From assembly GCF_000566685.1 (NCBI RefSeq), contig NZ_AZQN01000010.1, positions 1-64,000 of the forward strand: DNA of 64,000 nt, in the 5' to 3' direction. The notes under the pieces are model-generated. The model was not told the DNA's origin. It saw nothing but the letters and a program-made list of their open reading frames with translations, and searched no databases. Source of the stretch: Dyadobacter tibetensis Y620-1 (GTDB lineage Bacteria > Bacteroidota > Bacteroidia > Cytophagales > Spirosomataceae). Of the stretch, positions 1 to 64,000 are shown in pieces. The position numbers and the translations under genes are program-made. The number at the start of each line of letters is the position of its first letter. Position 1 is the stretch's first letter.

Positions 1-100
1 CAAACCTAGAAAAATGCAACAGACTCCACAAGTTTTTGACTTGATCCTTGGTTAAGTGCTAACTGGCACGCAATTGGCACGGGGGCATTATTGGTCATGA

Positions 101-135
101 AAAAAGCCCTGTAACTGTCTGAGTTACAGGGCTTT
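101..135 (-). terminator. Rho-independent terminator after tRNA-Val
   Basis: A 14-bp perfect stem (103-116 with 122-135) closes a 5-base loop. Read on the minus strand it is followed by a run of six T. It lies 9 bases past the 3' end of the tRNA gene, as expected for its terminator. Confidence 0.85.
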
Positions 136-143
136 AGTTCTTG

Positions 144-218
144 TGGGAGTTGAGGGATTCGAACCCCCGACCCTCTGCTTGTAAGGCAGATGCTCTGAAC
201 CAACTGAGCTAAACTCCC
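144..218 (-). tRNA. tRNA-Val (anticodon UAC)
   Basis: The minus strand folds into a complete cloverleaf of 75 nt. The 7-bp acceptor stem is GGGAGTT/AACTCCC with discriminator A. The D arm contains AGCTCAGTTGGT, the anticodon loop is CTTACAA (anticodon TAC, valine), and the T arm contains GGTTCGAATCC. No CCA is encoded. It stands alone, with a strong terminator behind it and a plausible promoter in front. I see no repeat of the tRNA 3' end in the window that would mark an integration site. Confidence 0.95.
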
Positions 219-254
219 TTTTTTTTTGTTTCCCTTACTCGTCGTTTGGGAGTG

Positions 255-285
255 CAAATATGGCGGGTATTTTTTTATGGTGCAA
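255..285 (-). promoter_or_regulatory. Probable promoter of tRNA-Val
   Basis: On the minus strand TTG (283-285) is separated by 20 bases from CATATTTG (255-262). The second box is one mismatch from the Bacteroidota -7 consensus TAnnTTTG. It lies about 37 bases upstream of the tRNA. Confidence 0.5.
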
Positions 286-421
286 ATCTTTTTTGAAAAA
301 AAATTGAATTTATTTTTAATAAAAATATAAGTTGTTGATTATCAATATTGTCTGTTTAAAGGTGTTCAGTGGTATATTTGCCAGGGAAATCCCAGGGGTA
401 GTATAATATCCTCTTATCCTC

Positions 422-1156
422 TTATTCGAAATTCAGATACAAGGTTACTGTGTGGGTAGTAAGCTTTTTGATACCCGAGGTATTGCTGTTTTGCGAAGGG
501 TTTAATACGTTCCCCAGCCCATGGGAGAAACGAAGTTCTGGTGCAAACTTAAAAAATTCGAAAAAACGTTCATAACCTACCCCGTAATCGAAGGTAAAGT
601 CGCTGGTGCGGGTATCGAGTACCCCGGAGTTGCCTCCTCTATTACGCTTTACATTGGTCTCCAATCCGAGCGAAAAGCCAGCGAGCATGTACATGCGAGA
701 GTTGCCTCGTCGTTCCGATTTGTATTTGAGAAGCAAGGGAATCTCTATCCAGGTCGATTCTCGCTTACTGATCTGGGTGGATCCGGATGGATAGCTAAAG
801 CGCATCTTCCTATCGTATAGCGAAACGGAAGGGGTAGATCGTATATCGAAGCGTTCGTTCAGATAGGCGTTTATGATAAAACCCATACGGAATGCCGCAG
901 TTTTCGGAGACTCAATAAGGAAGCTTGAATCCTTATCCATAAATGTGGAATTATGAGAAAAGCGGTAGTCCGTAAATGGCACCGCAAACAGAATCCCATA
1001 ATGAATAGGCTTGTCATCATAATATTCCAGATGCTTCCTGCGGACTTGCTGAGCCGATGCCGGTTGAACGCAGGGCCCCAGCAATAGCAATAAATAAAAG
1101 AGCCCTATTTGTGACCTACGTAAATGGAGCAAATTCCGAATGTTAATGGTATGCAT
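422..1156 (-). CDS. porT: PorT-like outer membrane protein of type IX secretion
   Basis: This 244-residue protein has a basic N-terminus, a hydrophobic run (about 18-30) and a PASAQ-type cleavage site near 36. Beta-barrel-like alternating strands follow, and it ends in an aromatic-rich strand (TLYLNFE). The segment RRKHLEYYDDKPIHYG just after the signal peptide is the hallmark I recognise for the PorT/SprT family. PorT is required for T9SS protein export in Porphyromonas and gliding relatives. The gene overlaps the 3' end of ubiE by 52 bases, and the porT-ubiE order is common in Bacteroidota. The two secreted enzymes at 6132 and 40451 end in T9SS sorting domains, which supports a working system. 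A downstream non-ATG start is possible. Confidence 0.8.
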   Translation of the reverse strand: MHTINIRNLLHLRRSQIGLFYLLLLLGPCVQPASAQQVRRKHLEYYDDKPIHYGILFAVPFTDYRFSHNSTFMDKDSSFLIESPKTAAFRMGFIINAYLNERFDIRSTPSVSLYDRKMRFSYPSGSTQISKRESTWIEIPLLLKYKSERRGNSRMYMLAGFSLGLETNVKRNRGGNSGVLDTRTSDFTFDYGVGYERFFEFFKFAPELRFSHGLGNVLNPSQNSNTSGIKKLTTHTVTLYLNFE

Positions 1157-1827
1157 TGGGTATTTTTGAATCCTGCTTTGTTATAAATTTCTAGAAAATC
1201 ATTCCCATCTGGAAAGGCCTGAACCGATTCGGGTAAGTAGGAGTAAGCGGAACTATCCTTGGATACCGTTCTTCCTATCAGCGACAAAAGATACTTCGAG
1301 TAGAAATGGTATAGCTGCTTGATAGGAAATGCCTGTGGTTTTGAAAATTCTACTACAACACAAGTGCCTCCTGGCTTCATTACTCGGTTCATCTCCGTAA
1401 GCCCCGAGAGTAGGTTTTGGAAGTTTCTTACCCCAAACGAAACGATAACAGCATCGAAATAATTGTCTGAAAAAGCCAATCTTTCCGAATCTCCGGTCTG
1501 AAGCGTAATAATATCCTGCTTATTACGCTTCAGGATTTTCTTGCGTCCCACCTCGAGCATACCTTCCGAGATATCCACCCCAACGATTTTATCTGGGTTC
1601 AGACTCAACGCCTCCAGGGCAAAATCTCCTGTCCCTGTGGCTATATCCAGTATGATTTTAGGTTGCTGTTTTTTGAGGATTTTAATCGCTCTTTTTCTCC
1701 AGTAAATATCAATTCCCCCACTTAATACATGATTCAATAGATCATATTTCGGGGAAATATTATCGAACATCTCGGCTACTTGCTCGCTCTTGCTGGATTG
1801 TTTATCTTTATATGGTAATACACTCAT
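1105..1827 (-). CDS. ubiE: Demethylmenaquinone methyltransferase
   Basis: This 240-residue class I SAM-dependent methyltransferase has the full motif set. Motif I is DIATGTGDFAL (about 81-91), followed by the acidic turn GVDIS, and the family signature NRVMKPGG lies near 145-152. The N-terminal segment VAEMFDNISPKYDLLNHVLS is typical of UbiE/MenG. It methylates demethylmenaquinone to menaquinone, the respiratory quinone of Bacteroidota, so menG would be an equally fitting name. Length is normal for the family. Translation is probably coupled to porT, whose start lies inside its last 52 bases. Confidence 0.93.
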   Translation of the reverse strand: MSVLPYKDKQSSKSEQVAEMFDNISPKYDLLNHVLSGGIDIYWRKRAIKILKKQQPKIILDIATGTGDFALEALSLNPDKIVGVDISEGMLEVGRKKILKRNKQDIITLQTGDSERLAFSDNYFDAVIVSFGVRNFQNLLSGLTEMNRVMKPGGTCVVVEFSKPQAFPIKQLYHFYSKYLLSLIGRTVSKDSSAYSYLPESVQAFPDGNDFLEIYNKAGFKNTQCIPLTFGICSIYVGHK

Positions 1828-2073
1828 TAGTGGTATATCAATAGTTTATAAGTACAAAGCTAATGGTATTTGCGGCCAGGAAGATGATATTCCTGGTAAA
1901 TTCTCAAGGTTTAGCCCATTTATCCCGGCTTGGGGTGCAGGCGCCAGGAATTCCCTCCTAACACGATAATGACCTATATAGTGTCTACATGGTAAGCTGT
2001 TAACATTATTACAAGGCATTAAATTTCAGGAACTGTCGGATTAACCAGTATAACTTTAAATTGTGAAAGGGGT

Positions 2074-2844
2074 ATGTGTAGGCGTTGGCTTCTCGTTATA
2101 ATGGTTTTATTGATGCCATGTTCCATAACTGTGGGGCAGCAAAAAGTTGCCCATAGCCCGAAAGAAAACCGGCAAGGACATTGGCAGGTAAGCGCTCGAG
2201 CTGGGCTCACCCAGTTTTTCGGCGAGCTCAATAGCCAGGATATGCAAGCCAATGCAGGGATAGGCGTGGCCTATTGGTTTAACAGACGTATTGGATTGAT
2301 TCTGGACTATGGAGTAGGTAAGATAGGTGGGGAGCGAATACCCTTTTTTAATTCCTATTTTACAACCTCGATGAACGAGATAGACCTGCTTGTTAGCTGG
2401 AATATTACCGAGCAGTTTAATCGAGCCAAAACGCCAGTACCTTTCAATATTAAGACTTATGCTGGTTTGGGAATAATTAATTTTAATGCCAAGGCTTATG
2501 ATATAGGGACCAACGATCTGCTCCGGTTTTCTAATAGCCCCCTAAGCAAGCGCAATCAATTATTTCTCAAATGGGGTAATCCGCATGGCCCTAGTGGAAT
2601 TAAAAATACCCGAGAGCGGGTTATTCCTATAGGAGTTGCACTCGACTTTAGAGTACTTCCACGATTAGCAGTTGGTTTGGACTACAGGTTTTGTTTTGTC
2701 AGAACGGATAAACTAGATGCTACCTCGGGGTATAGGCTTATAAATCCGGAAGAGCATACCACTTACAGTGATACCCCGAATGACCGATATAGTTTCCTTG
2801 CCTTTTCGTTAGTGCATCGTTTTGGCAAAAATGTGCAGCATTAG
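2074..2844 (+). CDS. Outer membrane beta-barrel protein
   Basis: This 256-residue protein has an N-terminal signal peptide (hydrophobic 4-20, cleavage after VGQ). The body is made of amphipathic strands of the small OmpA-N-terminal or porin-like barrel type (VSARAGLTQFFGELN, AGIGVAYWFNRRIGLILDYG). The last strand is LVHRFGKNVQH. There is no OmpA peptidoglycan-binding domain, so it is barrel only. It precedes the nuclease-like gene at 2881 by 36 bases on the same strand. I do not recognise a specific function. It is transcribed divergently from ubiE. Confidence 0.6.
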   Translation: MCRRWLLVIMVLLMPCSITVGQQKVAHSPKENRQGHWQVSARAGLTQFFGELNSQDMQANAGIGVAYWFNRRIGLILDYGVGKIGGERIPFFNSYFTTSMNEIDLLVSWNITEQFNRAKTPVPFNIKTYAGLGIINFNAKAYDIGTNDLLRFSNSPLSKRNQLFLKWGNPHGPSGIKNTRERVIPIGVALDFRVLPRLAVGLDYRFCFVRTDKLDATSGYRLINPEEHTTYSDTPNDRYSFLAFSLVHRFGKNVQH

Positions 2845-2880
2845 ACTCTGTAATCTTATTCTACCAAACGATAAATTCAA

Positions 2881-3462
2881 ATGTTCATGAATAATATAGA
2901 ATATCGCTTTTATCCTTCCCTACTAAATACCTTTAGTCGGTATAATCGGGGATATCTCGAGCGGCAAGAGCTTCTTGACCGGATCAACAGGGTGCCTATC
3001 CCCACCACTCCGGCCCAGGGCAGGGGGATTCGGTTCGAGGATGCGGTGATAAAGGGCACAGATGAAGAGGCCTACGATCCTGATCTGATGAAGGAGGTCA
3101 GGGCCCTTCTTCCCAGGCCTATGGTAAAGGCGCAGGTATACTGCGAACACCAACTTGATAACGTGCTGATTTACGGATTTGTGGATGTTATTGGGAAGTC
3201 CTTAGCCGTAGACCTGAAGACCACCCGTCATTATGAGCCAGGAAGGTTTGCTCATGACCACCAAAATTTTTATCTGCCCGCACTCCGCTCCAAAGGAATT
3301 CGGACTTTACGTTATGTTATTACCGATTTTGTGGGCGTATATCAGGAAGAATATCGGGAGCCATTGGATCTTTCTTCACAGATTGAGCAGGTAAAGGCCT
3401 TTTGTGATTTTCTAGAAAGTAATCGGGAGCTGATTACGGATACCAAAATTATGTGCTTATAA
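2881..3462 (+). CDS. PD-(D/E)XK nuclease-like protein
   Basis: This 193-residue protein has no signal peptide or membrane segment. It carries a recognisable PD-(D/E)XK core of the RecB/Cas4 type. Glu53 sits in GIRFEDAV, Asp102 in YGFVDVIG, Asp111 and Lys113 in VDLKTT, and Gln128 and Tyr131 in HQNFYLPAL. These correspond to the E, D, D-x-K and Q-xx-Y positions of that superfamily. No helicase, Cas gene or restriction gene lies nearby, and Cas4-type iron-sulfur cysteines are not evident. It follows an outer membrane protein gene by 36 bases. A DNA-cleaving role is inferred from the motifs; the biological process is unknown. Confidence 0.65.
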   Translation: MFMNNIEYRFYPSLLNTFSRYNRGYLERQELLDRINRVPIPTTPAQGRGIRFEDAVIKGTDEEAYDPDLMKEVRALLPRPMVKAQVYCEHQLDNVLIYGFVDVIGKSLAVDLKTTRHYEPGRFAHDHQNFYLPALRSKGIRTLRYVITDFVGVYQEEYREPLDLSSQIEQVKAFCDFLESNRELITDTKIMCL

Positions 3463-3487
3463 AAAAAGCCGGACAAAAAGTCCGGCT
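3461..3487 (-). terminator. Rho-independent terminator of the DUF6265 gene
   Basis: A 7-bp GC-rich stem (AGCCGGA 3467-3473 with TCCGGCT 3481-3487) is followed on the minus strand by seven T. It lies between convergent genes and may also serve the plus-strand gene. Confidence 0.85.
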
Positions 3488-3493
3488 CAACGA

Positions 3494-4012
3494 TTAATTC
3501 AGTTTTTTAAATATAAACAAGTCATTAAAGACCCAGGAGCCATTTTCAGGTACACCTTTTTGAAAAACAAGTTGATTTTTCTTGCGAAGCTCGTATAAGA
3601 TGCGGACTGAACCATCATTTTTTTCGAACAGAGCCGTATTTTTCTCTGCTTCAATAAACTTGTAAGTATCCGCAACTTCCATTTCCTCTATCGAAATCAT
3701 GCCTGGTTTGAAATGTTTAACTCTGGCGACCGGACCATTCTCAGTCTGCTCAAAAGCAAAAATCTCATATAGAGTCGCCTTGCCCTCTTTCATCATACGC
3801 AGGTAACCAACGATATTGTCGCCCATTGGATTGGTCCAGCCTCCATCAATAGGCCCACCGTTAAATTCACCCCGCCACTGTCCCGTAAGGAAACTAAGGT
3901 CGTCAAGGGATCCTTTTTTACTACCCTGAGCTTGGGTGTTCATACTGCTTCCAATAGCAATAAAAGCCAGCATAATGGCAGCAATAAGGTTTTGTTTTTT
4001 TAAACGAATCAT
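3494..4012 (-). CDS. Exported DUF6265 family protein
   Basis: The frame stays open upstream to 4168, but the ATG at 4012 is the sensible start. It opens a signal peptide (basic MIRLKKQN, hydrophobic core, cleavage after NTQAQ) and gives 172 residues. The mature part (LSFLTGQWRGEF, GGWTNPMGDNIVGYLRMM, LYEIFAFEQTENG) matches the small lipocalin-like DUF6265 family, whose role is unknown. The 5' extension would be a poor leader and contains the preceding terminator region. It is probably periplasmic. Confidence 0.75.
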   Translation of the reverse strand: MIRLKKQNLIAAIMLAFIAIGSSMNTQAQGSKKGSLDDLSFLTGQWRGEFNGGPIDGGWTNPMGDNIVGYLRMMKEGKATLYEIFAFEQTENGPVARVKHFKPGMISIEEMEVADTYKFIEAEKNTALFEKNDGSVRILYELRKKNQLVFQKGVPENGSWVFNDLFIFKKLN

Positions 4013-4097
4013 TTGTTCCGTAATTAAGGTTTTAGGTTTCTGAATCTTATTGAACCGGCAATTTAGCCAATAAAAGGTTTTTGAGGAGATAATAAAC

Positions 4098-4131
4098 AAA
4101 AAAAGAGCCAGATCTGATGATAATCTGACTC
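4098..4131 (-). terminator. Probable terminator after the acyl-CoA dehydrogenase gene
   Basis: GAGCCAGAT (4105-4113) pairs with ATCTGACTC (4123-4131) with one mismatch. It is followed on the minus strand by a T-rich tail. It lies about 60 bases past the stop codon of the dehydrogenase gene. Confidence 0.6.
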
Positions 4132-4191
4132 CGTCCTCAGAGAGGATTTTTAGTTGCACCGGGAGCATCTCCCAGAGTGTATGAAGTTAAA

Positions 4192-6003
4192 TCAGTAGGT
4201 GAAATCGTTTTTTGCAATGATATCATCAGCGATTCGTCGACGCGCATCTTTTAGATTCAATGGTTCGATTTTGGTAAATCGCTTCAATCCCATAAGCATA
4301 ACCCTTAGCTCATCACCGCTGGCAAAACTGGTAATGGCCGAGCGGCCGGCCCGGTTAATTTTATCTGTTGCATGGTGTAAGTATACCAAGGCCAAATCGC
4401 GGTAGAGTGTATTGCCTTCCTCGCCGTTTAAAAGTATGCGTTTTTCTACCCTTAATAAGGTCGATTCGGCGATATAAGTCTCTATGATCATATCGGCCAC
4501 ATCCATGATGATTTCCTGCTCTTCGGAGAGTTTCATCATGAACTTCTGAACAGCGGCACCGGCTATCATAAGCACTGCTTTCTTAAGGTTGCTTATTACC
4601 CTCTTTTCCGCATCAAAAATTCCATCATCTTCAAAAGTCGAAAAGTCAGGAATGGACATGATCTCTTTGCCTACGGCAGTTGCGGGGCCCATAACGTCCA
4701 GGTGCCCTTTCATGGCACGCTTTAAGATCATGTCTACAATCAGCAATCGATTAATTTCGTTGGTGCCTTCGAATATCCGGTTGATACGACTATCCCGGTA
4801 AGCTCTGTCCATGGGTGCATCGGCGGAATAGCCCATACCTCCGTAAATCTGTACCCCTTCGTCTGTAACATAATCGAGAACCTCCGAGCCATGCACTTTC
4901 ATAATTGCGCATTCTATAGCGAACTCTTCTAAGGCTTTTAGCTTGCTGTCGGCATCGGCCATGCCCTGCTCCTGAAACGCCAGGATCAGATCGTCGATAT
5001 TTTGCCCTATACGATAGGCTGCCGATTCCGTGGCAAACATTCTTACCGCCATTTCGGCCAATTTGTGCTTGATGGCTCCAAAGGAAGAAATGCTGGTCCC
5101 GAACTGCTTGCGTTCGTTGGCGTAGTTTACCGCTTGTTGGGCCACTTTCTTAGAACCTCCCAAAGCGGCTGCGGCTAATTTGATCCTTCCGATATTGAGG
5201 ATGTTTACCGCTATTTTGAAGCCATTTTCACGGGTAGAAATCATGTTTTCAACGGGAACCATACAGTCGTTGAAAAACAGTTGGCGGGTGTCCGATCCCT
5301 TAATTCCCATTTTATGTTCGGGCTCATTCATGGTAATGCCACCGAAGTCCTTTTCGATAATAAAGGCGGTCAGATTCTTATCGGTATTTCCATTTTCTTC
5401 GATTTTGGCAAAAACAATAAAGATATCAGCGAACCCACCATTGGTGATCCACATTTTCTGCCCATTCAAAATATAGTGTTTACCATCACCGCTTAAAACT
5501 GCTTTAGATTTGCCAGCATTGGCATCCGATCCGGAATCTGGTTCCGTAAGGCAGTAAGCTGCTTTCCACTCGCCCGAGGCAAGCTTGGGCAAATATTTGC
5601 TCTTTTGTGCATCGTTTCCATAATACAAAATGGGTAGGGTGCCTATGCCAGTATGTGCAGATAGGGCCACGGAAAACGAATTGCCCGGGCCTGTAGCTTC
5701 GGCCACTAACATGGAGGTGTTAAAGTTCATGCCGAATCCGCCGTATTCCTCTGGAACCACCGTGCCCAACAGACCCAGGGCACCTGCTTTGTCCATTAAG
5801 GAGGACATAAGCTCAGGTGATTTGGCCTGATCTATTTCGTCTAACCGAGGCCAAATTTCTGTCCGAAGGAAATCGTGGCAGGTTGCAGCAATCATCCGTT
5901 GCTCTTCTCCAAATTGCTCCGGAATGAAGATGTCCTTCGCTAGCGTCTCTTTGATCAGAAATTCTCCTCCCTTTAGGATTTGTGTGTTTTCAGCAGCAGG
6001 CAT
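4192..6003 (-). CDS. Acyl-CoA dehydrogenase (long, VLCAD-like)
   Basis: I chose the ATG at 6003 (603 residues), because the longer frame to 6060 runs through an operator. The protein catalyses the first oxidation of fatty acyl-CoA, passing electrons from FAD to an electron-transfer flavoprotein. The acyl-CoA dehydrogenase core (about 25-430) shows YCLTEPDSGSDA, NGQKMWITNGG and FGTSISSFGAIKHKLAEMA. The C-terminal RIFEGTNEINR motif places the catalytic base at Glu412. A further region of about 170 residues follows, as in the VLCAD/ACAD9 group and the long dehydrogenases of Bacteroidota fatty-acid operons. In those operons it usually sits next to a thiolase and a hydroxyacyl-CoA dehydrogenase. 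Here the thiolase is 5.4 kb away under the same operator motif. Confidence 0.92.
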   Translation of the reverse strand: MPAAENTQILKGGEFLIKETLAKDIFIPEQFGEEQRMIAATCHDFLRTEIWPRLDEIDQAKSPELMSSLMDKAGALGLLGTVVPEEYGGFGMNFNTSMLVAEATGPGNSFSVALSAHTGIGTLPILYYGNDAQKSKYLPKLASGEWKAAYCLTEPDSGSDANAGKSKAVLSGDGKHYILNGQKMWITNGGFADIFIVFAKIEENGNTDKNLTAFIIEKDFGGITMNEPEHKMGIKGSDTRQLFFNDCMVPVENMISTRENGFKIAVNILNIGRIKLAAAALGGSKKVAQQAVNYANERKQFGTSISSFGAIKHKLAEMAVRMFATESAAYRIGQNIDDLILAFQEQGMADADSKLKALEEFAIECAIMKVHGSEVLDYVTDEGVQIYGGMGYSADAPMDRAYRDSRINRIFEGTNEINRLLIVDMILKRAMKGHLDVMGPATAVGKEIMSIPDFSTFEDDGIFDAEKRVISNLKKAVLMIAGAAVQKFMMKLSEEQEIIMDVADMIIETYIAESTLLRVEKRILLNGEEGNTLYRDLALVYLHHATDKINRAGRSAITSFASGDELRVMLMGLKRFTKIEPLNLKDARRRIADDIIAKNDFTY

Positions 6004-6040
6004 GACTATCAGTATTTTGTGGTTTTGGGAATATAAGTTA

Positions 6041-6060
6041 TTGGTATGCACGCATACCAA
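6041..6060. promoter_or_regulatory. Palindromic operator 1 of the acyl-CoA dehydrogenase gene
   Basis: TTGGTATGC-AC-GCATACCAA is a perfect inverted repeat with 9-base arms. It lies 38-57 bases upstream of the dehydrogenase ATG and just downstream of the predicted transcription start (about 6063). The same GTATGC-NN-GCATAC core recurs at 6091-6109 (with one arm degenerate) and perfectly at 12660-12693 in front of the thiolase gene. Confidence 0.7.
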
Positions 6061-6069
6061 TAACTTTCA

Positions 6070-6099
6070 CAAATATAAATATTTCATATTATTATGCAA
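6070..6099 (-). promoter_or_regulatory. Promoter of the acyl-CoA dehydrogenase gene
   Basis: On the minus strand TTG (6097-6099) is separated by exactly 19 bases from TATATTTG (6070-6077). This is a full match to the Bacteroidota -33/-7 promoter TTG-N19-TAnnTTTG. The -33 element lies inside operator 2, and the expected start point falls directly in front of operator 1. Confidence 0.75.
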
Positions 6100-6109
6100 G
6101 CATACTAAT
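6091..6109. promoter_or_regulatory. Palindromic operator 2 of the acyl-CoA dehydrogenase gene
   Basis: ATTATGC-AA-GCATACTAAT is an imperfect copy of the operator. Its right arm matches the GCATACTA arm seen before the thiolase gene. It covers the -33 element of the promoter. Its centre is 48 bases from the centre of operator 1. Confidence 0.55.
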
Positions 6110-6131
6110 TGAAAAAGTCCTGAATTTGCGC

Positions 6132-9005
6132 CTATCTTCGAAAGATTCGGAATTGCTGTAGTAGCTCTCCTTCACTTTCTACCCGAATCAGGTAATTGCC
6201 TGAGGGTAAGTTCATTTTATAAAGGTCGATATTGCTCAAATTATCCGCGGTCGTAATGAATGCTGCGGGAATCGGTATGATTTGTCCAGCATTATTGACC
6301 AAAGAGTACTTCAAGAGAAGGTTATTTTTGTCGTTGGGTAAACGAATGTTAATGACGTCGGTAGTGGGGTTGGGATAGAAGACCCATGCAGGGATATCGC
6401 GAACGATGTCCAAGCTATCTCCGCGGCTGATGCTAAACTGGATAGAATTGGACACGACGGTACTATCGCGGTTGATGGCTTTTACCGTGAGCGTATATCG
6501 CCCTACCACCGGAGGGAAGCCACTCTCATTTTCATAGAGGGCATAAGGGAATTTTTTCGTACTTGATTTGCGGTGGAAGGGGCCTTTCAGATCGAATTCG
6601 ACCCGGTCGTAATCGAAGTTTCCATAGGCGTAGATATTAAGTAATGGAGGGAGGCCTTCAGATGGTACCACGTTTTCTCCTTCCAGCTTGCGGATGATGG
6701 ATTGATCTATCGCCCTGCCTCCTCGTACCAACTCAAAACGTAGCCGGGGAATTTCGACGATCAGAATCAGAGGGATTTCTACATAAGCTCCTCCATTATC
6801 ATAGGCACGGACAATTAACCGATACTCCCCTTCCTGGGGCGGTGTACCCGAAAGTACATTCAGAGATAGATCGAGCCAGGAGGGGCGATTCTGAATCGTA
6901 ATGGAAGATATATATCCGTCATTATCTCCGAATACATTGGGTAATACATATTCGAATGCATAATTTAAAGAGAGATATTTGACGGGTAGCGGACTGGAAG
7001 CATAGGGAGGCTGGTTGAGATTATGAGGCTCTACCACTCGTATGGTGAAATACGTTTCTACGAATGCGTTTAGATCGTCATAGGCTCGTAAAAAAATGCG
7101 GGTTTCTCCCAGGCTATTTGGGGTGCCAGATAAAATACCATTGTTAAAACTCAGCCAAGCGGGAAGCTCAAAAGCCTCAATCTTTGTTATTTTCCCGTCT
7201 GTATCGATGAATGCGTCCTCGGGGATACGCAGGCTATAGGCTTTATTTACGGCGATTGTCTGGTTAGAAAAATTACTGTTAACCGTAGGAGGTTTATTGG
7301 CATTTTCCCGGGTATCTACCCGAATGGTAAAAAAAGCTTCCGTCCGACCGCCTTCATCATCAATTCCTATTACTTTGATCCGGAAGTCGCCCAAGGTTGT
7401 AGGCAAACCCTTGAGTTGCTCGCCTTCAAAACGCAACCAAGCGGGTAGGTTACTGGCTTCTATTCTGATGATGGTACCATCTACGTCGGAGAAAGTGTCG
7501 GTGGGTAGTTTATAGGTAAAATCTTTGTTAACGGCTATAATCTGCATGGGTATAGGCCGTAGGATATAAGGAGGGTAGTTGGAGGCATCGTCCCAGTAGG
7601 AGGGGTCCAACAGGTCTTCATGAAGGGTCACCTTAACGGGTTTTGGGTTATTCGGATCGGCGTAGGCGCGCTGGGCCCAGGCCTGGTAAATTACATTTTG
7701 TGCGCCTTTTTTCTCCACTGCATCCGAAAGTCGGTACCCTACAGAGTCGCGGTAGACAATAGGCTGCATGGGACTGTTCAGCCATTTGCTAGCGGCCTGG
7801 CGAAGGTAAGGTTCGGAGCGCTGCATGGTTTTAGTGGTAGATATCAAAGCGGCTACCAGATTAGCCCCGTGCGCGAAATTCTCATCGATTTGTTTCTGAT
7901 GCAGCGCATTGTCGAGGAATTCATCAACAAAAAGTTCGTTGGCAATAAAGAAATTGTCGGGACTGTCACTTTTAATAATGTCTACCGACCAGCGGTGGTC
8001 AAAGCTCGCCAGGTCATCATTGACCTTGATTCCATCTGTCTTTTCATTCAGGTCTTTATAGCCCAGGGTACCCCTACCAAGAGAGGCTCCATCGAAAACA
8101 GAGCCATAGTCGGAGATAAATTTGATCTTAGAATCTACTGATTTGATGGTTCCCACCATCTGTTCAACATATTTCTTGAAGACGATATGTCTGTAGATAT
8201 ACCAATCTTTCCCATAGCGCTGGCGGAAGGCCTGAGCCGGTTCCCAGGGGGTGGAAGGAGCCGGAGCCTCATCGAATGTTTTGTAATGAGTCCCCCAAAG
8301 AAAATTGAGCCTTTCAATTTTTTTGTAATGCACTTTCAGCCATTCCTGGAATCCTTTGCGCATGCTGGGGGAATAATCGTACACCGTACTCTGTTCCTTC
8401 CCATCGATCTGGATTCCGCCATAATACTCCCCTTCCTGGGTTGGCGTATTGGTTACGGAAATAAATATCAGCTTGTTTTCAGTTTGTAAATATTTGTAAC
8501 GATTGGTAACTTCTTTGACAAAGGCCATGCCTTTTTCTACAATAGGCTGATTGTCGAACCCGAAGAAGGTGTCTTGATAGCCTCCTAACAGGGGTGCCCC
8601 CGTCTGGCTGATTTGACTATCGCTAGTATTCCAAAATCCATTAATGCGTGTACTATGCCGTCCTAAATGGATTCTAATCGCTATCTTCATTCCCAGGCTG
8701 GTTGCAAGCTGGATCTGCTCATCAAATTTTTCCCAGTTAGGGGTTTCATTTGGAGATACCCGGTAGACCTTGTCCCAGGGGATGGCTATATATAAGGCGT
8801 TGAGACCATAATTGCGGGCGGTACGTATCAGCTCTAGCTCCGGCCCTTTTTCAATGGGCAGGTTTAACAGGAGCAAGGCCAGGTAGCGCTGGTTGGTAGC
8901 ATCCGAGGCCATGCTATTTTGTGCGGAGCATATGCCAGGTAGCATGCAGATTACCAGCAGCAAACCAGTAAGTTTTTTTGAAATTGAAGTATAGGTTCGT
9001 CGCAT
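6132..9005 (-). CDS. Secreted glycosidase-like protein with Ig repeats and T9SS domain
   Basis: This 957-residue protein has a signal peptide (1-28, cleavage after ICSAQ). A TIM-barrel-like region (about 40-470) resembles GH42/GH35-type beta-galactosidase folds (ARNYGLNALYIAIPWDKVYR, LGMKIAIRIHLGR). Three cadherin/dystroglycan-type putative Ig repeats follow, at roughly 505-590, 605-690 and 700-785. Each has the LPAWL/RPSWLDL and L(K/S)G(L/T)P motifs. The last 75 residues (VFYPNPTTDVINI to FRIFRR) form a type A T9SS sorting domain. It should be exported and anchored or released at the cell surface. The Asn-Glu pair of clan GH-A is not obvious at strand 4 (VTNTPTQEGEYYG), so activity and substrate are uncertain. 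Confidence 0.7.
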   Translation of the reverse strand: MRRTYTSISKKLTGLLLVICMLPGICSAQNSMASDATNQRYLALLLLNLPIEKGPELELIRTARNYGLNALYIAIPWDKVYRVSPNETPNWEKFDEQIQLATSLGMKIAIRIHLGRHSTRINGFWNTSDSQISQTGAPLLGGYQDTFFGFDNQPIVEKGMAFVKEVTNRYKYLQTENKLIFISVTNTPTQEGEYYGGIQIDGKEQSTVYDYSPSMRKGFQEWLKVHYKKIERLNFLWGTHYKTFDEAPAPSTPWEPAQAFRQRYGKDWYIYRHIVFKKYVEQMVGTIKSVDSKIKFISDYGSVFDGASLGRGTLGYKDLNEKTDGIKVNDDLASFDHRWSVDIIKSDSPDNFFIANELFVDEFLDNALHQKQIDENFAHGANLVAALISTTKTMQRSEPYLRQAASKWLNSPMQPIVYRDSVGYRLSDAVEKKGAQNVIYQAWAQRAYADPNNPKPVKVTLHEDLLDPSYWDDASNYPPYILRPIPMQIIAVNKDFTYKLPTDTFSDVDGTIIRIEASNLPAWLRFEGEQLKGLPTTLGDFRIKVIGIDDEGGRTEAFFTIRVDTRENANKPPTVNSNFSNQTIAVNKAYSLRIPEDAFIDTDGKITKIEAFELPAWLSFNNGILSGTPNSLGETRIFLRAYDDLNAFVETYFTIRVVEPHNLNQPPYASSPLPVKYLSLNYAFEYVLPNVFGDNDGYISSITIQNRPSWLDLSLNVLSGTPPQEGEYRLIVRAYDNGGAYVEIPLILIVEIPRLRFELVRGGRAIDQSIIRKLEGENVVPSEGLPPLLNIYAYGNFDYDRVEFDLKGPFHRKSSTKKFPYALYENESGFPPVVGRYTLTVKAINRDSTVVSNSIQFSISRGDSLDIVRDIPAWVFYPNPTTDVINIRLPNDKNNLLLKYSLVNNAGQIIPIPAAFITTADNLSNIDLYKMNLPSGNYLIRVESEGELLQQFRIFRR

Positions 9006-9221
9006 ATTGATCTTTTAATGGTCCTACTCAAGTCTTAGCCGGATTATTTAAACAACAGCAGGTCTGGGCGGTTGGCTTGGGGAATAAAATTAACCAGATG
9101 TTCCCATCTAATACGCCGAAAAGAGGTATTTATTTTACCTTGAAATTACTAAAGTAAACCAAGCGCATTAGGAAGGTTTTTTTAAAATTTTTCCTGTTAG
9201 GAGGAAATTAGACTTGCTACA

Positions 9222-10343
9222 CTATTTTTTTTGGTAGAAGTCTTCAATGATCCTACACCAGTTGGCCATGCCTTGCCGGGTGCCGAATGAGAGACAGTGG
9301 TTTTGTGCCGTCTTCGTGTCGAAATGCTCACTTTTCTTTCTCCATTCCAGCATGGCAGCGGAAAATTTTTTCAGATCGAAACAGGGAATTAGGGTTCCCA
9401 TGCCTGGCTTAATAAATTCTTGAGGACCACCACTTTCGAAGGCTACAATAGGTTTTCCGAGCCAGGCGGCTTCTACCATTACCAGTCCAAAAGGTTCCTG
9501 GCGAGAGGTCATCATAAAACCATCGGCAGCTGCTAGGTAATCATAGTATGCTGCATTTTGTGCCCCTACAAAATGAATATGTACGTTTTTAATTCCCGCA
9601 CAGCGCTGCTGAATCCAGGACGTAAGTCCATCGTCCAGAAGGCGTCCTACCCACATCAGGTGCAGGGTCCGATCCTGCGGGAGTTCCTTGGCAAGATCGG
9701 GCAGTAGATCGAAGCCCTTGCGCTCTGAAGTGGTACCCGACATGGCCCATATAAAATCGGAGGGGCCGGCTCCTAACTCATTTCTGATAGACTCCACCGA
9801 TGATGCTGAAGTCTGGATCGATTCCAGGTCCACAAAAGAATACAGTCTTTTAACATTTTTCGCCCCTGAATCTGAAAGGATGTCACAAACAATTTGGGAG
9901 CAGCCGATCAGTAAGTTCGAATCTTCCATCAGTGTCCTGAAGTTTTGAACGCTGGTAGAAGCGAACATATGACCTAGCTCATGCACATGTGTTACAACAG
10001 GGATGTTTAGCCTCTTCGCCTGGTCTATTACAAAGGGAAGCATGATGGTGTTGATATACCATAAATCTGCTTTAAATGCTTTGGCCGCGGCCTTAATTCC
10101 TTCCTGGGTGGGGTTCCAGCCTAGGTGAAAGGCAAGCTTTTGAGTGATGGAGTAGGACTCAGGAATATGAAAATACTTTACATCGGCGGGGAGTTCCGAC
10201 AGGAGTTCGCCCTGGCGAAAGCTAACCACGGCCATCTCGAATTTGCTGCGGTCGAAATGCTTGAAAATATACCATAGCATGACCTCAGAGCCGGTCCGGG
10301 ATGCATAGGGGGTAAAAAACAAGATGCGTATTTTGTCTTTCAT
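9222..10343 (-). CDS. Glycosyltransferase family 4 protein
   Basis: This 373-residue protein has two Rossmann-like halves of the GT-B fold. The N-terminal acceptor half begins IRILFFTPYASRTGSEVML, with the glycine-poor acceptor loop usual in GT4. The donor half has GTTSERKGFDLLPDLA and the EX7E motif in EPFGLVMVE (about 300-308). It is cytoplasmic or membrane-associated and would transfer a sugar from a nucleotide-sugar to a polysaccharide or lipid precursor; the sugar cannot be told. It overlaps the upstream GT2 gene by 4 bases (ATGA type), so the two are translationally coupled. Confidence 0.88.
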   Translation of the reverse strand: MKDKIRILFFTPYASRTGSEVMLWYIFKHFDRSKFEMAVVSFRQGELLSELPADVKYFHIPESYSITQKLAFHLGWNPTQEGIKAAAKAFKADLWYINTIMLPFVIDQAKRLNIPVVTHVHELGHMFASTSVQNFRTLMEDSNLLIGCSQIVCDILSDSGAKNVKRLYSFVDLESIQTSASSVESIRNELGAGPSDFIWAMSGTTSERKGFDLLPDLAKELPQDRTLHLMWVGRLLDDGLTSWIQQRCAGIKNVHIHFVGAQNAAYYDYLAAADGFMMTSRQEPFGLVMVEAAWLGKPIVAFESGGPQEFIKPGMGTLIPCFDLKKFSAAMLEWRKKSEHFDTKTAQNHCLSFGTRQGMANWCRIIEDFYQKK

Positions 10344-11338
10344 AAACGGCCTTGTAAATCGATGTTTTCCGAGGGCAATATCTTAAAAAGAAACTTCTTT
10401 CCAAGGACAGTCTTCCAGAAATAGCGCAACATGACCCCAATTTTCTGGGTATATAAATGTTGTGTGCGTAATTCACCAAAAGCTTTACCACTGTTTTTGA
10501 TATTAAGCATAATTTTCCAAATGTAGATCACCGGTATCATGCTCGTATAATGTAAAATCATAAGCAGATAAGCGCCCAATCCATATTGTTTTCGAATCCA
10601 GAGCAGATTGGAGAGTTGCATCTGGGTGCCAAAACGATTGATCCAGGAAATGTTCGTTCGGCGGAAAGGATTCGTGTTTTCTAAGTGCAAGAATTGGCAG
10701 TCCTGAAAATAACAGAGCTTGCCATGCATGGAAAGGCGACTACACCATTCCACATCTTCGCCGTACATAAAAAAGTCTTCGTCGAACCCCTTCGTTTTTT
10801 CGTAGCCTTCTCGTCTCACAAATAAAAATGCACCTACGAGCCAATCGCACTGATCCGGGTCTGCATATTTTGGGTCGGGAAAGGCCCGGTCTATATATCT
10901 GGAAATGCCAGGAGGAACGATAAACAAGGTGCGGCGTATCGCATTGAAGCTGGAATAGTAAGGCATTGGGCTTCGGTCGGCATATAATTGTAGGGCGCCG
11001 GCAGCTACGATATCGGGCCGTTGCTCCATGCGGTCATAGCACCTTTGGATAACGGGATCAAACAGGAGGGTATCGGCGTTCAGCAGGAGCAGGTACTTGC
11101 CTTTCGCCTGGGCCATCCCCCTGTTATTTGCGATACCAAATCCTGAATTAAAATCCATATCGATCCAGTGCACAGAAGGGAATTCAGCTAATACCAAATG
11201 CTTGCCTCCTTGTATAGGATCGTTGTCAACGACAATTATTTCAATTTGGAGGCCATGCGTATATTTAAAAACAGACCTTAAGCAATCAATAATCAGTTGT
11301 GGTGTGCGATAGTTTACAATGATGATGGATACATCCAT
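10340..11338 (-). CDS. Glycosyltransferase family 2 protein
   Basis: This 332-residue protein has a GT-A domain. The start VSIIIVNYRTPQLIIDCLRSV is the nucleotide-binding strand and helix. LLLLNADTLLF near 90-100 holds the metal-binding acidic motif, and MYGEDVEWCSRL (about 190-201) provides the likely catalytic acidic pair. It resembles rhamnosyltransferase or O-antigen-type enzymes, with a hydrophobic segment near 255-275 that could touch the membrane. It forms a two-gene unit with the GT4 gene. A strong terminator separates it from the thiolase gene upstream, so it has its own promoter. Confidence 0.87.
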   Translation of the reverse strand: MDVSIIIVNYRTPQLIIDCLRSVFKYTHGLQIEIIVVDNDPIQGGKHLVLAEFPSVHWIDMDFNSGFGIANNRGMAQAKGKYLLLLNADTLLFDPVIQRCYDRMEQRPDIVAAGALQLYADRSPMPYYSSFNAIRRTLFIVPPGISRYIDRAFPDPKYADPDQCDWLVGAFLFVRREGYEKTKGFDEDFFMYGEDVEWCSRLSMHGKLCYFQDCQFLHLENTNPFRRTNISWINRFGTQMQLSNLLWIRKQYGLGAYLLMILHYTSMIPVIYIWKIMLNIKNSGKAFGELRTQHLYTQKIGVMLRYFWKTVLGKKFLFKILPSENIDLQGRL

Positions 11339-11370
11339 TTAAATTTTCCTTTTCGGTGGAACCGCAAAAG

Positions 11371-11414
11371 TATAAAAATCTCCGTGGAAGCATTAAAATA
11401 CTTGCACGGAGATT
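11371..11414 (-). terminator. Rho-independent terminator after the thiolase gene
   Basis: A 10-bp perfect stem (AATCTCCGTG 11377-11386 with CACGGAGATT 11405-11414) carries an 18-base loop. It is followed on the minus strand by TTTTTATACTTTTG. It separates thiolase from the glycosyltransferase pair. Confidence 0.8.
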
Positions 11415-11445
11415 CGTTTGCGGCACTAGGGATAGCCTCGATGCT

Positions 11446-12624
11446 TTAATTAAGACGCTCAAAGATTCCCGCTACACCTTGGCCACCTCCCACACAGGCC
11501 GTAACCATTCCATACTTCTGATTGCGCCGTCGCATTTCATTGAGGAGTTGTACGGTTAGCCTGGCTCCAGTCGATCCGAGGGCATGGCCCAGTGCGATAG
11601 CTCCCCCATTGGGATTAACCAAGTCAGGATTGATATCCAGCTCTTGAATTACCGCTAAGGCCTGTGCTGCAAAGGCCTCATTAAGTTCTATCTGTTCGAT
11701 GTCGTTCAGCTGTAGTCCAGCTTGTTTCAGCGCTTTAGGGATGGCGGCTACCGGTCCAATTCCCATAATTCTAGGGTCTACACCGGCCGTGGCATATGCT
11801 AGCATTCGTGCCACAGGTTTTAGTCCTAACTCTTGTACGAGTGCTTCGGACATGACAGCCACAAAAGCGGCGCCGTCGGAAGTCTGGGAAGAATTTCCAG
11901 CAGTTACACTTCCCCCGGCTGCAAAAACGGGGCGTAAGCCCGATAAAGCCTCGAGCGTAGTGTCGGCACGAGGCCCTTCATCTTGGTCAATGACTGTAGT
12001 CTTTGTTTTTTTCTTTCCGCTCAGCTGGTCAAAATATGTTTCTTCTACGGAAATTGGGACAATACCATCCTTGAAATAGCCTACCTTCTGTGCGTTTAAT
12101 GCCTTTTGGTGCGAGGCAAAGGAGAATTCATCCTGCCGTTGGCGATCGATTTTGAAGTCTTTAGCAACTTGTTCGGCAGTAAGGCCCATACTGAGATAGT
12201 AATCTGGGTTTGATTTGGCAATATCATAATTTAATGCAGTTTTCCAGCCCATAGTGGGAACCATTGACATGGATTCGGTACCCCCTGCTATGATGCAGTC
12301 GGCTAGCCCGGCATGTATCCGTGCCGCGGCCATGGCAATAGCTTCTACACCCGACCCGCAGTATCGGTTGATGGTAATGCCCGACACATGTTGAGGAAGG
12401 GAAAGAAGGGCCACATAGCGGCCCATTTGCATGCCTTGCTCTGCCTCGGGAACGGCGTTTCCAACAATTACATCGTCGATGCGGGCGGGATCCAGCTCGG
12501 GCAATTGTTCAAGTATATGCTTCACTACTCTGGCGCCCAGATCGTCGGGACGGGTGAATCTAAACCCCCCTTTATTTGCCTTGCCTACAGCCGTCCTGTA
12601 GCCCGAAACAATGTATGCATTCAT
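11446..12624 (-). CDS. Acetyl-CoA C-acyltransferase (thiolase)
   Basis: This 392-residue protein is the usual thiolase length. The nucleophile is Cys89 in INRYCGSGVEAIAMAAAR. The NPNGGAIALGHALGSTGAR motif near 339-357 supplies the catalytic His, and the second cysteine lies in TACVGGGQG close to residue 379. It cleaves 3-ketoacyl-CoA in the last step of beta-oxidation (FadA type), although a biosynthetic acetyl-CoA acetyltransferase role cannot be excluded from sequence alone. It is monocistronic, with a terminator on its 3' side. A perfect 34-bp palindrome 35 bases upstream carries the same core as the acyl-CoA dehydrogenase operators, which favours the degradative role. Confidence 0.92.
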   Translation of the reverse strand: MNAYIVSGYRTAVGKANKGGFRFTRPDDLGARVVKHILEQLPELDPARIDDVIVGNAVPEAEQGMQMGRYVALLSLPQHVSGITINRYCGSGVEAIAMAAARIHAGLADCIIAGGTESMSMVPTMGWKTALNYDIAKSNPDYYLSMGLTAEQVAKDFKIDRQRQDEFSFASHQKALNAQKVGYFKDGIVPISVEETYFDQLSGKKKTKTTVIDQDEGPRADTTLEALSGLRPVFAAGGSVTAGNSSQTSDGAAFVAVMSEALVQELGLKPVARMLAYATAGVDPRIMGIGPVAAIPKALKQAGLQLNDIEQIELNEAFAAQALAVIQELDINPDLVNPNGGAIALGHALGSTGARLTVQLLNEMRRRNQKYGMVTACVGGGQGVAGIFERLN

Positions 12625-12659
12625 AATGTTATTGGATTATGGTTCAAGAAAAGCCTATG

Positions 12660-12693
12660 TTTTACAATAGTATGCTAGCATACTATTGTAAAA
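12660..12693. promoter_or_regulatory. Perfect 34-bp palindromic operator upstream of thiolase
   Basis: TTTTACAATAGTATGC-TA-GCATACTATTGTAAAA is a perfect palindrome of 34 bases. It is 35 bases upstream of the thiolase ATG and its GTATGC-NN-GCATAC core matches the two sites before the acyl-CoA dehydrogenase gene. A TACTATTG sequence inside it (minus strand) could be a weak -7 box. It reads as the binding site of a dimeric regulator of fatty-acid degradation; the regulator is not in the window. Confidence 0.7.
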
Positions 12694-12708
12694 TTAGCGA
12701 TTAACTTT

Positions 12709-12754
12709 AAAACAACAAACCGGCAGAAAACGTTTTCTGCCGGTTTGTTGTTTT
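12709..12754 (-). terminator. 46-bp perfect palindrome, probable terminator of the PspC gene
   Basis: Positions 12709-12731 are the exact reverse complement of 12732-12754, so the RNA folds into an unusually long hairpin whose tip is AAAACGTTTT. It has A/T-rich ends on both sides. It lies 46 bases past the PspC stop on the minus strand and just upstream of the thiolase promoter region, so it probably insulates the two genes. Confidence 0.7.
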
Positions 12755-12799
12755 GTATTTCCTTGGTAGGGATAGCGCTAAGGCCCGTTTGCCATCAGG

Positions 12800-13036
12800 C
12801 TATTCTGGGTTGTAGTGGCTCTGTGGCAATTCTTTCGGCTTTTTGGCAATATCAGGCATAATAATCCAGCAGATTATATACACGATGACGATAGAAAAAG
12901 GGATGGGGAAAAAAAATCCGAATACAAGCAGTACCCGTACCAGCACCACGTCAATGTCGAAGTAGTCGGCAAATCCGGAGGCTACTCCTCCAATCATTTT
13001 ATTATTGGTGTTTCGATATAACTTATTGTTGTTCAT
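12800..13036 (-). CDS. PspC domain protein
   Basis: This 78-residue protein is a single PspC domain. KLYRNTNNKMIGGVASGFADYFDIDVVLVRVL is the conserved amphipathic entry, followed by one long membrane segment (about 37-62) ending IICWIIMPD. PspC proteins sit in the inner membrane and respond to envelope stress. The stand-alone short form without PspA or PspB is common in Bacteroidota. It is monocistronic, with the long hairpin behind it. Confidence 0.88.
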   Translation of the reverse strand: MNNNKLYRNTNNKMIGGVASGFADYFDIDVVLVRVLLVFGFFFPIPFSIVIVYIICWIIMPDIAKKPKELPQSHYNPE

Positions 13037-13336
13037 GGCTAATAGATGTTTCGTTTTGATGAATCAAAGGTACTGTGTATTACATGGTAGTGGTTGGAAA
13101 TTGTTATAAATGGTCGCGGGGCTGGAGAAAAGGCTGTGGAGCTGGAAGAGTCTGTTTATTTATTGAGGCCCAAGCTGAGGTTAGGGGTTGATATTGAATA
13201 CCTAAGAGCGTAAAAGGGGCGTTATATATGGATATATTGCAGAAAAGTACAGATCTTTTGTTTCCTGGAATCCTATTTAGCGATGGGTACCACCAATATT
13301 TTGGTAAATTTGGAGCTGACTATTACATTTCCATTT

Positions 13337-13525
13337 ATGGCAATTCAAAAATTTAATGACCGGGTTCGGGTACGAGTGAAGAACGATTCTGATGTATGGA
13401 TAATTTTATCGCATGAAAAAATCCAGAAGGGTGCCACGATCAAGATAACCGGAAAGGTGAAATGTAGAAACGAGCAAACTGGGGAGGTCAAGTTCTTTAA
13501 TGAGAAAAACTGCGAGTTGGCCTGA
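13337..13525 (+). CDS. Small hypothetical protein
   Basis: This 62-residue frame from the ATG at 13337 could extend to an ATG at 13283. A TAAATTTG box at 13305-13312 resembles a -7 element and favours the shorter form. The protein is basic and beta-rich (RVRVRVKNDSDVWIIL, GATIKITGKVKC) with two cysteines. The spacing of strands suggests a small OB or SH3-like barrel. I do not recognise a family. It lies alone between divergent PspC and secA. Confidence 0.4.
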   Translation: MAIQKFNDRVRVRVKNDSDVWIILSHEKIQKGATIKITGKVKCRNEQTGEVKFFNEKNCELA

Positions 13526-13585
13526 TCAAAAAGGTCTTTAATGAAGGTTTAATCATATGGTCACCGATAAGATCAGGTAATGACT

Positions 13586-13593
13586 TACTTTTG
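13586..13593 (+). promoter_or_regulatory. Possible -7 box of secA
   Basis: TACTTTTG matches TAnnTTTG and lies 103 bases before the secA ATG. I see no good -33 TTG at the right distance, so this is a weak call. Confidence 0.35.
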
Positions 13594-13695
13594 TAAGCAA
13601 TATAGAGCCTAAAATTGCTGACAATCTGGCATTTTTAGGATATCAGGCTTAATAATTTATCATATAAGAGGATATAAATTCAATATAGGAAGATC

Positions 13696-16600
13696 ATGTT
13701 TAAAATATTTTCTAAGATTTTTGGAACAAAATCTGAACGCGACCTTAAGGATCTGACGCCCTATGTCGATAAGATCAATGCAGAATACGCTAAACTGGCT
13801 GCTTTGACACACGACGAATTAAGGGATAGCTCTGCTGCTTTGAAGGCGCATATTGCGGCTCAACTCAAGTCCATCGACGACCAGATAGACAGTTTAAAGC
13901 AACAAGCAGTGGTGGAGTCTAATGTCGATTCCAAGGAGGCTATATTCAAGCAGGTTGACGGCCTGGTCAAGGAGAGAGATAAGGAATTGGAGGTAGTGTT
14001 ATTGGATATTCTTCCAAAGGCATTTGCAATTGTCAAAGAAACGGCAAGGCGTTTTAAGGAAAATGATAGCCTTACAGTGACTGCGACCTATTCAGATAGA
14101 GAAGTTGCGGCTCGGAAGTCGCATGTTCAAATTGCGGGCGATCAGGCAACATGGCAGACCACCTGGGATGTAATTGGCCAACCTATCCGTTGGAACATGC
14201 TGCATTATGACGTTCAGCTCATCGGTGGTCTGGTATTGCACCAAGGTAAAATATCGGAGATGGCTACGGGGGAAGGTAAGACCCTGGTAGCTACTCTTCC
14301 TGCTTTTTTGAATGCACTGGCCGGACAGGGAGTGCATATTGTAACAGTCAACGACTACCTTGCTAAGCGTGATGCAGAGTGGAACGCCCCTCTTTTTGAA
14401 TTTCATGGCATGCGCGTGGATTGTATAGATCTCCATCAGCCTAATACGGAGGCGCGCAGGAATGCGTATCGGGCCGATCTGACCTATGGTACCAATAATG
14501 AGTTTGGTTTCGATTATCTGCGTGACAATATGTCACGCACACCAGAAGAGCTCGTGCAGCGTAAACATCATTTCGCTATGGTGGATGAGGTCGATTCTGT
14601 ATTGATCGATGATGCACGTACCCCCTTGATTATCAGCGGGCCTGTTCCGCGCGGAGATGAGCAAGAATATATTTTACTGAAACCTCGGGTAGCCAAGATC
14701 GTAGAAGCACAGAAACGCTTGGCGATGGACTTGCTAAATGAAGCTAAGAAGAAAATTAATTCAGGAGACCGGAAGGAGGGATCTCTGGCTTTGTTCCGTG
14801 CGCATAGAGGGATGCCTAAATATAAACCCTTGATCAAGTATTTAAGTGAACCTGGTATCAAGGCATTGATGCAGGAATCGGAATCGATTTATTTGGCCGA
14901 AAATCAGAAATTGATGCCATTGGCCGATGAGCCCTTGTACTTTACGATTGACGAAAGGCATAATAGCATTGAACTTACAGAAAAGGGAATCGATTTCTTG
15001 ACGGGTGAGTCCGAAGAAACGAATTTCTTTATCTTGCCCGATATTGCGGTAGACCTTGACGCTATTGAAAAAAACGCCAGTCTAACCGAACAGGAACGTA
15101 TTATCGAGAAGGAGGCCCTTATACGGGACTACTCTGTGAAAACTGCTCGTATTCATACGGTCAATCAGCTCTTGAAAGCCTATACCTTGTTTGAGAAGGA
15201 CGTGGAATATGTGATCATGGATAGCAAGGTTAAGATTGTAGATGAGCAGACCGGGCGGATTATGGACGGTCGTCGCTATTCTGATGGTCTACATCAGGCG
15301 ATTGAGGCTAAAGAGAATGTTCGGGTAGAAGATGCTACCCAGACCTATGCCACTGTCACCTTGCAAAATTACTTCAGAATGTACCATAAGTTAGCTGGTA
15401 TGACTGGAACGGCAGAAACCGAGGCGGGGGAATTCTGGGAAATCTATAAATTAGATGTAGTTTCTATTCCCACCAATGTACCGGTAGTCCGTAAAGATGA
15501 GGAAGATAAGGTATATCGTTCGGTAAGGGAGAAGTATAATGCAGTTACAGATGAAATAGTGGAGTTGGTACAGGAGGGACGACCCGTGTTGGTCGGTACT
15601 ACCTCAGTAGAAAACTCTGAGATTATCAGCCGGATGTTGACCCTACGGAAGATACCTCACCAAGTGTTGAACGCCAAGCAGCACCAGCGCGAAGCTGAAG
15701 TGGTTGCCGAGGCGGGTAAGCCTGGAACGGTGACCATTGCCACCAACATGGCGGGTCGGGGAACGGATATTAAGCTTTTACCGGATGTTAAGGCTGCAGG
15801 TGGTCTGGCCATTATTGGTACTGAGCGGCACGAAAGTCGCCGGGTAGACCGCCAGCTGAGGGGCCGTGCCGGTCGTCAGGGGGATCCAGGATCGTCTCAG
15901 TTTTTTGTTTCTCTGGAAGATAACCTGATGCGTTTATTCGGTTCAGATCGTATGGCCAAGGTGATGGACCGCATGGGGCTGGAGGAAGGTGAGGTAATCC
16001 AAAGCAGTATGATTACCAAATCGATTGAACGGGCTCAGAAGAAAGTTGAAGAAAATAACTTTGGAATGCGTAAGCGTCTGTTGGAGTACGACGACGTGAT
16101 GAACTATCAGCGGGAGGCGATTTATAGTCGCCGGAAAAACGCTCTGTTTGGCGATCGTTTGGCGGTAGATATCGCTAATACCCTGTTTGATGTATGTGAG
16201 GAGATTGTAAACGTAGCGGAAAACCATAGTAGTCTTGAGTTAGCGGCCATTACTACCCTGGGTATTGAGCTTCCCTACACAGAGTCGGCCTATGGAAGTA
16301 TGAAACCCCAGGAGCGCTTGCAGCAACTCTATCAGGCAGCCGAGAAGCACTATCAGGATAAGAATCAGGCTATAGCAGATAAGGCACTGCCCATTCTAAA
16401 CTCTATTTATGAGGAACGTGGTGCTACCATCACCGAAATTATGATACCATTCTCGGATGGAGTACGCCAGACAGGCGTAGTGGTGAAGCTCGAAAAGGCC
16501 ATTGCAACGGGAGGCAAAGAGATTACCCGGGAAATGGAAAAGGCCATCGTACTATCTTTGATCGATCAGGAGTGGAAGGAGCACCTGCGTGAGATGGACG

Positions 16601-17034
16601 ATTTGAAACAATCGGTACAAAATGCGGTATTTGAACAAAAGGATCCATTATTGATTTACAAGTTCGAATCGGTAGAGCTTTTCAAGCGTTTCTTGAGCAA
16701 GGTTAATTTTGACATGATCTCCTTCTTAATGCGGGCCGATATACCCCAGGAACAAGAGGCGCCCCCTACGGCAGTGCCTCAGCAGGTACGTCGCCCGGCG
16801 CCTACGCCCGAGTTGCATACCAACCGGGAAGAGGAGATAGAGGCCGAAACTGCGAATGGTCATGCTCCTCATATGGAGAATTCTACGAAAGCTCAACCGG
16901 TAAGAGTTGATAAAATTGCTGATCGCAATCAAAAAGTTTCGGTTCAATACCGCGATGGACGCATCCTGCGTGATGTAAAGTATAAGAAAGTAGAGCAGGA
17001 GGTCAAAAATGGCGAATGCGTTGTAATAGAATAA
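13696..17034 (+). CDS. secA: Preprotein translocase ATPase SecA
   Basis: This 1112-residue motor ATPase pushes unfolded preproteins through SecYEG. Walker A is MATGEGKT with Lys195. Walker B is DEVD at 297-300 followed by SVLIDDARTPLIISGP. The second ATPase domain has TVTIATNMAGRGTDIKL and the DRQLRGRAGRQGDPGSSQFF arginine-finger region. Length exceeds the 900 residues of E. coli SecA because of inserts typical of Bacteroidota. The C-terminus ends NGECVVIE with no CxCx8CH zinc motif, so the SecB-binding tail is absent. It is monocistronic with a terminator at 17113. The window also carries secDF, the partner complex. Confidence 0.97.
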   Translation: MFKIFSKIFGTKSERDLKDLTPYVDKINAEYAKLAALTHDELRDSSAALKAHIAAQLKSIDDQIDSLKQQAVVESNVDSKEAIFKQVDGLVKERDKELEVVLLDILPKAFAIVKETARRFKENDSLTVTATYSDREVAARKSHVQIAGDQATWQTTWDVIGQPIRWNMLHYDVQLIGGLVLHQGKISEMATGEGKTLVATLPAFLNALAGQGVHIVTVNDYLAKRDAEWNAPLFEFHGMRVDCIDLHQPNTEARRNAYRADLTYGTNNEFGFDYLRDNMSRTPEELVQRKHHFAMVDEVDSVLIDDARTPLIISGPVPRGDEQEYILLKPRVAKIVEAQKRLAMDLLNEAKKKINSGDRKEGSLALFRAHRGMPKYKPLIKYLSEPGIKALMQESESIYLAENQKLMPLADEPLYFTIDERHNSIELTEKGIDFLTGESEETNFFILPDIAVDLDAIEKNASLTEQERIIEKEALIRDYSVKTARIHTVNQLLKAYTLFEKDVEYVIMDSKVKIVDEQTGRIMDGRRYSDGLHQAIEAKENVRVEDATQTYATVTLQNYFRMYHKLAGMTGTAETEAGEFWEIYKLDVVSIPTNVPVVRKDEEDKVYRSVREKYNAVTDEIVELVQEGRPVLVGTTSVENSEIISRMLTLRKIPHQVLNAKQHQREAEVVAEAGKPGTVTIATNMAGRGTDIKLLPDVKAAGGLAIIGTERHESRRVDRQLRGRAGRQGDPGSSQFFVSLEDNLMRLFGSDRMAKVMDRMGLEEGEVIQSSMITKSIERAQKKVEENNFGMRKRLLEYDDVMNYQREAIYSRRKNALFGDRLAVDIANTLFDVCEEIVNVAENHSSLELAAITTLGIELPYTESAYGSMKPQERLQQLYQAAEKHYQDKNQAIADKALPILNSIYEERGATITEIMIPFSDGVRQTGVVVKLEKAIATGGKEITREMEKAIVLSLIDQEWKEHLREMDDLKQSVQNAVFEQKDPLLIYKFESVELFKRFLSKVNFDMISFLMRADIPQEQEAPPTAVPQQVRRPAPTPELHTNREEEIEAETANGHAPHMENSTKAQPVRVDKIADRNQKVSVQYRDGRILRDVKYKKVEQEVKNGECVVIE

Positions 17035-17112
17035 AATAAGGGCTGCTTAGCGTATCTCTATTCTGTCCAGAATTGGTCGGCGATAGAAGTAATCGGCTCC
17101 CCCTAAATGGAT

Positions 17113-17147
17113 ACCCTGCCCTTCGGTAACAGAAAGGCAGGGTTTTT
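17113..17147 (+). terminator. Rho-independent terminator after secA
   Basis: ACCCTGCC (17113-17120) pairs with GGCAGGGT (17136-17143). The 8-bp stem is followed by TTTTTCTTTCT on the plus strand, about 80 bases past the secA stop. Confidence 0.85.
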
Positions 17148-17219
17148 CTTTCTGATACAATCAGGAAATATGCGATATTTGCACACTGTAATCGAATCGA
17201 ATGTACTAACACCCCTGAT

Positions 17220-17879
17220 ATGAAATTGCATAGAGAAGGATATACGATCATGACGGTAACGGCCATCGTGTTGCTCCTTATTAATTTAGGCTTGAATTAT
17301 TGGCTGCCTGACGGACACTGGGCTACCGGACTGGCCCTGGCGGCTAGTATCGTGATCTTTATACTGGTGGTACAGTTTTTCAGAGTTCCTAAGCGGTTGA
17401 GCTATAAGAGTGAAACCCAGGTTGTCGCTCCCTGCGACGGCAAAGTGGTGGTGATCGAAGAGGTGGTTGAGACGGAATATTTTAAAGGTCCACGACGCCA
17501 GATCAGTATTTTTATGTCTCCCCTGAATGTGCATATCAACTGGAACCCTATCTCGGGGGTGATCCAGTATTTTAAATATCATCCAGGACTTTACCTGGTA
17601 GCCTGGCATCCCAAATCGAGTACCGAAAATGAGAGAACTACGGTAGTTATCCGGAATCATGCGGGAGTAGACGTTTTGTTCCGTCAGATAGCCGGAGCCG
17701 CCGCCCGTCGTATTCGCTGGTATGTCAAAGAAGGAGATGAAGTGGAACAAAGTACCGAAATGGGCTTTATAAAGTTCGGCTCTAGGGTCGATATCTTCGT
17801 TCCACTGGACGCAGAAATTAAGGTGAATCTGCAGGACAAAACAGTAGGGAGTGTCACCGTCTTAGCCGAATTAAAATAA
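17220..17879 (+). CDS. psd: Phosphatidylserine decarboxylase proenzyme
   Basis: This 219-residue protein is of the short (PSD-A) type. Two membrane segments (about 9-28 and 35-53) precede the catalytic part: APCDGKVVVIEEV, IFMSPLNVHINWNP and GAAARRI. Self-cleavage to give the pyruvoyl-carrying alpha chain occurs at Gly187-Ser188 in IKFGSRVDIFVP. It makes phosphatidylethanolamine from phosphatidylserine at the inner membrane. The last 9 bases overlap the end of the convergent rhomboid gene. No pssA is adjacent. Confidence 0.93.
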   Translation: MKLHREGYTIMTVTAIVLLLINLGLNYWLPDGHWATGLALAASIVIFILVVQFFRVPKRLSYKSETQVVAPCDGKVVVIEEVVETEYFKGPRRQISIFMSPLNVHINWNPISGVIQYFKYHPGLYLVAWHPKSSTENERTTVVIRNHAGVDVLFRQIAGAAARRIRWYVKEGDEVEQSTEMGFIKFGSRVDIFVPLDAEIKVNLQDKTVGSVTVLAELK

Positions 17880-18491
17880 ACGCCAGCTAAGAATCTGTTG
17901 AAAAAATTGAGGTACAGAGGGAGGGTAGACCACCGCCATGAATACCATTCCGAACAGGGCGCCGTATAAGTGGGCGCTATGATTGATATAGCCGCCCCCT
18001 TTACGATCGGAATAGTAGCTGTAACCCAGAAACAGAATTCCGAATATGAATGCCTTAAGCTGAATGAAGAAGTAGAGATATATGTCCATCAGAGGGGCAT
18101 ATAAGATGGCTGCGAACAATACAGCCGACACTCCTCCCGAAGCTCCGAGAGAGTTGTAATTGGAATTGGATTTATTCTTGAAGAAGGTGGGTACATCTGA
18201 AATCACGATACCGAGAATAAATAGCACCAGGAAGTAGAGCGTGCCACTGGCTCCAAAGAGCATAGCGAAAAGCCGCTCAATCCCTTCTCCAATAAACCAT
18301 AAGCTAAGCATATTAAAAATTAGGTGGCCATAATCGGCATGAACGAAGCCGGAGGTGATAAAGCGATAATATTCATTTTTCTTCGTTACCCGATAAGGAT
18401 TCATGATCATCTTTTCCATAAAGGAATAATTATTGAAGGCATAATAACTGATGCCGCAGATGATGATGATTAAAATGATGGTAATTGACAT
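17871..18491 (-). CDS. Rhomboid family intramembrane serine protease
   Basis: I place the start at 18491 (206 residues, MSITIILIII), because the frame extended to 18539 adds a weak leader. Six hydrophobic segments are visible. The catalytic dyad is Ser118 in SLGASGG and His174 in NHSAHLYGALFG. HADYGHLIFNMLSLWFIG in the second helix region is the conserved HxxxN element. It cleaves membrane proteins within the bilayer; the substrate is unknown. Its 3' end overlaps psd by 9 bases in convergent orientation. The polyprenyl synthase gene lies upstream on the same strand with a gap of about 50 bases, so the two may be co-transcribed. Confidence 0.9.
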   Translation of the reverse strand: MSITIILIIIICGISYYAFNNYSFMEKMIMNPYRVTKKNEYYRFITSGFVHADYGHLIFNMLSLWFIGEGIERLFAMLFGASGTLYFLVLFILGIVISDVPTFFKNKSNSNYNSLGASGGVSAVLFAAILYAPLMDIYLYFFIQLKAFIFGILFLGYSYYSDRKGGGYINHSAHLYGALFGMVFMAVVYPPSVPQFFQQILSWRLF

Positions 18492-18543
18492 ATAAGGGAA
18501 AGGATAAGTGAAGGCTGAAAGGGCAAAGGAGCCCCTCATACGA

Positions 18544-19518
18544 TTAATTTTCGCGATTTACGAGATTATAAACAAATTCTAATAAAGGCTTTTTTCTGGA
18601 TTCGTCTACGGGTAAAGCTTCCAGATGGGCAATTCCTGCTGAGAAGCATTCCGCAATTTTAGCCTCGGTGAGGGCCCTGATACCGAGTTGGTCATATATT
18701 TTTCTTACGGCCTCCACCTTTTCATCTTTTTCGAAATGAGAAGCTTCAATCCATCCATAAAGGGCCTTTTTTGTCTCACCGGTGGCTCTGGCCAGTGCTT
18801 CAATAAGCAGGAAGGTTTTTTTATTGGCCATGATGTCTCCTCCTACTTGTTTGCCAAACTTAGTGGGGTCTCCATATACATCTAAGAGATCATCTTTAAG
18901 CTGAAAACCAATACCCATGGTCTCTCCGGCCAAATACAAAGATTTTTTGCTACTAGCATCGGCTCCGCCAATGATGCCCCCCAGCTCCAGAGCCATTCCG
19001 AGTACAACAGAGGTCTTCAGTCGGATCATCTCCAGATATTCGGCCTCTGTTACATCCCAGCGGGTTTCAAAATTCATGTCCAGCTGTTGACCTTCGCATA
19101 CCTCCGCAGCCGTTATATTGAAACGCTCGAGCACATTCCGAAGGCGATCATCCTGAACCTGTATCAATAATTCGTAGGCCTTAATCAGCATGACATCCCC
19201 AGAGAGAATTGCAGTGTTAGCATTCCACTTTTCATGTACCGTTTGCTCGCCCCTGCGTAGCGGAGCCTGGTCCATAATGTCGTCGTGCATCAATGTGAAA
19301 TTATGAAAGACTTCCACGGCCATGGCCGGTTTAAGTGCCTTGTCCAGCTCGTCGGTATATAGGGAGGCCGATAATAAGGTCAGCAAGGGCCGAAATCGCT
19401 TGCCGCCCAATGACATAATGTATTGAATAGGATCGTAAAGCTCGGAAGGATGTGTTCCGTAACGATGTACTGCAAAAGCTTCGTGCAGATTTTTTAGAAG
19501 TGGATCAATCTGTATCAT
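18544..19518 (-). CDS. Polyprenyl diphosphate synthase
   Basis: This 324-residue all-helical trans-prenyltransferase has both aspartate-rich motifs. The first is DDIMD at 79-83 and the second is QLKDDLLDVYGD near 207-218. GGKRFRPLL (about 38-46) binds isopentenyl diphosphate. The first motif is the compact DDxxD form, not the DDxxxxD of bacterial farnesyl synthase, which points to geranylgeranyl or a longer product such as the menaquinone side-chain precursor. The chain length cannot be settled by reading. It is cytoplasmic. Confidence 0.88.
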   Translation of the reverse strand: MIQIDPLLKNLHEAFAVHRYGTHPSELYDPIQYIMSLGGKRFRPLLTLLSASLYTDELDKALKPAMAVEVFHNFTLMHDDIMDQAPLRRGEQTVHEKWNANTAILSGDVMLIKAYELLIQVQDDRLRNVLERFNITAAEVCEGQQLDMNFETRWDVTEAEYLEMIRLKTSVVLGMALELGGIIGGADASSKKSLYLAGETMGIGFQLKDDLLDVYGDPTKFGKQVGGDIMANKKTFLLIEALARATGETKKALYGWIEASHFEKDEKVEAVRKIYDQLGIRALTEAKIAECFSAGIAHLEALPVDESRKKPLLEFVYNLVNREN

Positions 19519-19736
19519 TCAACGGTTAATTCAAGTCAGGAGGAACATGGATATCCTGCATTTCGATTGTGTTCCCTAATCGTTAAGGGAAGCACGCAAA
19601 GTACCTAAATAGTAACGTAAATCTCAAAAGGTTCTGGGAATTGACTGCTATCTATGCCGAAAATGTTAATATATTTAGGCTATATGCGGCTTGGTTAGTA
19701 TCCTGAGCGCTTTGGTTTATAGAAAAATGATATCGT

Positions 19737-20567
19737 ATGGCTTTTTTTCAATATTTTAATGGGCAGGTCCTTCCATTGGATTCGTCCATCTTACAGTCCA
19801 ATGATCTGGGGCTAATTCGGGGTTTTGCTATGTTCGATTTTTTTAGAACTTATAACGGTATCCCTTTCCGGTGGGAGGATTACTGGAAAAGATTTGAAAA
19901 CTCGGCTCGTTTGCTGAAGTTACCCCTTCCACTGACCCAGAAACAGGCATATGATATATTGACTGAACTCTATACTCGATCAGGAGAGCCGGAAGTGGCA
20001 TTTCGATTTATCCTGTCTGGAGGCCATTCTCCCGATGGAGTACAGGTCCAAAGTCCTAATTTCATTATTCGTACGGAACAGCTTCCAATGGACAGCCCAG
20101 AGGGACGAAGCAAGGGTATCAAAGTGCTTCCATATGAATACGTACGGGATTTGCCTACTGTCAAAACGACAAATTATGTTCATATGATATTGATGGCCGA
20201 GGAGATGAAAAGAAAGCAAGCCGCTGACTTGCTCTTCCATAAAGATGATGAGGTAAGCGAACTCACCCGGAGCAACGTTTTCTTTTTCAAAGGAGATCAG
20301 CTGATTACTACAGACCGTCATATTCTCCATGGCATTACCCGAAAGGTAGTTTTGGAGATTGCCCAGGATCATTTTGAGATCGTTATACGTCCCATATATC
20401 TTACCGAATTGCTGGAAGCAGAAGAGGTCTTTACTACCAGTTCTACCAAATGGGTTATGCCCATTCGTCAGATTGGCGACCAGGTGATTGGTCAGGGCTC
20501 AGCAGGTCCAAAGACGCGTATGCTTCAACAAATGTTTGAGGAGGTACTTATAAATTGGGGAAAATAG
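19737..20567 (+). CDS. Class IV aminotransferase
   Basis: This 276-residue PLP enzyme belongs to the branched-chain aminotransferase / aminodeoxychorismate lyase fold. FNGQVLPLDSSILQSNDLGLIRGFAMFDFFR opens the domain. Lys143 in PTVKTTNYV is the PLP Schiff-base lysine, and SELTRSNVFF (174-183) binds the cofactor phosphate side. The sequence does not discriminate IlvE from PabC or a D-amino acid aminotransferase. The window contains folK but not next to it, so a folate role is only a possibility. Single gene, divergent from the prenyl synthase. Confidence 0.83.
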   Translation: MAFFQYFNGQVLPLDSSILQSNDLGLIRGFAMFDFFRTYNGIPFRWEDYWKRFENSARLLKLPLPLTQKQAYDILTELYTRSGEPEVAFRFILSGGHSPDGVQVQSPNFIIRTEQLPMDSPEGRSKGIKVLPYEYVRDLPTVKTTNYVHMILMAEEMKRKQAADLLFHKDDEVSELTRSNVFFFKGDQLITTDRHILHGITRKVVLEIAQDHFEIVIRPIYLTELLEAEEVFTTSSTKWVMPIRQIGDQVIGQGSAGPKTRMLQQMFEEVLINWGK

Positions 20568-20721
20568 ATTCATTATTTATTACCAGATACAGAGGCTCGA
20601 CTTAGCCGATAATATCCTGAATCCAGAGTGCCTATTATAAAAAGTACAGTTGTCTCTCCCTATTCATGAGCTGCGCATGCTTGCCGTTCTTATATCAGAA
20701 ATAGAGGCAGTATACTGTTCC

Positions 20722-20751
20722 AAAAAAAAGCACGATCCTTACTGATCGTGC
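20722..20751 (-). terminator. Rho-independent terminator after thiL
   Basis: GCACGATC (20730-20737) pairs with GATCGTGC (20744-20751) over a 6-base loop. It is followed on the minus strand by eight T. It lies 25 bases past the thiL stop. Confidence 0.85.
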
Positions 20752-20775
20752 CTAATATAAAACTTCCTTAAACTA

Positions 20776-21801
20776 CTACTGCTGCCAGCCTTGTGCAGTA
20801 ATAGGGATACGGTTATCACCATTAGTGTGCAATAATACCTCGTTGGCTACATCGGTAATATACCCTACAAAGCTAATTTTAGGGTTGTTTTTGATCAGGT
20901 CGTATGCCGATTGCGGAACGGTGAAGAGCAGTTCATAATCTTCGCCACCATTCAATGCTGCAGTGATAGGGCTAAGTTTCAGCTCAGTGGCTGCCAGAAA
21001 GCTCTGGTCATCTATGGGGAGCTTTTCCTCAAAGACCACCGCCCCAACTCCCGACTGGGCGCAAATATGCAGCAGGTCGGAGGCGAGCCCGTCCGACAGA
21101 TCGATCATCGAGGTAGGAAGCACACCGGCCTCTGCGATCTCGTATATCACGTCCATGCGTGCTTCTGGCCTCAATTGTCGTTGGATCACGTAGTCCATTC
21201 CATCCAGCTCCGGTTGCATATTCGGATTGGCAAGGTAGACTTGTTTTTCACGTTCCAGAAGTTGGAGGCCCAGATAAGCTCCCCCCAGGTCTCCGGTTAC
21301 ACACAGGAGATCACCCGCTCTTGCCCCATGTCTATACGTAATCTTATCTTTTGCTACCCGGCCAAATATATTTACTGAGATGATAAGTCCGGAACGGGAA
21401 GAGGTGGTATCCCCTCCTACCAGATCTACATTAAAGTCTTTACAGGCGAGTTTTACCCCTTCATAGAACTCATCTACGGCTTCAACAGAGAACCTGTTGC
21501 TAAGGGCTATTCCAATGGTGACTTGGTGAGGCTTGCCATTCATGGCGGCTATGTCCGATACATTGACGGCAACGGACTTATATCCCAAATGTTTTAAAGG
21601 GAAAAAAGACAGGTCAAAATGGACGCCTTCTAATAGTAAATCGGTAGATAAAAGGCCAAATTCCTCTCCTAGATCGATCACTGCAGCATCGTCGCCTATG
21701 CCCGTAACCGTGTCGGGAAGGTTGGGTGTAATACCTTTGTTGATCCTTTGAATCAGTCCGAACTCACCTAGGCTGCTGATTTCCGTTCTTGTTTGTGACA
21801 T
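20776..21801 (-). CDS. thiL: Thiamine-monophosphate kinase
   Basis: This 341-residue member of the AIR-synthase/ThiL superfamily opens with the ThiL signature GEFGLIQRI. GIGDDAAVID and LLSTDLLLEGVHFDL follow, then the metal-binding VNVSDIAAMNGKP and the DLVGGDTTSS loop near 140. The C-terminal half has DLSDGLASDLLHICAQS and LNGGEDYELLFTV. It phosphorylates thiamine monophosphate to the cofactor thiamine diphosphate. No other thiamine gene and no TPP riboswitch fold is visible around it. It is the downstream partner of the lipoprotein gene at 21899, with only a weak hairpin between. Confidence 0.95.
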   Translation of the reverse strand: MSQTRTEISSLGEFGLIQRINKGITPNLPDTVTGIGDDAAVIDLGEEFGLLSTDLLLEGVHFDLSFFPLKHLGYKSVAVNVSDIAAMNGKPHQVTIGIALSNRFSVEAVDEFYEGVKLACKDFNVDLVGGDTTSSRSGLIISVNIFGRVAKDKITYRHGARAGDLLCVTGDLGGAYLGLQLLEREKQVYLANPNMQPELDGMDYVIQRQLRPEARMDVIYEIAEAGVLPTSMIDLSDGLASDLLHICAQSGVGAVVFEEKLPIDDQSFLAATELKLSPITAALNGGEDYELLFTVPQSAYDLIKNNPKISFVGYITDVANEVLLHTNGDNRIPITAQGWQQ

Positions 21802-21824
21802 ATTAATTTAGGCTTTCAAATAAA

Positions 21825-21853
21825 GAAGCCACTTCAAAATCGAAATGGCTTGA
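21825..21853 (-). terminator. Weak hairpin between the lipoprotein gene and thiL
   Basis: AAGCCACTTC and GAAATGGCTT can pair with one mismatch around a short loop, followed on the minus strand by CTTTATTTG. It could attenuate read-through from the lipoprotein gene into thiL. Confidence 0.35.
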
Positions 21854-21898
21854 ACTATATCAATGAAATAAATGAATGCTGGGTTCCAAAATACCTGA

Positions 21899-22351
21899 TT
21901 ATCGGGTCAAGGTATAGGTATTCTTGGTGTCTCCTGTTTTCTTGCTGGTCGATATTCTGGTCAGTACGAGTTTGGTATCATCCAGTGAGGTAATCGTAAA
22001 TTCGATGGTGCCCCCTGTTCCGGTAGGCTGGGGTTCCAATCCTTTAAGAATCAGTTTCGAATCTCCTTCCAATGCCCAGGTACCACTGAAGCTATTTTTA
22101 TTAAACTCTACGTAAGTGACCCGATTTTCACCGTTTACAGTACTAAGGGTAAGCCGAAAGTCTGAATAACCCGGCCAGGTATTAGCCGTGCCTCCCTTCA
22201 GATATACGGTTACATTATCATGGTTAACGGTTTCTGCCAGCCATGCTTTGGCTATCCTCTCCGATACAGGGGCTACCTTTTTCTTGCAAGAGGCTGTCCA
22301 GCAGATGAGCCCTACGAGTATACACCATACAAAAGCGTATTCCTTTTTCAT
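21899..22351 (-). CDS. Lipocalin-like lipoprotein, function unknown
   Basis: This 150-residue protein has a type II signal peptide (MKKEYAFVWCILVGLICWTASC, lipidated Cys22) followed by KKK. The mature part is beta-rich: FRLTLSTVNGENRVTYVEF, FSGTWALEGDSKLILKGL, GTIEFTITSLDDTKLVLTR. This resembles the small lipocalin-like domain proteins (SGTW...L...KL.L) of Bacteroidota. I do not know a function. It precedes thiL on the same strand. Confidence 0.65.
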   Translation of the reverse strand: MKKEYAFVWCILVGLICWTASCKKKVAPVSERIAKAWLAETVNHDNVTVYLKGGTANTWPGYSDFRLTLSTVNGENRVTYVEFNKNSFSGTWALEGDSKLILKGLEPQPTGTGGTIEFTITSLDDTKLVLTRISTSKKTGDTKNTYTLTR

Positions 22352-22487
22352 ATTTCAGGTTTATGTTTGTGCAAAACAAAGTGCCAAGTTCTTACTTTTT
22401 TGGCTTAAAATCAAAATATTATCCTCAGATGCTTTTTATTTGCCTGATAATTCGGTAATTGAAATTTTAGAAAAACCAGACGATTAA

Positions 22488-22718
22488 ATGAAGCAATATT
22501 CCCGGGCTCAGTTGGCCCTGCGAAATGGGCAGGATAGAGAGGAAATCTGGTGTGCTTACCAAGGTATTATTTATGATGTTACTACCTCGCGGTTATGGCG
22601 TAATGGGCATCATTACGAACACTGGGCAGGGCAGGACCTGACCAAAGAACTTGGAGATGCTCCTCACAGCGACCAGGTGTTTAATCGTTTTCGTGTAATT
22701 GGTAAGCTGGTAGGATAA
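22488..22718 (+). CDS. Cytochrome b5-like heme-binding domain protein
   Basis: This 76-residue stand-alone domain has no signal peptide. EIWCAYQGIIYDVTTSRLW is the b5 core strand pair, and GHHYEHWAGQDLTKELGDAPHSDQVF holds the probable axial histidines (His41/42 region and His60). The NGxHYEHxAGxDLTxEL...APH pattern is the prokaryotic b5 subfamily. It may bind heme in the cytoplasm and shuttle electrons to an unknown partner. It precedes the sugar-kinase-like gene by 54 bases on the same strand, with no clear functional link. Confidence 0.83.
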   Translation: MKQYSRAQLALRNGQDREEIWCAYQGIIYDVTTSRLWRNGHHYEHWAGQDLTKELGDAPHSDQVFNRFRVIGKLVG

Positions 22719-22772
22719 TTTTAGAATAGGCGTAGTATATAAGCAAAGTGCAATCAACAAATTTTCAGGAAA

Positions 22773-23636
22773 ATGTCTAGTAAAACAACCAATATACTTA
22801 TTGCCGATAGCGGCTCCACCAAAACTGACTGGGTTCGGGTGAGTGAAGCTTCCGTTAGGGAACAGTTTCAGTCGACGGGAATGAACCCTTTCTATCAGAA
22901 TCAGGACGAAATTATAGAAATATTGAAGGCAGAGGTCCTTCCGAACTTACCGGAGCCAATTGATTCTGTATATTTCTACGGTGCCGGTTGTGCCGATGAG
23001 CTCTCGTCCAAGCCCATCTCTGAAAGCCTTAAGTCGGTATTCCCCGACCTTGGACATTTGCTGGTCGCTAGTGATATGCTAGGAGCTGCCCGAGGGCTAT
23101 GTGGACATAAGCCTGGATTGGCCTGTATCTTGGGTACTGGAGCCAATAATGCCTTGTACGACGGGGCTCATATCACGCGTTCTATAGGCTCTCTAGGTTT
23201 TTGGCTTGGAGATGAAGGGAGTGGTTCTTACCTAGGAAAAACCTTACTGGTCGCTTATTTACAAGGAGAATTGCCTGAGGTAATTCAGGAAGATTTTAAA
23301 GCAAATTTTCCTGACATCAATCGGCTATCGGTACTGGATCGTGCGTACCGCCAGCCATTCCCCAATCGATATTTTGCTGGCTTTACCAAGTTTATCGCCA
23401 GGCATACACATCATCCTTTTATACAGGAGATGGTGGGTGAGGCCTTTGCCTCTTTCATAACCAAATATATCAGGAAACATCCCGAATCCGCGCATCTTCC
23501 AGTGAGTTTCACTGGTTCTATTGCCTATTATTTCAGAGATATTTTGGAGAAACAGGTCGACAGGCAAGGACTGAGAATAGGAGTAATAGCCAAAGCTCCC
23601 TTGCAAGGCTTGGTGGATTACCATCTGGTAGGATAG
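22773..23636 (+). CDS. N-acetylglucosamine kinase-like ATPase (BadF/BadG family)
   Basis: This 287-residue ASKHA-fold protein has phosphate-1 motif LIADSGSTKTDWV (9-21). ACILGTGANNALYDG (about 116-130) is the phosphate-2 motif, and GSLGFWLGDEGSGSYLGKTLL (about 138-158) matches the substrate/metal loop of GlcNAc-kinase-like proteins. ISFTGS-type adenosine motif appears as VSFTGSIAYYF near 246-256. It probably phosphorylates a cell-wall-derived amino sugar. The specificity is inference. Confidence 0.8.
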   Translation: MSSKTTNILIADSGSTKTDWVRVSEASVREQFQSTGMNPFYQNQDEIIEILKAEVLPNLPEPIDSVYFYGAGCADELSSKPISESLKSVFPDLGHLLVASDMLGAARGLCGHKPGLACILGTGANNALYDGAHITRSIGSLGFWLGDEGSGSYLGKTLLVAYLQGELPEVIQEDFKANFPDINRLSVLDRAYRQPFPNRYFAGFTKFIARHTHHPFIQEMVGEAFASFITKYIRKHPESAHLPVSFTGSIAYYFRDILEKQVDRQGLRIGVIAKAPLQGLVDYHLVG

Positions 23637-23749
23637 GAGAGCCCGGGCACGCAATAGCCCTGAAATTTGTTGTTAAACTGTATCACCGATTTAATTTACC
23701 AATTCAATGAAAGCTGCCGTGGTGCGATGATGCACCCGGTTTGAGAAAT

Positions 23750-24991
23750 ATGTCAAGGAAAACAATTCAATGGTTAACGGTATTTTCGGCGGCCCTCATT
23801 ATGGGGGTAGTCATCACGCAGATATTCTGGGTAAAACAGGCATTGGAGCTTCGCCGTAGGGAATTTAATCAAAATGCCCATGTCGCATTGCAGGATGTAG
23901 CAGGCAGGCTTGCGATTGTAAGTGGAGTGATGCAAACCACTAACCCCGTAGAGCAGCTATCTCCAGGGTATTTCCTGGTGAATACCAATTCCACTACGCA
24001 GCCAGAGCTCCTGGAGCTCTATATGAAAGAAAGTTTTCAGAAGCATAAACTGATTACGGATTTTGAGGTGGGTATATATGATTGTACCACCAATCGCATC
24101 CGCTATGGCATGTCTTTGAGCACGAAGAATAATGAGAAGTCCCCAACACCCACCTCCAGCTGGATAAAAACTGATAAATACCCATATTATTTCGGGGTCC
24201 GGTTTCCCGAACAGGCTACTTTTTTTGCTGGGAGTATCAACAATGCTATTGGATCCTCGGCACTGGTCTTGGTGGCCGTATGTTTCTTCGCATATGCCCT
24301 TTTTATTATTCTGCGACAAAAACAACTTTCCGAGGTGCAGAAGGACTTTGTCAATAATATGACTCATGAGCTTCAAACGCCCATCTCTACCATACGCATA
24401 GCCGCCGATGTGCTTAATAGCGATAAAATAGCTACCCAGCCCGAGCGACATAAGCGTTATGTACAGATCGTTCAAGAAGAGATAAAACGCATGCAAGGAC
24501 AGGTCGAAATGGTGCTTAGCATGGCCAAGGCGGAGCAAAATGCCCTGTCCTTAGCCATGGAAAGGATTAGTTTAATAACGGTAATCAATTCTGTCTTAGA
24601 GCCCTATGGAGATCAGGTGACTTTGGTTACAGAAGGCGTAGAGCAGGAAGTGGATGCCGATCCTTTCCATTTCAGATGTATGATCAATAACCTCGTAGAT
24701 AATGCTCTAAAATATTCCACTGGTGAACCACATGTTGAAGTAAATGTTGTTTTTGAGAAAAAGCGATGTAGTGTCTCAGTGGCCGATAAAGGCATAGGTA
24801 TCGCTCCAGAATACCAGAAGAAAATTTTTAATAAATTTTTCCGGATTACCTACGGGGATGTTCATAATGTTAAAGGCTTTGGGATTGGTCTGAGCTATGT
24901 AAAACAGATAGTACGGGCGCATAGATGGAAGCTTACCCTAGAGAGCGTTTTAGGGAAGGGGAGTACCTTCAGGATTGCTATCCCCTTATAG
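23750..24991 (+). CDS. Two-component sensor histidine kinase
   Basis: The frame also offers a TTG at 23741, but the ATG at 23750 (413 residues) is preferred. Two membrane helices (about 8-28 and 168-190) frame an extracytoplasmic sensor region of about 135 residues. The HisKA box FVNNMTHELQTPIS carries the phospho-accepting His, with Gln where most kinases have Lys or Arg. The ATPase domain shows NNLVDNALKYS, ADKGIGIAPEYQKKIF and GFGIGLSYVKQIV. There is no HAMP domain. The response regulator gene follows after 37 bases, so the pair forms one unit. The signal sensed is unknown. Confidence 0.9.
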   Translation: MSRKTIQWLTVFSAALIMGVVITQIFWVKQALELRRREFNQNAHVALQDVAGRLAIVSGVMQTTNPVEQLSPGYFLVNTNSTTQPELLELYMKESFQKHKLITDFEVGIYDCTTNRIRYGMSLSTKNNEKSPTPTSSWIKTDKYPYYFGVRFPEQATFFAGSINNAIGSSALVLVAVCFFAYALFIILRQKQLSEVQKDFVNNMTHELQTPISTIRIAADVLNSDKIATQPERHKRYVQIVQEEIKRMQGQVEMVLSMAKAEQNALSLAMERISLITVINSVLEPYGDQVTLVTEGVEQEVDADPFHFRCMINNLVDNALKYSTGEPHVEVNVVFEKKRCSVSVADKGIGIAPEYQKKIFNKFFRITYGDVHNVKGFGIGLSYVKQIVRAHRWKLTLESVLGKGSTFRIAIPL

Positions 24992-25028
24992 GATTAAATG
25001 AGATCTTTTACCAAAAAATACAGCGGAA

Positions 25029-25715
25029 TTGAAAAAGAAAATATTATATGTAGAGGACGATCCCAATCTGGCATTTGCCACTGCCGATAGTCTGGAACAG
25101 TACGATTATGATATTGTGCATGCCCATGATGGGGTCGAAGGACTCAAAATATTTGAAAAAGAGCATTTTGACATATGTGTACTGGATATTATGCTTCCCA
25201 GAATGGATGGGTTTGAGTTGGCGCGTCAAATACGTCAGCAGGACGCGCAGGTTCCTATCTTGTTCCTGACGGCCCGTTCTTTGCAGGAAGATAAGATTAA
25301 AGGGCTTCAGCTCGGTGCGGACGATTATGTTACCAAACCCTTTAGCGTAGAAGAATTGCAGCTTCGGATTGAGGTGTTCCTCAGAAGAAGCAATGGTCCT
25401 GTTCAGGTGGTGGAGCAACCCGGGATTATGCAGGTGGGTTTGCATTCTTTCAATTTTGAAAAGCTTACTCTAACACTTCATGATCAGACTCAGACTCTAA
25501 CGTTTAGGGAGGCCGAAGTGCTGAAATATCTGGTGGAAAGACCTGGAGAAATTATTAAAAGAGAGGATTTGCTGAAGGCTATATGGGGGGATGACGATTA
25601 TTTTATGGGCCGGAGCCTGGACGTGTTTATCTCTCGCCTTAGAAAATACCTCTCCGGTGACCCTGCCTTTAAAATAGATAATATTCACGGGGTAGGCTTC
25701 AAGGTACGTTGGTAA
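25029..25715 (+). CDS. OmpR-family response regulator
   Basis: This 228-residue protein has a receiver domain followed by a winged-helix DNA-binding domain. The acidic pocket is Asp10-Asp11, the phospho-acceptor is Asp53 in [12 protein letters not shown], and the conserved Lys103 lies in DDYVTKPF. The C-terminal domain (about 130-228) has [26 protein letters not shown] and [13 protein letters not shown]. The start codon is TTG: the only nearby ATG (24998) is out of frame, and [11 protein letters not shown] is the normal N-terminus. It should receive phosphate from the kinase at 23750; its targets are unknown. Confidence 0.92.
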
Positions 25716-25742
25716 TTAATTGTAATTATCTTTGGCAGTTGC

Positions 25743-25773
25743 TTGCAAGGGAAAACTATAGTTCCTATATTTG
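25743..25773 (+). promoter_or_regulatory. Promoter of rpmB
   Basis: TTG (25743-25745) is followed after 20 bases by TATATTTG (25766-25773), a full match to the TAnnTTTG -7 box. The rpmB ATG is 28 bases further on. Confidence 0.7.
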
Positions 25774-25801
25774 CACCCTCATTTGGAAAAATCATAAGGA
25801 T

Positions 25802-26041
25802 ATGGCTAAGGTTTGTCAAATTACTGGAAAAAGAACACGCGTCGGAAATAATGTTTCTCACGCTAACAATAAAACAAAACGTAAATTCTTCCCGAATTTA
25901 CAAAAGAAGCGTTTCTTCTTGCCTTCAACTGGTGAGTGGGTTACGCTAAGAGTAGCTGCGTCTACCCTTCGTACCATCAACAAGAATGGTGTAGAATCTA
26001 CCATTCAGAAGGCGTACGAAAAAGGCACACTTACGTTCTAA
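25802..26041 (+). CDS. rpmB: 50S ribosomal protein L28
   Basis: The frame is open from 25709, but [21 protein letters not shown] at 25802 is the true N-terminus, lying after the promoter and giving 79 residues. L28 is a small basic protein of the large ribosomal subunit. The family motifs [17 protein letters not shown] and [16 protein letters not shown] are intact. In many Bacteroidota rpmG (L33) follows directly; here a terminator follows and no L33 frame is present. Confidence 0.95.
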
Positions 26042-26060
26042 GAAATTACGAATTTATTGG

Positions 26061-26094
26061 AAAGGGACTATCCGCTTTGGTTGGTCCCTTTTTT
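26061..26094 (+). terminator. Rho-independent terminator after rpmB
   Basis: AAAGGGAC (26061-26068) pairs with GTCCCTTT (26084-26091) and is followed by more T on the plus strand. It is 20 bases past the rpmB stop. Confidence 0.8.
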
Positions 26095-26173
26095 GGCATC
26101 TTTGCATTGGTATGCTATTCCGCTTTGCAGGTAGGATCGAATGCAATTTTACAGATTCCCGTAAGCTGTGGCT

Positions 26174-26686
26174 ATGGAATGCACTTCCATTAATATCTTA
26201 TATCTCCTGCTAGGATCTAACCTTGGCGATCGTCAGGCAGTCCTGTCCCAGGCGTCGGAAGAGATAGTACGTGCTGTCGGAACGATTCAAAAATCTTCGT
26301 CACTATATGAAACGGCACCCTGGGGTGTCACCAATCAACCTGCTTTCCTTAATCAGGTGCTGGAGGTACGTACGACCCTTTCCCCCGATGCCGTGCTTCA
26401 TTCCGTCCTCGAAATAGAACAGGCTTTGGGGAGGGTACGTTTTGAGCGCTGGGGAGCCAGAGTGATCGATATTGATATCCTTTTTTTTAATGACTTGGTG
26501 TGTCATGAGGCGCGCCTTACCATACCTCATCCACGGCTGCATGAGCGTCGCTTCACCCTTGTGCCCTTAGCCGAAATTGCCCCTGTTCTGGTGCATCCCT
26601 TACTGGGTAAAACGATCCAAATATTGTTGGATGAAACTTCAGACATCACGGAGGTGACTTTATTTTCTTTAAATAGTACTATTTAG
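26174..26686 (+). CDS. folK: 6-hydroxymethyl-7,8-dihydropterin pyrophosphokinase
   Basis: ATG at 26174 (170 residues) is chosen over a GTG two codons earlier. HPPK transfers pyrophosphate from ATP to the pterin in folate synthesis. The signatures are all present: LLLGSNLGDRQAVL at the start, SSLYETAPWGVTNQPAFLNQV, LEIEQALGRVRFERWGARVIDIDILFF and the IPHPRLHERRFTLVPLAEIAP end motif. It has no fused or adjacent folate gene. It sits between rpmB and a TonB receptor. Confidence 0.95.
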   Translation: MECTSINILYLLLGSNLGDRQAVLSQASEEIVRAVGTIQKSSSLYETAPWGVTNQPAFLNQVLEVRTTLSPDAVLHSVLEIEQALGRVRFERWGARVIDIDILFFNDLVCHEARLTIPHPRLHERRFTLVPLAEIAPVLVHPLLGKTIQILLDETSDITEVTLFSLNSTI

Positions 26687-26897
26687 GTATTTGCCTCCAA
26701 CCCGCTTTACAGCCCATTCAATAATATATTTTGATGCTTCATCATTATTTGTGAACGGAATCCCTATAGATTCTCTTTTTTTGTAAGGAAGACTTTTAAT
26801 AAGTTTTTTAATACTTCTACATAGGGGATGGCCTTACTCGGTTGTCGTTCATATATACCACATGATCTAAAAATTTAAAAAGGTAATTTGTTACAGC

Positions 26898-29270
26898 ATG
26901 AAAAATAAAATCTATCAGCTGAGCTTGCTTTTGCTCGGCGTCTTGTGGGGTCTGTCCGTGCAGGCCCAAAGTAAAACAACCATTAGCGGGTACGTGAAAG
27001 ACCGATCCAATGGTGAGGGGTTAATTGGAGTATCGGTCTATGTGCGCGAAGCACAGACTGGTGTCACGACCAACACCTACGGATTTTACTCCATTACCCT
27101 TCCCGCAGCAAATTATACGCTTATTTATAGTTATATCGGCTATGAACGAATTGAAAAGTCCGTGGATCTAAACGCCGATCAAACGCTGAATATTGAGTTA
27201 GGGGCAGAGAGTGAACAACTTAAGGAGGTGACGGTATCCACTCGCCGTGACGATGAAAATGTTCAGAGTATAGAAATGTCGGTCAATAAAGTCGATATGA
27301 AAACGATCAAGAAAATGCCCGCTCTGCTGGGGGAGGTAGATCTGATTCGTAGCATTCAGTTGTTGCCAGGGGTAACAACAGTAGGAGAGGGAGCCTCCGG
27401 ATTCAACGTGCGGGGAGGTGACGTGTCCCAGAACCTGGTACTATTGGACGAGGCACCAGTTTATAATTCTTCGCATTTATTTGGCTTTTTTTCCGTTTTT
27501 AATCCTGACGCGGTTAAGGATGTGAAACTGATAAAAGGAGGGATTCCTGCCCAATATGGAGGACGAATTTCTTCTATTCTTGACGTCCGAATGAAAGAAG
27601 GGAATTCTAAGCAGCGGGAAATAAATGGTGGGATCGGAACCATCTTCTCCCGTCTTACCTACGAACAACCTTTCGCCAAAGGGAAGGGCTCTTTTATTGT
27701 TGCCGGTAGAAGATCTTATATCGATGTTCTGGCTAAACCGTTCCTGAATAAAGACCTTAAGGACTCTAAATTTTATTTCTACGATTTAACGGCAAAGGTT
27801 AATTATAGGCTTGGTGATAAAGACACATTTTATGCATCCGGCTATTTTGGAAAGGATGTTTTTGGAGGAGGCGATTTCGGATTTGGTTGGGGAAATGCTA
27901 CCGCAACGGTGAGATGGAATCATATTTTCTCTAATAAACTCTTTATGAATCTCACCAGCTATTATAGCAATTATGACTATAGCTTAGGCCAAAATACTAA
28001 TGATCCCGATGCTAAAGATAAGTTTGACTGGAAGTCTAAAATTATCAGCAACAGCTTCAAGCCAGATTTTACTTATTATTTGACACCTAATAATCAGCTG
28101 ACCTTTGGCGGACAATACATACGTTATGATTCTCGCCCGGGTTCTGCCACAGCTATTTCGGAAGGAGAGACTACGGATATTAGTCTTGAGCCTCGTTATG
28201 CAGATGAATGGGCCTTATATGCTGGTGACGAGTTGAAGATTGGCAGCAAAATTTCCCTGCAATATGGCCTGCGCTACAGCTTTTTTAGGAGTCTGGGGCC
28301 AGGTGTTGAATATGACTATCAAGAGGAGGTTAAGGGCCAGAGGAAAGAGCCCATATTTCCGGGAAAGGAATATGAGAAAGGAGATGTCATCAAAACCTAT
28401 GGGAACTGGGAGCCTAGAATTTCTATTAACGTAGGGGTTACTCCTTCAGCATCTATAAAGGCCAGCTATAACCGTACCTCACAATACTTACATCTTTTGT
28501 CTAATACAGCGGCCAGTTCTCCCCTAGACGTATGGACCATGAGTTCGGCAGTTATTAAACCTGAACTTGCCGACCAGGTAGCTTTGGGCTGGTTTCAGAA
28601 TTTTAATAATAACACCTACGAAGCATCTGTCGAGGTTTATTATAAAAAACTATATAATCAGATCGATTATGTTCCGGGTTCTGACCTGCTTTTAAATCAA
28701 TTTGTTCCGGGTGATTTGCTTTTCGGAGAAGGGCGGGCCTATGGTGCAGAATTTTATTTGAAAAAGAACAAAGGCCGGTTAACCGGCTGGATGAGCTATA
28801 CACTGTCGCGTACGGAGCGGTTGGTAGAAACCATTAATAATGATGACTGGTTTCCGGCACGTTTCGACAAGCCGCATAACTTTACCGCAGTAGCTATTTA
28901 TGATCTGACACCCCGACTTTCCCTCTCTTCTAATTTTACATTTGCTTCGGGAACACCGGCCACTTTCCCTACCAACAGGCTTGAGGTGAATGGATGGGCG
29001 ATAGGACATAATTTCGAGGGGAAAAGGAATAATAGCCGCATCCCTGCCTATCACCGACTGGACTTCGCAGCTACCCTTAAGTCCAAAAGAAAGTTATTTA
29101 GAAAGGGTGAAGGAGAGTGGGTATTCTCAGCATATAATGTCTATAACCGAAGAAATCCATTTTCAGTTTATACTCAGGGAGATGAAGATAATGCCCTCCG
29201 TACGCAGGCTATCAAGTACTCCGTTATTGGGAGTATTATCCCTTCCGTTACTTATAATTTTAAGTTTTAA
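26898..29270 (+). CDS. TonB-dependent outer membrane receptor
   Basis: This 790-residue protein has a signal peptide (cleavage after VQAQ near 24). A CarboxypepD_reg-like beta-sandwich follows (about 27-110: ISGYVKDRSNGEGLIGVSVYV), then a plug domain (about 125-235: GFNVRGGDVSQNLVLLDEAPVYN) and a barrel ending SVTYNFKF. It is not of the long SusC type. It would import a bulky nutrient or metal complex using TonB energy. The DUF4249 lipoprotein gene follows after 34 bases, an arrangement seen widely in Bacteroidota. The cargo is unknown. Confidence 0.9.
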   Translation: MKNKIYQLSLLLLGVLWGLSVQAQSKTTISGYVKDRSNGEGLIGVSVYVREAQTGVTTNTYGFYSITLPAANYTLIYSYIGYERIEKSVDLNADQTLNIELGAESEQLKEVTVSTRRDDENVQSIEMSVNKVDMKTIKKMPALLGEVDLIRSIQLLPGVTTVGEGASGFNVRGGDVSQNLVLLDEAPVYNSSHLFGFFSVFNPDAVKDVKLIKGGIPAQYGGRISSILDVRMKEGNSKQREINGGIGTIFSRLTYEQPFAKGKGSFIVAGRRSYIDVLAKPFLNKDLKDSKFYFYDLTAKVNYRLGDKDTFYASGYFGKDVFGGGDFGFGWGNATATVRWNHIFSNKLFMNLTSYYSNYDYSLGQNTNDPDAKDKFDWKSKIISNSFKPDFTYYLTPNNQLTFGGQYIRYDSRPGSATAISEGETTDISLEPRYADEWALYAGDELKIGSKISLQYGLRYSFFRSLGPGVEYDYQEEVKGQRKEPIFPGKEYEKGDVIKTYGNWEPRISINVGVTPSASIKASYNRTSQYLHLLSNTAASSPLDVWTMSSAVIKPELADQVALGWFQNFNNNTYEASVEVYYKKLYNQIDYVPGSDLLLNQFVPGDLLFGEGRAYGAEFYLKKNKGRLTGWMSYTLSRTERLVETINNDDWFPARFDKPHNFTAVAIYDLTPRLSLSSNFTFASGTPATFPTNRLEVNGWAIGHNFEGKRNNSRIPAYHRLDFAATLKSKRKLFRKGEGEWVFSAYNVYNRRNPFSVYTQGDEDNALRTQAIKYSVIGSIIPSVTYNFKF

Positions 29271-29304
29271 TAAAATATCGGATTCTACAATATTAATTAG
29301 TACT

Positions 29305-30222
29305 ATGGAATATATTCAGAATACATGGAAATTATGGGGGATAATTCTGATACCCTTTCTCCTTTTAACGGGCTGTGAGGATGTCATCGACTTGGATAGT
29401 CAGGCTGGGCCCAGTCAACTGGTGGTTGACGGTTGGATAAATAATACCAAAGGCCCCCAAAGCATTCGGCTAACCTGGTCGGCTCCCTATTTTAGTAATG
29501 CGCCGGCAAAGCCTGTAGTTAATGCCACTGTAGTGGTAGAGGACAATTTGGGCACAAAATTTGAATTTATGGATCCCGATGGAGATGGGCGTTATGTTTG
29601 GGGCAACGATACGACTGTACTAGGAACAGTAGGCCGAACCTATACCCTTACCGTACGAGCTGAGTCGGAAACCTATCAGGCTGTGAGTGAATTGCGGCGC
29701 GTTCCGGCCGTAGATTCTATCGTTTATCAAAAAGAGACCCTTCCAATTAAGCCGGAGAAAGGGCCTAAGGAGGGATATGTGGCTCAATTTTATGCCCGTG
29801 ATTTTCCTGGTGAAGGAGATACTTATTGGATCAAACCCCTTCTAAATGGGCAACCGAGGGTAGACAATCCCCGCAATATCTCTATTGCATACGATGCAGC
29901 CTTCAACGCCGGAGCCCCTTCGGATGGGCTTATATTTATTTTGCCACTTCGGCAGTCCATTACCGTGGACAGCCTCTATTCGGCTGGAAATATGGTAGGG
30001 GTAGAGCTACACAGCATCCCTCAGGAAACCTTCGAATTTCTCAAACAAGTGAGAGAGCAGGCGGCCAATGGAGGGTTATTTGCAACACCTATCGCCAACG
30101 TGGTGAGCAATATTACCAATACAAATTCTAAGGGTCCCAAAGCGTTGGGATTCTTCACTGCTTCAGCCGTGAGTAAGCTGTCGACGGTGATCGACCCGGA
30201 GAAGGCGCGGCCGGAAGAATAA
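29305..30222 (+). CDS. DUF4249 family lipoprotein
   Basis: The frame is open from 29107 inside the receptor gene, but MEYIQNTWKLWG at 29305 opens a lipoprotein signal with lipobox LLTGC (Cys24) and gives 305 residues. The mature protein starts EDVIDLD and continues PSQLVVDGWINN, the DUF4249 start. A beta-sandwich region follows (VVNATVVVEDNLG, YTLTVRAESETYQAVSELRRVPAVDSI). DUF4249 proteins are thought to cap or assist a partner TonB receptor, by analogy with SusD-like partners. That function is inference. Confidence 0.85.
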   Translation: MEYIQNTWKLWGIILIPFLLLTGCEDVIDLDSQAGPSQLVVDGWINNTKGPQSIRLTWSAPYFSNAPAKPVVNATVVVEDNLGTKFEFMDPDGDGRYVWGNDTTVLGTVGRTYTLTVRAESETYQAVSELRRVPAVDSIVYQKETLPIKPEKGPKEGYVAQFYARDFPGEGDTYWIKPLLNGQPRVDNPRNISIAYDAAFNAGAPSDGLIFILPLRQSITVDSLYSAGNMVGVELHSIPQETFEFLKQVREQAANGGLFATPIANVVSNITNTNSKGPKALGFFTASAVSKLSTVIDPEKARPEE

Positions 30223-30237
30223 GCCATAGTGTACCGA

Positions 30238-30284
30238 CACAGAAAAAGGGCAGCCTCCATTGGGAAAGCTGCCCTTTTTCTGTG
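30238..30284. terminator. Bidirectional terminator between DUF4249 gene and uxaB
   Basis: A 17-bp perfect stem (30238-30254 with 30268-30284) has internal A5 and T5 runs. It reads as a terminator on both strands and sits between convergent stop codons, 15 bases after one and 8 bases before the other. Confidence 0.88.
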
Positions 30285-30292
30285 GCTCCATT

Positions 30293-31780
30293 TTAGGCCT
30301 GCTGAGAGACCTGATAGGACGCAAGACTAGCCTTAACGGCGTCGGCGAAGCCTGGGAGGACAGCCAGGTTGGCTCCCCATAGGTTTTCGTCGGACAAGAC
30401 GGCCTGTGCCAGCGATTCGGGATGATCATGCTCCTTCCATTGACGATTAAAATAATCGGCAGCATCGCAGCGTATGGGGTAGAATTCGCCATTTCTGGTA
30501 CCGAAATATTGGCCGTCTTCCTCCTTTACAGGTTTCATAAATTGCAGGAAGGCAGCAAAGCCGCTGGCGATTTTCATAGGCACAGCGTCTGTTTTACGAT
30601 AATGATTCAGCAAGGTTGGGACATTGCGCATTTTCATTTTGGCGGTGCACTGCACCGTAATATCGATGAGCTTGTGCCTGATAAAAGGATTCCGGAAGCG
30701 GTCGAGCACTTGATGGCCAAACTCCTGAGCGGCCTTAGCATCTACTGGAAAGGGAATCGCAGGGGCGAGCTCTTCCAGCATCACTTCAGATATAAATTCG
30801 GCCGAATCTTTGGCATCCATACATTCACGAACCGTATTTTGTCCGTTCATAAAGCACCATACGGAGGCTAGGGTGTGGGTACCGTTCAGCAGTCTCAACT
30901 TTAGTTCCCGGAACAAATCTATATCGGGGGCGATTACCACACCCGTGTCTGTCTTTGCAAAGGATAGCACTTCTTTTACTACGGGATCATGCGCCTGAAT
31001 GGCCCACAGACTGTAAACTTCAGAAACAATCAGCAGTTGGTCGTCATATCCGTTTTTTTCGGCCAGCTCACTTATTGTAGCCGCTTCGGGCTTGCCAGGA
31101 ACAATGCGGTCGACTAGAGAGCTGCAGAAATGATTACACTCCTCTATCCAGCGAATAAAAGCCTTATCCAGCCCATGGCTAGCAGCTTGCTTCAAAACAA
31201 TCTCCTTTAGTTTGTCGCCGTTGCCGATAATTAATTCGGTAGGAACGATGACCATTCCCGACTCTTCCGATCCTTCGAAAGCCTGGTAACGGGCGAAAAG
31301 AAAGGCGGTTAACTTGCCCGGGAAAGAGACGGGCGGACTGGCGGTAAGGTCGTCATCGCTAAATTGTATTCCCACTTCAGTGGTATTAGAAATTACGACC
31401 TGCATGTCAGGATTAGCCGCGCACTGCAAGATGGCCTCCCACTCCTGGTTGGCGTTGAGTGTACGGCTGATTGCCGCATTGATAAAGGTAGTATCTACCT
31501 GCTGACCCTGGTCAATCCCTCTGATAGTATGTGAGAACAATCCCGATTGATCGTTGAAAGCGTCTGTTCCGCCACCGCTGGTAGATTTTACTACGACGAT
31601 ACGTCCATTAAAGACTCCCTGCTGGTTGGCCTTGTGAACGAAATAGTCTGGAAGGCCTCGAAGCAATACGCCTGTTCCGAATTGTATGATCTTTTCGGGC
31701 AAGCTTAATAATTTAAGATGATCGGGCAGCAGTTCGGGCCGTTGATCGAGTAATGCAGGAGAAAGTATGGGTCGCGACAT
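30293..31780 (-). CDS. uxaB: Tagaturonate reductase (altronate oxidoreductase)
   Basis: This 495-residue member of the mannitol dehydrogenase superfamily fits UxaB along its whole length. IIQFGTGVLLRGLPDYF is the NAD-binding loop. Further matches are VVISNTTEVGIQF, NHFCSSLVDRIVPGKP, LRLLNGTHTLASVWCF and RFRNPFIRHKLIDI near the C-terminus. It interconverts tagaturonate and altronate in the galacturonate route. No other uronate gene (uxaA, uxaC) lies in the window. It is monocistronic and stops just before a bidirectional terminator. Confidence 0.87.
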   Translation of the reverse strand: MSRPILSPALLDQRPELLPDHLKLLSLPEKIIQFGTGVLLRGLPDYFVHKANQQGVFNGRIVVVKSTSGGGTDAFNDQSGLFSHTIRGIDQGQQVDTTFINAAISRTLNANQEWEAILQCAANPDMQVVISNTTEVGIQFSDDDLTASPPVSFPGKLTAFLFARYQAFEGSEESGMVIVPTELIIGNGDKLKEIVLKQAASHGLDKAFIRWIEECNHFCSSLVDRIVPGKPEAATISELAEKNGYDDQLLIVSEVYSLWAIQAHDPVVKEVLSFAKTDTGVVIAPDIDLFRELKLRLLNGTHTLASVWCFMNGQNTVRECMDAKDSAEFISEVMLEELAPAIPFPVDAKAAQEFGHQVLDRFRNPFIRHKLIDITVQCTAKMKMRNVPTLLNHYRKTDAVPMKIASGFAAFLQFMKPVKEEDGQYFGTRNGEFYPIRCDAADYFNRQWKEHDHPESLAQAVLSDENLWGANLAVLPGFADAVKASLASYQVSQQA

Positions 31781-31834
31781 GAATGATAAAGTTTCTGTTA
31801 CGTCTTTATGACGCTAGTAATGAACGCTAACCCT

Positions 31835-31875
31835 TAAAAAGAAAAAGAGACACGCGTAGGTGCCTCTTTTTCTCA
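31835..31875 (-). terminator. Probable terminator after lon
   Basis: GAAAAAGAG (31841-31849) pairs with CTCTTTTTC (31864-31872) and an inner CAC/GTG extends the stem. On the minus strand a short TTTTTAAGGG tail follows. It lies 30 bases past the lon stop. Confidence 0.6.
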
Positions 31876-31904
31876 ATCTTTTTCTTCCAAACCCGAACCC
31901 AGGT

Positions 31905-34424
31905 CTAGACGGTCACCACTTTAAAGGTGCCATCTTCGTTGCTTTCCTTTTTTTCGGATGGGAATTCGAAGACCATAGCGTCTTTTACTTTCTGGGGGAG
32001 AAGGGCAATTTCCAGCACCTCATCTACCTGATCCACATAATGAAAGGTCAGATCCTTAATATAGGTCGCTGGTACTTCTTCTACATCCTTGCGATTTTTT
32101 ACGCAGAGGATTATCTCTTTGACACCAGCTCTCCGTGCTGCCAGAATCTTTTCTTTTACTCCACCTACAGGCAAAACCTTCCCACGAAGGGTAATTTCGC
32201 CTGTCATGGCTATATAAGGTTTTACCTTACGCTGGGTAAAGATTGAAGCCATAGAAGTGGCCATAGTAACCCCGGCAGAAGGACCATCTTTGGGTACAGC
32301 ACCCGCTGGCACGTGTACGTGGAGGTCGTAATGATTGAAGATGCGGTAATCGATACCTAAGCGATCGGCATTGGCCTTCAGATAGGAAAGGGCGGCGACC
32401 GCCGATTCTTTCATGACATCGCCTAACTGCCCCGAGAGGGTTAGGTTGCCTTTACCTTTGCTAAGGCTCGTTTCGATAAACAAAATTTCTCCTCCTACAG
32501 ATGTCCAGGCCAGGCCTGTCACCACACCTGCGAAATCGTTGTCCTGATACAAATCCTTGTCGAAAACCTCCGCTCCCAGGAATTTTTCGACCTGATCCGC
32601 TTTGATGCTTTTTACGTAGGTTTCTTCCATGGCCACCGACTTGGCGATCTTCCGCACCACGGTACCGACCTTTTGCTCCAAATTCCGAACGCCCGATTCC
32701 CGGGTATAGCCTTCTATGATCTTCAGCAAGGCGGAGTCATCTATTTTAATATCCGTTCCTTTCAGACCATGGTCTTTGCGCTGCTTGGGTACGAGGTATT
32801 TCTTTGCAATCTGAAGTTTTTCCTCTATGGTATAGCCAGTCATTTCAATGATCTCCATACGGTCGCGCAGGGCGGGATGAATGGTATCCAGAGAATTGGC
32901 AGTCGCAATAAATAAAACCTGCGAAAGGTCGTATTCTACCTCCAGATAGTTGTCGGTAAATGAGGAGTTTTGCTCAGGATCCAATACTTCCAGAAGGGCG
33001 GAAGAAGGGTCGCCACGGTAATCGGAGCTCACCTTGTCAATCTCGTCGAGAATGAAAACCGGATTGGCCGTACCAGCCTTTTTGATATTTTGTATCACTT
33101 TGCCGGGCATGGCCCCTATATAGGTTTTACGGTGTCCCCGAATCTCGGCTTCATCGTGCACCCCCCCTAAGGCCATTCGGATGTATTGTCGGTTAAGTGC
33201 CTTGGCTACAGACTTCCCTAAAGAGGTTTTACCCACGCCAGGAGGGCCATACAGGCATAGAATAGGTGCCTTCAGGTTGCCCTTTAACTTCAATACCGCA
33301 AGATATTCTATGATTCTTTCTTTAACTTTTTCCAGGCCGAAATGGTCTGAATCGAGTATTTTCTGAGCGCGGGCCAAATCGAAATTGTCCTTGGTAAATT
33401 CACTCCAGGGAAGATCCACCATAGTCTCCAGATAATTCATGGTTACCGGATATTCCGGCGCCATAGGATTGATCCGTTGAAGCTTCGTCAACTCCTTCTC
33501 AAAATGGGCCTGAACACTAGGTTTCCACTGTTTCAAAGAGGCTTTCAGTCTGAGTTCGTCCAAGTCTCGCTCAGGGCTATCCATGCCCAGTTCATCATGA
33601 AGAACTTTAATCTGTTGGCGCAAGAAGTAGTCACGCTGTTGCTGGTCAATATCCGAGCTAGCTTTCGACTGAATCTCTCTTTTAAGTTCCAGCATCTCGA
33701 TGTCGCGCATCATATACTGCAGGAGGAGATTGGCTTGCTTGTGGCCATTCCGTTCCTCCAATAATTTCTGCTTGTCGGCCACATCTACATTGATGTTCGA
33801 CGACAAGAAATGAATCAGAAAGATAGGGCTCTCTATATTATCCAGTGCGATACGAGCCTCCTGAGGTATCTCAGGGTTGAGCTTCATTATCTTGTGGGCG
33901 CCATCGCGAAGAGACTGAAGCAAGGCCTTGGATTCCTTTTTGGAAGCGCTGCCAAAAACGTCTTCTATGGCCTGGACTGTAGCGGTGATATAGGGGTCTT
34001 CGCTGACAATAGATTTTATTTCGAAGCGCTGGCGGCCCTGAACGATAATGGTAACATTGCCATCGGGCAGGGTTATCATTTTCAGGATTTGCGCCACCGT
34101 TCCTACATTGAAAAGGTCGTCGGCCGCAGGGTCTTCCTTATTAGGTTTTGCCTGGGTCACAGCCCCTAGTATGCGCAGGTTAATATCAGAGTTACGGTAG
34201 ATCTTTTTTACCAAACGAATGGCTTTCTGACGTACTACCGTCACGGGAATTACCATGCCAGGGAAAAGTACTGTTTGGCGAATTGGCAAAATGGCCAGTT
34301 CGGCAGGAAGTTCCAAGGGCTCGTCCGCTCCGTCTGGTCCTCCTAAAGGTACTATTTCAAGGCTATCCATATCATCTTCCGATGCGAGCAGTCGACTATA
34401 TAAGTCAGAAGGTTCAAATTTCAT
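31905..34424 (-). CDS. lon: ATP-dependent protease La (Lon)
   Basis: I use the ATG at 34424 (839 residues); the frame could begin 10 codons earlier. Domains run in the usual order: N-terminal substrate-binding LON domain (about 35-230), coiled linker, AAA+ module with Walker [10 protein letters not shown] (about 393-401) and Walker [11 protein letters not shown], and the C-terminal protease domain. The catalytic Ser lies in KDGPSAGV near 714, with the paired Lys in [17 protein letters not shown]. It degrades misfolded and regulatory proteins in the cytoplasm. The C-terminal tail is slightly longer than in E. coli Lon. Confidence 0.95.
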
Positions 34425-34550
34425 AGGCGTTCTGTCATTGTGACAGATAATCATGTCCCAATATATAAATAAAGAATTTCAGAATAAAGGTTAATTAACC
34501 CAAAATAGCCATGCCACCCCCCACACTGGCAGGGATTGGAATGGATATTT

Positions 34551-35066
34551 TTAGAGGGTCAGCCGGGTCTGGCCTTTCTTGAAGAGAAACGTTTTCTTAT
34601 TGTCCCCCCACTTCAGATTGGTCATATTGACCTGGTCATTGAATACGTCCAGCAAGGTGCTATTGGTGAGTATATGCCCCTGTAACTTACTGCTAAGGGG
34701 TATCTCCAAATAAATCCAGGTAGCATCTGCTTCGGCCTCTTTTCCTAGATAAGTAAGAGGCAATGTTTTTTCTTTTGCATCCGTCAGTACAAAATGCTGG
34801 CGGATATATTTTTCTATATAAACATTATTATGATCCTGATTGTTAATGACAAAACGGCGGTTAGCATGGGCCATAGATAATGCTGTTTCCAGGTCATCGG
34901 TAAATACCCGAAGGCTGATCTCCAATGATCTGGTGGTGCTATTATATTGCATTTGGGTGACACTCACGTGATACTCATGGACTAGAGGGGGCATAGCAGC
35001 CTCCACTGACCCCAGACTCCTCGCTAAACAATATACCAGGCTTAACCAAAAGGATAAATGGTTCAT
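34551..35066 (-). CDS. DUF6702 family exported protein
   Basis: This 171-residue protein has a signal peptide (about 1-23). HEYHVSVTQMQYNSTTRSLEISLRVFTDDLETAL is the conserved start of the DUF6702 family. The middle part (IEKYIRQHFVLTDAKEKTLPLTYLG) and the end (FNDQVNMTNLKWGDNKKTFLFKKG) also fit. The family has no known role. It begins 40 bases after the stop of rseP on the same strand, so an envelope-related role is plausible but unproven. Confidence 0.75.
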   Translation of the reverse strand: MNHLSFWLSLVYCLARSLGSVEAAMPPLVHEYHVSVTQMQYNSTTRSLEISLRVFTDDLETALSMAHANRRFVINNQDHNNVYIEKYIRQHFVLTDAKEKTLPLTYLGKEAEADATWIYLEIPLSSKLQGHILTNSTLLDVFNDQVNMTNLKWGDNKKTFLFKKGQTRLTL

Positions 35067-35106
35067 TTTGTAACGGGATTTCGGTTATCTTCCTTGCCAC
35101 CCATGT

Positions 35107-36423
35107 TTAAAATACGGCCTTCCAGACGTCGTTAAAGATGGCAAAGGCCATCAGCCCCAGCAATAGGACCATTCCGACTTTCTGGGCATTTTCCAAGAAT
35201 TTGTCCGAGGGTTTGCGTCCAGAAATGATTTCATACGATAGAATCACGGCGTGACCTCCGTCCAGTGCCGGAATAGGCAGGGCATTCATAAAGGCCAGTA
35301 CCATAGAAAGAAGGCCCGTCAGGTACCAGAATCTACTCCAGTCCCAAACCCCACCAAACATGCGTGCAATGCCAATAGGTCCGCTTAGGGCCTTGGAGGC
35401 CGAGACTTCTCCTCTAAATATTTTACCAAAGCCCTTTATATTATTATAGACTACGGCAAAAGCATCCTGTGTACCCACCTGAACGGCTTCGACCAGAGTA
35501 TAATCGACAACCGTAAAGTTGAGAAGACTGACCGGATAAAATCCGATGGTACCATCTTCGTTAACATCGACGACTAAATTCTTATTTTCACCCGCACGTT
35601 GAACGGTAAGGGCGGCTGATTTGCCGGGTAGGTTTTTCAATGCTTCCTGCATTTCATTGAAATAGGTAATCGATTGCCCATTAATGGCGATCACTTTGTC
35701 GTCCGATTTTAAGCCAGCCTTTTCAGCAGGAGAACCCGCAAGGACTTCACCGATCTTGAAGGGCTCCAGGGGACGAATGAAATTTCCTTTCTGCTCGGGA
35801 TCTGAAAGCTTTTCGATGAGGTTGTTAGGTATATCGATTTCTACTTCCTGACCGGCTCTTTCGACCGTATAGGAGCTATTAGAACCCAAAAATACTTCAG
35901 ACCCTAATAAATCGCTGAAGTTTTGATAGGGTTGACCATTTACGCGGACAATTTTATCCCCTGTTTTCAACCCGATTTCCTGAGCTAATTCGCCGGCAAC
36001 AATGCCATGTTTATTAACTTCTTCTCCGGATAGGAATTTCTCCCCTTCATTATACGCAATAGCAATAAATATCAACACACCGACTACTATATTGACAATG
36101 ATTCCCCCGAGCATTACCACCAGCCTCTGCCATGCCGGCTTGCTTCGAAACTCATAGGGTTGCGGCTCCCGGTTCATGGTATCGGTGTCCATCGACTCAT
36201 CGATCATACCTGATATTTTCACAAATCCTCCCAAGGGAATGGCGCCTATGCCATATTCGGTCTCACCTTTTTGGAAACTAAAAATTTTGGGAGGGAACCC
36301 GATAAAATATTTTTCTACCCGCATTCCAAACATTTTGGCGGCTGCCATATGTCCCCATTCGTGCAATCCTACCAATATTGACAAGCCCAGTATGAGCTGT
36401 CCGGCCATTATTAATACTTCCAT
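35107..36423 (-). CDS. rseP: RseP-type site-2 membrane metalloprotease
   Basis: This 438-residue protein has zinc motif HEWGH (His21, Glu22, His25) in the first membrane helix. Two PDZ domains follow (about 135-200 and 215-290: GDKIVRVNGQPYQNFSDLLG, SPAEKAGLKSDDKVIAINGQSI). The LDG motif appears as NALPIPALDGGH (about 385-396), and the last helix is near 412-432. It performs the second, intramembrane cut of regulated proteolysis, typically releasing sigma factors from anti-sigma factors. No such target gene is adjacent. A TAACTTTG -7-like box lies upstream. Confidence 0.93.
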   Translation of the reverse strand: MEVLIMAGQLILGLSILVGLHEWGHMAAAKMFGMRVEKYFIGFPPKIFSFQKGETEYGIGAIPLGGFVKISGMIDESMDTDTMNREPQPYEFRSKPAWQRLVVMLGGIIVNIVVGVLIFIAIAYNEGEKFLSGEEVNKHGIVAGELAQEIGLKTGDKIVRVNGQPYQNFSDLLGSEVFLGSNSSYTVERAGQEVEIDIPNNLIEKLSDPEQKGNFIRPLEPFKIGEVLAGSPAEKAGLKSDDKVIAINGQSITYFNEMQEALKNLPGKSAALTVQRAGENKNLVVDVNEDGTIGFYPVSLLNFTVVDYTLVEAVQVGTQDAFAVVYNNIKGFGKIFRGEVSASKALSGPIGIARMFGGVWDWSRFWYLTGLLSMVLAFMNALPIPALDGGHAVILSYEIISGRKPSDKFLENAQKVGMVLLLGLMAFAIFNDVWKAVF

Positions 36424-36540
36424 TTATTGTAATTTGTGAGCGTTTTCTAAATTAGTAATTAGTGGGTATTTTTTTGTCTGCATATCTCAATCGAAATTAA
36501 AAATGCATCCTGATATTGGGTATAACGTAAAATTAATCTG

Positions 36541-36548
36541 CAAAGTTA
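36541..36548 (-). promoter_or_regulatory. Possible -7 box of rseP
   Basis: On the minus strand TAACTTTG matches TAnnTTTG and lies 118 bases upstream of the rseP start. No TTG is seen at the ideal distance. Confidence 0.35.
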
Positions 36549-36591
36549 CGCAAAAGCGGGGATAAGAATGTAACGCATCCGTTTTTGTGTG

Positions 36592-38409
36592 CTACTGGTC
36601 CTGATTTCTCTCGATTTTGATACCCATCATGCGCATCAACTCAGAGGCATTGAAACTTTGGCATATTCCTGGATGGAGCTTATAGTCGAAGTCGAGCCTG
36701 CCTTCGGCCACATCCGATCGGAAATGGTAGTTTTCTACGTAATCTTGTCCCGCTCCCCATTCGCCGAGTTCCAGATCGTGGGTAGAAACCAGTCCCGCCG
36801 AGTTCTTATGATGTAATTGTTTGATAAGCGCTTCAGCTCCTTTATGTCTGTCAGCAGAATTCGTTCCTTTTAAAATTTCATCTAAAAGGTAGAACACCGG
36901 AACTGTATCTGCCTGGTCGGCGAATTCAAGAAGAAGGCGCAGGCGTTTTAGTTCTGCATAAAAGCTAGAAGTGCTTTCTTCCAGTGAGTCCTGTGTTCGC
37001 ATGCTCGTAAATACTCGGGTGGGTGTGCAGGTGAACTGGTCGGCACAAACTACGGAACCGGTTTGAGCCAATACCAGGTTCAGCCCTAAGGTACGTAGGA
37101 ATGTGCTTTTTCCGGACATGTTAGATCCAGTGATCAGCATGGTCGTGCCAGTTCCTTCCATTTTGAAGTCATTGGTGACTTTGGAAGTAGGGGCGATAAG
37201 GGGATGACCAAGACTTTTGGCTTCTATCTGAAGGCTACCTCCCCAGGCAACTTGAGGAAAGCGGTAGGTTGGATTGGCAAAGGCAAATCCTGCCAGACTG
37301 TTGATTGCCTCAAGGTCGGCCAGAACCCCCAGCCACTGATTGAGGCCTGCATGTTGTTGGCTTTTCCACTTTTCAAGGCTTGCCAGGCAGTGAAGGTCCC
37401 ACATGGTAGGAATGCCGATAAAAATGGAAAAGTAAGGATTGTTCCGAAAATCTAGTTTATCAAATACTGAGCCCACCTGACGTAAAAGACGGCTGGAATT
37501 ATCAATTTTACGTTTTCTTTCCATCCACCACCTGGATGAATACGAACTTTTCTCGGCTATTTCTAATAGCTCTGCATAAGCGAGCATTGTTTTTCCTAGG
37601 TCAGTTGTTTGCGCGAGCAAATTGTTAAGATAGGGCTGGTATCTTTTCAAAATTACCATTTGCCAGGCCAGGCTTAGCAATAGGAGCCAAAGTGGAGCCC
37701 AGCCAGCTAGTAAGGCTATTGCGATGCCCATTGTCAGCAGAGGGAAGAATCTCCACTTCAATGCCGATTTTAAGTTAGGGTCCATAACTTCCTTCACCCA
37801 GGAGCGAAGGGCCCCAATCTGTTGTCCTGCATTTTGGTGAAGCATGGCAGTTGCTTCCCAGTTTTGACGCCATTCTGGTCTCTGTGAGAGTTCTGCAATA
37901 GCCTCCTGGCGCATCAGTATATCTTCCAATGCAGCGGGTTGTTTCAGCCAATCGCCCAGTCGCGAACCACCGGCTCTGGTATGGGTCCGATTAAGGAGAC
38001 TATAAAGAGAATAAGCTCCGAAGATATCTAAATCTGCGGCGTAAGGATGGTCATTATTTTTAAATTCCTCCCCATTTTCCTGTCGGTTGAATTGAAATTG
38101 CTGCCTTCCCAATTCATCTAAGTTGATAAACTGTAAATTTCGCTGATAGTCACGTTTTCTTTTGGCTTCCTGCTGACGTCGCATCAGCATTAGAAATGCA
38201 ATGAAAAGGATCAAACCTAACCCACCGTATAAGGAGTCGTCGGTTTTGTGCCAGGCCCAGCCACTCAAAACGGCACCTAAAAAGGCTGTCAGGCGTAGTG
38301 TAGCCAATAAATTAAACCTTTTTTGGGCAATTTTTTCTTCAGACAGCGCCTGATTAAGTCTTGTTTGAAAGAAGGAGGAAGGGTCGATTTCAGGTGTGTT
38401 TTGTGTCAT
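36592..38409 (-). CDS. Membrane-anchored MutS-like ATPase
   Basis: This 605-residue protein has two hydrophobic segments near the N-terminus (about 45-62 and 68-84) and a second hydrophobic pair near 228-250. It has a MutS-type lever region and a MutS C-terminal ATPase. Walker A is TGSNMSGKSTFLRTLGLNL (about 427-445), Walker B is YLLDEILKGTNSADRHKGA, and the following His switch is LVSTHDLELGEW. The mismatch-recognition domain (Phe-x-Glu) is absent, so it is unlikely to act as MutS in repair. The start codon overlaps the end of the ABC transporter gene by 4 bases, which suggests co-translation and a shared task at the membrane. The role is unknown. Confidence 0.82.
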   Translation of the reverse strand: MTQNTPEIDPSSFFQTRLNQALSEEKIAQKRFNLLATLRLTAFLGAVLSGWAWHKTDDSLYGGLGLILFIAFLMLMRRQQEAKRKRDYQRNLQFINLDELGRQQFQFNRQENGEEFKNNDHPYAADLDIFGAYSLYSLLNRTHTRAGGSRLGDWLKQPAALEDILMRQEAIAELSQRPEWRQNWEATAMLHQNAGQQIGALRSWVKEVMDPNLKSALKWRFFPLLTMGIAIALLAGWAPLWLLLLSLAWQMVILKRYQPYLNNLLAQTTDLGKTMLAYAELLEIAEKSSYSSRWWMERKRKIDNSSRLLRQVGSVFDKLDFRNNPYFSIFIGIPTMWDLHCLASLEKWKSQQHAGLNQWLGVLADLEAINSLAGFAFANPTYRFPQVAWGGSLQIEAKSLGHPLIAPTSKVTNDFKMEGTGTTMLITGSNMSGKSTFLRTLGLNLVLAQTGSVVCADQFTCTPTRVFTSMRTQDSLEESTSSFYAELKRLRLLLEFADQADTVPVFYLLDEILKGTNSADRHKGAEALIKQLHHKNSAGLVSTHDLELGEWGAGQDYVENYHFRSDVAEGRLDFDYKLHPGICQSFNASELMRMMGIKIERNQDQ

Positions 38410-40220
38410 TTTGAGTTTTCAGCGTCTTCAAATTGCATTTTAATCAGATTGGCATATAGGCCATTGGGAAGAGATAGTAGTTCCTGATGCGATCCGGCTT
38501 CGGCAATCTGCCCTTCACGAATCACATAAATGGCATCTACTTTTCGGATGGTGGCCAGGCGATGAGCAATAACAATGGTCGTACGATTTTGCATTAACTC
38601 GTCCAATGCGACTTGTACTAACTTTTCCGATTCGGCATCCAGCGAGCTGGTAGCCTCATCCAGGATTAAGATCTTCGGATCTTTTAATATGGCTCTTGCA
38701 ATAGCGATACGCTGGCGTTGTCCTCCTGACAGCTTTATGCCCCGCTCTCCTACCAATGTATCGAGTTTTTCCGGAAAGGTTTCAATAAATTCTAGTGCAT
38801 AGGCCTTGCGCGCAGCTTCGTAAACCTCTTGTCGGGTGGCATTGGGACGCCCGTACCTGATATTTTCATAAATACTACCACCAAATAACATGACCTCCTG
38901 AGGAACAATAGCGATATTATTACGAAGATCTGTGAGCCCGAAGTGGGAAATGGGCCGGTCGTCAATGCGAATTTGTCCTGAGCTTACATCGTAGAACCGC
39001 ATGAGCAGCTGTATAATGGTCGACTTACCGGCCCCGCTATAGCCTACCAAAGCTATCTTTTCGCCAGCACGAATATGGAAGTCAATTCGTTTTAAAACGG
39101 CCAAATCGGCTCGGGAAGGATAGTTGAATTTGACTTGATCGTAAGTAATGTCACCCTGAATAGGGATAATGGTTTGCGGATTTTTATCCTGAATATCAAT
39201 TTCTGCCGGTTCGGCCAATATTTCAAAAAGTCTTTCAGAGGCACCGACGGTTTTGTTGATTTGAGCATAAAGATCGCCCATCCCACTGATAGAGGCCCCT
39301 ATGAAGGTGGTGTAAAGAATAAATGTAAAGAGGTCGGCGAGGCCAAACTCTCCGGATTGTACCAGGCCAGCTCCGAACCAGACGACTCCTACGATGCCTC
39401 CGAAAAGGGCAAAAATGATAAAGGAAACAAAGCCCCCTCGGAATCGTGCCGCATATAATGATAAATCTACTACCCGGTTCAGAATGGTTCTATAGCGCTC
39501 CGATTCTAACTTTTCGTTGGTAAAGGCTTTTACTACATTCACCGACTGAAGGGTCTCTTCAGCTACAACATTGGCTGCCGCTAGTTCGTCCTGAGCCTTT
39601 TTGCTTAGTCGTCGCATATGCCGCCCAAAAAAAACGGAGGCGATCACCAGTATGGGGAAGGTGGCCAACATGAATAAGGTGAGCTTCCATGAAGTGTAAA
39701 ATAAGATGGCAATACCAACCACCAGGGTCGCTACCTGCCGAAATAGCTCAGCGATGGTAAAGGAAAGCAAGCCCTGGAGCTGGCCTACATCGGAGGTAAT
39801 ACGGCTGGTTAGCTCCCCAACTCTCCTTTGTTCGAGAAAACTAATGGGCAAGGTGATAATTTTGCTGAATACATCGCTCCGGATGTCGGTCATCGACCAC
39901 TCACTCACTTGAGTAAAAAGATAAATCCTGAAAAAGGAGAATATTGCCTGAAAAATCAGAATTACGAATAGGAACAAGGTAATCTGATTGATGGAATAGG
40001 GCGACTTTCCCTCTATTACTTCAATAATACTTCCGATAAGCTTAGGGAATACTAAGGATGTTCCCGTAGATAGAGCCAGGAAGATAAGGCCCAGAATAAA
40101 GGTGCCTTTATAGGGCAATAGATATTTAAATAGTTTCAGGGTTATTTTAATCCCATCCTTACTTATTTTTTTTACGGTAAAAGGCGAAGCTGCCTCCTTT
40201 GGCTTTTCTGTTTCCGGCAT
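38406..40220 (-). CDS. ABC exporter (fused permease and ATPase)
   Basis: This 604-residue half-transporter of the MsbA/multidrug type has six membrane helices (about 30-320). The nucleotide-binding domain has Walker A GYSGAGKST near 395, the signature LSGGQRQRIAIARAILKDP, Walker B ILILDEATSSLD and the H-loop IAHRLAT. It would act as a homodimer exporting lipid or drug-like substrates. The C-terminus ends LIKMQFEDAENSK. It is the first gene of a two-gene unit with the MutS-like ATPase (4-base overlap). Confidence 0.92.
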   Translation of the reverse strand: MPETEKPKEAASPFTVKKISKDGIKITLKLFKYLLPYKGTFILGLIFLALSTGTSLVFPKLIGSIIEVIEGKSPYSINQITLFLFVILIFQAIFSFFRIYLFTQVSEWSMTDIRSDVFSKIITLPISFLEQRRVGELTSRITSDVGQLQGLLSFTIAELFRQVATLVVGIAILFYTSWKLTLFMLATFPILVIASVFFGRHMRRLSKKAQDELAAANVVAEETLQSVNVVKAFTNEKLESERYRTILNRVVDLSLYAARFRGGFVSFIIFALFGGIVGVVWFGAGLVQSGEFGLADLFTFILYTTFIGASISGMGDLYAQINKTVGASERLFEILAEPAEIDIQDKNPQTIIPIQGDITYDQVKFNYPSRADLAVLKRIDFHIRAGEKIALVGYSGAGKSTIIQLLMRFYDVSSGQIRIDDRPISHFGLTDLRNNIAIVPQEVMLFGGSIYENIRYGRPNATRQEVYEAARKAYALEFIETFPEKLDTLVGERGIKLSGGQRQRIAIARAILKDPKILILDEATSSLDAESEKLVQVALDELMQNRTTIVIAHRLATIRKVDAIYVIREGQIAEAGSHQELLSLPNGLYANLIKMQFEDAENSK

Positions 40221-40450
40221 AGGTAATATTTGAGGTTAAAACCCCTTCTGTCTATCTTTTGGGTCCGAAGCCAACCTTGCCCCCCTGCGGGAAGTATCGG
40301 CTTCCTGACAAAGGTAGTTAAACTAGAAAAAGGAATAACCCATCCCTTTATGAATTGTTTAACCCGTTCATCGTCTGCTGTGGTACTTACCCTTCAGCCA
40401 TACAGAAAGAATAAAAATCTGACAGCTTATCCTATACCCGTTATGATGCA

Positions 40451-43237
40451 CTATTGCTTAATCCATTTTTTGCTAAAGGAATGTGTCCCTTCCTGAATTT
40501 GTAATATATAAATGCCGCTTGTTAAATGATCAAAGCCTAAATACTGCTTAAATTGAATGTCGGTTTTGGGGTATTGGTATGTTTCCAGAAGTTGACCTCC
40601 GGAATCGAAAATCTTCATGGAGATGTAGCCCAAATAAGTGCTGGACCAGCTGATTAGCGCGGATTCTGTTACCGGATTAGGGGCCAGAATCATTTTTTTT
40701 GCCTCCGTTTTGGGCTCATTTCCTGTTACCACACTCACTTCCCAAGGTACAAGATTCGGCTGTGGACTTGGTAAAGCCACCGAGGTTAGGATATGGAACT
40801 GGCCGGGACTAAATGTTAACTTGTCAACATTAGGCAGGGTTTGGCCCGTGAAATAGTCGAACCAAGTCCCTGCCGGAAGGGTAAGGTCCGCTGGTTCCAG
40901 TCCTAAATTTGCCAGCACCCATAGTTCATAATCCTGGGTGGTAAGGTGAAGCTTTTTTTGGGGGTTTACGCCTGCGTCCAAATCAAATGCTAAAGGGGTA
41001 CTACGATCTCGTAGTGCTATAAGCTGGGCTATTACCTGATACAGTTTTTGACGGTTTTCTTCCTTTTGGTACTCCCATTTAATGGGCTTGGCACCCGTAC
41101 GACCGTTTTCATCAATGGAGATATCATAGCCGAGTTCACCAAATTGCCAGATCATTTTTGGGCCTGGAGTCAGCAAAAAGAGTGCCGAGGAGGCTTTTAC
41201 CCGCTCTAAAGCACTGTTAAGGTTTCGTGCCGAGTACCCGTTGCCTATCCCCCCATTGGTTTGGGCATCAAACATCAATCTTTCTTCATCGTGACTTTCC
41301 ATATAACCAATAGCGGCTGGACGGTCGAACCCTATATGATTTTTCCAGGACAGGCGGTTGAAGTTCCCCTTTCCATTTTTTATGGTCTCGCGAAATGCCC
41401 CATTCTGGTTGTCCCATACTAGCATCCCATGCTTTGTGAGCTCTGCTTCTTCCTGGTCGCTTCCAAAATGCTCTAGAATGACGTAGGCTGTGGAATCGAC
41501 TGAGCGTATATGGTTGTAGATTTCTTTCCAAATGGCGATCCTGCTGGCATCATACTGCCCCCAAGCATTCACATTACCTTCCGAAAGCGTTTGGGTGAAC
41601 CCCTTGGACAAGTCGAAGCGATATCCATCGAAATGGTACTCTTCCAGCCAAAACCGTGTGACGTCTCTGACCAGTTCTTTTGTGGCAGGGGCCTCATGAT
41701 TGAAGTCGAAAAATACGCTAAAGGGGTGTGTAGCCTGCCTATTGAACATAGGACTGTCGCTAGCGGGCTGACTTCCATCCCAATACATCTTCACATATGG
41801 AAAATCGTAATCGGCCTGGTTGAGTACCATATCTAAAATTACGGCTATACCATTTTGGTGGCAGAGATCTATAAATCGCTTCAAATCTTGGGGACGCCCA
41901 TAGGCTTTGTCGGGGGCCATGGGAAATATAGGGTTATAGCCCCAGGAGTCATTTCCTGCAAACTCCATGATCGGCATTAATTCGATGGCATTGATTCCAA
42001 GTCTCTTTAAATATGGTAGCGTGTCTGCCAGAGTTTGGTACCACTGGGTGGCCGCAAAGTCTCGAACCAACAATTCATAAATTACTAAATCCTCAGACTT
42101 GGGCCGTTCAAAGGCTTTATTTTGCCAGGAATAGGTGGGTTGGTTGGTTTGCAATACCGTTACAATATTGTCCTTGGCCCGATCGGGAAAGGGCAGCAGG
42201 TCTGGGTAATTTCTGTCCGGAATAAAATGGTCATTATTTCGATCGAGTATCTTCTCTGAATAGGGATCGGCCACTGCCGTTACACCATTCACCAGATATT
42301 GAAAGGGGTATTCTCGACCAGGTTCTAAATTTTTCAGTTCCAGCCAATAGGTTTTACCGTCGGGGGTACGGTTCATTAGATACTCGGACTGAGGCATCCA
42401 TTCGTTAAAGTCCCCTAGGAGGTGAACGAAATTTTTGTCGGGAGCGAATAATACCAAAGTGGCCGAACGATCTGAGGTGTAGTTTATACCTTTTTTCAGG
42501 CCTTGGGGCAAAGATGCTATGCTTGGGCTGGGATTAACGGTAAAGGTAAAGCTATCGTGTTTTTCTTCTCCGTTGGCTTTCGCCGTTACCAGTACTAGGT
42601 GTGAGCGATTGTCGGCCCTGCCGGTAGGTATTTTCGCTCCGATAATACTATCGGTGAGTGAGGTCAGCGGGATATTGTCTACGGAGATACTCAGATCACA
42701 GACCTTAGAGGCCTTGGCCAGAATATCGATGGTCGTATTAGCTTCTACGAAAAAATGTTCCTCCTGTGGCTGGGTGAAGGCTACCTGTAGCGCACCTGAA
42801 AGATATAGATCGAATGTGAAATCTTCTGTCTGTGCCGAGCCATCTGCATTTTTCACTAAAACACCCATCCAAACCAGCTTTTTACCAGTTGGAACTGATA
42901 GATACTGATCTGGAATAAAGGTGATACTCCATTTATCATTTCCTAAGGCGGTCAGTTTCCCCGGGGCAAAGGGTTTGTCGAAACTAGTTTGTCCTTCGGG
43001 ACCATATTCGGACTGATTATTGGCTTCGGAGCCTCCCCACGCCCAAATATACAGATCTGCAGATGGGTTTAGCAATCCCTCTTTTCGGCTATCCTTAGCC
43101 AATTTCAGATCGAAAGTGAGGGTGACTTTACCGTTGGAAATAGGGAATGCCGGGCTGACTTGCAGGGCCTGTCCCAGGCACAAGGAGGAAATCCAGCAAA
43201 GGAAAATAGTAATGATATAATTTTTCATTTTCTGCAT
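40451..43237 (-). CDS. Secreted GH13 alpha-amylase-family enzyme with T9SS domain
   Basis: This 928-residue enzyme could also start at the ATG at 43228. A signal peptide (cleavage near LCLGQ) is followed by an N-terminal beta-sandwich region. A CBM48-like module (about 255-330: LVLFAPDKNFVHLLGDFNEW) comes before a GH13 barrel (about 370-790). Catalytic residues are visible: the Asp nucleophile in DGYRFDLSKG (about 539), the acid/base Glu in VILEHFGSDQ (about 589) and Asp in MESHDEERL (about 648). The last 75 residues (LAPNPVTESALISWS to SKKWIKQ) form a T9SS sorting domain. It probably cuts starch or pullulan at the cell surface before SusC/D uptake. It is the last gene of the starch locus. 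Confidence 0.88.
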   Translation of the reverse strand: MQKMKNYIITIFLCWISSLCLGQALQVSPAFPISNGKVTLTFDLKLAKDSRKEGLLNPSADLYIWAWGGSEANNQSEYGPEGQTSFDKPFAPGKLTALGNDKWSITFIPDQYLSVPTGKKLVWMGVLVKNADGSAQTEDFTFDLYLSGALQVAFTQPQEEHFFVEANTTIDILAKASKVCDLSISVDNIPLTSLTDSIIGAKIPTGRADNRSHLVLVTAKANGEEKHDSFTFTVNPSPSIASLPQGLKKGINYTSDRSATLVLFAPDKNFVHLLGDFNEWMPQSEYLMNRTPDGKTYWLELKNLEPGREYPFQYLVNGVTAVADPYSEKILDRNNDHFIPDRNYPDLLPFPDRAKDNIVTVLQTNQPTYSWQNKAFERPKSEDLVIYELLVRDFAATQWYQTLADTLPYLKRLGINAIELMPIMEFAGNDSWGYNPIFPMAPDKAYGRPQDLKRFIDLCHQNGIAVILDMVLNQADYDFPYVKMYWDGSQPASDSPMFNRQATHPFSVFFDFNHEAPATKELVRDVTRFWLEEYHFDGYRFDLSKGFTQTLSEGNVNAWGQYDASRIAIWKEIYNHIRSVDSTAYVILEHFGSDQEEAELTKHGMLVWDNQNGAFRETIKNGKGNFNRLSWKNHIGFDRPAAIGYMESHDEERLMFDAQTNGGIGNGYSARNLNSALERVKASSALFLLTPGPKMIWQFGELGYDISIDENGRTGAKPIKWEYQKEENRQKLYQVIAQLIALRDRSTPLAFDLDAGVNPQKKLHLTTQDYELWVLANLGLEPADLTLPAGTWFDYFTGQTLPNVDKLTFSPGQFHILTSVALPSPQPNLVPWEVSVVTGNEPKTEAKKMILAPNPVTESALISWSSTYLGYISMKIFDSGGQLLETYQYPKTDIQFKQYLGFDHLTSGIYILQIQEGTHSFSKKWIKQ

Positions 43238-43285
43238 GGTTTTAGGGCGTCAGCATTGCTCCGATGTATGAAAGAAAATTTGCCG

Positions 43286-45130
43286 CTAGAATTCCAATAT
43301 CATTGCTTTACCGGCTTGAAGCATTACGGATTTTTTGACATGAATGGTAGTGTCTTCCAGGATATTACGGGCTGTAAACTGGTTTGGAATTATTTCTTTG
43401 AAACGTTGCAGGTCTAGCTGATACGGCTCTTTATTTTTATTGAGTATGACCATTATTTTTTGCTGGGCGTTGTATCGGACCTGAACATACACGCCATTTT
43501 CTGGTGCAAAATGCATCAGTTTACCCTGATGTACTGCCGAAGCCGATTTTCGCCAATTGAGCAGTTTCCTTGTGAAATGGAGCAGGTCTGCCTGAGCATC
43601 TGTAAGGCCGGTTTGGTTGAATACGCTAATACTGTCTCCTTGCCAACCTCCAGGCATATCACCCCTGATTTCCCCATGCTCCTCACTGTTTGGGTTTGAC
43701 ATCAGGATTTCTGTGCCATAATATAGCTGAGGGATTCCCCGGGTAGTCATCAAAAACACCAGGGCCTGTTTTAAATGGTCTGAATTCTCTTTCAATTGAG
43801 TGAAAATCCTACTCATGTCATGGTTATCTGTGAAGGTTACCAAGTCGTTGGGCTGTGCATAGACGTAGTCGTTGGCCAATGTTTGATATAACCTGATAAG
43901 GCCTTCGCCCCATGATTCTTCTTCGTTAAATGCTTTAATCAGAGCTTCATTCAGAGGGAAGTCCATTAGGCTTTTGAGATTGGAGCGATATCCATCCTTA
44001 TTTTTCACCCCCCTTTGCCAGTTCGCCACAAGGCTGGGGTTGTATGACCACTCTTCTCCTACTATGTTGAAATCAGGATATTCAGCCATGATACGCTGGC
44101 TCCACTCCGCCATGAATTCCTTGTCTGGATAGGGGTAAGTGTCCATTCTGATGCCTCCCAGGTCGGCGTATTCTACCCACCATATGGCATTTTGAATGAG
44201 GTATTGCGCCAGATATGGATTCCGCTGGTTCAAATCGGGCATAGTGGGCACAAACCAGCCATCGCTTTGAAGTTTGATGTCGGAAGCGGAGGCATAGGCA
44301 TCATGTAGTGCTTCACGTCGGTGATTTGTGATGGTCACAGGTTGATTTTGATAATTTACCCAGTTGCTATCGGGCAAATCTTTCATCCACCAATGTTCCA
44401 AACCGCAGTGGTTTGCCACCATGTCGGCAATAAGTTTAATGTTCCTTTCTTTTGCCAACAATGACAGTCGCTTATAATCTTCATTGGTTCCAAATCGGGG
44501 ATCCGTTTTGCTGAAATCGGTAATCGCATAGCCATGATAGGAATAGGTGGGCATGTTGTTTTCCAGCAGAGGGTTGATCCATAGGGCCGTTACTCCTAAT
44601 TTTTCTATATAATCCAGATGGTCGATAATTCCTGCGATATCCCCGCCATGACGCGCATACATGGCCGTTCGGTCTAGGGTATCGGAAAGCCCGGAAATCT
44701 GATCATTTTGTTGATTACCATTAGCAAAACGATCGGGCGTGATCAGGTAGATGACGTCCTTGGCAGAGAAGCCCTCTCGTTGCGCCGAATGAGGGGTTCG
44801 TTCAAGAAGAGAGTAAGATTGGTGAATAGGCTTTCTTCCACTCTGTTCAAAAAGAATATCCATCTCACCCGCCTGTGTATTGGGGCTGATATGTAAATCT
44901 ATAAATAGATAATTGGGGTTATTGGTGCGATGCACTTTTTTAATGGTTACCCCCTTATGATTAATTTTGGGCTGGTAAGAAGAGATACCTGTCTCATGAA
45001 CCATAAGCTGAAGTAGTGGACTTTTCATACCCACCCACCAGTTCAGGGGTTCTATATGCTGGATTGGCCCTTGGGCATTAGCGCCTAAAGCTATTAACAG
45101 CAGGCATAAATATTGGAGATTTCTGAACAT
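43286..45130 (-). CDS. Neopullulanase / cyclomaltodextrinase-like GH13 enzyme
   Basis: This 614-residue protein has a signal peptide (cleavage after GANAQ) and an N-terminal cyclomaltodextrinase-type beta-sandwich (about 25-115). A GH13 barrel follows (YLITPDRFANGN, ADMVANHCG) with Asp nucleophile in GGIRMDTYPYPD (about 329), Glu acid/base in NIVGEEWSYN (about 358) and Asp in TDNHDMSRIF (about 437). A beta-sandwich C domain closes it. There is no lipobox and no T9SS tail, so it is likely periplasmic, like SusA of Bacteroides. It would break imported malto-oligosaccharides. A terminator separates it from the SusE-like gene. Confidence 0.9.
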   Translation of the reverse strand: MFRNLQYLCLLLIALGANAQGPIQHIEPLNWWVGMKSPLLQLMVHETGISSYQPKINHKGVTIKKVHRTNNPNYLFIDLHISPNTQAGEMDILFEQSGRKPIHQSYSLLERTPHSAQREGFSAKDVIYLITPDRFANGNQQNDQISGLSDTLDRTAMYARHGGDIAGIIDHLDYIEKLGVTALWINPLLENNMPTYSYHGYAITDFSKTDPRFGTNEDYKRLSLLAKERNIKLIADMVANHCGLEHWWMKDLPDSNWVNYQNQPVTITNHRREALHDAYASASDIKLQSDGWFVPTMPDLNQRNPYLAQYLIQNAIWWVEYADLGGIRMDTYPYPDKEFMAEWSQRIMAEYPDFNIVGEEWSYNPSLVANWQRGVKNKDGYRSNLKSLMDFPLNEALIKAFNEEESWGEGLIRLYQTLANDYVYAQPNDLVTFTDNHDMSRIFTQLKENSDHLKQALVFLMTTRGIPQLYYGTEILMSNPNSEEHGEIRGDMPGGWQGDSISVFNQTGLTDAQADLLHFTRKLLNWRKSASAVHQGKLMHFAPENGVYVQVRYNAQQKIMVILNKNKEPYQLDLQRFKEIIPNQFTARNILEDTTIHVKKSVMLQAGKAMILEF

Positions 45131-45154
45131 AACAGGAAAGAATTTTAGCGATCA

Positions 45155-45199
45155 TAAAAAATTTAAAGGGCACCATGGCCCATTGACCAGGTGCCCTTT
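45155..45199 (-). terminator. Terminator after the SusE/F-like gene
   Basis: AAAGGGCACC (45165-45174) pairs perfectly with GGTGCCCTTT (45190-45199). On the minus strand it is followed by AAATTTTTTATG. It lies 31 bases past the SusE-like stop and divides the transporter genes from the hydrolase genes. Confidence 0.82.
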
Positions 45200-45229
45200 C
45201 GGTTTTTATTTGATGGTGCTGATGTATGT

Positions 45230-46552
45230 TTATTTGCTTTTGGTGGCTGTATAACTCGCGTTATTTGGGTCTTTCAGGTCTAGGACAAAGCTCCATGTCC
45301 CTGCCGTCACGCTAAAGTTTTTGCCACCACTTTTCAATGGCCCGCTTGCGGCAATGGGGTCGGGCTCGGTTTCGGCAGTCGATCCCATATTAATACCCCA
45401 ATCGTCATTTTGGCGAAACTTTATCGCTCCTGCTTTTAGCACCACATTATTGAGATACCAGGTTTCGGTACTCAAATCGTATTTGAATTTCTGGTCGGGC
45501 TTATCACCCCAACCGGTAGCGGTAGCATCGCCGACGATGCCCCAGGGCGCGTAGGTGGAAAGGGTATATTTAAGATTTTTGAAATCGGCAGTCACCAGAT
45601 AGGTGCCTTTTTTAACGATGATATTATCTCCATTATCCACCAAAACACCATTAGCCCCCCCGTAATTGATGCCCCAATCGTTATTTAATCTGAATTTCAT
45701 TTCCCCATCGATCAAATTCACTACGGCAGTCCAGAGGTCTACTGAGGGGTCATACGTCAAGGCCAGATCGGGCGTTTTTCCCCAGTCGTTGGCGGCACTG
45801 CCCACCAGTCCCCAGCTGTATTTTTCAATTTTGTAAGTAAGGGCCACAGCGTTGAAGCTTACCTTGTAAGTACCTGCCTTTACAGTAATATTGTCACCGC
45901 CATCAGAGAGTTTTCCATCTTTCCCGCCCAGATTAACGGCCCAGTCATTATTTTGACGGAATTTTATCTCCCCATCGATAAAGGTAACATAGGCTACCAG
46001 CTCATTTGCTACATCGGTTTTGTAGAGGGGAGCGTCGGGAGTTTTTCCCCAATCGTTAATCGCGCTGCCCACAATTCCCCAGGGAGAACTAAGGTCTAGC
46101 TTTACGGAATAGGGGGTAACCTTTATGGTCATCACCTCGGAGGTGAGCAGGGTGGCTGCACCCAGCTTGGACTGGACGCGGATATCTACCTCGGAAGCTT
46201 CACCGGGAGCCAGGCCAAGTCCTATTAGTAAACTGTTGAGCTCAGCGGTTTTAAATTTTTTCTCCTGAGCCGATCCAGTTGTAACGGAGGCAGCTTTGGA
46301 AAAATCTCCCCCTTTTTTGTCAAGGAGAATCGTATTGGCTGCAGCGGCATTGAAGCCATAATCTGTTTGCCAGCTTATAGAAAGCGCTTCTGTTTGACTG
46401 GCCTCTTTGTCGAGCACTAAGTCCTGAGAAGATAGGCTGACGTTAGGGATAGCCCCTGTGTTCAGGATGGCCATATCCTGCTCCTTCATACAGCTCCAGG
46501 CAAGGAGTGCAGTAAATGTTAGTAGCAATAATTGATTGAAAAGTTTCATCAT
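45230..46552 (-). CDS. SusE/SusF-like starch-binding surface lipoprotein
   Basis: This 440-residue protein has lipobox AWSC (Cys21). An N-terminal SusE-type domain (about 30-150: SLSSQDLVLDKEASQTEALSISW) is followed by three homologous starch-binding modules starting at about 158, 247 and 337. Each opens WG(I/L)VG-x-A and contains K(F)R-x-N-(N/D)DW, the aromatic starch-contact pattern. It should be displayed on the outer membrane and hold starch for the SusC/D importer. It follows susD after 93 bases that include a strong hairpin. Whether to call it SusE or SusF is not decidable from the repeats. Confidence 0.88.
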   Translation of the reverse strand: MMKLFNQLLLLTFTALLAWSCMKEQDMAILNTGAIPNVSLSSQDLVLDKEASQTEALSISWQTDYGFNAAAANTILLDKKGGDFSKAASVTTGSAQEKKFKTAELNSLLIGLGLAPGEASEVDIRVQSKLGAATLLTSEVMTIKVTPYSVKLDLSSPWGIVGSAINDWGKTPDAPLYKTDVANELVAYVTFIDGEIKFRQNNDWAVNLGGKDGKLSDGGDNITVKAGTYKVSFNAVALTYKIEKYSWGLVGSAANDWGKTPDLALTYDPSVDLWTAVVNLIDGEMKFRLNNDWGINYGGANGVLVDNGDNIIVKKGTYLVTADFKNLKYTLSTYAPWGIVGDATATGWGDKPDQKFKYDLSTETWYLNNVVLKAGAIKFRQNDDWGINMGSTAETEPDPIAASGPLKSGGKNFSVTAGTWSFVLDLKDPNNASYTATKSK

Positions 46553-46588
46553 CTTCTGATTTTAAGTCGGTGTAGACAATCTAAAGGG

Positions 46589-46624
46589 GGGCTGGGACCT
46601 CCAGATTTGGGACCATCCCAGCCC
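46589..46624 (-). other. Intercistronic hairpin between susD and the SusE-like gene
   Basis: GGGCTGGGA (46589-46597) pairs perfectly with TCCCAGCCC (46616-46624). There is no T tail on the minus strand, so it is more likely an mRNA stability or processing element, or a leaky attenuator, than a terminator. Confidence 0.5.
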
Positions 46625-46645
46625 GGTATAATTGGTGAGCTGGAT

Positions 46646-48196
46646 TTAGTAACCCTTATTTTGTACCAATGAAGGGTTGGCTACCAGGTCAGTACCGGCA
46701 ATAGGGTAAAGAGTTCTAAAGTCCTCCACATCTTTCCCTGATTTTTCTCCACCTTTCCATGCCCAGTTATAGCCAGATGTGAACTTGCCAAAGCGAATCA
46801 GGTCTGTGCGGCGATGTGCTTCCCAGAAGAGCTCCCTGCCGCGTTCGTTCAGAAGGTTGTCCAAGGTTAGGACGGTCAGTTTATTGGCTTCCGCACGGGT
46901 CCTTAACCTGTTTACCAGTTCCAGGGCGAGGGAAGTATCTCCATTACCACCTCTTAGTACTGCCTCTGCATACATCAAATAAGCGTCAGCGAGGCGGTAG
47001 ACGGCAAAGTCAGTATCAGTATGGGTAAGGTTCTTGCCCGGAGTGCCATCCTTTTTAATATTTTTCCACTTGGTTACGGCATAGCCCTCTGTAAACGTGG
47101 TAATATTGTCGATTTCAAGGGTCTGCCCGGTACTGTAAAACATGGCCCTGGTATCCTTCTTATCATCAAATAGACCAACCAACTCCTTGGTGGTTCGGAA
47201 ACCCGCCCAGCCTCCATCCACACCGAAATCGGTAGGGTTCATGCTTCCGCCTACGGCTGCGTGAATAAGGGTAGTAGTGCCTCCCCAGGTTTGTGTTTCA
47301 TTCCCATCGAAATTGATGGTAAAAATGGTTTCTGGAGAGCTGTCATTGTCAGCCAAAAAGTTATGAGCGTATTTCGGCGCGAGCGTATAACCTGCGTCTA
47401 CGACTTTTTTGGCATATTCTGCGGCCTCAGTATACTTTTTCTGTCCTACATAAACTTCGGCGTTCAGATATAATTTAGCGAGGGTCATCCATGCGGCTGC
47501 TTGGTCGGCCCGGCCATATTCATTGGTTTTTGGAGCAGGAAGTTCCGCTTCCAGAGCCTTTAACTCTCCTTCCAGATAGGTGAATAATTCCTGACGGGTC
47601 GCTTGTTTGGGTAGGGCGGATCCTACCTGATCTTTTTCGGTTACCAAGGGTATGTTCCCAAATAAATCGATGCCATGGTAGTAAACCAATGCCCGAATAA
47701 AACGTGCCTCTGCCCTGTAATTTTTGATGTCCTGGCTATTGGCAATTCCCCGTGAGCTAAGTTTTTCATCTGTTGTTTCCCGCAAGAATTCATTGGCTAC
47801 CGCAGCCTGAAACAGGATACGAGAGTAGAATGCAGAAGACCATTGATTGGAAGCTGTCCAACTCATTTTATGAAGGTCGGGAAGGCCCGGGTCTCCCCAG
47901 CCCGTAACAGCCTCGTCGGTAGGGAACTCCTGAAGGTACCAGTAGACCCGCATATAGCCCTGAGATCCTCCATCGTAATTTTTTAAATCTACGTCGTCGT
48001 CCTTTGGTTTGATTCCTGATACGGCTAAGCCGGCGTAAAGTTTGGCCAGTATAAGCTTATAATTATTAACATCCTGATAAACCAGCTCCGAAACCTCGCC
48101 TACGTAGGGCTTCGTGTCTAAATCTTTACAAGCGCCAAGCCCCAGGAGCATCAGCGTGGCGCAAAGGGTAGTCTTAAATATATTTTTCATATCCAA
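46646..48196 (-). CDS. susD: SusD/RagB-type nutrient-binding outer membrane lipoprotein
   Basis: This 516-residue protein has lipobox GLGAC (Cys23) followed by KDLDTKP, the usual SusD start. The TPR-like helical scaffold is apparent (FIRALVYYHGIDLFGNIPLV, AWMTLAKLYLNAEVY, DAYLMYAEAVLRGG). The C-terminal RELFWEAHRRTDLIRFGKF motif is the family hallmark. It forms the lid of the SusC barrel and hands over glycans. The neighbouring amylases and three-module starch-binding protein make starch the likely ligand. It begins 5 bases after susC ends. Confidence 0.95.
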   Translation of the reverse strand: MDMKNIFKTTLCATLMLLGLGACKDLDTKPYVGEVSELVYQDVNNYKLILAKLYAGLAVSGIKPKDDDVDLKNYDGGSQGYMRVYWYLQEFPTDEAVTGWGDPGLPDLHKMSWTASNQWSSAFYSRILFQAAVANEFLRETTDEKLSSRGIANSQDIKNYRAEARFIRALVYYHGIDLFGNIPLVTEKDQVGSALPKQATRQELFTYLEGELKALEAELPAPKTNEYGRADQAAAWMTLAKLYLNAEVYVGQKKYTEAAEYAKKVVDAGYTLAPKYAHNFLADNDSSPETIFTINFDGNETQTWGGTTTLIHAAVGGSMNPTDFGVDGGWAGFRTTKELVGLFDDKKDTRAMFYSTGQTLEIDNITTFTEGYAVTKWKNIKKDGTPGKNLTHTDTDFAVYRLADAYLMYAEAVLRGGNGDTSLALELVNRLRTRAEANKLTVLTLDNLLNERGRELFWEAHRRTDLIRFGKFTSGYNWAWKGGEKSGKDVEDFRTLYPIAGTDLVANPSLVQNKGY

Positions 48197-48201
48197 TATA
48201 A

Positions 48202-51192
48202 TTAGAAGTTAAGGTTGAGGCCTACGGAAATGGTACGTGGACGGGGATAGACCTGCTTATCGAGGCCATCTGCAATTTCCGGATCAAGGCCTTTGTATTT
48301 GGTAATCACAAATACATTCTGAGCTACCAATGACAATTGAGCCCGTATTTTCCCACTTTTGAACAAATGATCGAGATTATATCCGAAGTTTATATTGTCC
48401 ATCCGAAGGAAGGATGCATTCTGAACATAATAATCAGAAAGTATTGACTGATCTGTTCTACTAGCAAATCCTGTTTCCAGGACGTTAGAGGAAAGGTTAC
48501 TCAAAAAGTTGCCTGCCCCGGTGATGGCTTGATAGGTACCTCTGTTGGCATACACATTATTGAAATTGTAGTTGCCCACATTGGCCCGCATCACGAATCC
48601 GAGGCTAGCCTTTTTATACATAAATTGTGAACTAAGACCCAAGAATAGGTCGGGAGCCGCTGCTTGGTAGCGGTAACGATCTAGTTCGCTGATAATACCA
48701 TCTTCATTGCGGTCTACGAATACGCCTTCTATGGGTGCTCCTGATTCATCATAAACCTGCTGATACATAAAGAAGGCATTTGGTGCATATCCTGTAGAAT
48801 GAACCTGGGCATAATTGCCCGTTCCTCCATCTATACCTCCCACGAGTACCCCCACATAGCTTGGGTTATCTACCTTGGTCAGGGCAGTAATCTTTCTTTT
48901 GTTATAGGTAAGGTTTCCGCTGATGTCCCAGGTGAAATTCTCGGTCATAACGGGACTGTAGTTAAGGACAATTTCTACTCCTGTATTCTCAAGACTACCT
49001 ACATTAGTGGTTACCTTATTGCTGAAATTGGATCCGGCTGGAACATCAATTTCGTTGATCAGATCGGTTGTTTTTTTCTGATAAACGTCAATGCTTCCGG
49101 AAATTCTCTGCTTGCTTAATCCGAAGTCTAAGCCAATATTGGTGGATTGTGTTTGCTCCCATTTGATATTAGGATCGTAGGCATTTGGTCTTAGGACATT
49201 TACGAAAGTATTGCCGAGCTGGTAACGCAGTCCTTGTCCGGGGGTATAAGCGTTGAGATAGGGGTAATCGCCCGAAGACAGGTCCTGCTGGCCGGTGATA
49301 CCCCAGCCAAGGCGGAGTTTAAGATCCGAGAATATATCGTCCCGGGCGAACTCCTTGTTGATTTTCCAGGCTAAGGCTACTGACGGGAATGTGCCCCAGC
49401 GATTTTCTTTGGCGAAACGGGACGAGCCGTCTCGGCGCACGGTGACCGTAGCGAGGTAGCGGTCGTTGAGGGCATAATTTAGCCTTCCAAAATAGGATAG
49501 CAAAGCATAGTCGGTCTTAAAATAGGAGCGAATACCCACTACGTCAGGATTTCCATAGGTAGTTCCATTCTCATTTTCGCGGACGAAACCTTGATTTTCG
49601 GCCCCCGCCATGATATTGAAATTCTGCTTGCCGACTTGTTTTACATAATTCAAATAGAACTGGTTGGTGAAATTATGACGCTTTTGAGTATAATATCCCG
49701 TGGAGCCGTTATTGGTGAATGACCCTGCCGAAACAAGGTTAGAAGAATATTCCTCTCCATTGGTTTTGGATCGGTCGAGTCCAATATTCCAATTGGCACG
49801 AAGGTCGGGAAGGAAGTGAAACTTGTAGTCGAATTGAACGTTGGCGATCACCCGGTCCAGGGTACCTTCATTGCTTTTTAATTTTAGTAATGATAAAGGA
49901 TTAGAAGCCGCCAGGGCTTCTATGTTCCCTTGAGGATTAAGCCATTGAAAATAACCTCCAAATTTTTCGTTATCTACATAAACCGGCTGAGTAGGATCGA
50001 AGCCGATGGCACTGCCAATGGCCCCCTCATCGGGGAAGTCACTCTTGGTGGTGGATGCTTTTAGGTTGATATCGACTTTCAGATGATCTTTCAGAAACAT
50101 TGGGCTAAGGCCTAAAGATGCTGAGGTACGATTCATGGCCGAAGTTTTCAGAATACCGTTCTGTGCATTATAACCAACCGAAACTCGATATGGGATGCTT
50201 TTGACGGCACCTGTTACACTTAGATTATTATCACTGCTGATAGCCGTTCGGTAGATCTGGTCCTGCCAGTCGGTATTGTCGGAGCCCAGTAACAGCTTTT
50301 GACTCTCGGTTCCTTGAGCATTTACTACTTCGCGAAACTGGTTGGCATCAAGCACATCCATTTTCTTAGCAATGCGACTTGCCGATAGTAAAGTGCTGAA
50401 GGTTATTTTTGTTTTATCCCGGGTATTCCCTTTTTTGGTCGTGATGATAATAACTCCATTGGCGGCCCGAGAGCCGTAAATAGCCGCTGCAGAGGCATCC
50501 TTCAGTACGTTAAACGATTCAATATCGTTGGGGTTGATGAAACTTAAGGGATTGGCAGCTCCCTTGATATCGCTATTATCCAGGGGGATTCCGTCCACTA
50601 CAATAAGCGGATCGTTGCTGGCGCTTAGTGAGGATCCTCCACGGATGCGGATTTTACTCCCTGAACCAGGGGCCCCTCCGTTCGAGGTGATTTGAACGCC
50701 CGCTAATTTACCAGCGATTAATTGTTCAGGAGTGTTGACATTTCCTTTTACAAAATCTGCAGAGCTAATGGCTGTTATTGAGCCTGTCAAGTCCGATTTC
50801 TTTTGAGTTCCATACCCCACAACCACTACTTCCTGTAATAGCCGGGAGTCGGACTGCAGTTGTGCATCGACGATTGAGCGGTTGCCTACCGCTATGTCCT
50901 GGCTGAGCATTCCCACGAAACTAAAGGACAGCACCGCATCTGCTGGAATTCCTGAGAGTTCATACGTTCCATCCAGATTAGTTTGGGTACCTACGGTTCC
51001 TCCCTTAAGCAGGACCGTAGCTCCCGGAATGGGCGATCCATCGGCTTTGTCGGTCACTGTACCTTTCACCGTAAGCTGAGCATAAACACTCTGCCCTATG
51101 ATAAGTAAAAATAGCAGAAGGAAAAGGAGTCTGCTTGGTACGGTACTGGACGCATTTCCCCATTCCCGTTTTGACGTATAAATTTCTGTCAT
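48202..51192 (-). CDS. susC: SusC/RagA TonB-linked outer membrane importer
   Basis: The ATG at 51192 (996 residues) is preferred to a GTG one codon earlier. A signal peptide with a long N-region (cleavage after SVYAQ near 38) is followed by a CarboxypepD_reg-like domain (about 41-120). The SusC TonB plug (about 125-260) has VVVGYGTQKKSDLTGSI and the diagnostic GSRAANGVIIITTKKG, and a 22-strand barrel ends ISVGLNLNF. It imports malto-oligosaccharides with SusD as lid. A membrane AraC-type regulator gene lies 247 bases upstream on the same strand, and the gap holds a -7-like box. Confidence 0.96.
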   Translation of the reverse strand: MTEIYTSKREWGNASSTVPSRLLFLLLFLLIIGQSVYAQLTVKGTVTDKADGSPIPGATVLLKGGTVGTQTNLDGTYELSGIPADAVLSFSFVGMLSQDIAVGNRSIVDAQLQSDSRLLQEVVVVGYGTQKKSDLTGSITAISSADFVKGNVNTPEQLIAGKLAGVQITSNGGAPGSGSKIRIRGGSSLSASNDPLIVVDGIPLDNSDIKGAANPLSFINPNDIESFNVLKDASAAAIYGSRAANGVIIITTKKGNTRDKTKITFSTLLSASRIAKKMDVLDANQFREVVNAQGTESQKLLLGSDNTDWQDQIYRTAISSDNNLSVTGAVKSIPYRVSVGYNAQNGILKTSAMNRTSASLGLSPMFLKDHLKVDINLKASTTKSDFPDEGAIGSAIGFDPTQPVYVDNEKFGGYFQWLNPQGNIEALAASNPLSLLKLKSNEGTLDRVIANVQFDYKFHFLPDLRANWNIGLDRSKTNGEEYSSNLVSAGSFTNNGSTGYYTQKRHNFTNQFYLNYVKQVGKQNFNIMAGAENQGFVRENENGTTYGNPDVVGIRSYFKTDYALLSYFGRLNYALNDRYLATVTVRRDGSSRFAKENRWGTFPSVALAWKINKEFARDDIFSDLKLRLGWGITGQQDLSSGDYPYLNAYTPGQGLRYQLGNTFVNVLRPNAYDPNIKWEQTQSTNIGLDFGLSKQRISGSIDVYQKKTTDLINEIDVPAGSNFSNKVTTNVGSLENTGVEIVLNYSPVMTENFTWDISGNLTYNKRKITALTKVDNPSYVGVLVGGIDGGTGNYAQVHSTGYAPNAFFMYQQVYDESGAPIEGVFVDRNEDGIISELDRYRYQAAAPDLFLGLSSQFMYKKASLGFVMRANVGNYNFNNVYANRGTYQAITGAGNFLSNLSSNVLETGFASRTDQSILSDYYVQNASFLRMDNINFGYNLDHLFKSGKIRAQLSLVAQNVFVITKYKGLDPEIADGLDKQVYPRPRTISVGLNLNF

Positions 51193-51262
51193 CACCTTTT
51201 TATTTAATAGTTAGATTTGCTATGAACCTTGACAGGTCACTCAATTATCAAAATTGATCTTG

Positions 51263-51270
51263 CAAAAATA
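51263..51270 (-). promoter_or_regulatory. Possible -7 box of susC
   Basis: On the minus strand TATTTTTG fits TAnnTTTG and lies 71 bases before the susC ATG. No clear TTG is seen 19-20 bases upstream, which would fit an activator-dependent promoter. Confidence 0.4.
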
Positions 51271-51439
51271 CTATAGGGAGCTACCTGCAGTCGTTCCACT
51301 TTGAGGGTGATGCCGGAAAAGGTACCAATTGAATTATAGTCAGTAAATATTTGAATATTAGAGGTATAGAGGCGATCAGAAAGACCCACTTTATAATGTG
51401 GTACATCTTTTTTTATGAATAATCGCATAAAATACTGGT

Positions 51440-53332
51440 TTAGTCCTCCACGCGAGAGTCATAAAAGTATTCACGAGGCGTGCTACCTGTCATTTTCTTA
51501 AATGCCCTGTTAAAGGCGGTTTTCGAATTGAAGCCTACTTCGAATGCAATGGCCAGCATGGTAAAATGTTTATTCTTTGGGTCCTCATACTGCATTTTAA
51601 AATCCTCGATCCGGTAGGTGTTGATAAAGTCGAAAAAGTTTTTGTGATAACCCTCATTAATGATTCGGGAAAGCTGGTGTGGGGGCATCTTGAGCTTTCC
51701 GGCCAGCTCGCCCAGAGTGAGGCCTGGATTGTGGTGGGGCTTTTCCTGAGTCATATAAAGTTCTATTTTGGGTTGCCATTCCAGCCATATCTGCTCAAAT
51801 TCCTTTTCCTTGGACTCGTCCTGAACTGTTTGCTGGCTTATCGTTTCTGCTGTATGCTCCTTATCGGTCTTAAAGAGGCTTAAATCTTCCTTATTAGGAA
51901 TCTTAAAAATTTCTGGCTGGTGAATAGCGAAGTAGCCTAAGAAATAAGGTATCAATGAGAAAGCCAGCCAGATCGTATCCACACTAGTCTCATAGGTAGC
52001 GTAGGTGTTCGAGATTTCCAGATGGTTGAAGAGCATCAGAGCCCCGGAGAATAGCCAAATGAGCAGGCAAATCGCCTGAATAATCAGTACGGTTTGAAGG
52101 TACTGGATATTTTGCTCATGAGAGGCCAGCGTGGTATATTCTCGATGATAGGTACGCATGGTGCGTCTACATAAAAACCAATAATAGGTATTGCTAACCA
52201 GTCCAATAAATCCTAATGAAATAAACATCAGATACATTGTCGAATCCTTATTGACAATTAATATCTGCAGCTCTTTATGTTCCATGAGGAAATAGGGCAT
52301 GTACAAGAATACCTGAATAGAGGGCAGGATAAAGTGCCACCACCATTGACGGGGAAGTATAGGGGTTTTGAAGAGGAGGTTCCGCAGGTAAAAGTAAAAT
52401 AAAGGAGCATATAAAAACATGGCAAAATCAGGAACCAGCAGTAGCTTGGTATTAGATTGGGCCACGCCGCGATAATTGGCAATGACATGGATGAAAATCA
52501 TGACGGCTATAAAGGCGATTGAGATTACCAACCAATAGTTGGCCCGGCGGTTATAATCCTGCATACTAGGAATGGCAATCATCAACAGGACACACTGAAA
52601 CGCTGAGAATAGCAACAAGAGATCATATATAGAAAAAAAATTGAAGGTGCCACTGAAGTCCTCCCAGGTCAGAATTTCGATATTGACATCCTTCTGTTCT
52701 CCGGCTTGGGCTCTTTCCAGCACTCTATTGGGCAAGGCACGCCCTGTCTGCTTTCCTTCTACACTATTCCAGTCTCCCCGGGTAAATTTGTATTCCAGAC
52801 GGCTCAATTCCGAAACCACCGAAATTCGGTAGGTGTTATCCATTTGTTTCCGAAGTCGATAAACCTCCATACCAGGATCCCAATTATTAAAATTGCCCGT
52901 GATGTAGATTTGCGCATCCTTAGGAGTGTTTTCAGGGATTCGGGTTACGACGAATCGGTAAGTAGGCTTGCTTTCCCATCCTTCAATGCTTATGCGGATG
53001 GTATCCGAAGTATTTGCTGACCTGATAAAACGTCTGTTTCCTATTTTTTCTCCTTTTTTGGTCCCCTCGGCTAAGGCCCAGCTTCCCTGAGTGATTTTGT
53101 ATTCAAACTGATTAAGTGTGTCGGGAAGATTGATTGTATAGGTATCATTTTCTTGTTTTTTTAGTTCATATCTTAAATCGCCCGGATCCCATTCATTGAA
53201 ACTTGCGGCCAAAAACAGCCTTTCATTATTGGTTAGAAATGCGGGCGTAGATTCCACAATCAGTCGAGTTTGGGCCGACGTACTGGTGGCAATGATATAC
53301 AATAGGAGTGCAAAAAGTCCCGTTAGTTTCAT
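51440..53332 (-). CDS. Membrane-spanning AraC-type regulator with starch-binding-like modules
   Basis: The ATG at 53332 (630 residues) opens a signal peptide, MKLTGLFALLLYIIATSTSAQ; the frame is open 12 codons further. Two tandem CBM20/E-set-like modules follow (about 22-115 and 122-218). They share FN(E/N)WDPG, a central (F/L)EYK(I/F)T(Q/R)G-x-W and a G-x-x-(I/L)-x-NR motif. Seven membrane segments (about 232-480) bring the C-terminus into the cytoplasm. A linker precedes an AraC-family HTH domain (about 525-630: LTLGELAGKLKMPPHQLSRIINE, IAFEVGFNSKTAFNRAFKKMTGSTPREY). It lies directly upstream of susC on the same strand and most likely activates the starch locus on sensing starch fragments outside. 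It differs from classical SusR in having seven membrane spans and no beta-propeller. Confidence 0.82.
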   Translation of the reverse strand: MKLTGLFALLLYIIATSTSAQTRLIVESTPAFLTNNERLFLAASFNEWDPGDLRYELKKQENDTYTINLPDTLNQFEYKITQGSWALAEGTKKGEKIGNRRFIRSANTSDTIRISIEGWESKPTYRFVVTRIPENTPKDAQIYITGNFNNWDPGMEVYRLRKQMDNTYRISVVSELSRLEYKFTRGDWNSVEGKQTGRALPNRVLERAQAGEQKDVNIEILTWEDFSGTFNFFSIYDLLLLFSAFQCVLLMIAIPSMQDYNRRANYWLVISIAFIAVMIFIHVIANYRGVAQSNTKLLLVPDFAMFLYAPLFYFYLRNLLFKTPILPRQWWWHFILPSIQVFLYMPYFLMEHKELQILIVNKDSTMYLMFISLGFIGLVSNTYYWFLCRRTMRTYHREYTTLASHEQNIQYLQTVLIIQAICLLIWLFSGALMLFNHLEISNTYATYETSVDTIWLAFSLIPYFLGYFAIHQPEIFKIPNKEDLSLFKTDKEHTAETISQQTVQDESKEKEFEQIWLEWQPKIELYMTQEKPHHNPGLTLGELAGKLKMPPHQLSRIINEGYHKNFFDFINTYRIEDFKMQYEDPKNKHFTMLAIAFEVGFNSKTAFNRAFKKMTGSTPREYFYDSRVED

Positions 53333-53434
53333 GATATTTGAGAATTCATCTGGGACAAGATTAAACATTTTGATTCAAATAGAACAATGCTACTGGAATA
53401 TAGTTTTAAAATTTAATAAATTTAATAGAACCCT

Positions 53435-54556
53435 ATGAAATCATTCGCACTGTTAGCACTCACTTTGCTGCCAACGCTGATTTTTGCCCAACAAAGAGCA
53501 CGGGAATCGGGAATTGTCATCGGAGTATTGCCCACCGGCAATCTCAACGCCATTACCGACGTGGTAGGCCTGAAGGTGGGGCAGATCACCATTCATGAAG
53601 GTCGTGATATTCATACAGGCGTTACAGCCATTCTCCCCCATGAGGGTAATGTATTTCAACATAAGGTACCAGCTGCTGTGTATGTAGGGAATGGTTTTGG
53701 GAAACTGGTGGGCTCCACCCAGATCGAAGAACTTGGTAATCTGGAAACTCCTATTATCCTTACCAACACTTTGAATGTTCCTACCGCTTCAGAAGCGCTT
53801 ATCGACTGGACTCTGGGGCAAAAAGGGAATGAGACTGTCCGATCGGTGAATCCCGTTGTGGGAGAGACCAACGATGGGTATCTTAATAATATAAGGGGTC
53901 GACATGTTTCCAAACAGCAGATTCTAAATGCTTTGGCCCAGGCAGAGGGAGGAAAGGTGGACGAAGGTAATGTTGGGGCTGGATCGGGAACGGTTAGTTT
54001 TGGGTATAAAGGAGGCATTGGTACCTCATCAAGGGTCTTGCCAGGCAATCTGGGTGGATATACGATTGGCGTTCTCGTGCAAACCAATTTTGGCGGTGTG
54101 CTCCAGATTGATGGGGTGCCTATAGGGCAGGAACTCGGTAATTATGCTTTTAAAAGTGTTTTGGACAAATCAAAAGATGGGTCCTGTATGATCGTTGTGG
54201 CAACCGATGCCCCTTTGGATGCACGGAATTTAAAGCGCCTGGCCAAAAGAGCTATGTTAGGACTTGCCAAGACAGGAGGGATAGCTTCTAATGGAAGCGG
54301 TGATTATGTGATAGCTTTCTCTACGGTCAACCGGGTGCTCCACGAGAGCCCCCAGTCAACTGCACCAGCCACTTTCCTTCATAATGATTTTGTATCACCT
54401 CTATTTATGGCCGTGATAGAAGCCACCGAAGAGGCGATAATCAATTCCCTATTTATGGCTAAAACCCTGGAAGGTGCCGATGGACACGTGGTGGAAGCCT
54501 TGCCCAGGGAAAAAGTACTGTCGCTGATGAAAAAGTATGGGCGGTTGAAAAAGTAA
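53435..54556 (+). CDS. P1 family peptidase (DmpA/BapA-type aminopeptidase)
   Basis: This 373-residue protein has a signal peptide (MKSFALLALTLLPTLIFAQ), so it is periplasmic. The P1 fold is recognisable from ITDVVGLKVGQITIHEGRDIHTGVTAI, VPAAVYVGNGFGKLVG, GAGSGTVSFGYKGGIGTSSR and GYTIGVLVQTNFGG. Gly249-Ser250 lies directly before CMIVVATDAPL. This is where family members self-cleave to expose the Ser nucleophile. NGSGDYVIAFST follows. It would remove N-terminal residues from D- or L-amino-acid amides and peptides. It is transcribed divergently from the starch regulator, with 102 bases between. Confidence 0.9.
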   Translation: MKSFALLALTLLPTLIFAQQRARESGIVIGVLPTGNLNAITDVVGLKVGQITIHEGRDIHTGVTAILPHEGNVFQHKVPAAVYVGNGFGKLVGSTQIEELGNLETPIILTNTLNVPTASEALIDWTLGQKGNETVRSVNPVVGETNDGYLNNIRGRHVSKQQILNALAQAEGGKVDEGNVGAGSGTVSFGYKGGIGTSSRVLPGNLGGYTIGVLVQTNFGGVLQIDGVPIGQELGNYAFKSVLDKSKDGSCMIVVATDAPLDARNLKRLAKRAMLGLAKTGGIASNGSGDYVIAFSTVNRVLHESPQSTAPATFLHNDFVSPLFMAVIEATEEAIINSLFMAKTLEGADGHVVEALPREKVLSLMKKYGRLKK

Positions 54557-54633
54557 GAAGAATAGGGCCAATTGTTTAGCTATAGTTTAAAAAGGTTACA
54601 CAAACTCGTCCATTAGACTCTGAATTATAGCTG

Positions 54634-54641
54634 TATATTTG
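54634..54641 (+). promoter_or_regulatory. -7 box of the small winged-helix gene
   Basis: TATATTTG matches TAnnTTTG exactly. Its last G starts a GTG that gene callers could take as start codon; being inside the promoter, that GTG cannot be the translational start. Confidence 0.6.
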
Positions 54642-54667
54642 TGAAAACAAAATATAGTAGGACAAGA

Positions 54668-55027
54668 ATGATGCAAGGAAGAAACACGACAAAAAAAACG
54701 GGAAAGTCTATTCCAAGGGCTGCAGCACAGGAAGGTGCCGGTCTGGATGGTTCTTCTGAGGAAGATCCTATGCTGGTCCTGGACAGGGAGCTGGAAAGGC
54801 TAGACAAACAGAGCAAGCTCGGGAAATGGACTGTAAAGACCTTAATCCTCATTCGTGAGAACCCTCATCTGAAATCCGCTGATCTGGCCGTGAAGGCCAA
54901 AAAAGAACAAGAATGGCTCAAATTAAGTATTCGAAAGCTTAAGTCGCTGGGACTCACACTTAGCCATGAACCGGGATACTCTCTTTCTCCATTAGGGGAA
55001 CAGTACCTGGCACATTTAAAGCTATAA
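54668..55027 (+). CDS. Small basic protein with winged-helix-like C-terminus
   Basis: This is 119 residues from ATG 54668 (a second ATG follows at once at 54671). The GTG at 54641 lies in the promoter and is rejected. The N-terminal 35 residues are basic and low in structure. A helical segment (PMLVLDRELERLDKQSKLGKW) leads to a winged-helix-like fold: TVKTLILIRENPHLKSADLAVKAKK, WLKLSIRKLKSLGLTLS, HEPGYSLSPLGEQYLAHLKL. It may bind DNA or RNA. I do not recognise a family. It stands alone. Confidence 0.6.
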   Translation: MMQGRNTTKKTGKSIPRAAAQEGAGLDGSSEEDPMLVLDRELERLDKQSKLGKWTVKTLILIRENPHLKSADLAVKAKKEQEWLKLSIRKLKSLGLTLSHEPGYSLSPLGEQYLAHLKL

Positions 55028-55235
55028 GATTGGGTGACTTTTTATGCACGAGTCGTCTTAATGGAAATATATGGATAGACTGTCGATTTATTTCTAGAAA
55101 TTTTGGAAAAATGCTTTAGAGTATCGCTATGGAAGTCTTAAAAATATTCATATATTTAGTTCAACTGAGCCTCAGCATATAGCACCTGGGGCTTAAGTTG
55201 AGGCCCTTTCTTTATTTGAGTGTTTTTTAGTAATT

Positions 55236-57341
55236 ATGTCGGTGGATATATTTCAGAATTGTTTTGAGGCATGTAAATATGTTCTAGTCATTGTTGCGTG
55301 CAGTATATTCATGGGATGTACCCCCGATGATACACCTAGCGGAGCCGATAATCCGGAATTGATGAGGCAAATTCGGGAGCATGCCACTGCTATGCTTGAT
55401 AAGGGGGAAATGGAAGGAGCCAGGGCCTACTATGACTCGGCTTTTGCAAGTATAGACTCTCCAGGCGTAGGCGACTATTTGGCCCGGTTCAGCTTTATAG
55501 GCGGGGAATATTATGGCAGGATAAACGAACCCCTGGAGTCGATAGAATATCTAGACAGTCTTCTTGCCTTATTACCAACTCCCGCTATCCAGGGGCAATA
55601 CTTTAGCGTTTATACGGGTGCCTTATTTTTAAAGGGAGACCGTCTTTTCGACCTAGGGAAGTATAATCTGGCTTACGAAAGTTACTTTAAAGGAAAACTG
55701 GCAGCAGAAAAAAAGGGAGATCCTTGCGCACTCAGTGAGTGCATCTACCGGCTCGGAATGGTTAATTATAAGCAAGAACGATATTTTGATGCCGCCGATC
55801 GTTTTAAAGAGAGTCTGAAAGTAATAGAGTCTTGCCCGGCCAGTTTTGATGTCTTCGCCAGAACACAAGAATTACTAAATAATACCAGTATCAGTTTAGG
55901 TAAGCTCAATCAGATAGACTCGGCACTTGCCTATAGCCACAGAGCGCTTGAATATATTAACCGGGAAAGTCCTAAATATCCATCGAGAAGTGGGTATGCA
56001 CAAGTAGCCAAGGCCGTAATTTATGGTAATCAATCCAATTTTTATCTCAATAAGGGGAAATACGGTCTAGCTGAGGCATTACTCCTCAAGAGTATAGCCA
56101 TTAACACACAAAAAGGCTACGACAATTTTGACGCTCAGACCTCTATGATCAAATTGGGTGAGCTTTATTATGCCACCAATCAATCTCAAAAAATTGTGGC
56201 TGTACTGACTAAATTAAAGGCCTCCCTTGATTCTTTGTACGACCCCTATGTAGAGCAGCGCTATGTAAAACTTAAGTCGGATTATTATCTTAAAAATAAT
56301 CAACAGGATTCGGCCTACGTATATCTGAAGAAATATCAGCGATTACAATCCAGCTCCGATTCTGTTCAACATCAGCTATATATGGCCGATCTGGATAAGG
56401 AATTCCAGCATTTGCGCCAGAAAAGTGATAACCAGGAGCTACAACAGGCCAACGAACTCAAGAAGGTATGGCTTTATTTGGCGCTATCCTTACTGGCTAT
56501 GGCCTTGTTGATCTTATTTTTGATTTGGAGAAACTGGAGGCTTTCACGTCAGAACTTGTCCAAACTTGAAAATCTGAACGTGCAGATCAGTATACAGAAT
56601 ACCAAATACGAACAGACTTTGAAGGAGCTGAAGCGGAGTAGTGAGGAAAAGGATAGAATATTGAAGGTAGTGGCTCATGACTTAAGGAGTCCTATTGGGG
56701 CCATAGCCAGTATTTCCAGCATTCTTCTGGATGAGGCTCAGTTTGATGAAGAGCAATTGCGTATGGCCACTATGATTAAGGATTTAAGTTGGCAATCCAT
56801 GGACATGATTCGCGATGTGCTTTCCAATAGTATAGGCCCCAACACCTCCGAACTAAGGATAGAACGGGTCGATATGGTTGAGTTGGCTCAGGCATGTGTA
56901 GATCAGATACGATTTAAAGCGGAAGAGAAGAAACAAAATATTTATTTAGAGGTTTTAGAGTCTGTCAGTATTGAGGGGGACAGAGAAAAACTGACCCGGG
57001 TGTTGGTAAACCTTCTTGTCAACGCAATTAAATTCAGCCCAAGCCATTCGGCGATAACGGTTATTTTAGGTCATGCTGACGGGAAAATGAGGCTGGAGGT
57101 GGCCGATAAGGGAATTGGTATTCCCGATGAAATATCCTCTCAGTTATTCGATACAAATGCTGGGGCCCAACGAAGTGGCACCCAAGGTGAAAAGTCTTAT
57201 GGGATTGGCCTTCCATTTTCAAAGGAAGTGGTAACAGCGCATCAGGGGAATATATGGTTTGAAAGCCATGAAGGAGTTGGATCACAATTTTTTATAGAAA
57301 TTCCCTTCCGGCAAAATATGGACGTAGAAAATAAATCATAA
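55236..57341 (+). CDS. TPR-containing sensor histidine kinase
   Basis: This 701-residue protein begins with a lipoprotein-like signal (FMGC, Cys28). About eight TPR-type helical pairs (about 45-395) lie outside the cytoplasm. One membrane helix (about 411-431: WLYLALSLLAMALLILFLIW) and a coiled coil follow, then HisKA with the phospho-His in VVAHDLRSPIGA (about 480) and a HATPase domain (LLVNAIKFS, ADKGIGIPDE, SYGIGLPFSKEV). There is no receiver domain and no response regulator gene adjacent, so it is an orphan kinase. The Ser-Pro after the His box Arg is typical of Bacteroidota TPR kinases. Its signal is unknown; TPRs suggest a protein or peptide partner. Confidence 0.88.
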   Translation: MSVDIFQNCFEACKYVLVIVACSIFMGCTPDDTPSGADNPELMRQIREHATAMLDKGEMEGARAYYDSAFASIDSPGVGDYLARFSFIGGEYYGRINEPLESIEYLDSLLALLPTPAIQGQYFSVYTGALFLKGDRLFDLGKYNLAYESYFKGKLAAEKKGDPCALSECIYRLGMVNYKQERYFDAADRFKESLKVIESCPASFDVFARTQELLNNTSISLGKLNQIDSALAYSHRALEYINRESPKYPSRSGYAQVAKAVIYGNQSNFYLNKGKYGLAEALLLKSIAINTQKGYDNFDAQTSMIKLGELYYATNQSQKIVAVLTKLKASLDSLYDPYVEQRYVKLKSDYYLKNNQQDSAYVYLKKYQRLQSSSDSVQHQLYMADLDKEFQHLRQKSDNQELQQANELKKVWLYLALSLLAMALLILFLIWRNWRLSRQNLSKLENLNVQISIQNTKYEQTLKELKRSSEEKDRILKVVAHDLRSPIGAIASISSILLDEAQFDEEQLRMATMIKDLSWQSMDMIRDVLSNSIGPNTSELRIERVDMVELAQACVDQIRFKAEEKKQNIYLEVLESVSIEGDREKLTRVLVNLLVNAIKFSPSHSAITVILGHADGKMRLEVADKGIGIPDEISSQLFDTNAGAQRSGTQGEKSYGIGLPFSKEVVTAHQGNIWFESHEGVGSQFFIEIPFRQNMDVENKS

Positions 57342-57473
57342 TCCTCCATTCTCCCTATAATCGGAGGGCCTGGGGCCCGTTTGAAGCACATTTGGTAAGA
57401 TTATCTAAATTGTATTTGTGATTTTGCCGATTTACTTTATAATTTGCGCCTTAATTGAACGCGTTAATCCCTT

Positions 57474-57866
57474 GTGAAAACAAAAAAGCTTATTAATCAG
57501 GCCATTACTATACTGATGTCTGCCATGGTTCTCATGGTAGCTGCAGGTAGATCATGGCCTGTGACAGAGCCTGGAATTGTTTCTGGAAGTTATACATCCA
57601 GCCTGGTAGCGCATACGGATAAGGCGTCTTCTGAAGATGCCTTGCCTTCTGGTACCGACGTTGTGGTACGCGCCTTGTCTTTGAATGCGGTGATAACCCC
57701 ATCGCTCTCCTTTGACTTTTTACAATATTTACACCTGCTTCCCACACAATTATGGCAGATGTTGGGAAGTATTGCCTATCTCCTGGCCCCGGAACAGGGA
57801 GCCGATCCAATCCGCAATACCTTTTGTCGAATCTTTGGGGTCAGTATTGTTACCAATGCCCCTTAG
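57474..57866 (+). CDS. Hypothetical exported protein upstream of secDF
   Basis: This 130-residue frame starts at a GTG. It opens with a basic stretch and a hydrophobic run (MKTKKLINQAITILMSAMVLMVAAG) that looks like a signal peptide or anchor. A polar middle part follows, then an aromatic and Leu-rich end (FDFLQYLHLLPTQLWQMLGSIAYLL). I do not recognise a family. It precedes secDF by 92 bases on the same strand. The N-terminus looks real, but codon evidence is modest. Confidence 0.55.
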   Translation: MKTKKLINQAITILMSAMVLMVAAGRSWPVTEPGIVSGSYTSSLVAHTDKASSEDALPSGTDVVVRALSLNAVITPSLSFDFLQYLHLLPTQLWQMLGSIAYLLAPEQGADPIRNTFCRIFGVSIVTNAP

Positions 57867-57958
57867 CCTCTCTGAGAATCCTTTTATGATATAGTCCAGA
57901 GGTATTCTATGGACTCCTCCATTCATTGTATTGCATTTAATAAAAAGTAAAAGAAAAG

Positions 57959-60913
57959 ATGACGAATAAAAAAGGAATAATAGGCCTGAGCATAGTCCTG
58001 GCCATTATCAGCATTTATTATCTCTCGTTCACATTTGTGTCCAGAAATATTAAAAGCAAAGCGCAAGCCTATGCAACGGCAGCAGATGGCACGGTAGACA
58101 TTACCAAAAAACAACAGTATATAGACTCGCTTTGGCGCCAGGAGGTATATCTGGGGCAGACTTTGCAAGAAGTAATGGAACGCGAGCTTACCCTAGGTCT
58201 CGACCTTCAGGGTGGGATGCATGTAGTGCTTGAAGTATCACCGGTAGATATTCTAAAAGGACTTGCAGGAGGAAATGCTCGCTCAGCGGCTTTCCAGAAG
58301 GCCTTAAGCGATGCCAGCCAAGCTCAGAAAACAAGCACTAGTTCATTTGTTGATCTCTTTGTTAAAGCTTATAAGTCGGCTTCACCTAATACCAGCCTTG
58401 CCTCAGTATTTGCTACTAGTGCTAACCGGGAGAAAATAAATAGCAGTTCTTCGGAGTCAGAAGTAGTTAAAATGCTGAATGTGGAAGTCGATGGGGCTAT
58501 TGACCGAGCCTTCCAGATTACCCAAGCCCGTATCGATAAATTTGGAGTTACTAACCCCAATATTCAGCGTTTGCCTAATACCAACCGCATTTTGGTAGAA
58601 CTTCCTGGAGTAGAGAATCCGGAGCGTGTACGTCGTTTGCTTTCCGGGGCTGCTAAATTAGAATTTTGTGAAGTTTATCTCACCAACGAAATTATGCCGG
58701 CCTTAGAAGGCTTAGGTGCCTACCTGGAGCGTGAAGAAGCGAAAGAGAAATCTACAGCTCCTCAAACCAGCAGCCAAGCCGACACCAGCAAAAAATCTGA
58801 TGCTACGGGTCTGGCAGCTCAGTTGGCTCAGAAAGCCGACTCTACACAGTCGGACAGCGCCCAAGCCGCTGCTCAAAGCAGTGCATTGACTAGCTTATTC
58901 GTACCCATGCCTCAAGGGTTGGGCGTATATCTGAAGGATACTGCCCGGGCCAACCGAATCTTAAAAAGTCCGGAAGTACGTTCCCTTTTCCCTGCTGACC
59001 TGGTATTTATGTGGGACAGAAAGGGTATGGACGCCAATGATGGTCAATTGATATTGCCCTTATATTTTATTAAAAAACAAGGTGGCCAACCAGCAATGGA
59101 AGGTGATGTGATTGTGGATGCCACTCATGATTACGATGATCGTGGACGTCCTGAGGTGACAATGCGAATGAATGGCGAAGGCGCTCGTAAGTGGAAGTCG
59201 CTGACAGGCCGCAGTGTAGGCCGTCCGGTGGCGATTATTATCGATGATCTGGTGTATACGGCTCCTACCGTTCAAGGGGAAATTCCAAATGGTAATTCAA
59301 GCATTACCGGGAACTTCACCATAGAAGAGACCAAGGATATGTCCAATGTCCTGAAGGCTGGTAAGCTTCCCGCTCCTACTAATATTGTGGAAGAAGCAGT
59401 AGTAGGTTCTACACTGGGGGCAGAGGCTATTCGCGATGGTGTAATTTCTTCACTGGTAGGTCTGGTGATTGTATTGGTGTTCATGTTTGCCTACTACTCT
59501 CGTGCAGGCTGGATCGCTGATATGGCACTTCTGATCAACTTATTCTTCTTATTAGGAGTAATGGCTTCTCTGGGAGCTGTACTAACCCTATCGGGTATTG
59601 CTGGTATTGTACTGACCATCGGTATGGCTGTCGATGCCAACGTACTGATTTATGAAGGTATTAAGGCCGAATTACAGGAAGGCAAACCCTTTAAGCAGGC
59701 GGTGAACGATGGTTTTAAGAATTCTATGTCGGCTATTCTTGACTCCAATGTTACGACTTTGCTGACTGGTATCATTCTTTATACCTTCGGTACGGGACTT
59801 GTCCTGGGTTTTGCAACTACCCTGGTAATTGGTCTGGTAACCTCTCTATTCACCGCAATTTTTATTACCAGACTTTTCCTGGAAGCTCAGATAGAAAAGG
59901 GAAAAACCTTCTCTTTCTATTCCGGACTTACTAAAAACTGGTTTAAGGATAATCATTTCGATTTTATCTCCCAACGCCGTCGCTTCTATATGATATCTTC
60001 GATTATCATCGCTATCGGGATTGGGTCGTTTATCTTCAAAGGTTTTGGTCTAGGCATCGATTTCAAAGGCGGACGCTCTTATGTGGTTCGATTCGAAAAA
60101 TCTGTAGAGACGGACAAGCTTCGTGAGGCACTTAGTGAGAGCCTGGAGGGTACCCCGGAGGTAAAAACCTTTGGAGGTAATGATCAGGTTAAAATCACAA
60201 CTGCTTATTTGATCGACGACGTGTCGCCTGATGCCGATCAGAAAGCCGAAGCCAAAGTGATGGAAGGAGCTTCGAAAATGACTGGTAATAAGGCTGAAAT
60301 CGTAAGTTATAACAAGGTTGGACCTACCATGGCCTACGATACCATGATTTCGGCCATTTATGCGATTCTACTGGCACTAGCTGCCAACTTTGCCTATATC
60401 TTTATTCGATTCAAAAGACTGGCCTTTAGTTATGGTGCGCTGCTATCTCTTTTCCATGATGTGATTATTATTCTGGCTATTTATTCATTATTCAATGGAA
60501 TACTTCCTTTCTCATTAGACATTGACCAAGCGTTTATCGGGGCAATCCTGACGATGATCGGTTATTCTATGAATGATACGGTCGTGATTTATGACCGCAT
60601 CAGGGACTATATGAGCCATGATCGTGCCAAAAGTGAAAGCTTGCCTACCGTTATTAACAATGCCTTGAACAGTACCCTGAGCCGGACCGCTGTGACGGGT
60701 ATTTCGGTAATTCTGGTACTTCTGGTGTTGATTATATTCGGAGGAGAAGTCATTCGTGGATTTACTTTCTGTATGTTGCTAGGAGTTGTAGTGGGTACTT
60801 ATTCTTCACTTTTCGTGGCCGCACCAGTAGTAGTTGATTTACTTCAGCGTGAGAGAAACAAGGAGTTGACTCCAGCTACAGTTGAGGCTAGCGCCAAAAA
60901 CGCAAAGGTCTAG
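57959..60913 (+). CDS. secDF: Protein translocase subunit SecDF (fused)
   Basis: This 984-residue fusion of SecD and SecF pulls proteins across the membrane after SecA, using the proton gradient. The SecD part (about 1-640) has an N-terminal helix, the P1 start LTLGLDLQGGMHVVLEV, and an unusual Ala/Ser/Gln-rich linker at about 260-305. Next come GNSSITGNFTIEET and the membrane block with AVDANVLIYEGIKAEL. The SecF part starts near 665 (FYMISSIIIAIGI, LGIDFKGGRSYVVRFE) and ends with GYSMNDTVVIYDRIRD and the SRT...TS helix. Fused SecDF is the normal form in Bacteroidota. secA is also in this window. Confidence 0.96.
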   Translation: MTNKKGIIGLSIVLAIISIYYLSFTFVSRNIKSKAQAYATAADGTVDITKKQQYIDSLWRQEVYLGQTLQEVMERELTLGLDLQGGMHVVLEVSPVDILKGLAGGNARSAAFQKALSDASQAQKTSTSSFVDLFVKAYKSASPNTSLASVFATSANREKINSSSSESEVVKMLNVEVDGAIDRAFQITQARIDKFGVTNPNIQRLPNTNRILVELPGVENPERVRRLLSGAAKLEFCEVYLTNEIMPALEGLGAYLEREEAKEKSTAPQTSSQADTSKKSDATGLAAQLAQKADSTQSDSAQAAAQSSALTSLFVPMPQGLGVYLKDTARANRILKSPEVRSLFPADLVFMWDRKGMDANDGQLILPLYFIKKQGGQPAMEGDVIVDATHDYDDRGRPEVTMRMNGEGARKWKSLTGRSVGRPVAIIIDDLVYTAPTVQGEIPNGNSSITGNFTIEETKDMSNVLKAGKLPAPTNIVEEAVVGSTLGAEAIRDGVISSLVGLVIVLVFMFAYYSRAGWIADMALLINLFFLLGVMASLGAVLTLSGIAGIVLTIGMAVDANVLIYEGIKAELQEGKPFKQAVNDGFKNSMSAILDSNVTTLLTGIILYTFGTGLVLGFATTLVIGLVTSLFTAIFITRLFLEAQIEKGKTFSFYSGLTKNWFKDNHFDFISQRRRFYMISSIIIAIGIGSFIFKGFGLGIDFKGGRSYVVRFEKSVETDKLREALSESLEGTPEVKTFGGNDQVKITTAYLIDDVSPDADQKAEAKVMEGASKMTGNKAEIVSYNKVGPTMAYDTMISAIYAILLALAANFAYIFIRFKRLAFSYGALLSLFHDVIIILAIYSLFNGILPFSLDIDQAFIGAILTMIGYSMNDTVVIYDRIRDYMSHDRAKSESLPTVINNALNSTLSRTAVTGISVILVLLVLIIFGGEVIRGFTFCMLLGVVVGTYSSLFVAAPVVVDLLQRERNKELTPATVEASAKNAKV

Positions 60914-61041
60914 TTTATTATTTATCAAGAGAGGGAAGGCGTTTACGCTTTCCCTTTTTTTGATTCTTACTGAAAATCAGTAGCTAATCGAAAATTATAC
61001 TTTATTCAATATAGAAACAGACTATAACTAAACGAGAAAAT

Positions 61042-62496
61042 ATGGCAAGTCAACTCTGGTTTAAAAAACCCATTGAAAAATTATTACAAGAGTCCACAGG
61101 GGAGGAGAACCAACTCAAACGTTCTCTTTCATCCCTGAGCCTGGTAGCACTGGGTATTGGTGCCATCATCGGGGCGGGTCTTTTTTCCCTTACTGGTATT
61201 GCCGCTGCCGAGCACTCCGGGCCAGCGGTAACGATCTCCTTTATTGTGGCGGCCGTAGGCTGTGGTTTTGCCGGACTTTGTTATGCTGAATTCGCTTCTA
61301 TGATTCCTATTGCTGGAAGTGCCTATACCTATTCTTATGCGACAATGGGAGAATTTGTAGCCTGGATTATAGGTTGGGATTTGGTATTGGAATACGCACT
61401 GGGCGCTGCAACCGTCTCCGTTAGCTGGTCACGGTACTTATTGGAATTTTTAAGTAAGTTTGATATTCATCTTCCCACTCAGCTGGTTTCATCACCCTTT
61501 GAGGTGTTAACCCTCAGTGATGGAACTATTATCGACAATGGTATTATTAACCTGCCTGCTATCCTTATTGTATGGATGCTTTCATTACTGTTGATTCGTG
61601 GTACCGAGGGGTCTGCTTATCTGAACAACTTTCTGGTAATATTGAAAGTGGCGGTTGTGCTGATATTTATTGGCCTGGGCTGGAGTCATATCAATCCTGA
61701 AAACTATGTGCCTTATATTCCTGAGAATACTGGGAATTACGAAAATTTCGGCTGGAGTGGTATTGCTACTGGTGCTGCCGTAGTATTCTTTGCCTTTATA
61801 GGCTTTGACGCGGTTTCTACCGCTGCCCAAGAGGCTAAAAACCCTCAAAAGGGCATGCCTATTGGTATATTAGGTTCGTTAATCGTTTGCACCATCTTGT
61901 ATGTTCTTTTTGCCCATGTAATGACGGGGTTGGTTAACTACAAGGAATTTGCCAACGATGCCAAACCTGCTGCCACCGCATTTGCTGCTACAGGATATGA
62001 TAGCCTGCAAACAGGGCTGATTGTCGCAATTTTAGCCGGTTATACCTCCGTGATGCTGGTGATGCTTCTTGGACAAAGTAGAGTGTTTTACTCGATGTCT
62101 AAGGATGGCTTGCTTCCGAAATTCTTTAGTGAAATACATCCTAAGTTCAGCACTCCCTGGAAAACCAATATCTTCTTTATGCTGTTTGTAAGCATCTTCG
62201 CTGGTTTTGTTCCTGTGAGTGACCTGGGGCATATGGTGAGCATAGGAACTCTGTTTGCTTTTAGCCTAGTCTGCGTAGGGGTATGGATGCTTCGGGTGAA
62301 ACGCCCTGATCTGCCCAGGTCTTTCCGCACACCCTTGGTTCCTTTTGTTCCGCTAATGGGCATTATTGTCTGTGTCTATCTCATGTATTCCCTTCCCATT
62401 GAAAGCTGGTACCGTCTGGCAATCTGGTTGGCTCTGGGCTTAGCCATCTATTTCTTTTATGGTAAAAAGAATAGTAAGTTAGGCAAAGAGCAATAG
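61042..62496 (+). CDS. APC-family amino acid permease
   Basis: This 484-residue protein has about 12 to 14 hydrophobic segments. The first helix carries the APC glycine motif ALGIGAIIGAGLFSLTG (about 38-54), and GSAYTYSYATMGEF is the conserved third helix. AAVVFFAFIGFDAVSTAAQEAKNPQKGMP (about 250-280) is the typical cationic amino acid transporter stretch. It most resembles the CAT/YfnA-type transporters. The substrate is probably an amino acid, but which one is open. Monocistronic, closed by a very strong terminator. Confidence 0.9.
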   Translation: MASQLWFKKPIEKLLQESTGEENQLKRSLSSLSLVALGIGAIIGAGLFSLTGIAAAEHSGPAVTISFIVAAVGCGFAGLCYAEFASMIPIAGSAYTYSYATMGEFVAWIIGWDLVLEYALGAATVSVSWSRYLLEFLSKFDIHLPTQLVSSPFEVLTLSDGTIIDNGIINLPAILIVWMLSLLLIRGTEGSAYLNNFLVILKVAVVLIFIGLGWSHINPENYVPYIPENTGNYENFGWSGIATGAAVVFFAFIGFDAVSTAAQEAKNPQKGMPIGILGSLIVCTILYVLFAHVMTGLVNYKEFANDAKPAATAFAATGYDSLQTGLIVAILAGYTSVMLVMLLGQSRVFYSMSKDGLLPKFFSEIHPKFSTPWKTNIFFMLFVSIFAGFVPVSDLGHMVSIGTLFAFSLVCVGVWMLRVKRPDLPRSFRTPLVPFVPLMGIIVCVYLMYSLPIESWYRLAIWLALGLAIYFFYGKKNSKLGKEQ

Positions 62497-62511
62497 AAGA
62501 TAATTATAATA

Positions 62512-62560
62512 TTACAATGAAAATGGCCTCCCTACACCAGGGAGGCCATTTTCATTGTAA
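62512..62560. terminator. Bidirectional terminator between the permease gene and lhgO
   Basis: A 22-bp perfect stem (62512-62533 with 62539-62560) carries a 5-base loop, with A4 and T4 runs inside the stem. It separates convergent genes. Confidence 0.85.
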
Positions 62561-62626
62561 ATCCTTCAGAAATGTGATGGATAAACTACTACCCTCATAG
62601 GGTAGAAAGTACTTTCTGGATTTGTG

Positions 62627-63826
62627 CTAGAGTCTTCGGAGTACGTGCTCGGAGACTGTCTGACCTATGGAAAGCGAAGAGGTAGCGGCCGGAGAAGGGG
62701 CATTGCAGACATTGATAGAGCCCTTATTTTCCAAAATGGAAAAATCGTCAAGCAAGCCACCATCGTAGTCACAGGCCTGTGCACGTACTCCCGCGCCTCC
62801 CGGAATCAGATCATCCTGCTCTATAGAAGGGATCAGGGCCTGAAGGGCTTTGGTAAAGGCGGCTTTGGAAAAAGAGCGGTAATACTCACCCATGCCCGTG
62901 CGCCAATATTTCAGGGCTACCTTCCGAAAGCCAGGCCAGGCTAAGGATTCCATAAGTTCGCCTACATTGATATCGGTACGGGTATATCCTTCCCGCTTAA
63001 ATGCAAAGACGGCGTTAGGGCCTGCTTCTATACCTCCTTCTATCATTCGGGTGAAGTGAACGCCTAAAAAGGGGAAGTTAGGATCGGGAACCGGGTAAAT
63101 TAAGTTTTTGACCAGATAATGTTTTTCCGGTTTAATCTTATAGTATTCTCCACGGAAAGGAATGATTCTGACCTTAACTTGCTCAGGTTGGGTAAGCTGT
63201 GCGACTTTGTCCGAATAAAGCCCGGCGCAATTGACGATCAGTTTAGTCTGGATTACTTCAGCTCCCGATATAATTACCTCTGAGCTGCGGCCCTGACTTT
63301 TGATGTCTACAACCTTTTGGTTAAAGCGAATCTCTCCGCCAATGTTTTGAAAGCAAAGGGCATATTTTTCTGCTACCGTTTTATAGTCTATAATCCCGGT
63401 ATAGGGTACCCAGATTCCTTCCAAACCATTCACATAGGGCTCTCTTTCTTTAATTTCTGAGGCGCCTATCATACGGTTTTCGGTAAGCCCATTTTCCAGT
63501 CCCCTTTCGAAAAGATTTTTAAGAAGTGGGATTTCTTCAGGACGAGTAGCCACCACAATCTTACCGCAGAGGTCATAAGGGATTTCCTCTTTATTACAAA
63601 AGTCTAAGAGCATTTTGTATCCCCTGATGCAGTTGCTGGCCTTGAGGCTTCCTGGTTTATAGTAGAGACCCGAGTGAATCACCCCGCTGTTATGGCCTGT
63701 CTGATGCCGGGCTACGCCCCCTTCCTTTTCCAGAAGGAGTATTTTTAAGGCTGGTTTTTGCTCTTTAAGTCGAAGTGCAGTAGCGAGTCCTACTATTCCG
63801 CCGCCAATAATGGTGATGTCGTACAT
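62627..63826 (-). CDS. lhgO: L-2-hydroxyglutarate oxidase
   Basis: This 399-residue FAD-dependent oxidoreductase of the DAO family has the nucleotide-binding start TIIGGGIVGLATALRL (5-20). The LhgO-type HQTGHNSGVIHSGLYYKPGSLKA (about 41-63) is very characteristic, and the C-terminal ends with PGGAGVRAQACD. It oxidises L-2-hydroxyglutarate to 2-oxoglutarate, passing electrons to the quinone pool. It lies at the end of a minus-strand cluster whose upstream gene is cut off by the window edge. Confidence 0.93.
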   Translation of the reverse strand: MYDITIIGGGIVGLATALRLKEQKPALKILLLEKEGGVARHQTGHNSGVIHSGLYYKPGSLKASNCIRGYKMLLDFCNKEEIPYDLCGKIVVATRPEEIPLLKNLFERGLENGLTENRMIGASEIKEREPYVNGLEGIWVPYTGIIDYKTVAEKYALCFQNIGGEIRFNQKVVDIKSQGRSSEVIISGAEVIQTKLIVNCAGLYSDKVAQLTQPEQVKVRIIPFRGEYYKIKPEKHYLVKNLIYPVPDPNFPFLGVHFTRMIEGGIEAGPNAVFAFKREGYTRTDINVGELMESLAWPGFRKVALKYWRTGMGEYYRSFSKAAFTKALQALIPSIEQDDLIPGGAGVRAQACDYDGGLLDDFSILENKGSINVCNAPSPAATSSLSIGQTVSEHVLRRL

Positions 63827-63844
63827 ATGCTTTTTTATGCAGTT

Positions 63845-63860
63845 GAGGGATCGATCCCTC
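63845..63860. repeat. 16-bp perfect palindrome upstream of lhgO
   Basis: GAGGGATCGATCCCTC is a perfect palindrome 19 bases before the lhgO ATG. It has no T tail on either strand, so an operator or mRNA hairpin is as likely as a terminator. Confidence 0.4.
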
Positions 63861-63889
63861 GGCTAATGATTTGGGTTATATACTTGAGA

Positions 63890-64000
63890 TCAGGCAGGAA
63901 ATGATATTTTCCCCATGGTGACCCGGGGGACACCTTCTCTGAATCCAAAATGTTCTCCGTCTCCAGCCACCGCTTCGTTGGCCAGAACAGCGAATAATGC
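63890..64000 (-). CDS. C-terminal end of an unidentified protein (cut by window edge)
   Basis: The last 36 codons of a minus-strand frame are open to the window end and stop with TGA at 63890. The sequence (VLANEAVAGDGEHFGFREG, PRVTMGKISFPA) has normal protein composition and lies upstream of lhgO on the same strand. I do not recognise it; too little is visible for a family call. Confidence 0.45.
   Translation of the reverse strand, partial: ALFAVLANEAVAGDGEHFGFREGVPRVTMGKISFPA

Follow-up and report, generated by a model that had tools for sequence, protein, structure and literature searches.

A membrane-bound AraC-type regulator with predicted glucan-sensing modules and a predicted operator at the starch-utilisation locus of Dyadobacter tibetensis

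When examining the first 64,000 nucleotides of contig NZ_AZQN01000010.1 of Dyadobacter tibetensis Y620-1 (hereinafter, the window), we observed that the gene at 51440..53332 of the minus strand codes for a transmembrane AraC-type regulator of 630 amino acids (P0001), which is probably a one-component activator of the adjacent starch-utilisation operon, with glucan-sensing modules outside the cell membrane and with the box AAAGTGGnnCGAC, located at the susC promoter, as its predicted operator. The anatomy of the protein, its association with starch genes and the position of the box are established by computation.

The gene is a single open frame that starts with the ATG at 53332, 12 codons into the mechanically delimited ORF, and the plus-strand reading of the same interval is interrupted by many stops; the initial annotation of this DNA gave the coordinates correctly and left the strand unstated. 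A search of the genome returned one full-length copy of it. The protein starts with a signal peptide (residues 1-20, 53273..53332), detected by hydropathy and, by direct reading, cleaved after STSA and before Q, followed by two tandem modules, namely, module 1 (residues 22-121, 52970..53269) and module 2 (residues 122-232, 52637..52969), which align with each other with 34 of 99 residues identical (BLASTP E 6e-21). The modules are followed by seven predicted membrane helices (residues 235-471, 51920..52630) that fit the hydropathy averaged over 35 homologues and also appear in an AlphaFold model (235-257, 262-287, 299-321, 329-351, 365-398, 405-440 and 447-471), which was made without an alignment and, with a mean pLDDT of 41.6, is too poor for structural use. 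The counts of lysine and arginine, a weak signal, are 2, 2, 4 and 4 in the inner loops and 2, 2 and 0 in the outer loops, weakly consistent with a topology in which the modules are outside and the helix-turn-helix (HTH) domain is inside; with the N-terminus outside and seven helices, the HTH is expected in the cytoplasm. This domain (HTH_18, PF12833; residues 543-622, 51467..51706), delineated by Pfam search and by alignment of 24 sequences, scores 55.6 bits against a curated cut-off of 33.6 (E 6.5e-15), and PF00165 scores 30.6 bits against a cut-off of 26.6. No histidine kinase or receiver domain was found in the 630 residues at E 0.1. The signal peptide, the paired modules, the seven hydrophobic segments and the AraC HTH had all been read correctly in the initial annotation. 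A peptidase S58 gene (53435-54556) is divergent from the regulator gene, with 102 bp between the starts, an arrangement that recurs in the closest relative (L037), and a TPR-containing histidine kinase with HisKA and HATPase_c domains is encoded nearby (55236-57341).

The two modules resemble the CBM48/AMPK type of glucan-binding domains, at scores that are all below the Pfam cut-offs (AMPK1_CBM, 17.6 against 26.8 bits; CBM_48, 17.5 against 22.4; X25 of pullulanase, 20.2 against 27). Among 59 homologous modules (67 modules less 8 near-identical ones), matches at E 0.01 were obtained for five with AMPK1_CBM, three with CBM_48 and four with X25, and a related three-module lipoprotein clears the AMPK1_CBM cut-off, with 40.3 against 26.8 bits. 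The profile built from the 59 modules retrieved, weakly, GH13 and AMPK-beta chains from the PDB, the best E value of 5e-4 being summed over several weak domains and the AMPK chains appearing from E 0.08 upward; in this comparison, the conserved W, K and W of the profile align with FNNW, YKF and GQW of AMPK beta-2. In an AlphaFold model of module 2 obtained with a five-row alignment (pLDDT 66), no Foldseek match reached E 0.001, and the top matches, from E 2e-3 upward and with a TM of about 0.48, were the CBM20 domains of STBD1, beta-amylase and cyclodextrin glucanotransferases (CGTases), which we take to be starch-binding domains; among the best 50 matches listed, CBM41 ranked lower and there were also a few unrelated folds.

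The residues W151, K182, W188, N202 and R203 of module 2 are invariant in all 35 homologues. In the 32 homologues that possess module 1, W48, K79 and R100 are invariant, whereas W85 is found in 31 and N99 in 27 of the 32; thus, the contact aromatics on which the initial annotation had made its proposal depend are present. Glucan binding by AMPK beta1 is reported to depend critically on tryptophans 100 and 133, lysine 126 and asparagine 150 (PMC4032982), and mutation of the conserved contact residues of AMPK is reported to reduce glycogen binding markedly (PMC2642990). Judging from position, N202 and N99 of the regulator would be the equivalents of N150 of AMPK beta1.

The same W-K-W-NR pattern, however, is also found in modules away from starch loci, in three lipoproteins (L071, L075 and L076) and in an esterase of the same genome, and the CBM48 modules of CE1 esterases are reported to have the same fold, with starch binding not found (PMC8040265), so conservation of the pattern is no proof of a starch ligand. 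In the esterase (L004, 1438-2562), a single module is fused to a PF00756 domain. In L071 (1282-4337), a cassette comprises a kinase of the His_kinase type (PF06580), a response regulator of the LytTR type and a lipoprotein in which the regulator's module occurs three times; the cassette is also present in L072-L076, with Pfam assignments made for L071 only, L075 and L076 identified by reading, and L072-L074 by gene length and similarity. The cassette points to another sensory role for the module family; the window's starch proteins had no match within the 8-kb stretches around these cassettes. At the end of a Bacteroidales contig (L007, 1-1104), four tandem modules occupy one frame, the first of them truncated where the contig ends, and a convergent gene of 900 amino acids reads like a 7TM/phosphatase sensor; this was the only relative found in a scan of genome contigs, and a scan of viral contigs found none.

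Downstream of the regulator, all on the minus strand, lie genes for a TonB-linked outer-membrane protein homologous to SusC (48202..51195), which is the predicted first target, a SusD homologue (46646..48196), a SusE-type lipoprotein (45230..46552), a GH13 enzyme with N- and C-terminal domains of the cyclomaltodextrinase type (43286..45130) and a second GH13 enzyme with a sub-threshold CBM48 and a T9SS sorting domain (40451..43237). The gaps in this series, starting from the regulator, are 244, 5, 93, 99 and 48 bp, and because all genes are on the same strand and the gaps are short, a single operon is likely. The NCBIfam model nearest to the SusD homologue is the starch SusD (E 1.3e-114, 383 bits, below the cut-off of 725), and the lipoprotein, identified by domain search, shows, by direct reading, three repeats of about 90 amino acids. 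The neighbourhood is as the initial annotation had it, with the regulator immediately upstream of susC and with a three-module lipoprotein and two GH13 enzymes in the locus.

Full or nearly full homologues of the regulator were detected in the genomes of 34 of 149 relatives, one of which has two; these genomes were chosen by eye among matches of at least 326 bits, with the pieces of split matches joined. Three of the homologues (L065, L067 and L068) are missing module 1. Among 222 genomes of the family, 73 have a match at E 1e-80, and in 395 genomes sampled across the phylum, matches at E 1e-30 that combine the modules with the 7TM-AraC part are confined to the same family and order, including one at 43% identity in another family (G290), while the 7TM-AraC part without modules is widespread. 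The regulator and the starch susD (E 1e-80) co-occur in 29 of the 149 genomes, five have the regulator only, 10 susD only and 105 neither (Fisher test 2e-17, with the kinship of the genomes ignored); within the genus, nine genomes have both, none has only one, and 39 have neither.

For 34 regulator loci, we retrieved the preceding 6 kb and the following 12 kb where the contig allowed (seven were cut by contig ends) and labelled the neighbours by phmmer with the window's proteins, at no less than 300 bits for susC and 30 bits for GH13. A susC gene is directly downstream of the regulator in 20 loci and anywhere in the stretch in 24, GH13 is present in 24, and at least one of the two in 29. By contrast, among 20 loci of module-less 7TM-AraC genes drawn from that homologue search, susC is never directly downstream, and either gene was found in two, in both cases susC and never GH13; SusC-like genes are counted in six of the 20 when any score below E 1e-4 is accepted. 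The homologues are, then, mostly at starch loci, the opposite of the finding that the initial annotation had held would count against it. The susC gene of L070 is a weak match, at 323 bits, and of the five loci with neither gene (L055, L060, L061, L063 and L066), four are cut by contig ends. According to Pfam, starch enzymes also stand beside regulators that have no adjacent susC, in the form of a SusG-type GH13 (L046), a cyclomaltodextrinase-type GH13 (L067) and amylases with three CBM26 domains, two genes from the regulator (L059), or with five (L069). In one clade, the first gene after the box is a GH53 gene, of the endo-beta-1,4-galactanase family, followed by susC-susD-susE (L127, 994-2133, and L058, 8058-9203, by Pfam; L062, L064 and L135 are similar by reading). 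At L117 (11525-13234), in a regulator-less genome, a starch-type susC is preceded by genes for an ECF sigma factor and a FecR anti-sigma factor, as if these replaced the regulator; a pair of this kind upstream of susC is recorded for the regulator-less G082.

These distributions bear on what the modules bind. It is conceivable, albeit unlikely, that the regulator controls the starch operon while its modules bind another glycan or a protein, the ligand being sensed elsewhere, for example, by the seven-helix domain. The CE1-linked modules for which starch binding was not found (PMC8040265), the occurrence of the module family in the LytTR-linked lipoprotein and in the esterase, neither seen at starch loci, the three homologues devoid of module 1 and the 7TM-AraC proteins that occur across the phylum sample without any module are all compatible with such an arrangement, as are the operons that GH53 opens (L058 and L127), since their substrate may not be starch alone. 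However, all 35 homologues show the AMPK pattern of glucan-site residues, GH13 lies near 24 of 34 module-bearing genes as opposed to none of 20 module-less ones, and the top fold matches, obtained with a low-confidence model, are starch-binding domains.

Mapping of the regulator's site between 51196 and 51439 had been proposed in the initial annotation, and the intergenic region indeed contains a predicted operator that is shared with starch genes at other loci, also in trans. This proximal box, AAAGTGGAACGAC on the minus strand (51290..51302), is followed by a -7 promoter element, TATTTTTG (51263..51270), of the TAnnTTTG type, which we take to be the Bacteroidota -7 consensus; the element begins 32 bp from the start of the box. 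Since the box starts 31-32 bp before the -7 element, it coincides with the -33 region of this promoter, the position of a class-II activator, as for AraC, and, by reading, it occupies the place of a -33 TTTG element. Further upstream lies a palindrome, GTACCACATTATAAAGTGG (51386..51404, minus strand; core 51386-51401), with the half-site AAAGTGG, and the spacing from this half-site to the proximal box is 90 bp. No second good match to the box that would indicate autoregulation was found ahead of the regulator gene in the window.

The box or a near variant is present between the regulator and the next gene in 24 of 29 stretches (the window and 28 loci with a co-directional next gene, six loci being omitted), and in 22 of these 24 the -7 element starts 31 or 32 bp beyond the box, 20 times as TAnnTTTG and twice in a relaxed form. 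The palindrome consensus, GTgCCATTTTATAAAGTGG, matches 24 of 30 upstream regions compared to 0.5 expected from base shuffles, for a pattern that was written after seeing the sequences and with one match, in L056, that looks spurious; its half-site is separated from the proximal box by 90-94 bp in 19 cases of 24 and by 76-109 bp in the others. Covariation between the HTH and the box was looked at in 24 sequences, and none is claimed. A good match to the box (score 18.2, at 3556 of L097) also follows the regulator with 43% identity in G290, with an imperfect -7 element.

In the 5.3-Mb genome of D. tibetensis, the pattern of box plus promoter occurs once, at the susC promoter of the regulator locus. 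Among the 149 relatives, it was found in 23 of 34 regulator-bearing and six of 115 other genomes (Fisher test 1e-13, kinship ignored), and a reversed pattern used as a control gave 13 matches compared to 33 for the true one. Because the linked sites supplied the pattern, they are not independent support. In the regulator-bearing genomes of this set, the gene behind each of the 25 sites is susC, GH13 or a gene of the GH53 type that susC follows, and five of the sites are unlinked to the regulator gene, with two in G076 and one each in G057, G072 and, as a second site, G030. In G076, one site precedes GH13 and the other susC, on a contig other than that of the regulator, and the second site of G030 precedes an alpha-amylase gene, likewise on another contig; the assemblies of G057 and G072 are fragmented, and a separate contig therefore says little about distance in these two. 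A profile scan additionally placed the box before an unlinked operon on another contig in G066 and before a separated operon in G068; in both operons, susC comes further along.

In 131 held-out genomes of the family, with the pattern fixed beforehand, the pattern was detected in 26 of 42 regulator-bearing and 12 of 89 other genomes (Fisher test 5e-8, kinship again ignored). The regulator-bearing genomes contribute 27 sites, 23 of which sit 100-685 bp beyond the end of the matched regulator; another lies 4.8 kb from the regulator before an unlabelled gene and susC, susD and susE (G594), one lies 52 kb away before GH13 (G587), and two resemble chance matches (the second in G580 and one inside a frame in G558). 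The exact pattern had no match in 11 of the 34 regulator-bearing relatives and 16 of the 42 held-out ones; looser criteria recover the box in six of those 11 (L043, L044, L048, L058, L062 and L106), and even so, no box was seen in G061, G075, G101, G122 and G136. Within regulator-bearing genomes, the box is also absent at six susC genes of G101, G122 and G136 and at the second susC of G083.

In 10 genomes that have susD and no regulator, no box was found within 1 kb upstream of the 10 testable susC genes (of 11; L125 is cut by a contig end), the best score being 7.0 compared to a lowest training score of 17.1, and the combination of box and -7 element was found in none of the whole retrieved stretches around the 11 regulator-less susC genes or the 20 module-less 7TM-AraC genes. 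In both sets of genomes together, 17 of 20 regulator-less sites were examined (all except those of G538, G563 and G021); 12 lie inside frames of at least 120 amino acids, with that of G085 inside a susC-like frame on the opposite strand, and of the five outside frames, four precede no gene matching the window's proteins. The fifth (G620; L136, 2367) precedes susC-susD-susE in a genome where the regulator was found neither at E 1e-80 nor on the contig of the site, which may reflect an assembly gap or loss. A chance origin of the box is rejected on the basis of the reversed-pattern control, the regulator-less susC loci, the module-less 7TM-AraC loci and the held-out genomes. The regulator and the box are paired in cis and in trans.

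The position of the box also bears on the sign of the regulation. A protein bound at the -33 region could block the polymerase, and the regulator could then be a repressor that quits the box upon glucan binding; we consider this improbable, given that class-II activation fits both the position and the protein family, that the box, by reading, stands in place of the -33 TTTG element, and that SusR is reported to be an activator (PMC3878776). It is still harder to credit that the box belongs to another regulator or that the palindrome serves the regulator gene as an RNA hairpin or terminator, with the proximity being incidental. The palindrome is able to form a stem, and in 17 of the 22 loci that were measured its distal half-site starts 18-48 bp past the regulator stop. 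Its distance to the stop, however, extends to 336 bp, as opposed to 90-94 bp from the box in 19 of 24 cases, it is kept before GH53-susC (L127) and an amylase gene (L129) in stretches without a regulator gene, a simple terminator scan of the intergenic region reports none, and the box is missing from the 11 regulator-less susC stretches and follows the regulator in the held-out genomes. The terminator reading is rejected because the spacing of the palindrome tracks the box rather than the stop and because L127 and L129 keep the palindrome without the regulator gene.

If the regulator is the activator that we propose, fragments of starch that enter the periplasm via SusC and SusD would bind the two CBM48/AMPK-like modules, and the seven-helix domain would relay the signal to the AraC HTH on the cytoplasmic side; the HTH would occupy the box at the -33 region as a class-II activator and switch on the promoter. 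The half-site of the palindrome, mostly 90-94 bp upstream, may hold a second protomer or dimer, possibly by looping. The predicted regulon consists of the susCDE-GH13 operon and, in some relatives, also of separate GH13 genes.

Regulation of polysaccharide utilisation from the membrane is not without precedent. In Bacteroides thetaiotaomicron, the starch sus operons are activated by SusR (BT3705), a membrane protein that is reported to bind maltose and to combine a sensor in the periplasm with a cytoplasmic DNA-binding domain unlike that of any other transcription factor, with predicted sites composed of two half-sites whose centres are 67 or 77 bp apart (PMC3878776). The regulator described here is similarly membrane-bound and associated with starch genes, with a predicted outside sensor, an inside DNA-binding domain and long-spaced half-sites. 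Going by that description, it is set apart from SusR by the AraC type of its HTH, the CBM48/AMPK-like sensor and the seven predicted helices, and a spacing of 90-94 bp prevails between its half-sites, of which the distal one is inside a palindrome. In Saccharophagus degradans, membrane-bound AraC proteins encoded beside polysaccharide genes, one of which (Sde_3858) has 6-7 transmembrane segments, were proposed in 2008 to be polysaccharide sensors (PMC2386152); they share with the regulator the one-component, membrane-bound AraC design and the neighbourhood, and the description compared names no CBM-like modules, operators or regulons. The HTCS of Bacteroides combine a periplasmic glycan sensor and an AraC-type output in one polypeptide encoded beside susC/D, with half-sites on average 21 bp apart (PMC3878776), whereas the regulator is without kinase or receiver domains at E 0.1 and has the longer spacing. 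Extracellular carbohydrate-binding modules serve as sensors for transmembrane control of transcription in the RsgI anti-sigma factors of Clostridium thermocellum (PMC12203970), which act via a sigma factor and proteolysis, in contrast to the regulator, in which the DNA-binding domain is part of the same chain as the sensor. Finally, the glycogen-binding domain of AMPK is reported to act also as a glycogen sensor (PMC2642990); the modules share with AMPK beta, CBM48 and CBM20 the W-K-W contact pattern and, going by a low-confidence model, may have a similar fold, and differ in falling below the Pfam cut-offs and in being placed on a membrane regulator. In the open-licence PMC literature on AraC proteins with CBMs, membrane AraC proteins and starch regulators, the listed titles and openings of abstracts contained no description of the architecture that combines a 7TM-AraC part with CBM-like modules. 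The suggestion of the initial annotation that this receptor would be a distinct solution to sensing is overstated in view of SusR, the membrane AraC proteins and RsgI. Membrane-bound AraC proteins, SusR and CBM-bearing sensors were already known; the predicted operator is new.

A more far-reaching interpretation can be put forward tentatively, as one that we deem possible and somewhat doubtful. The membrane-tethered AraC protein would read periplasmic malto-oligosaccharides via AMPK-type modules and loop DNA at the membrane between half-sites about 92 bp apart, in convergence with the 67/77 bp of SusR, and modules of this family would serve Bacteroidota as a general sensory element, found also in the LytS/LytTR-like cassette with the three-module lipoprotein. 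If the regulator works as proposed, the glycogen-sensing modules of the eukaryotic AMPK have a bacterial counterpart in a transmembrane sensor that controls transcription, and widely spaced half-sites are common to two distinct membrane regulators of starch utilisation. The regulation of starch utilisation loci outside Bacteroides gains a candidate receptor, an operator predicted at the level of individual bases and a predicted regulon, and the pairing of the regulator with the box could serve for regulon prediction in other genomes of the family.
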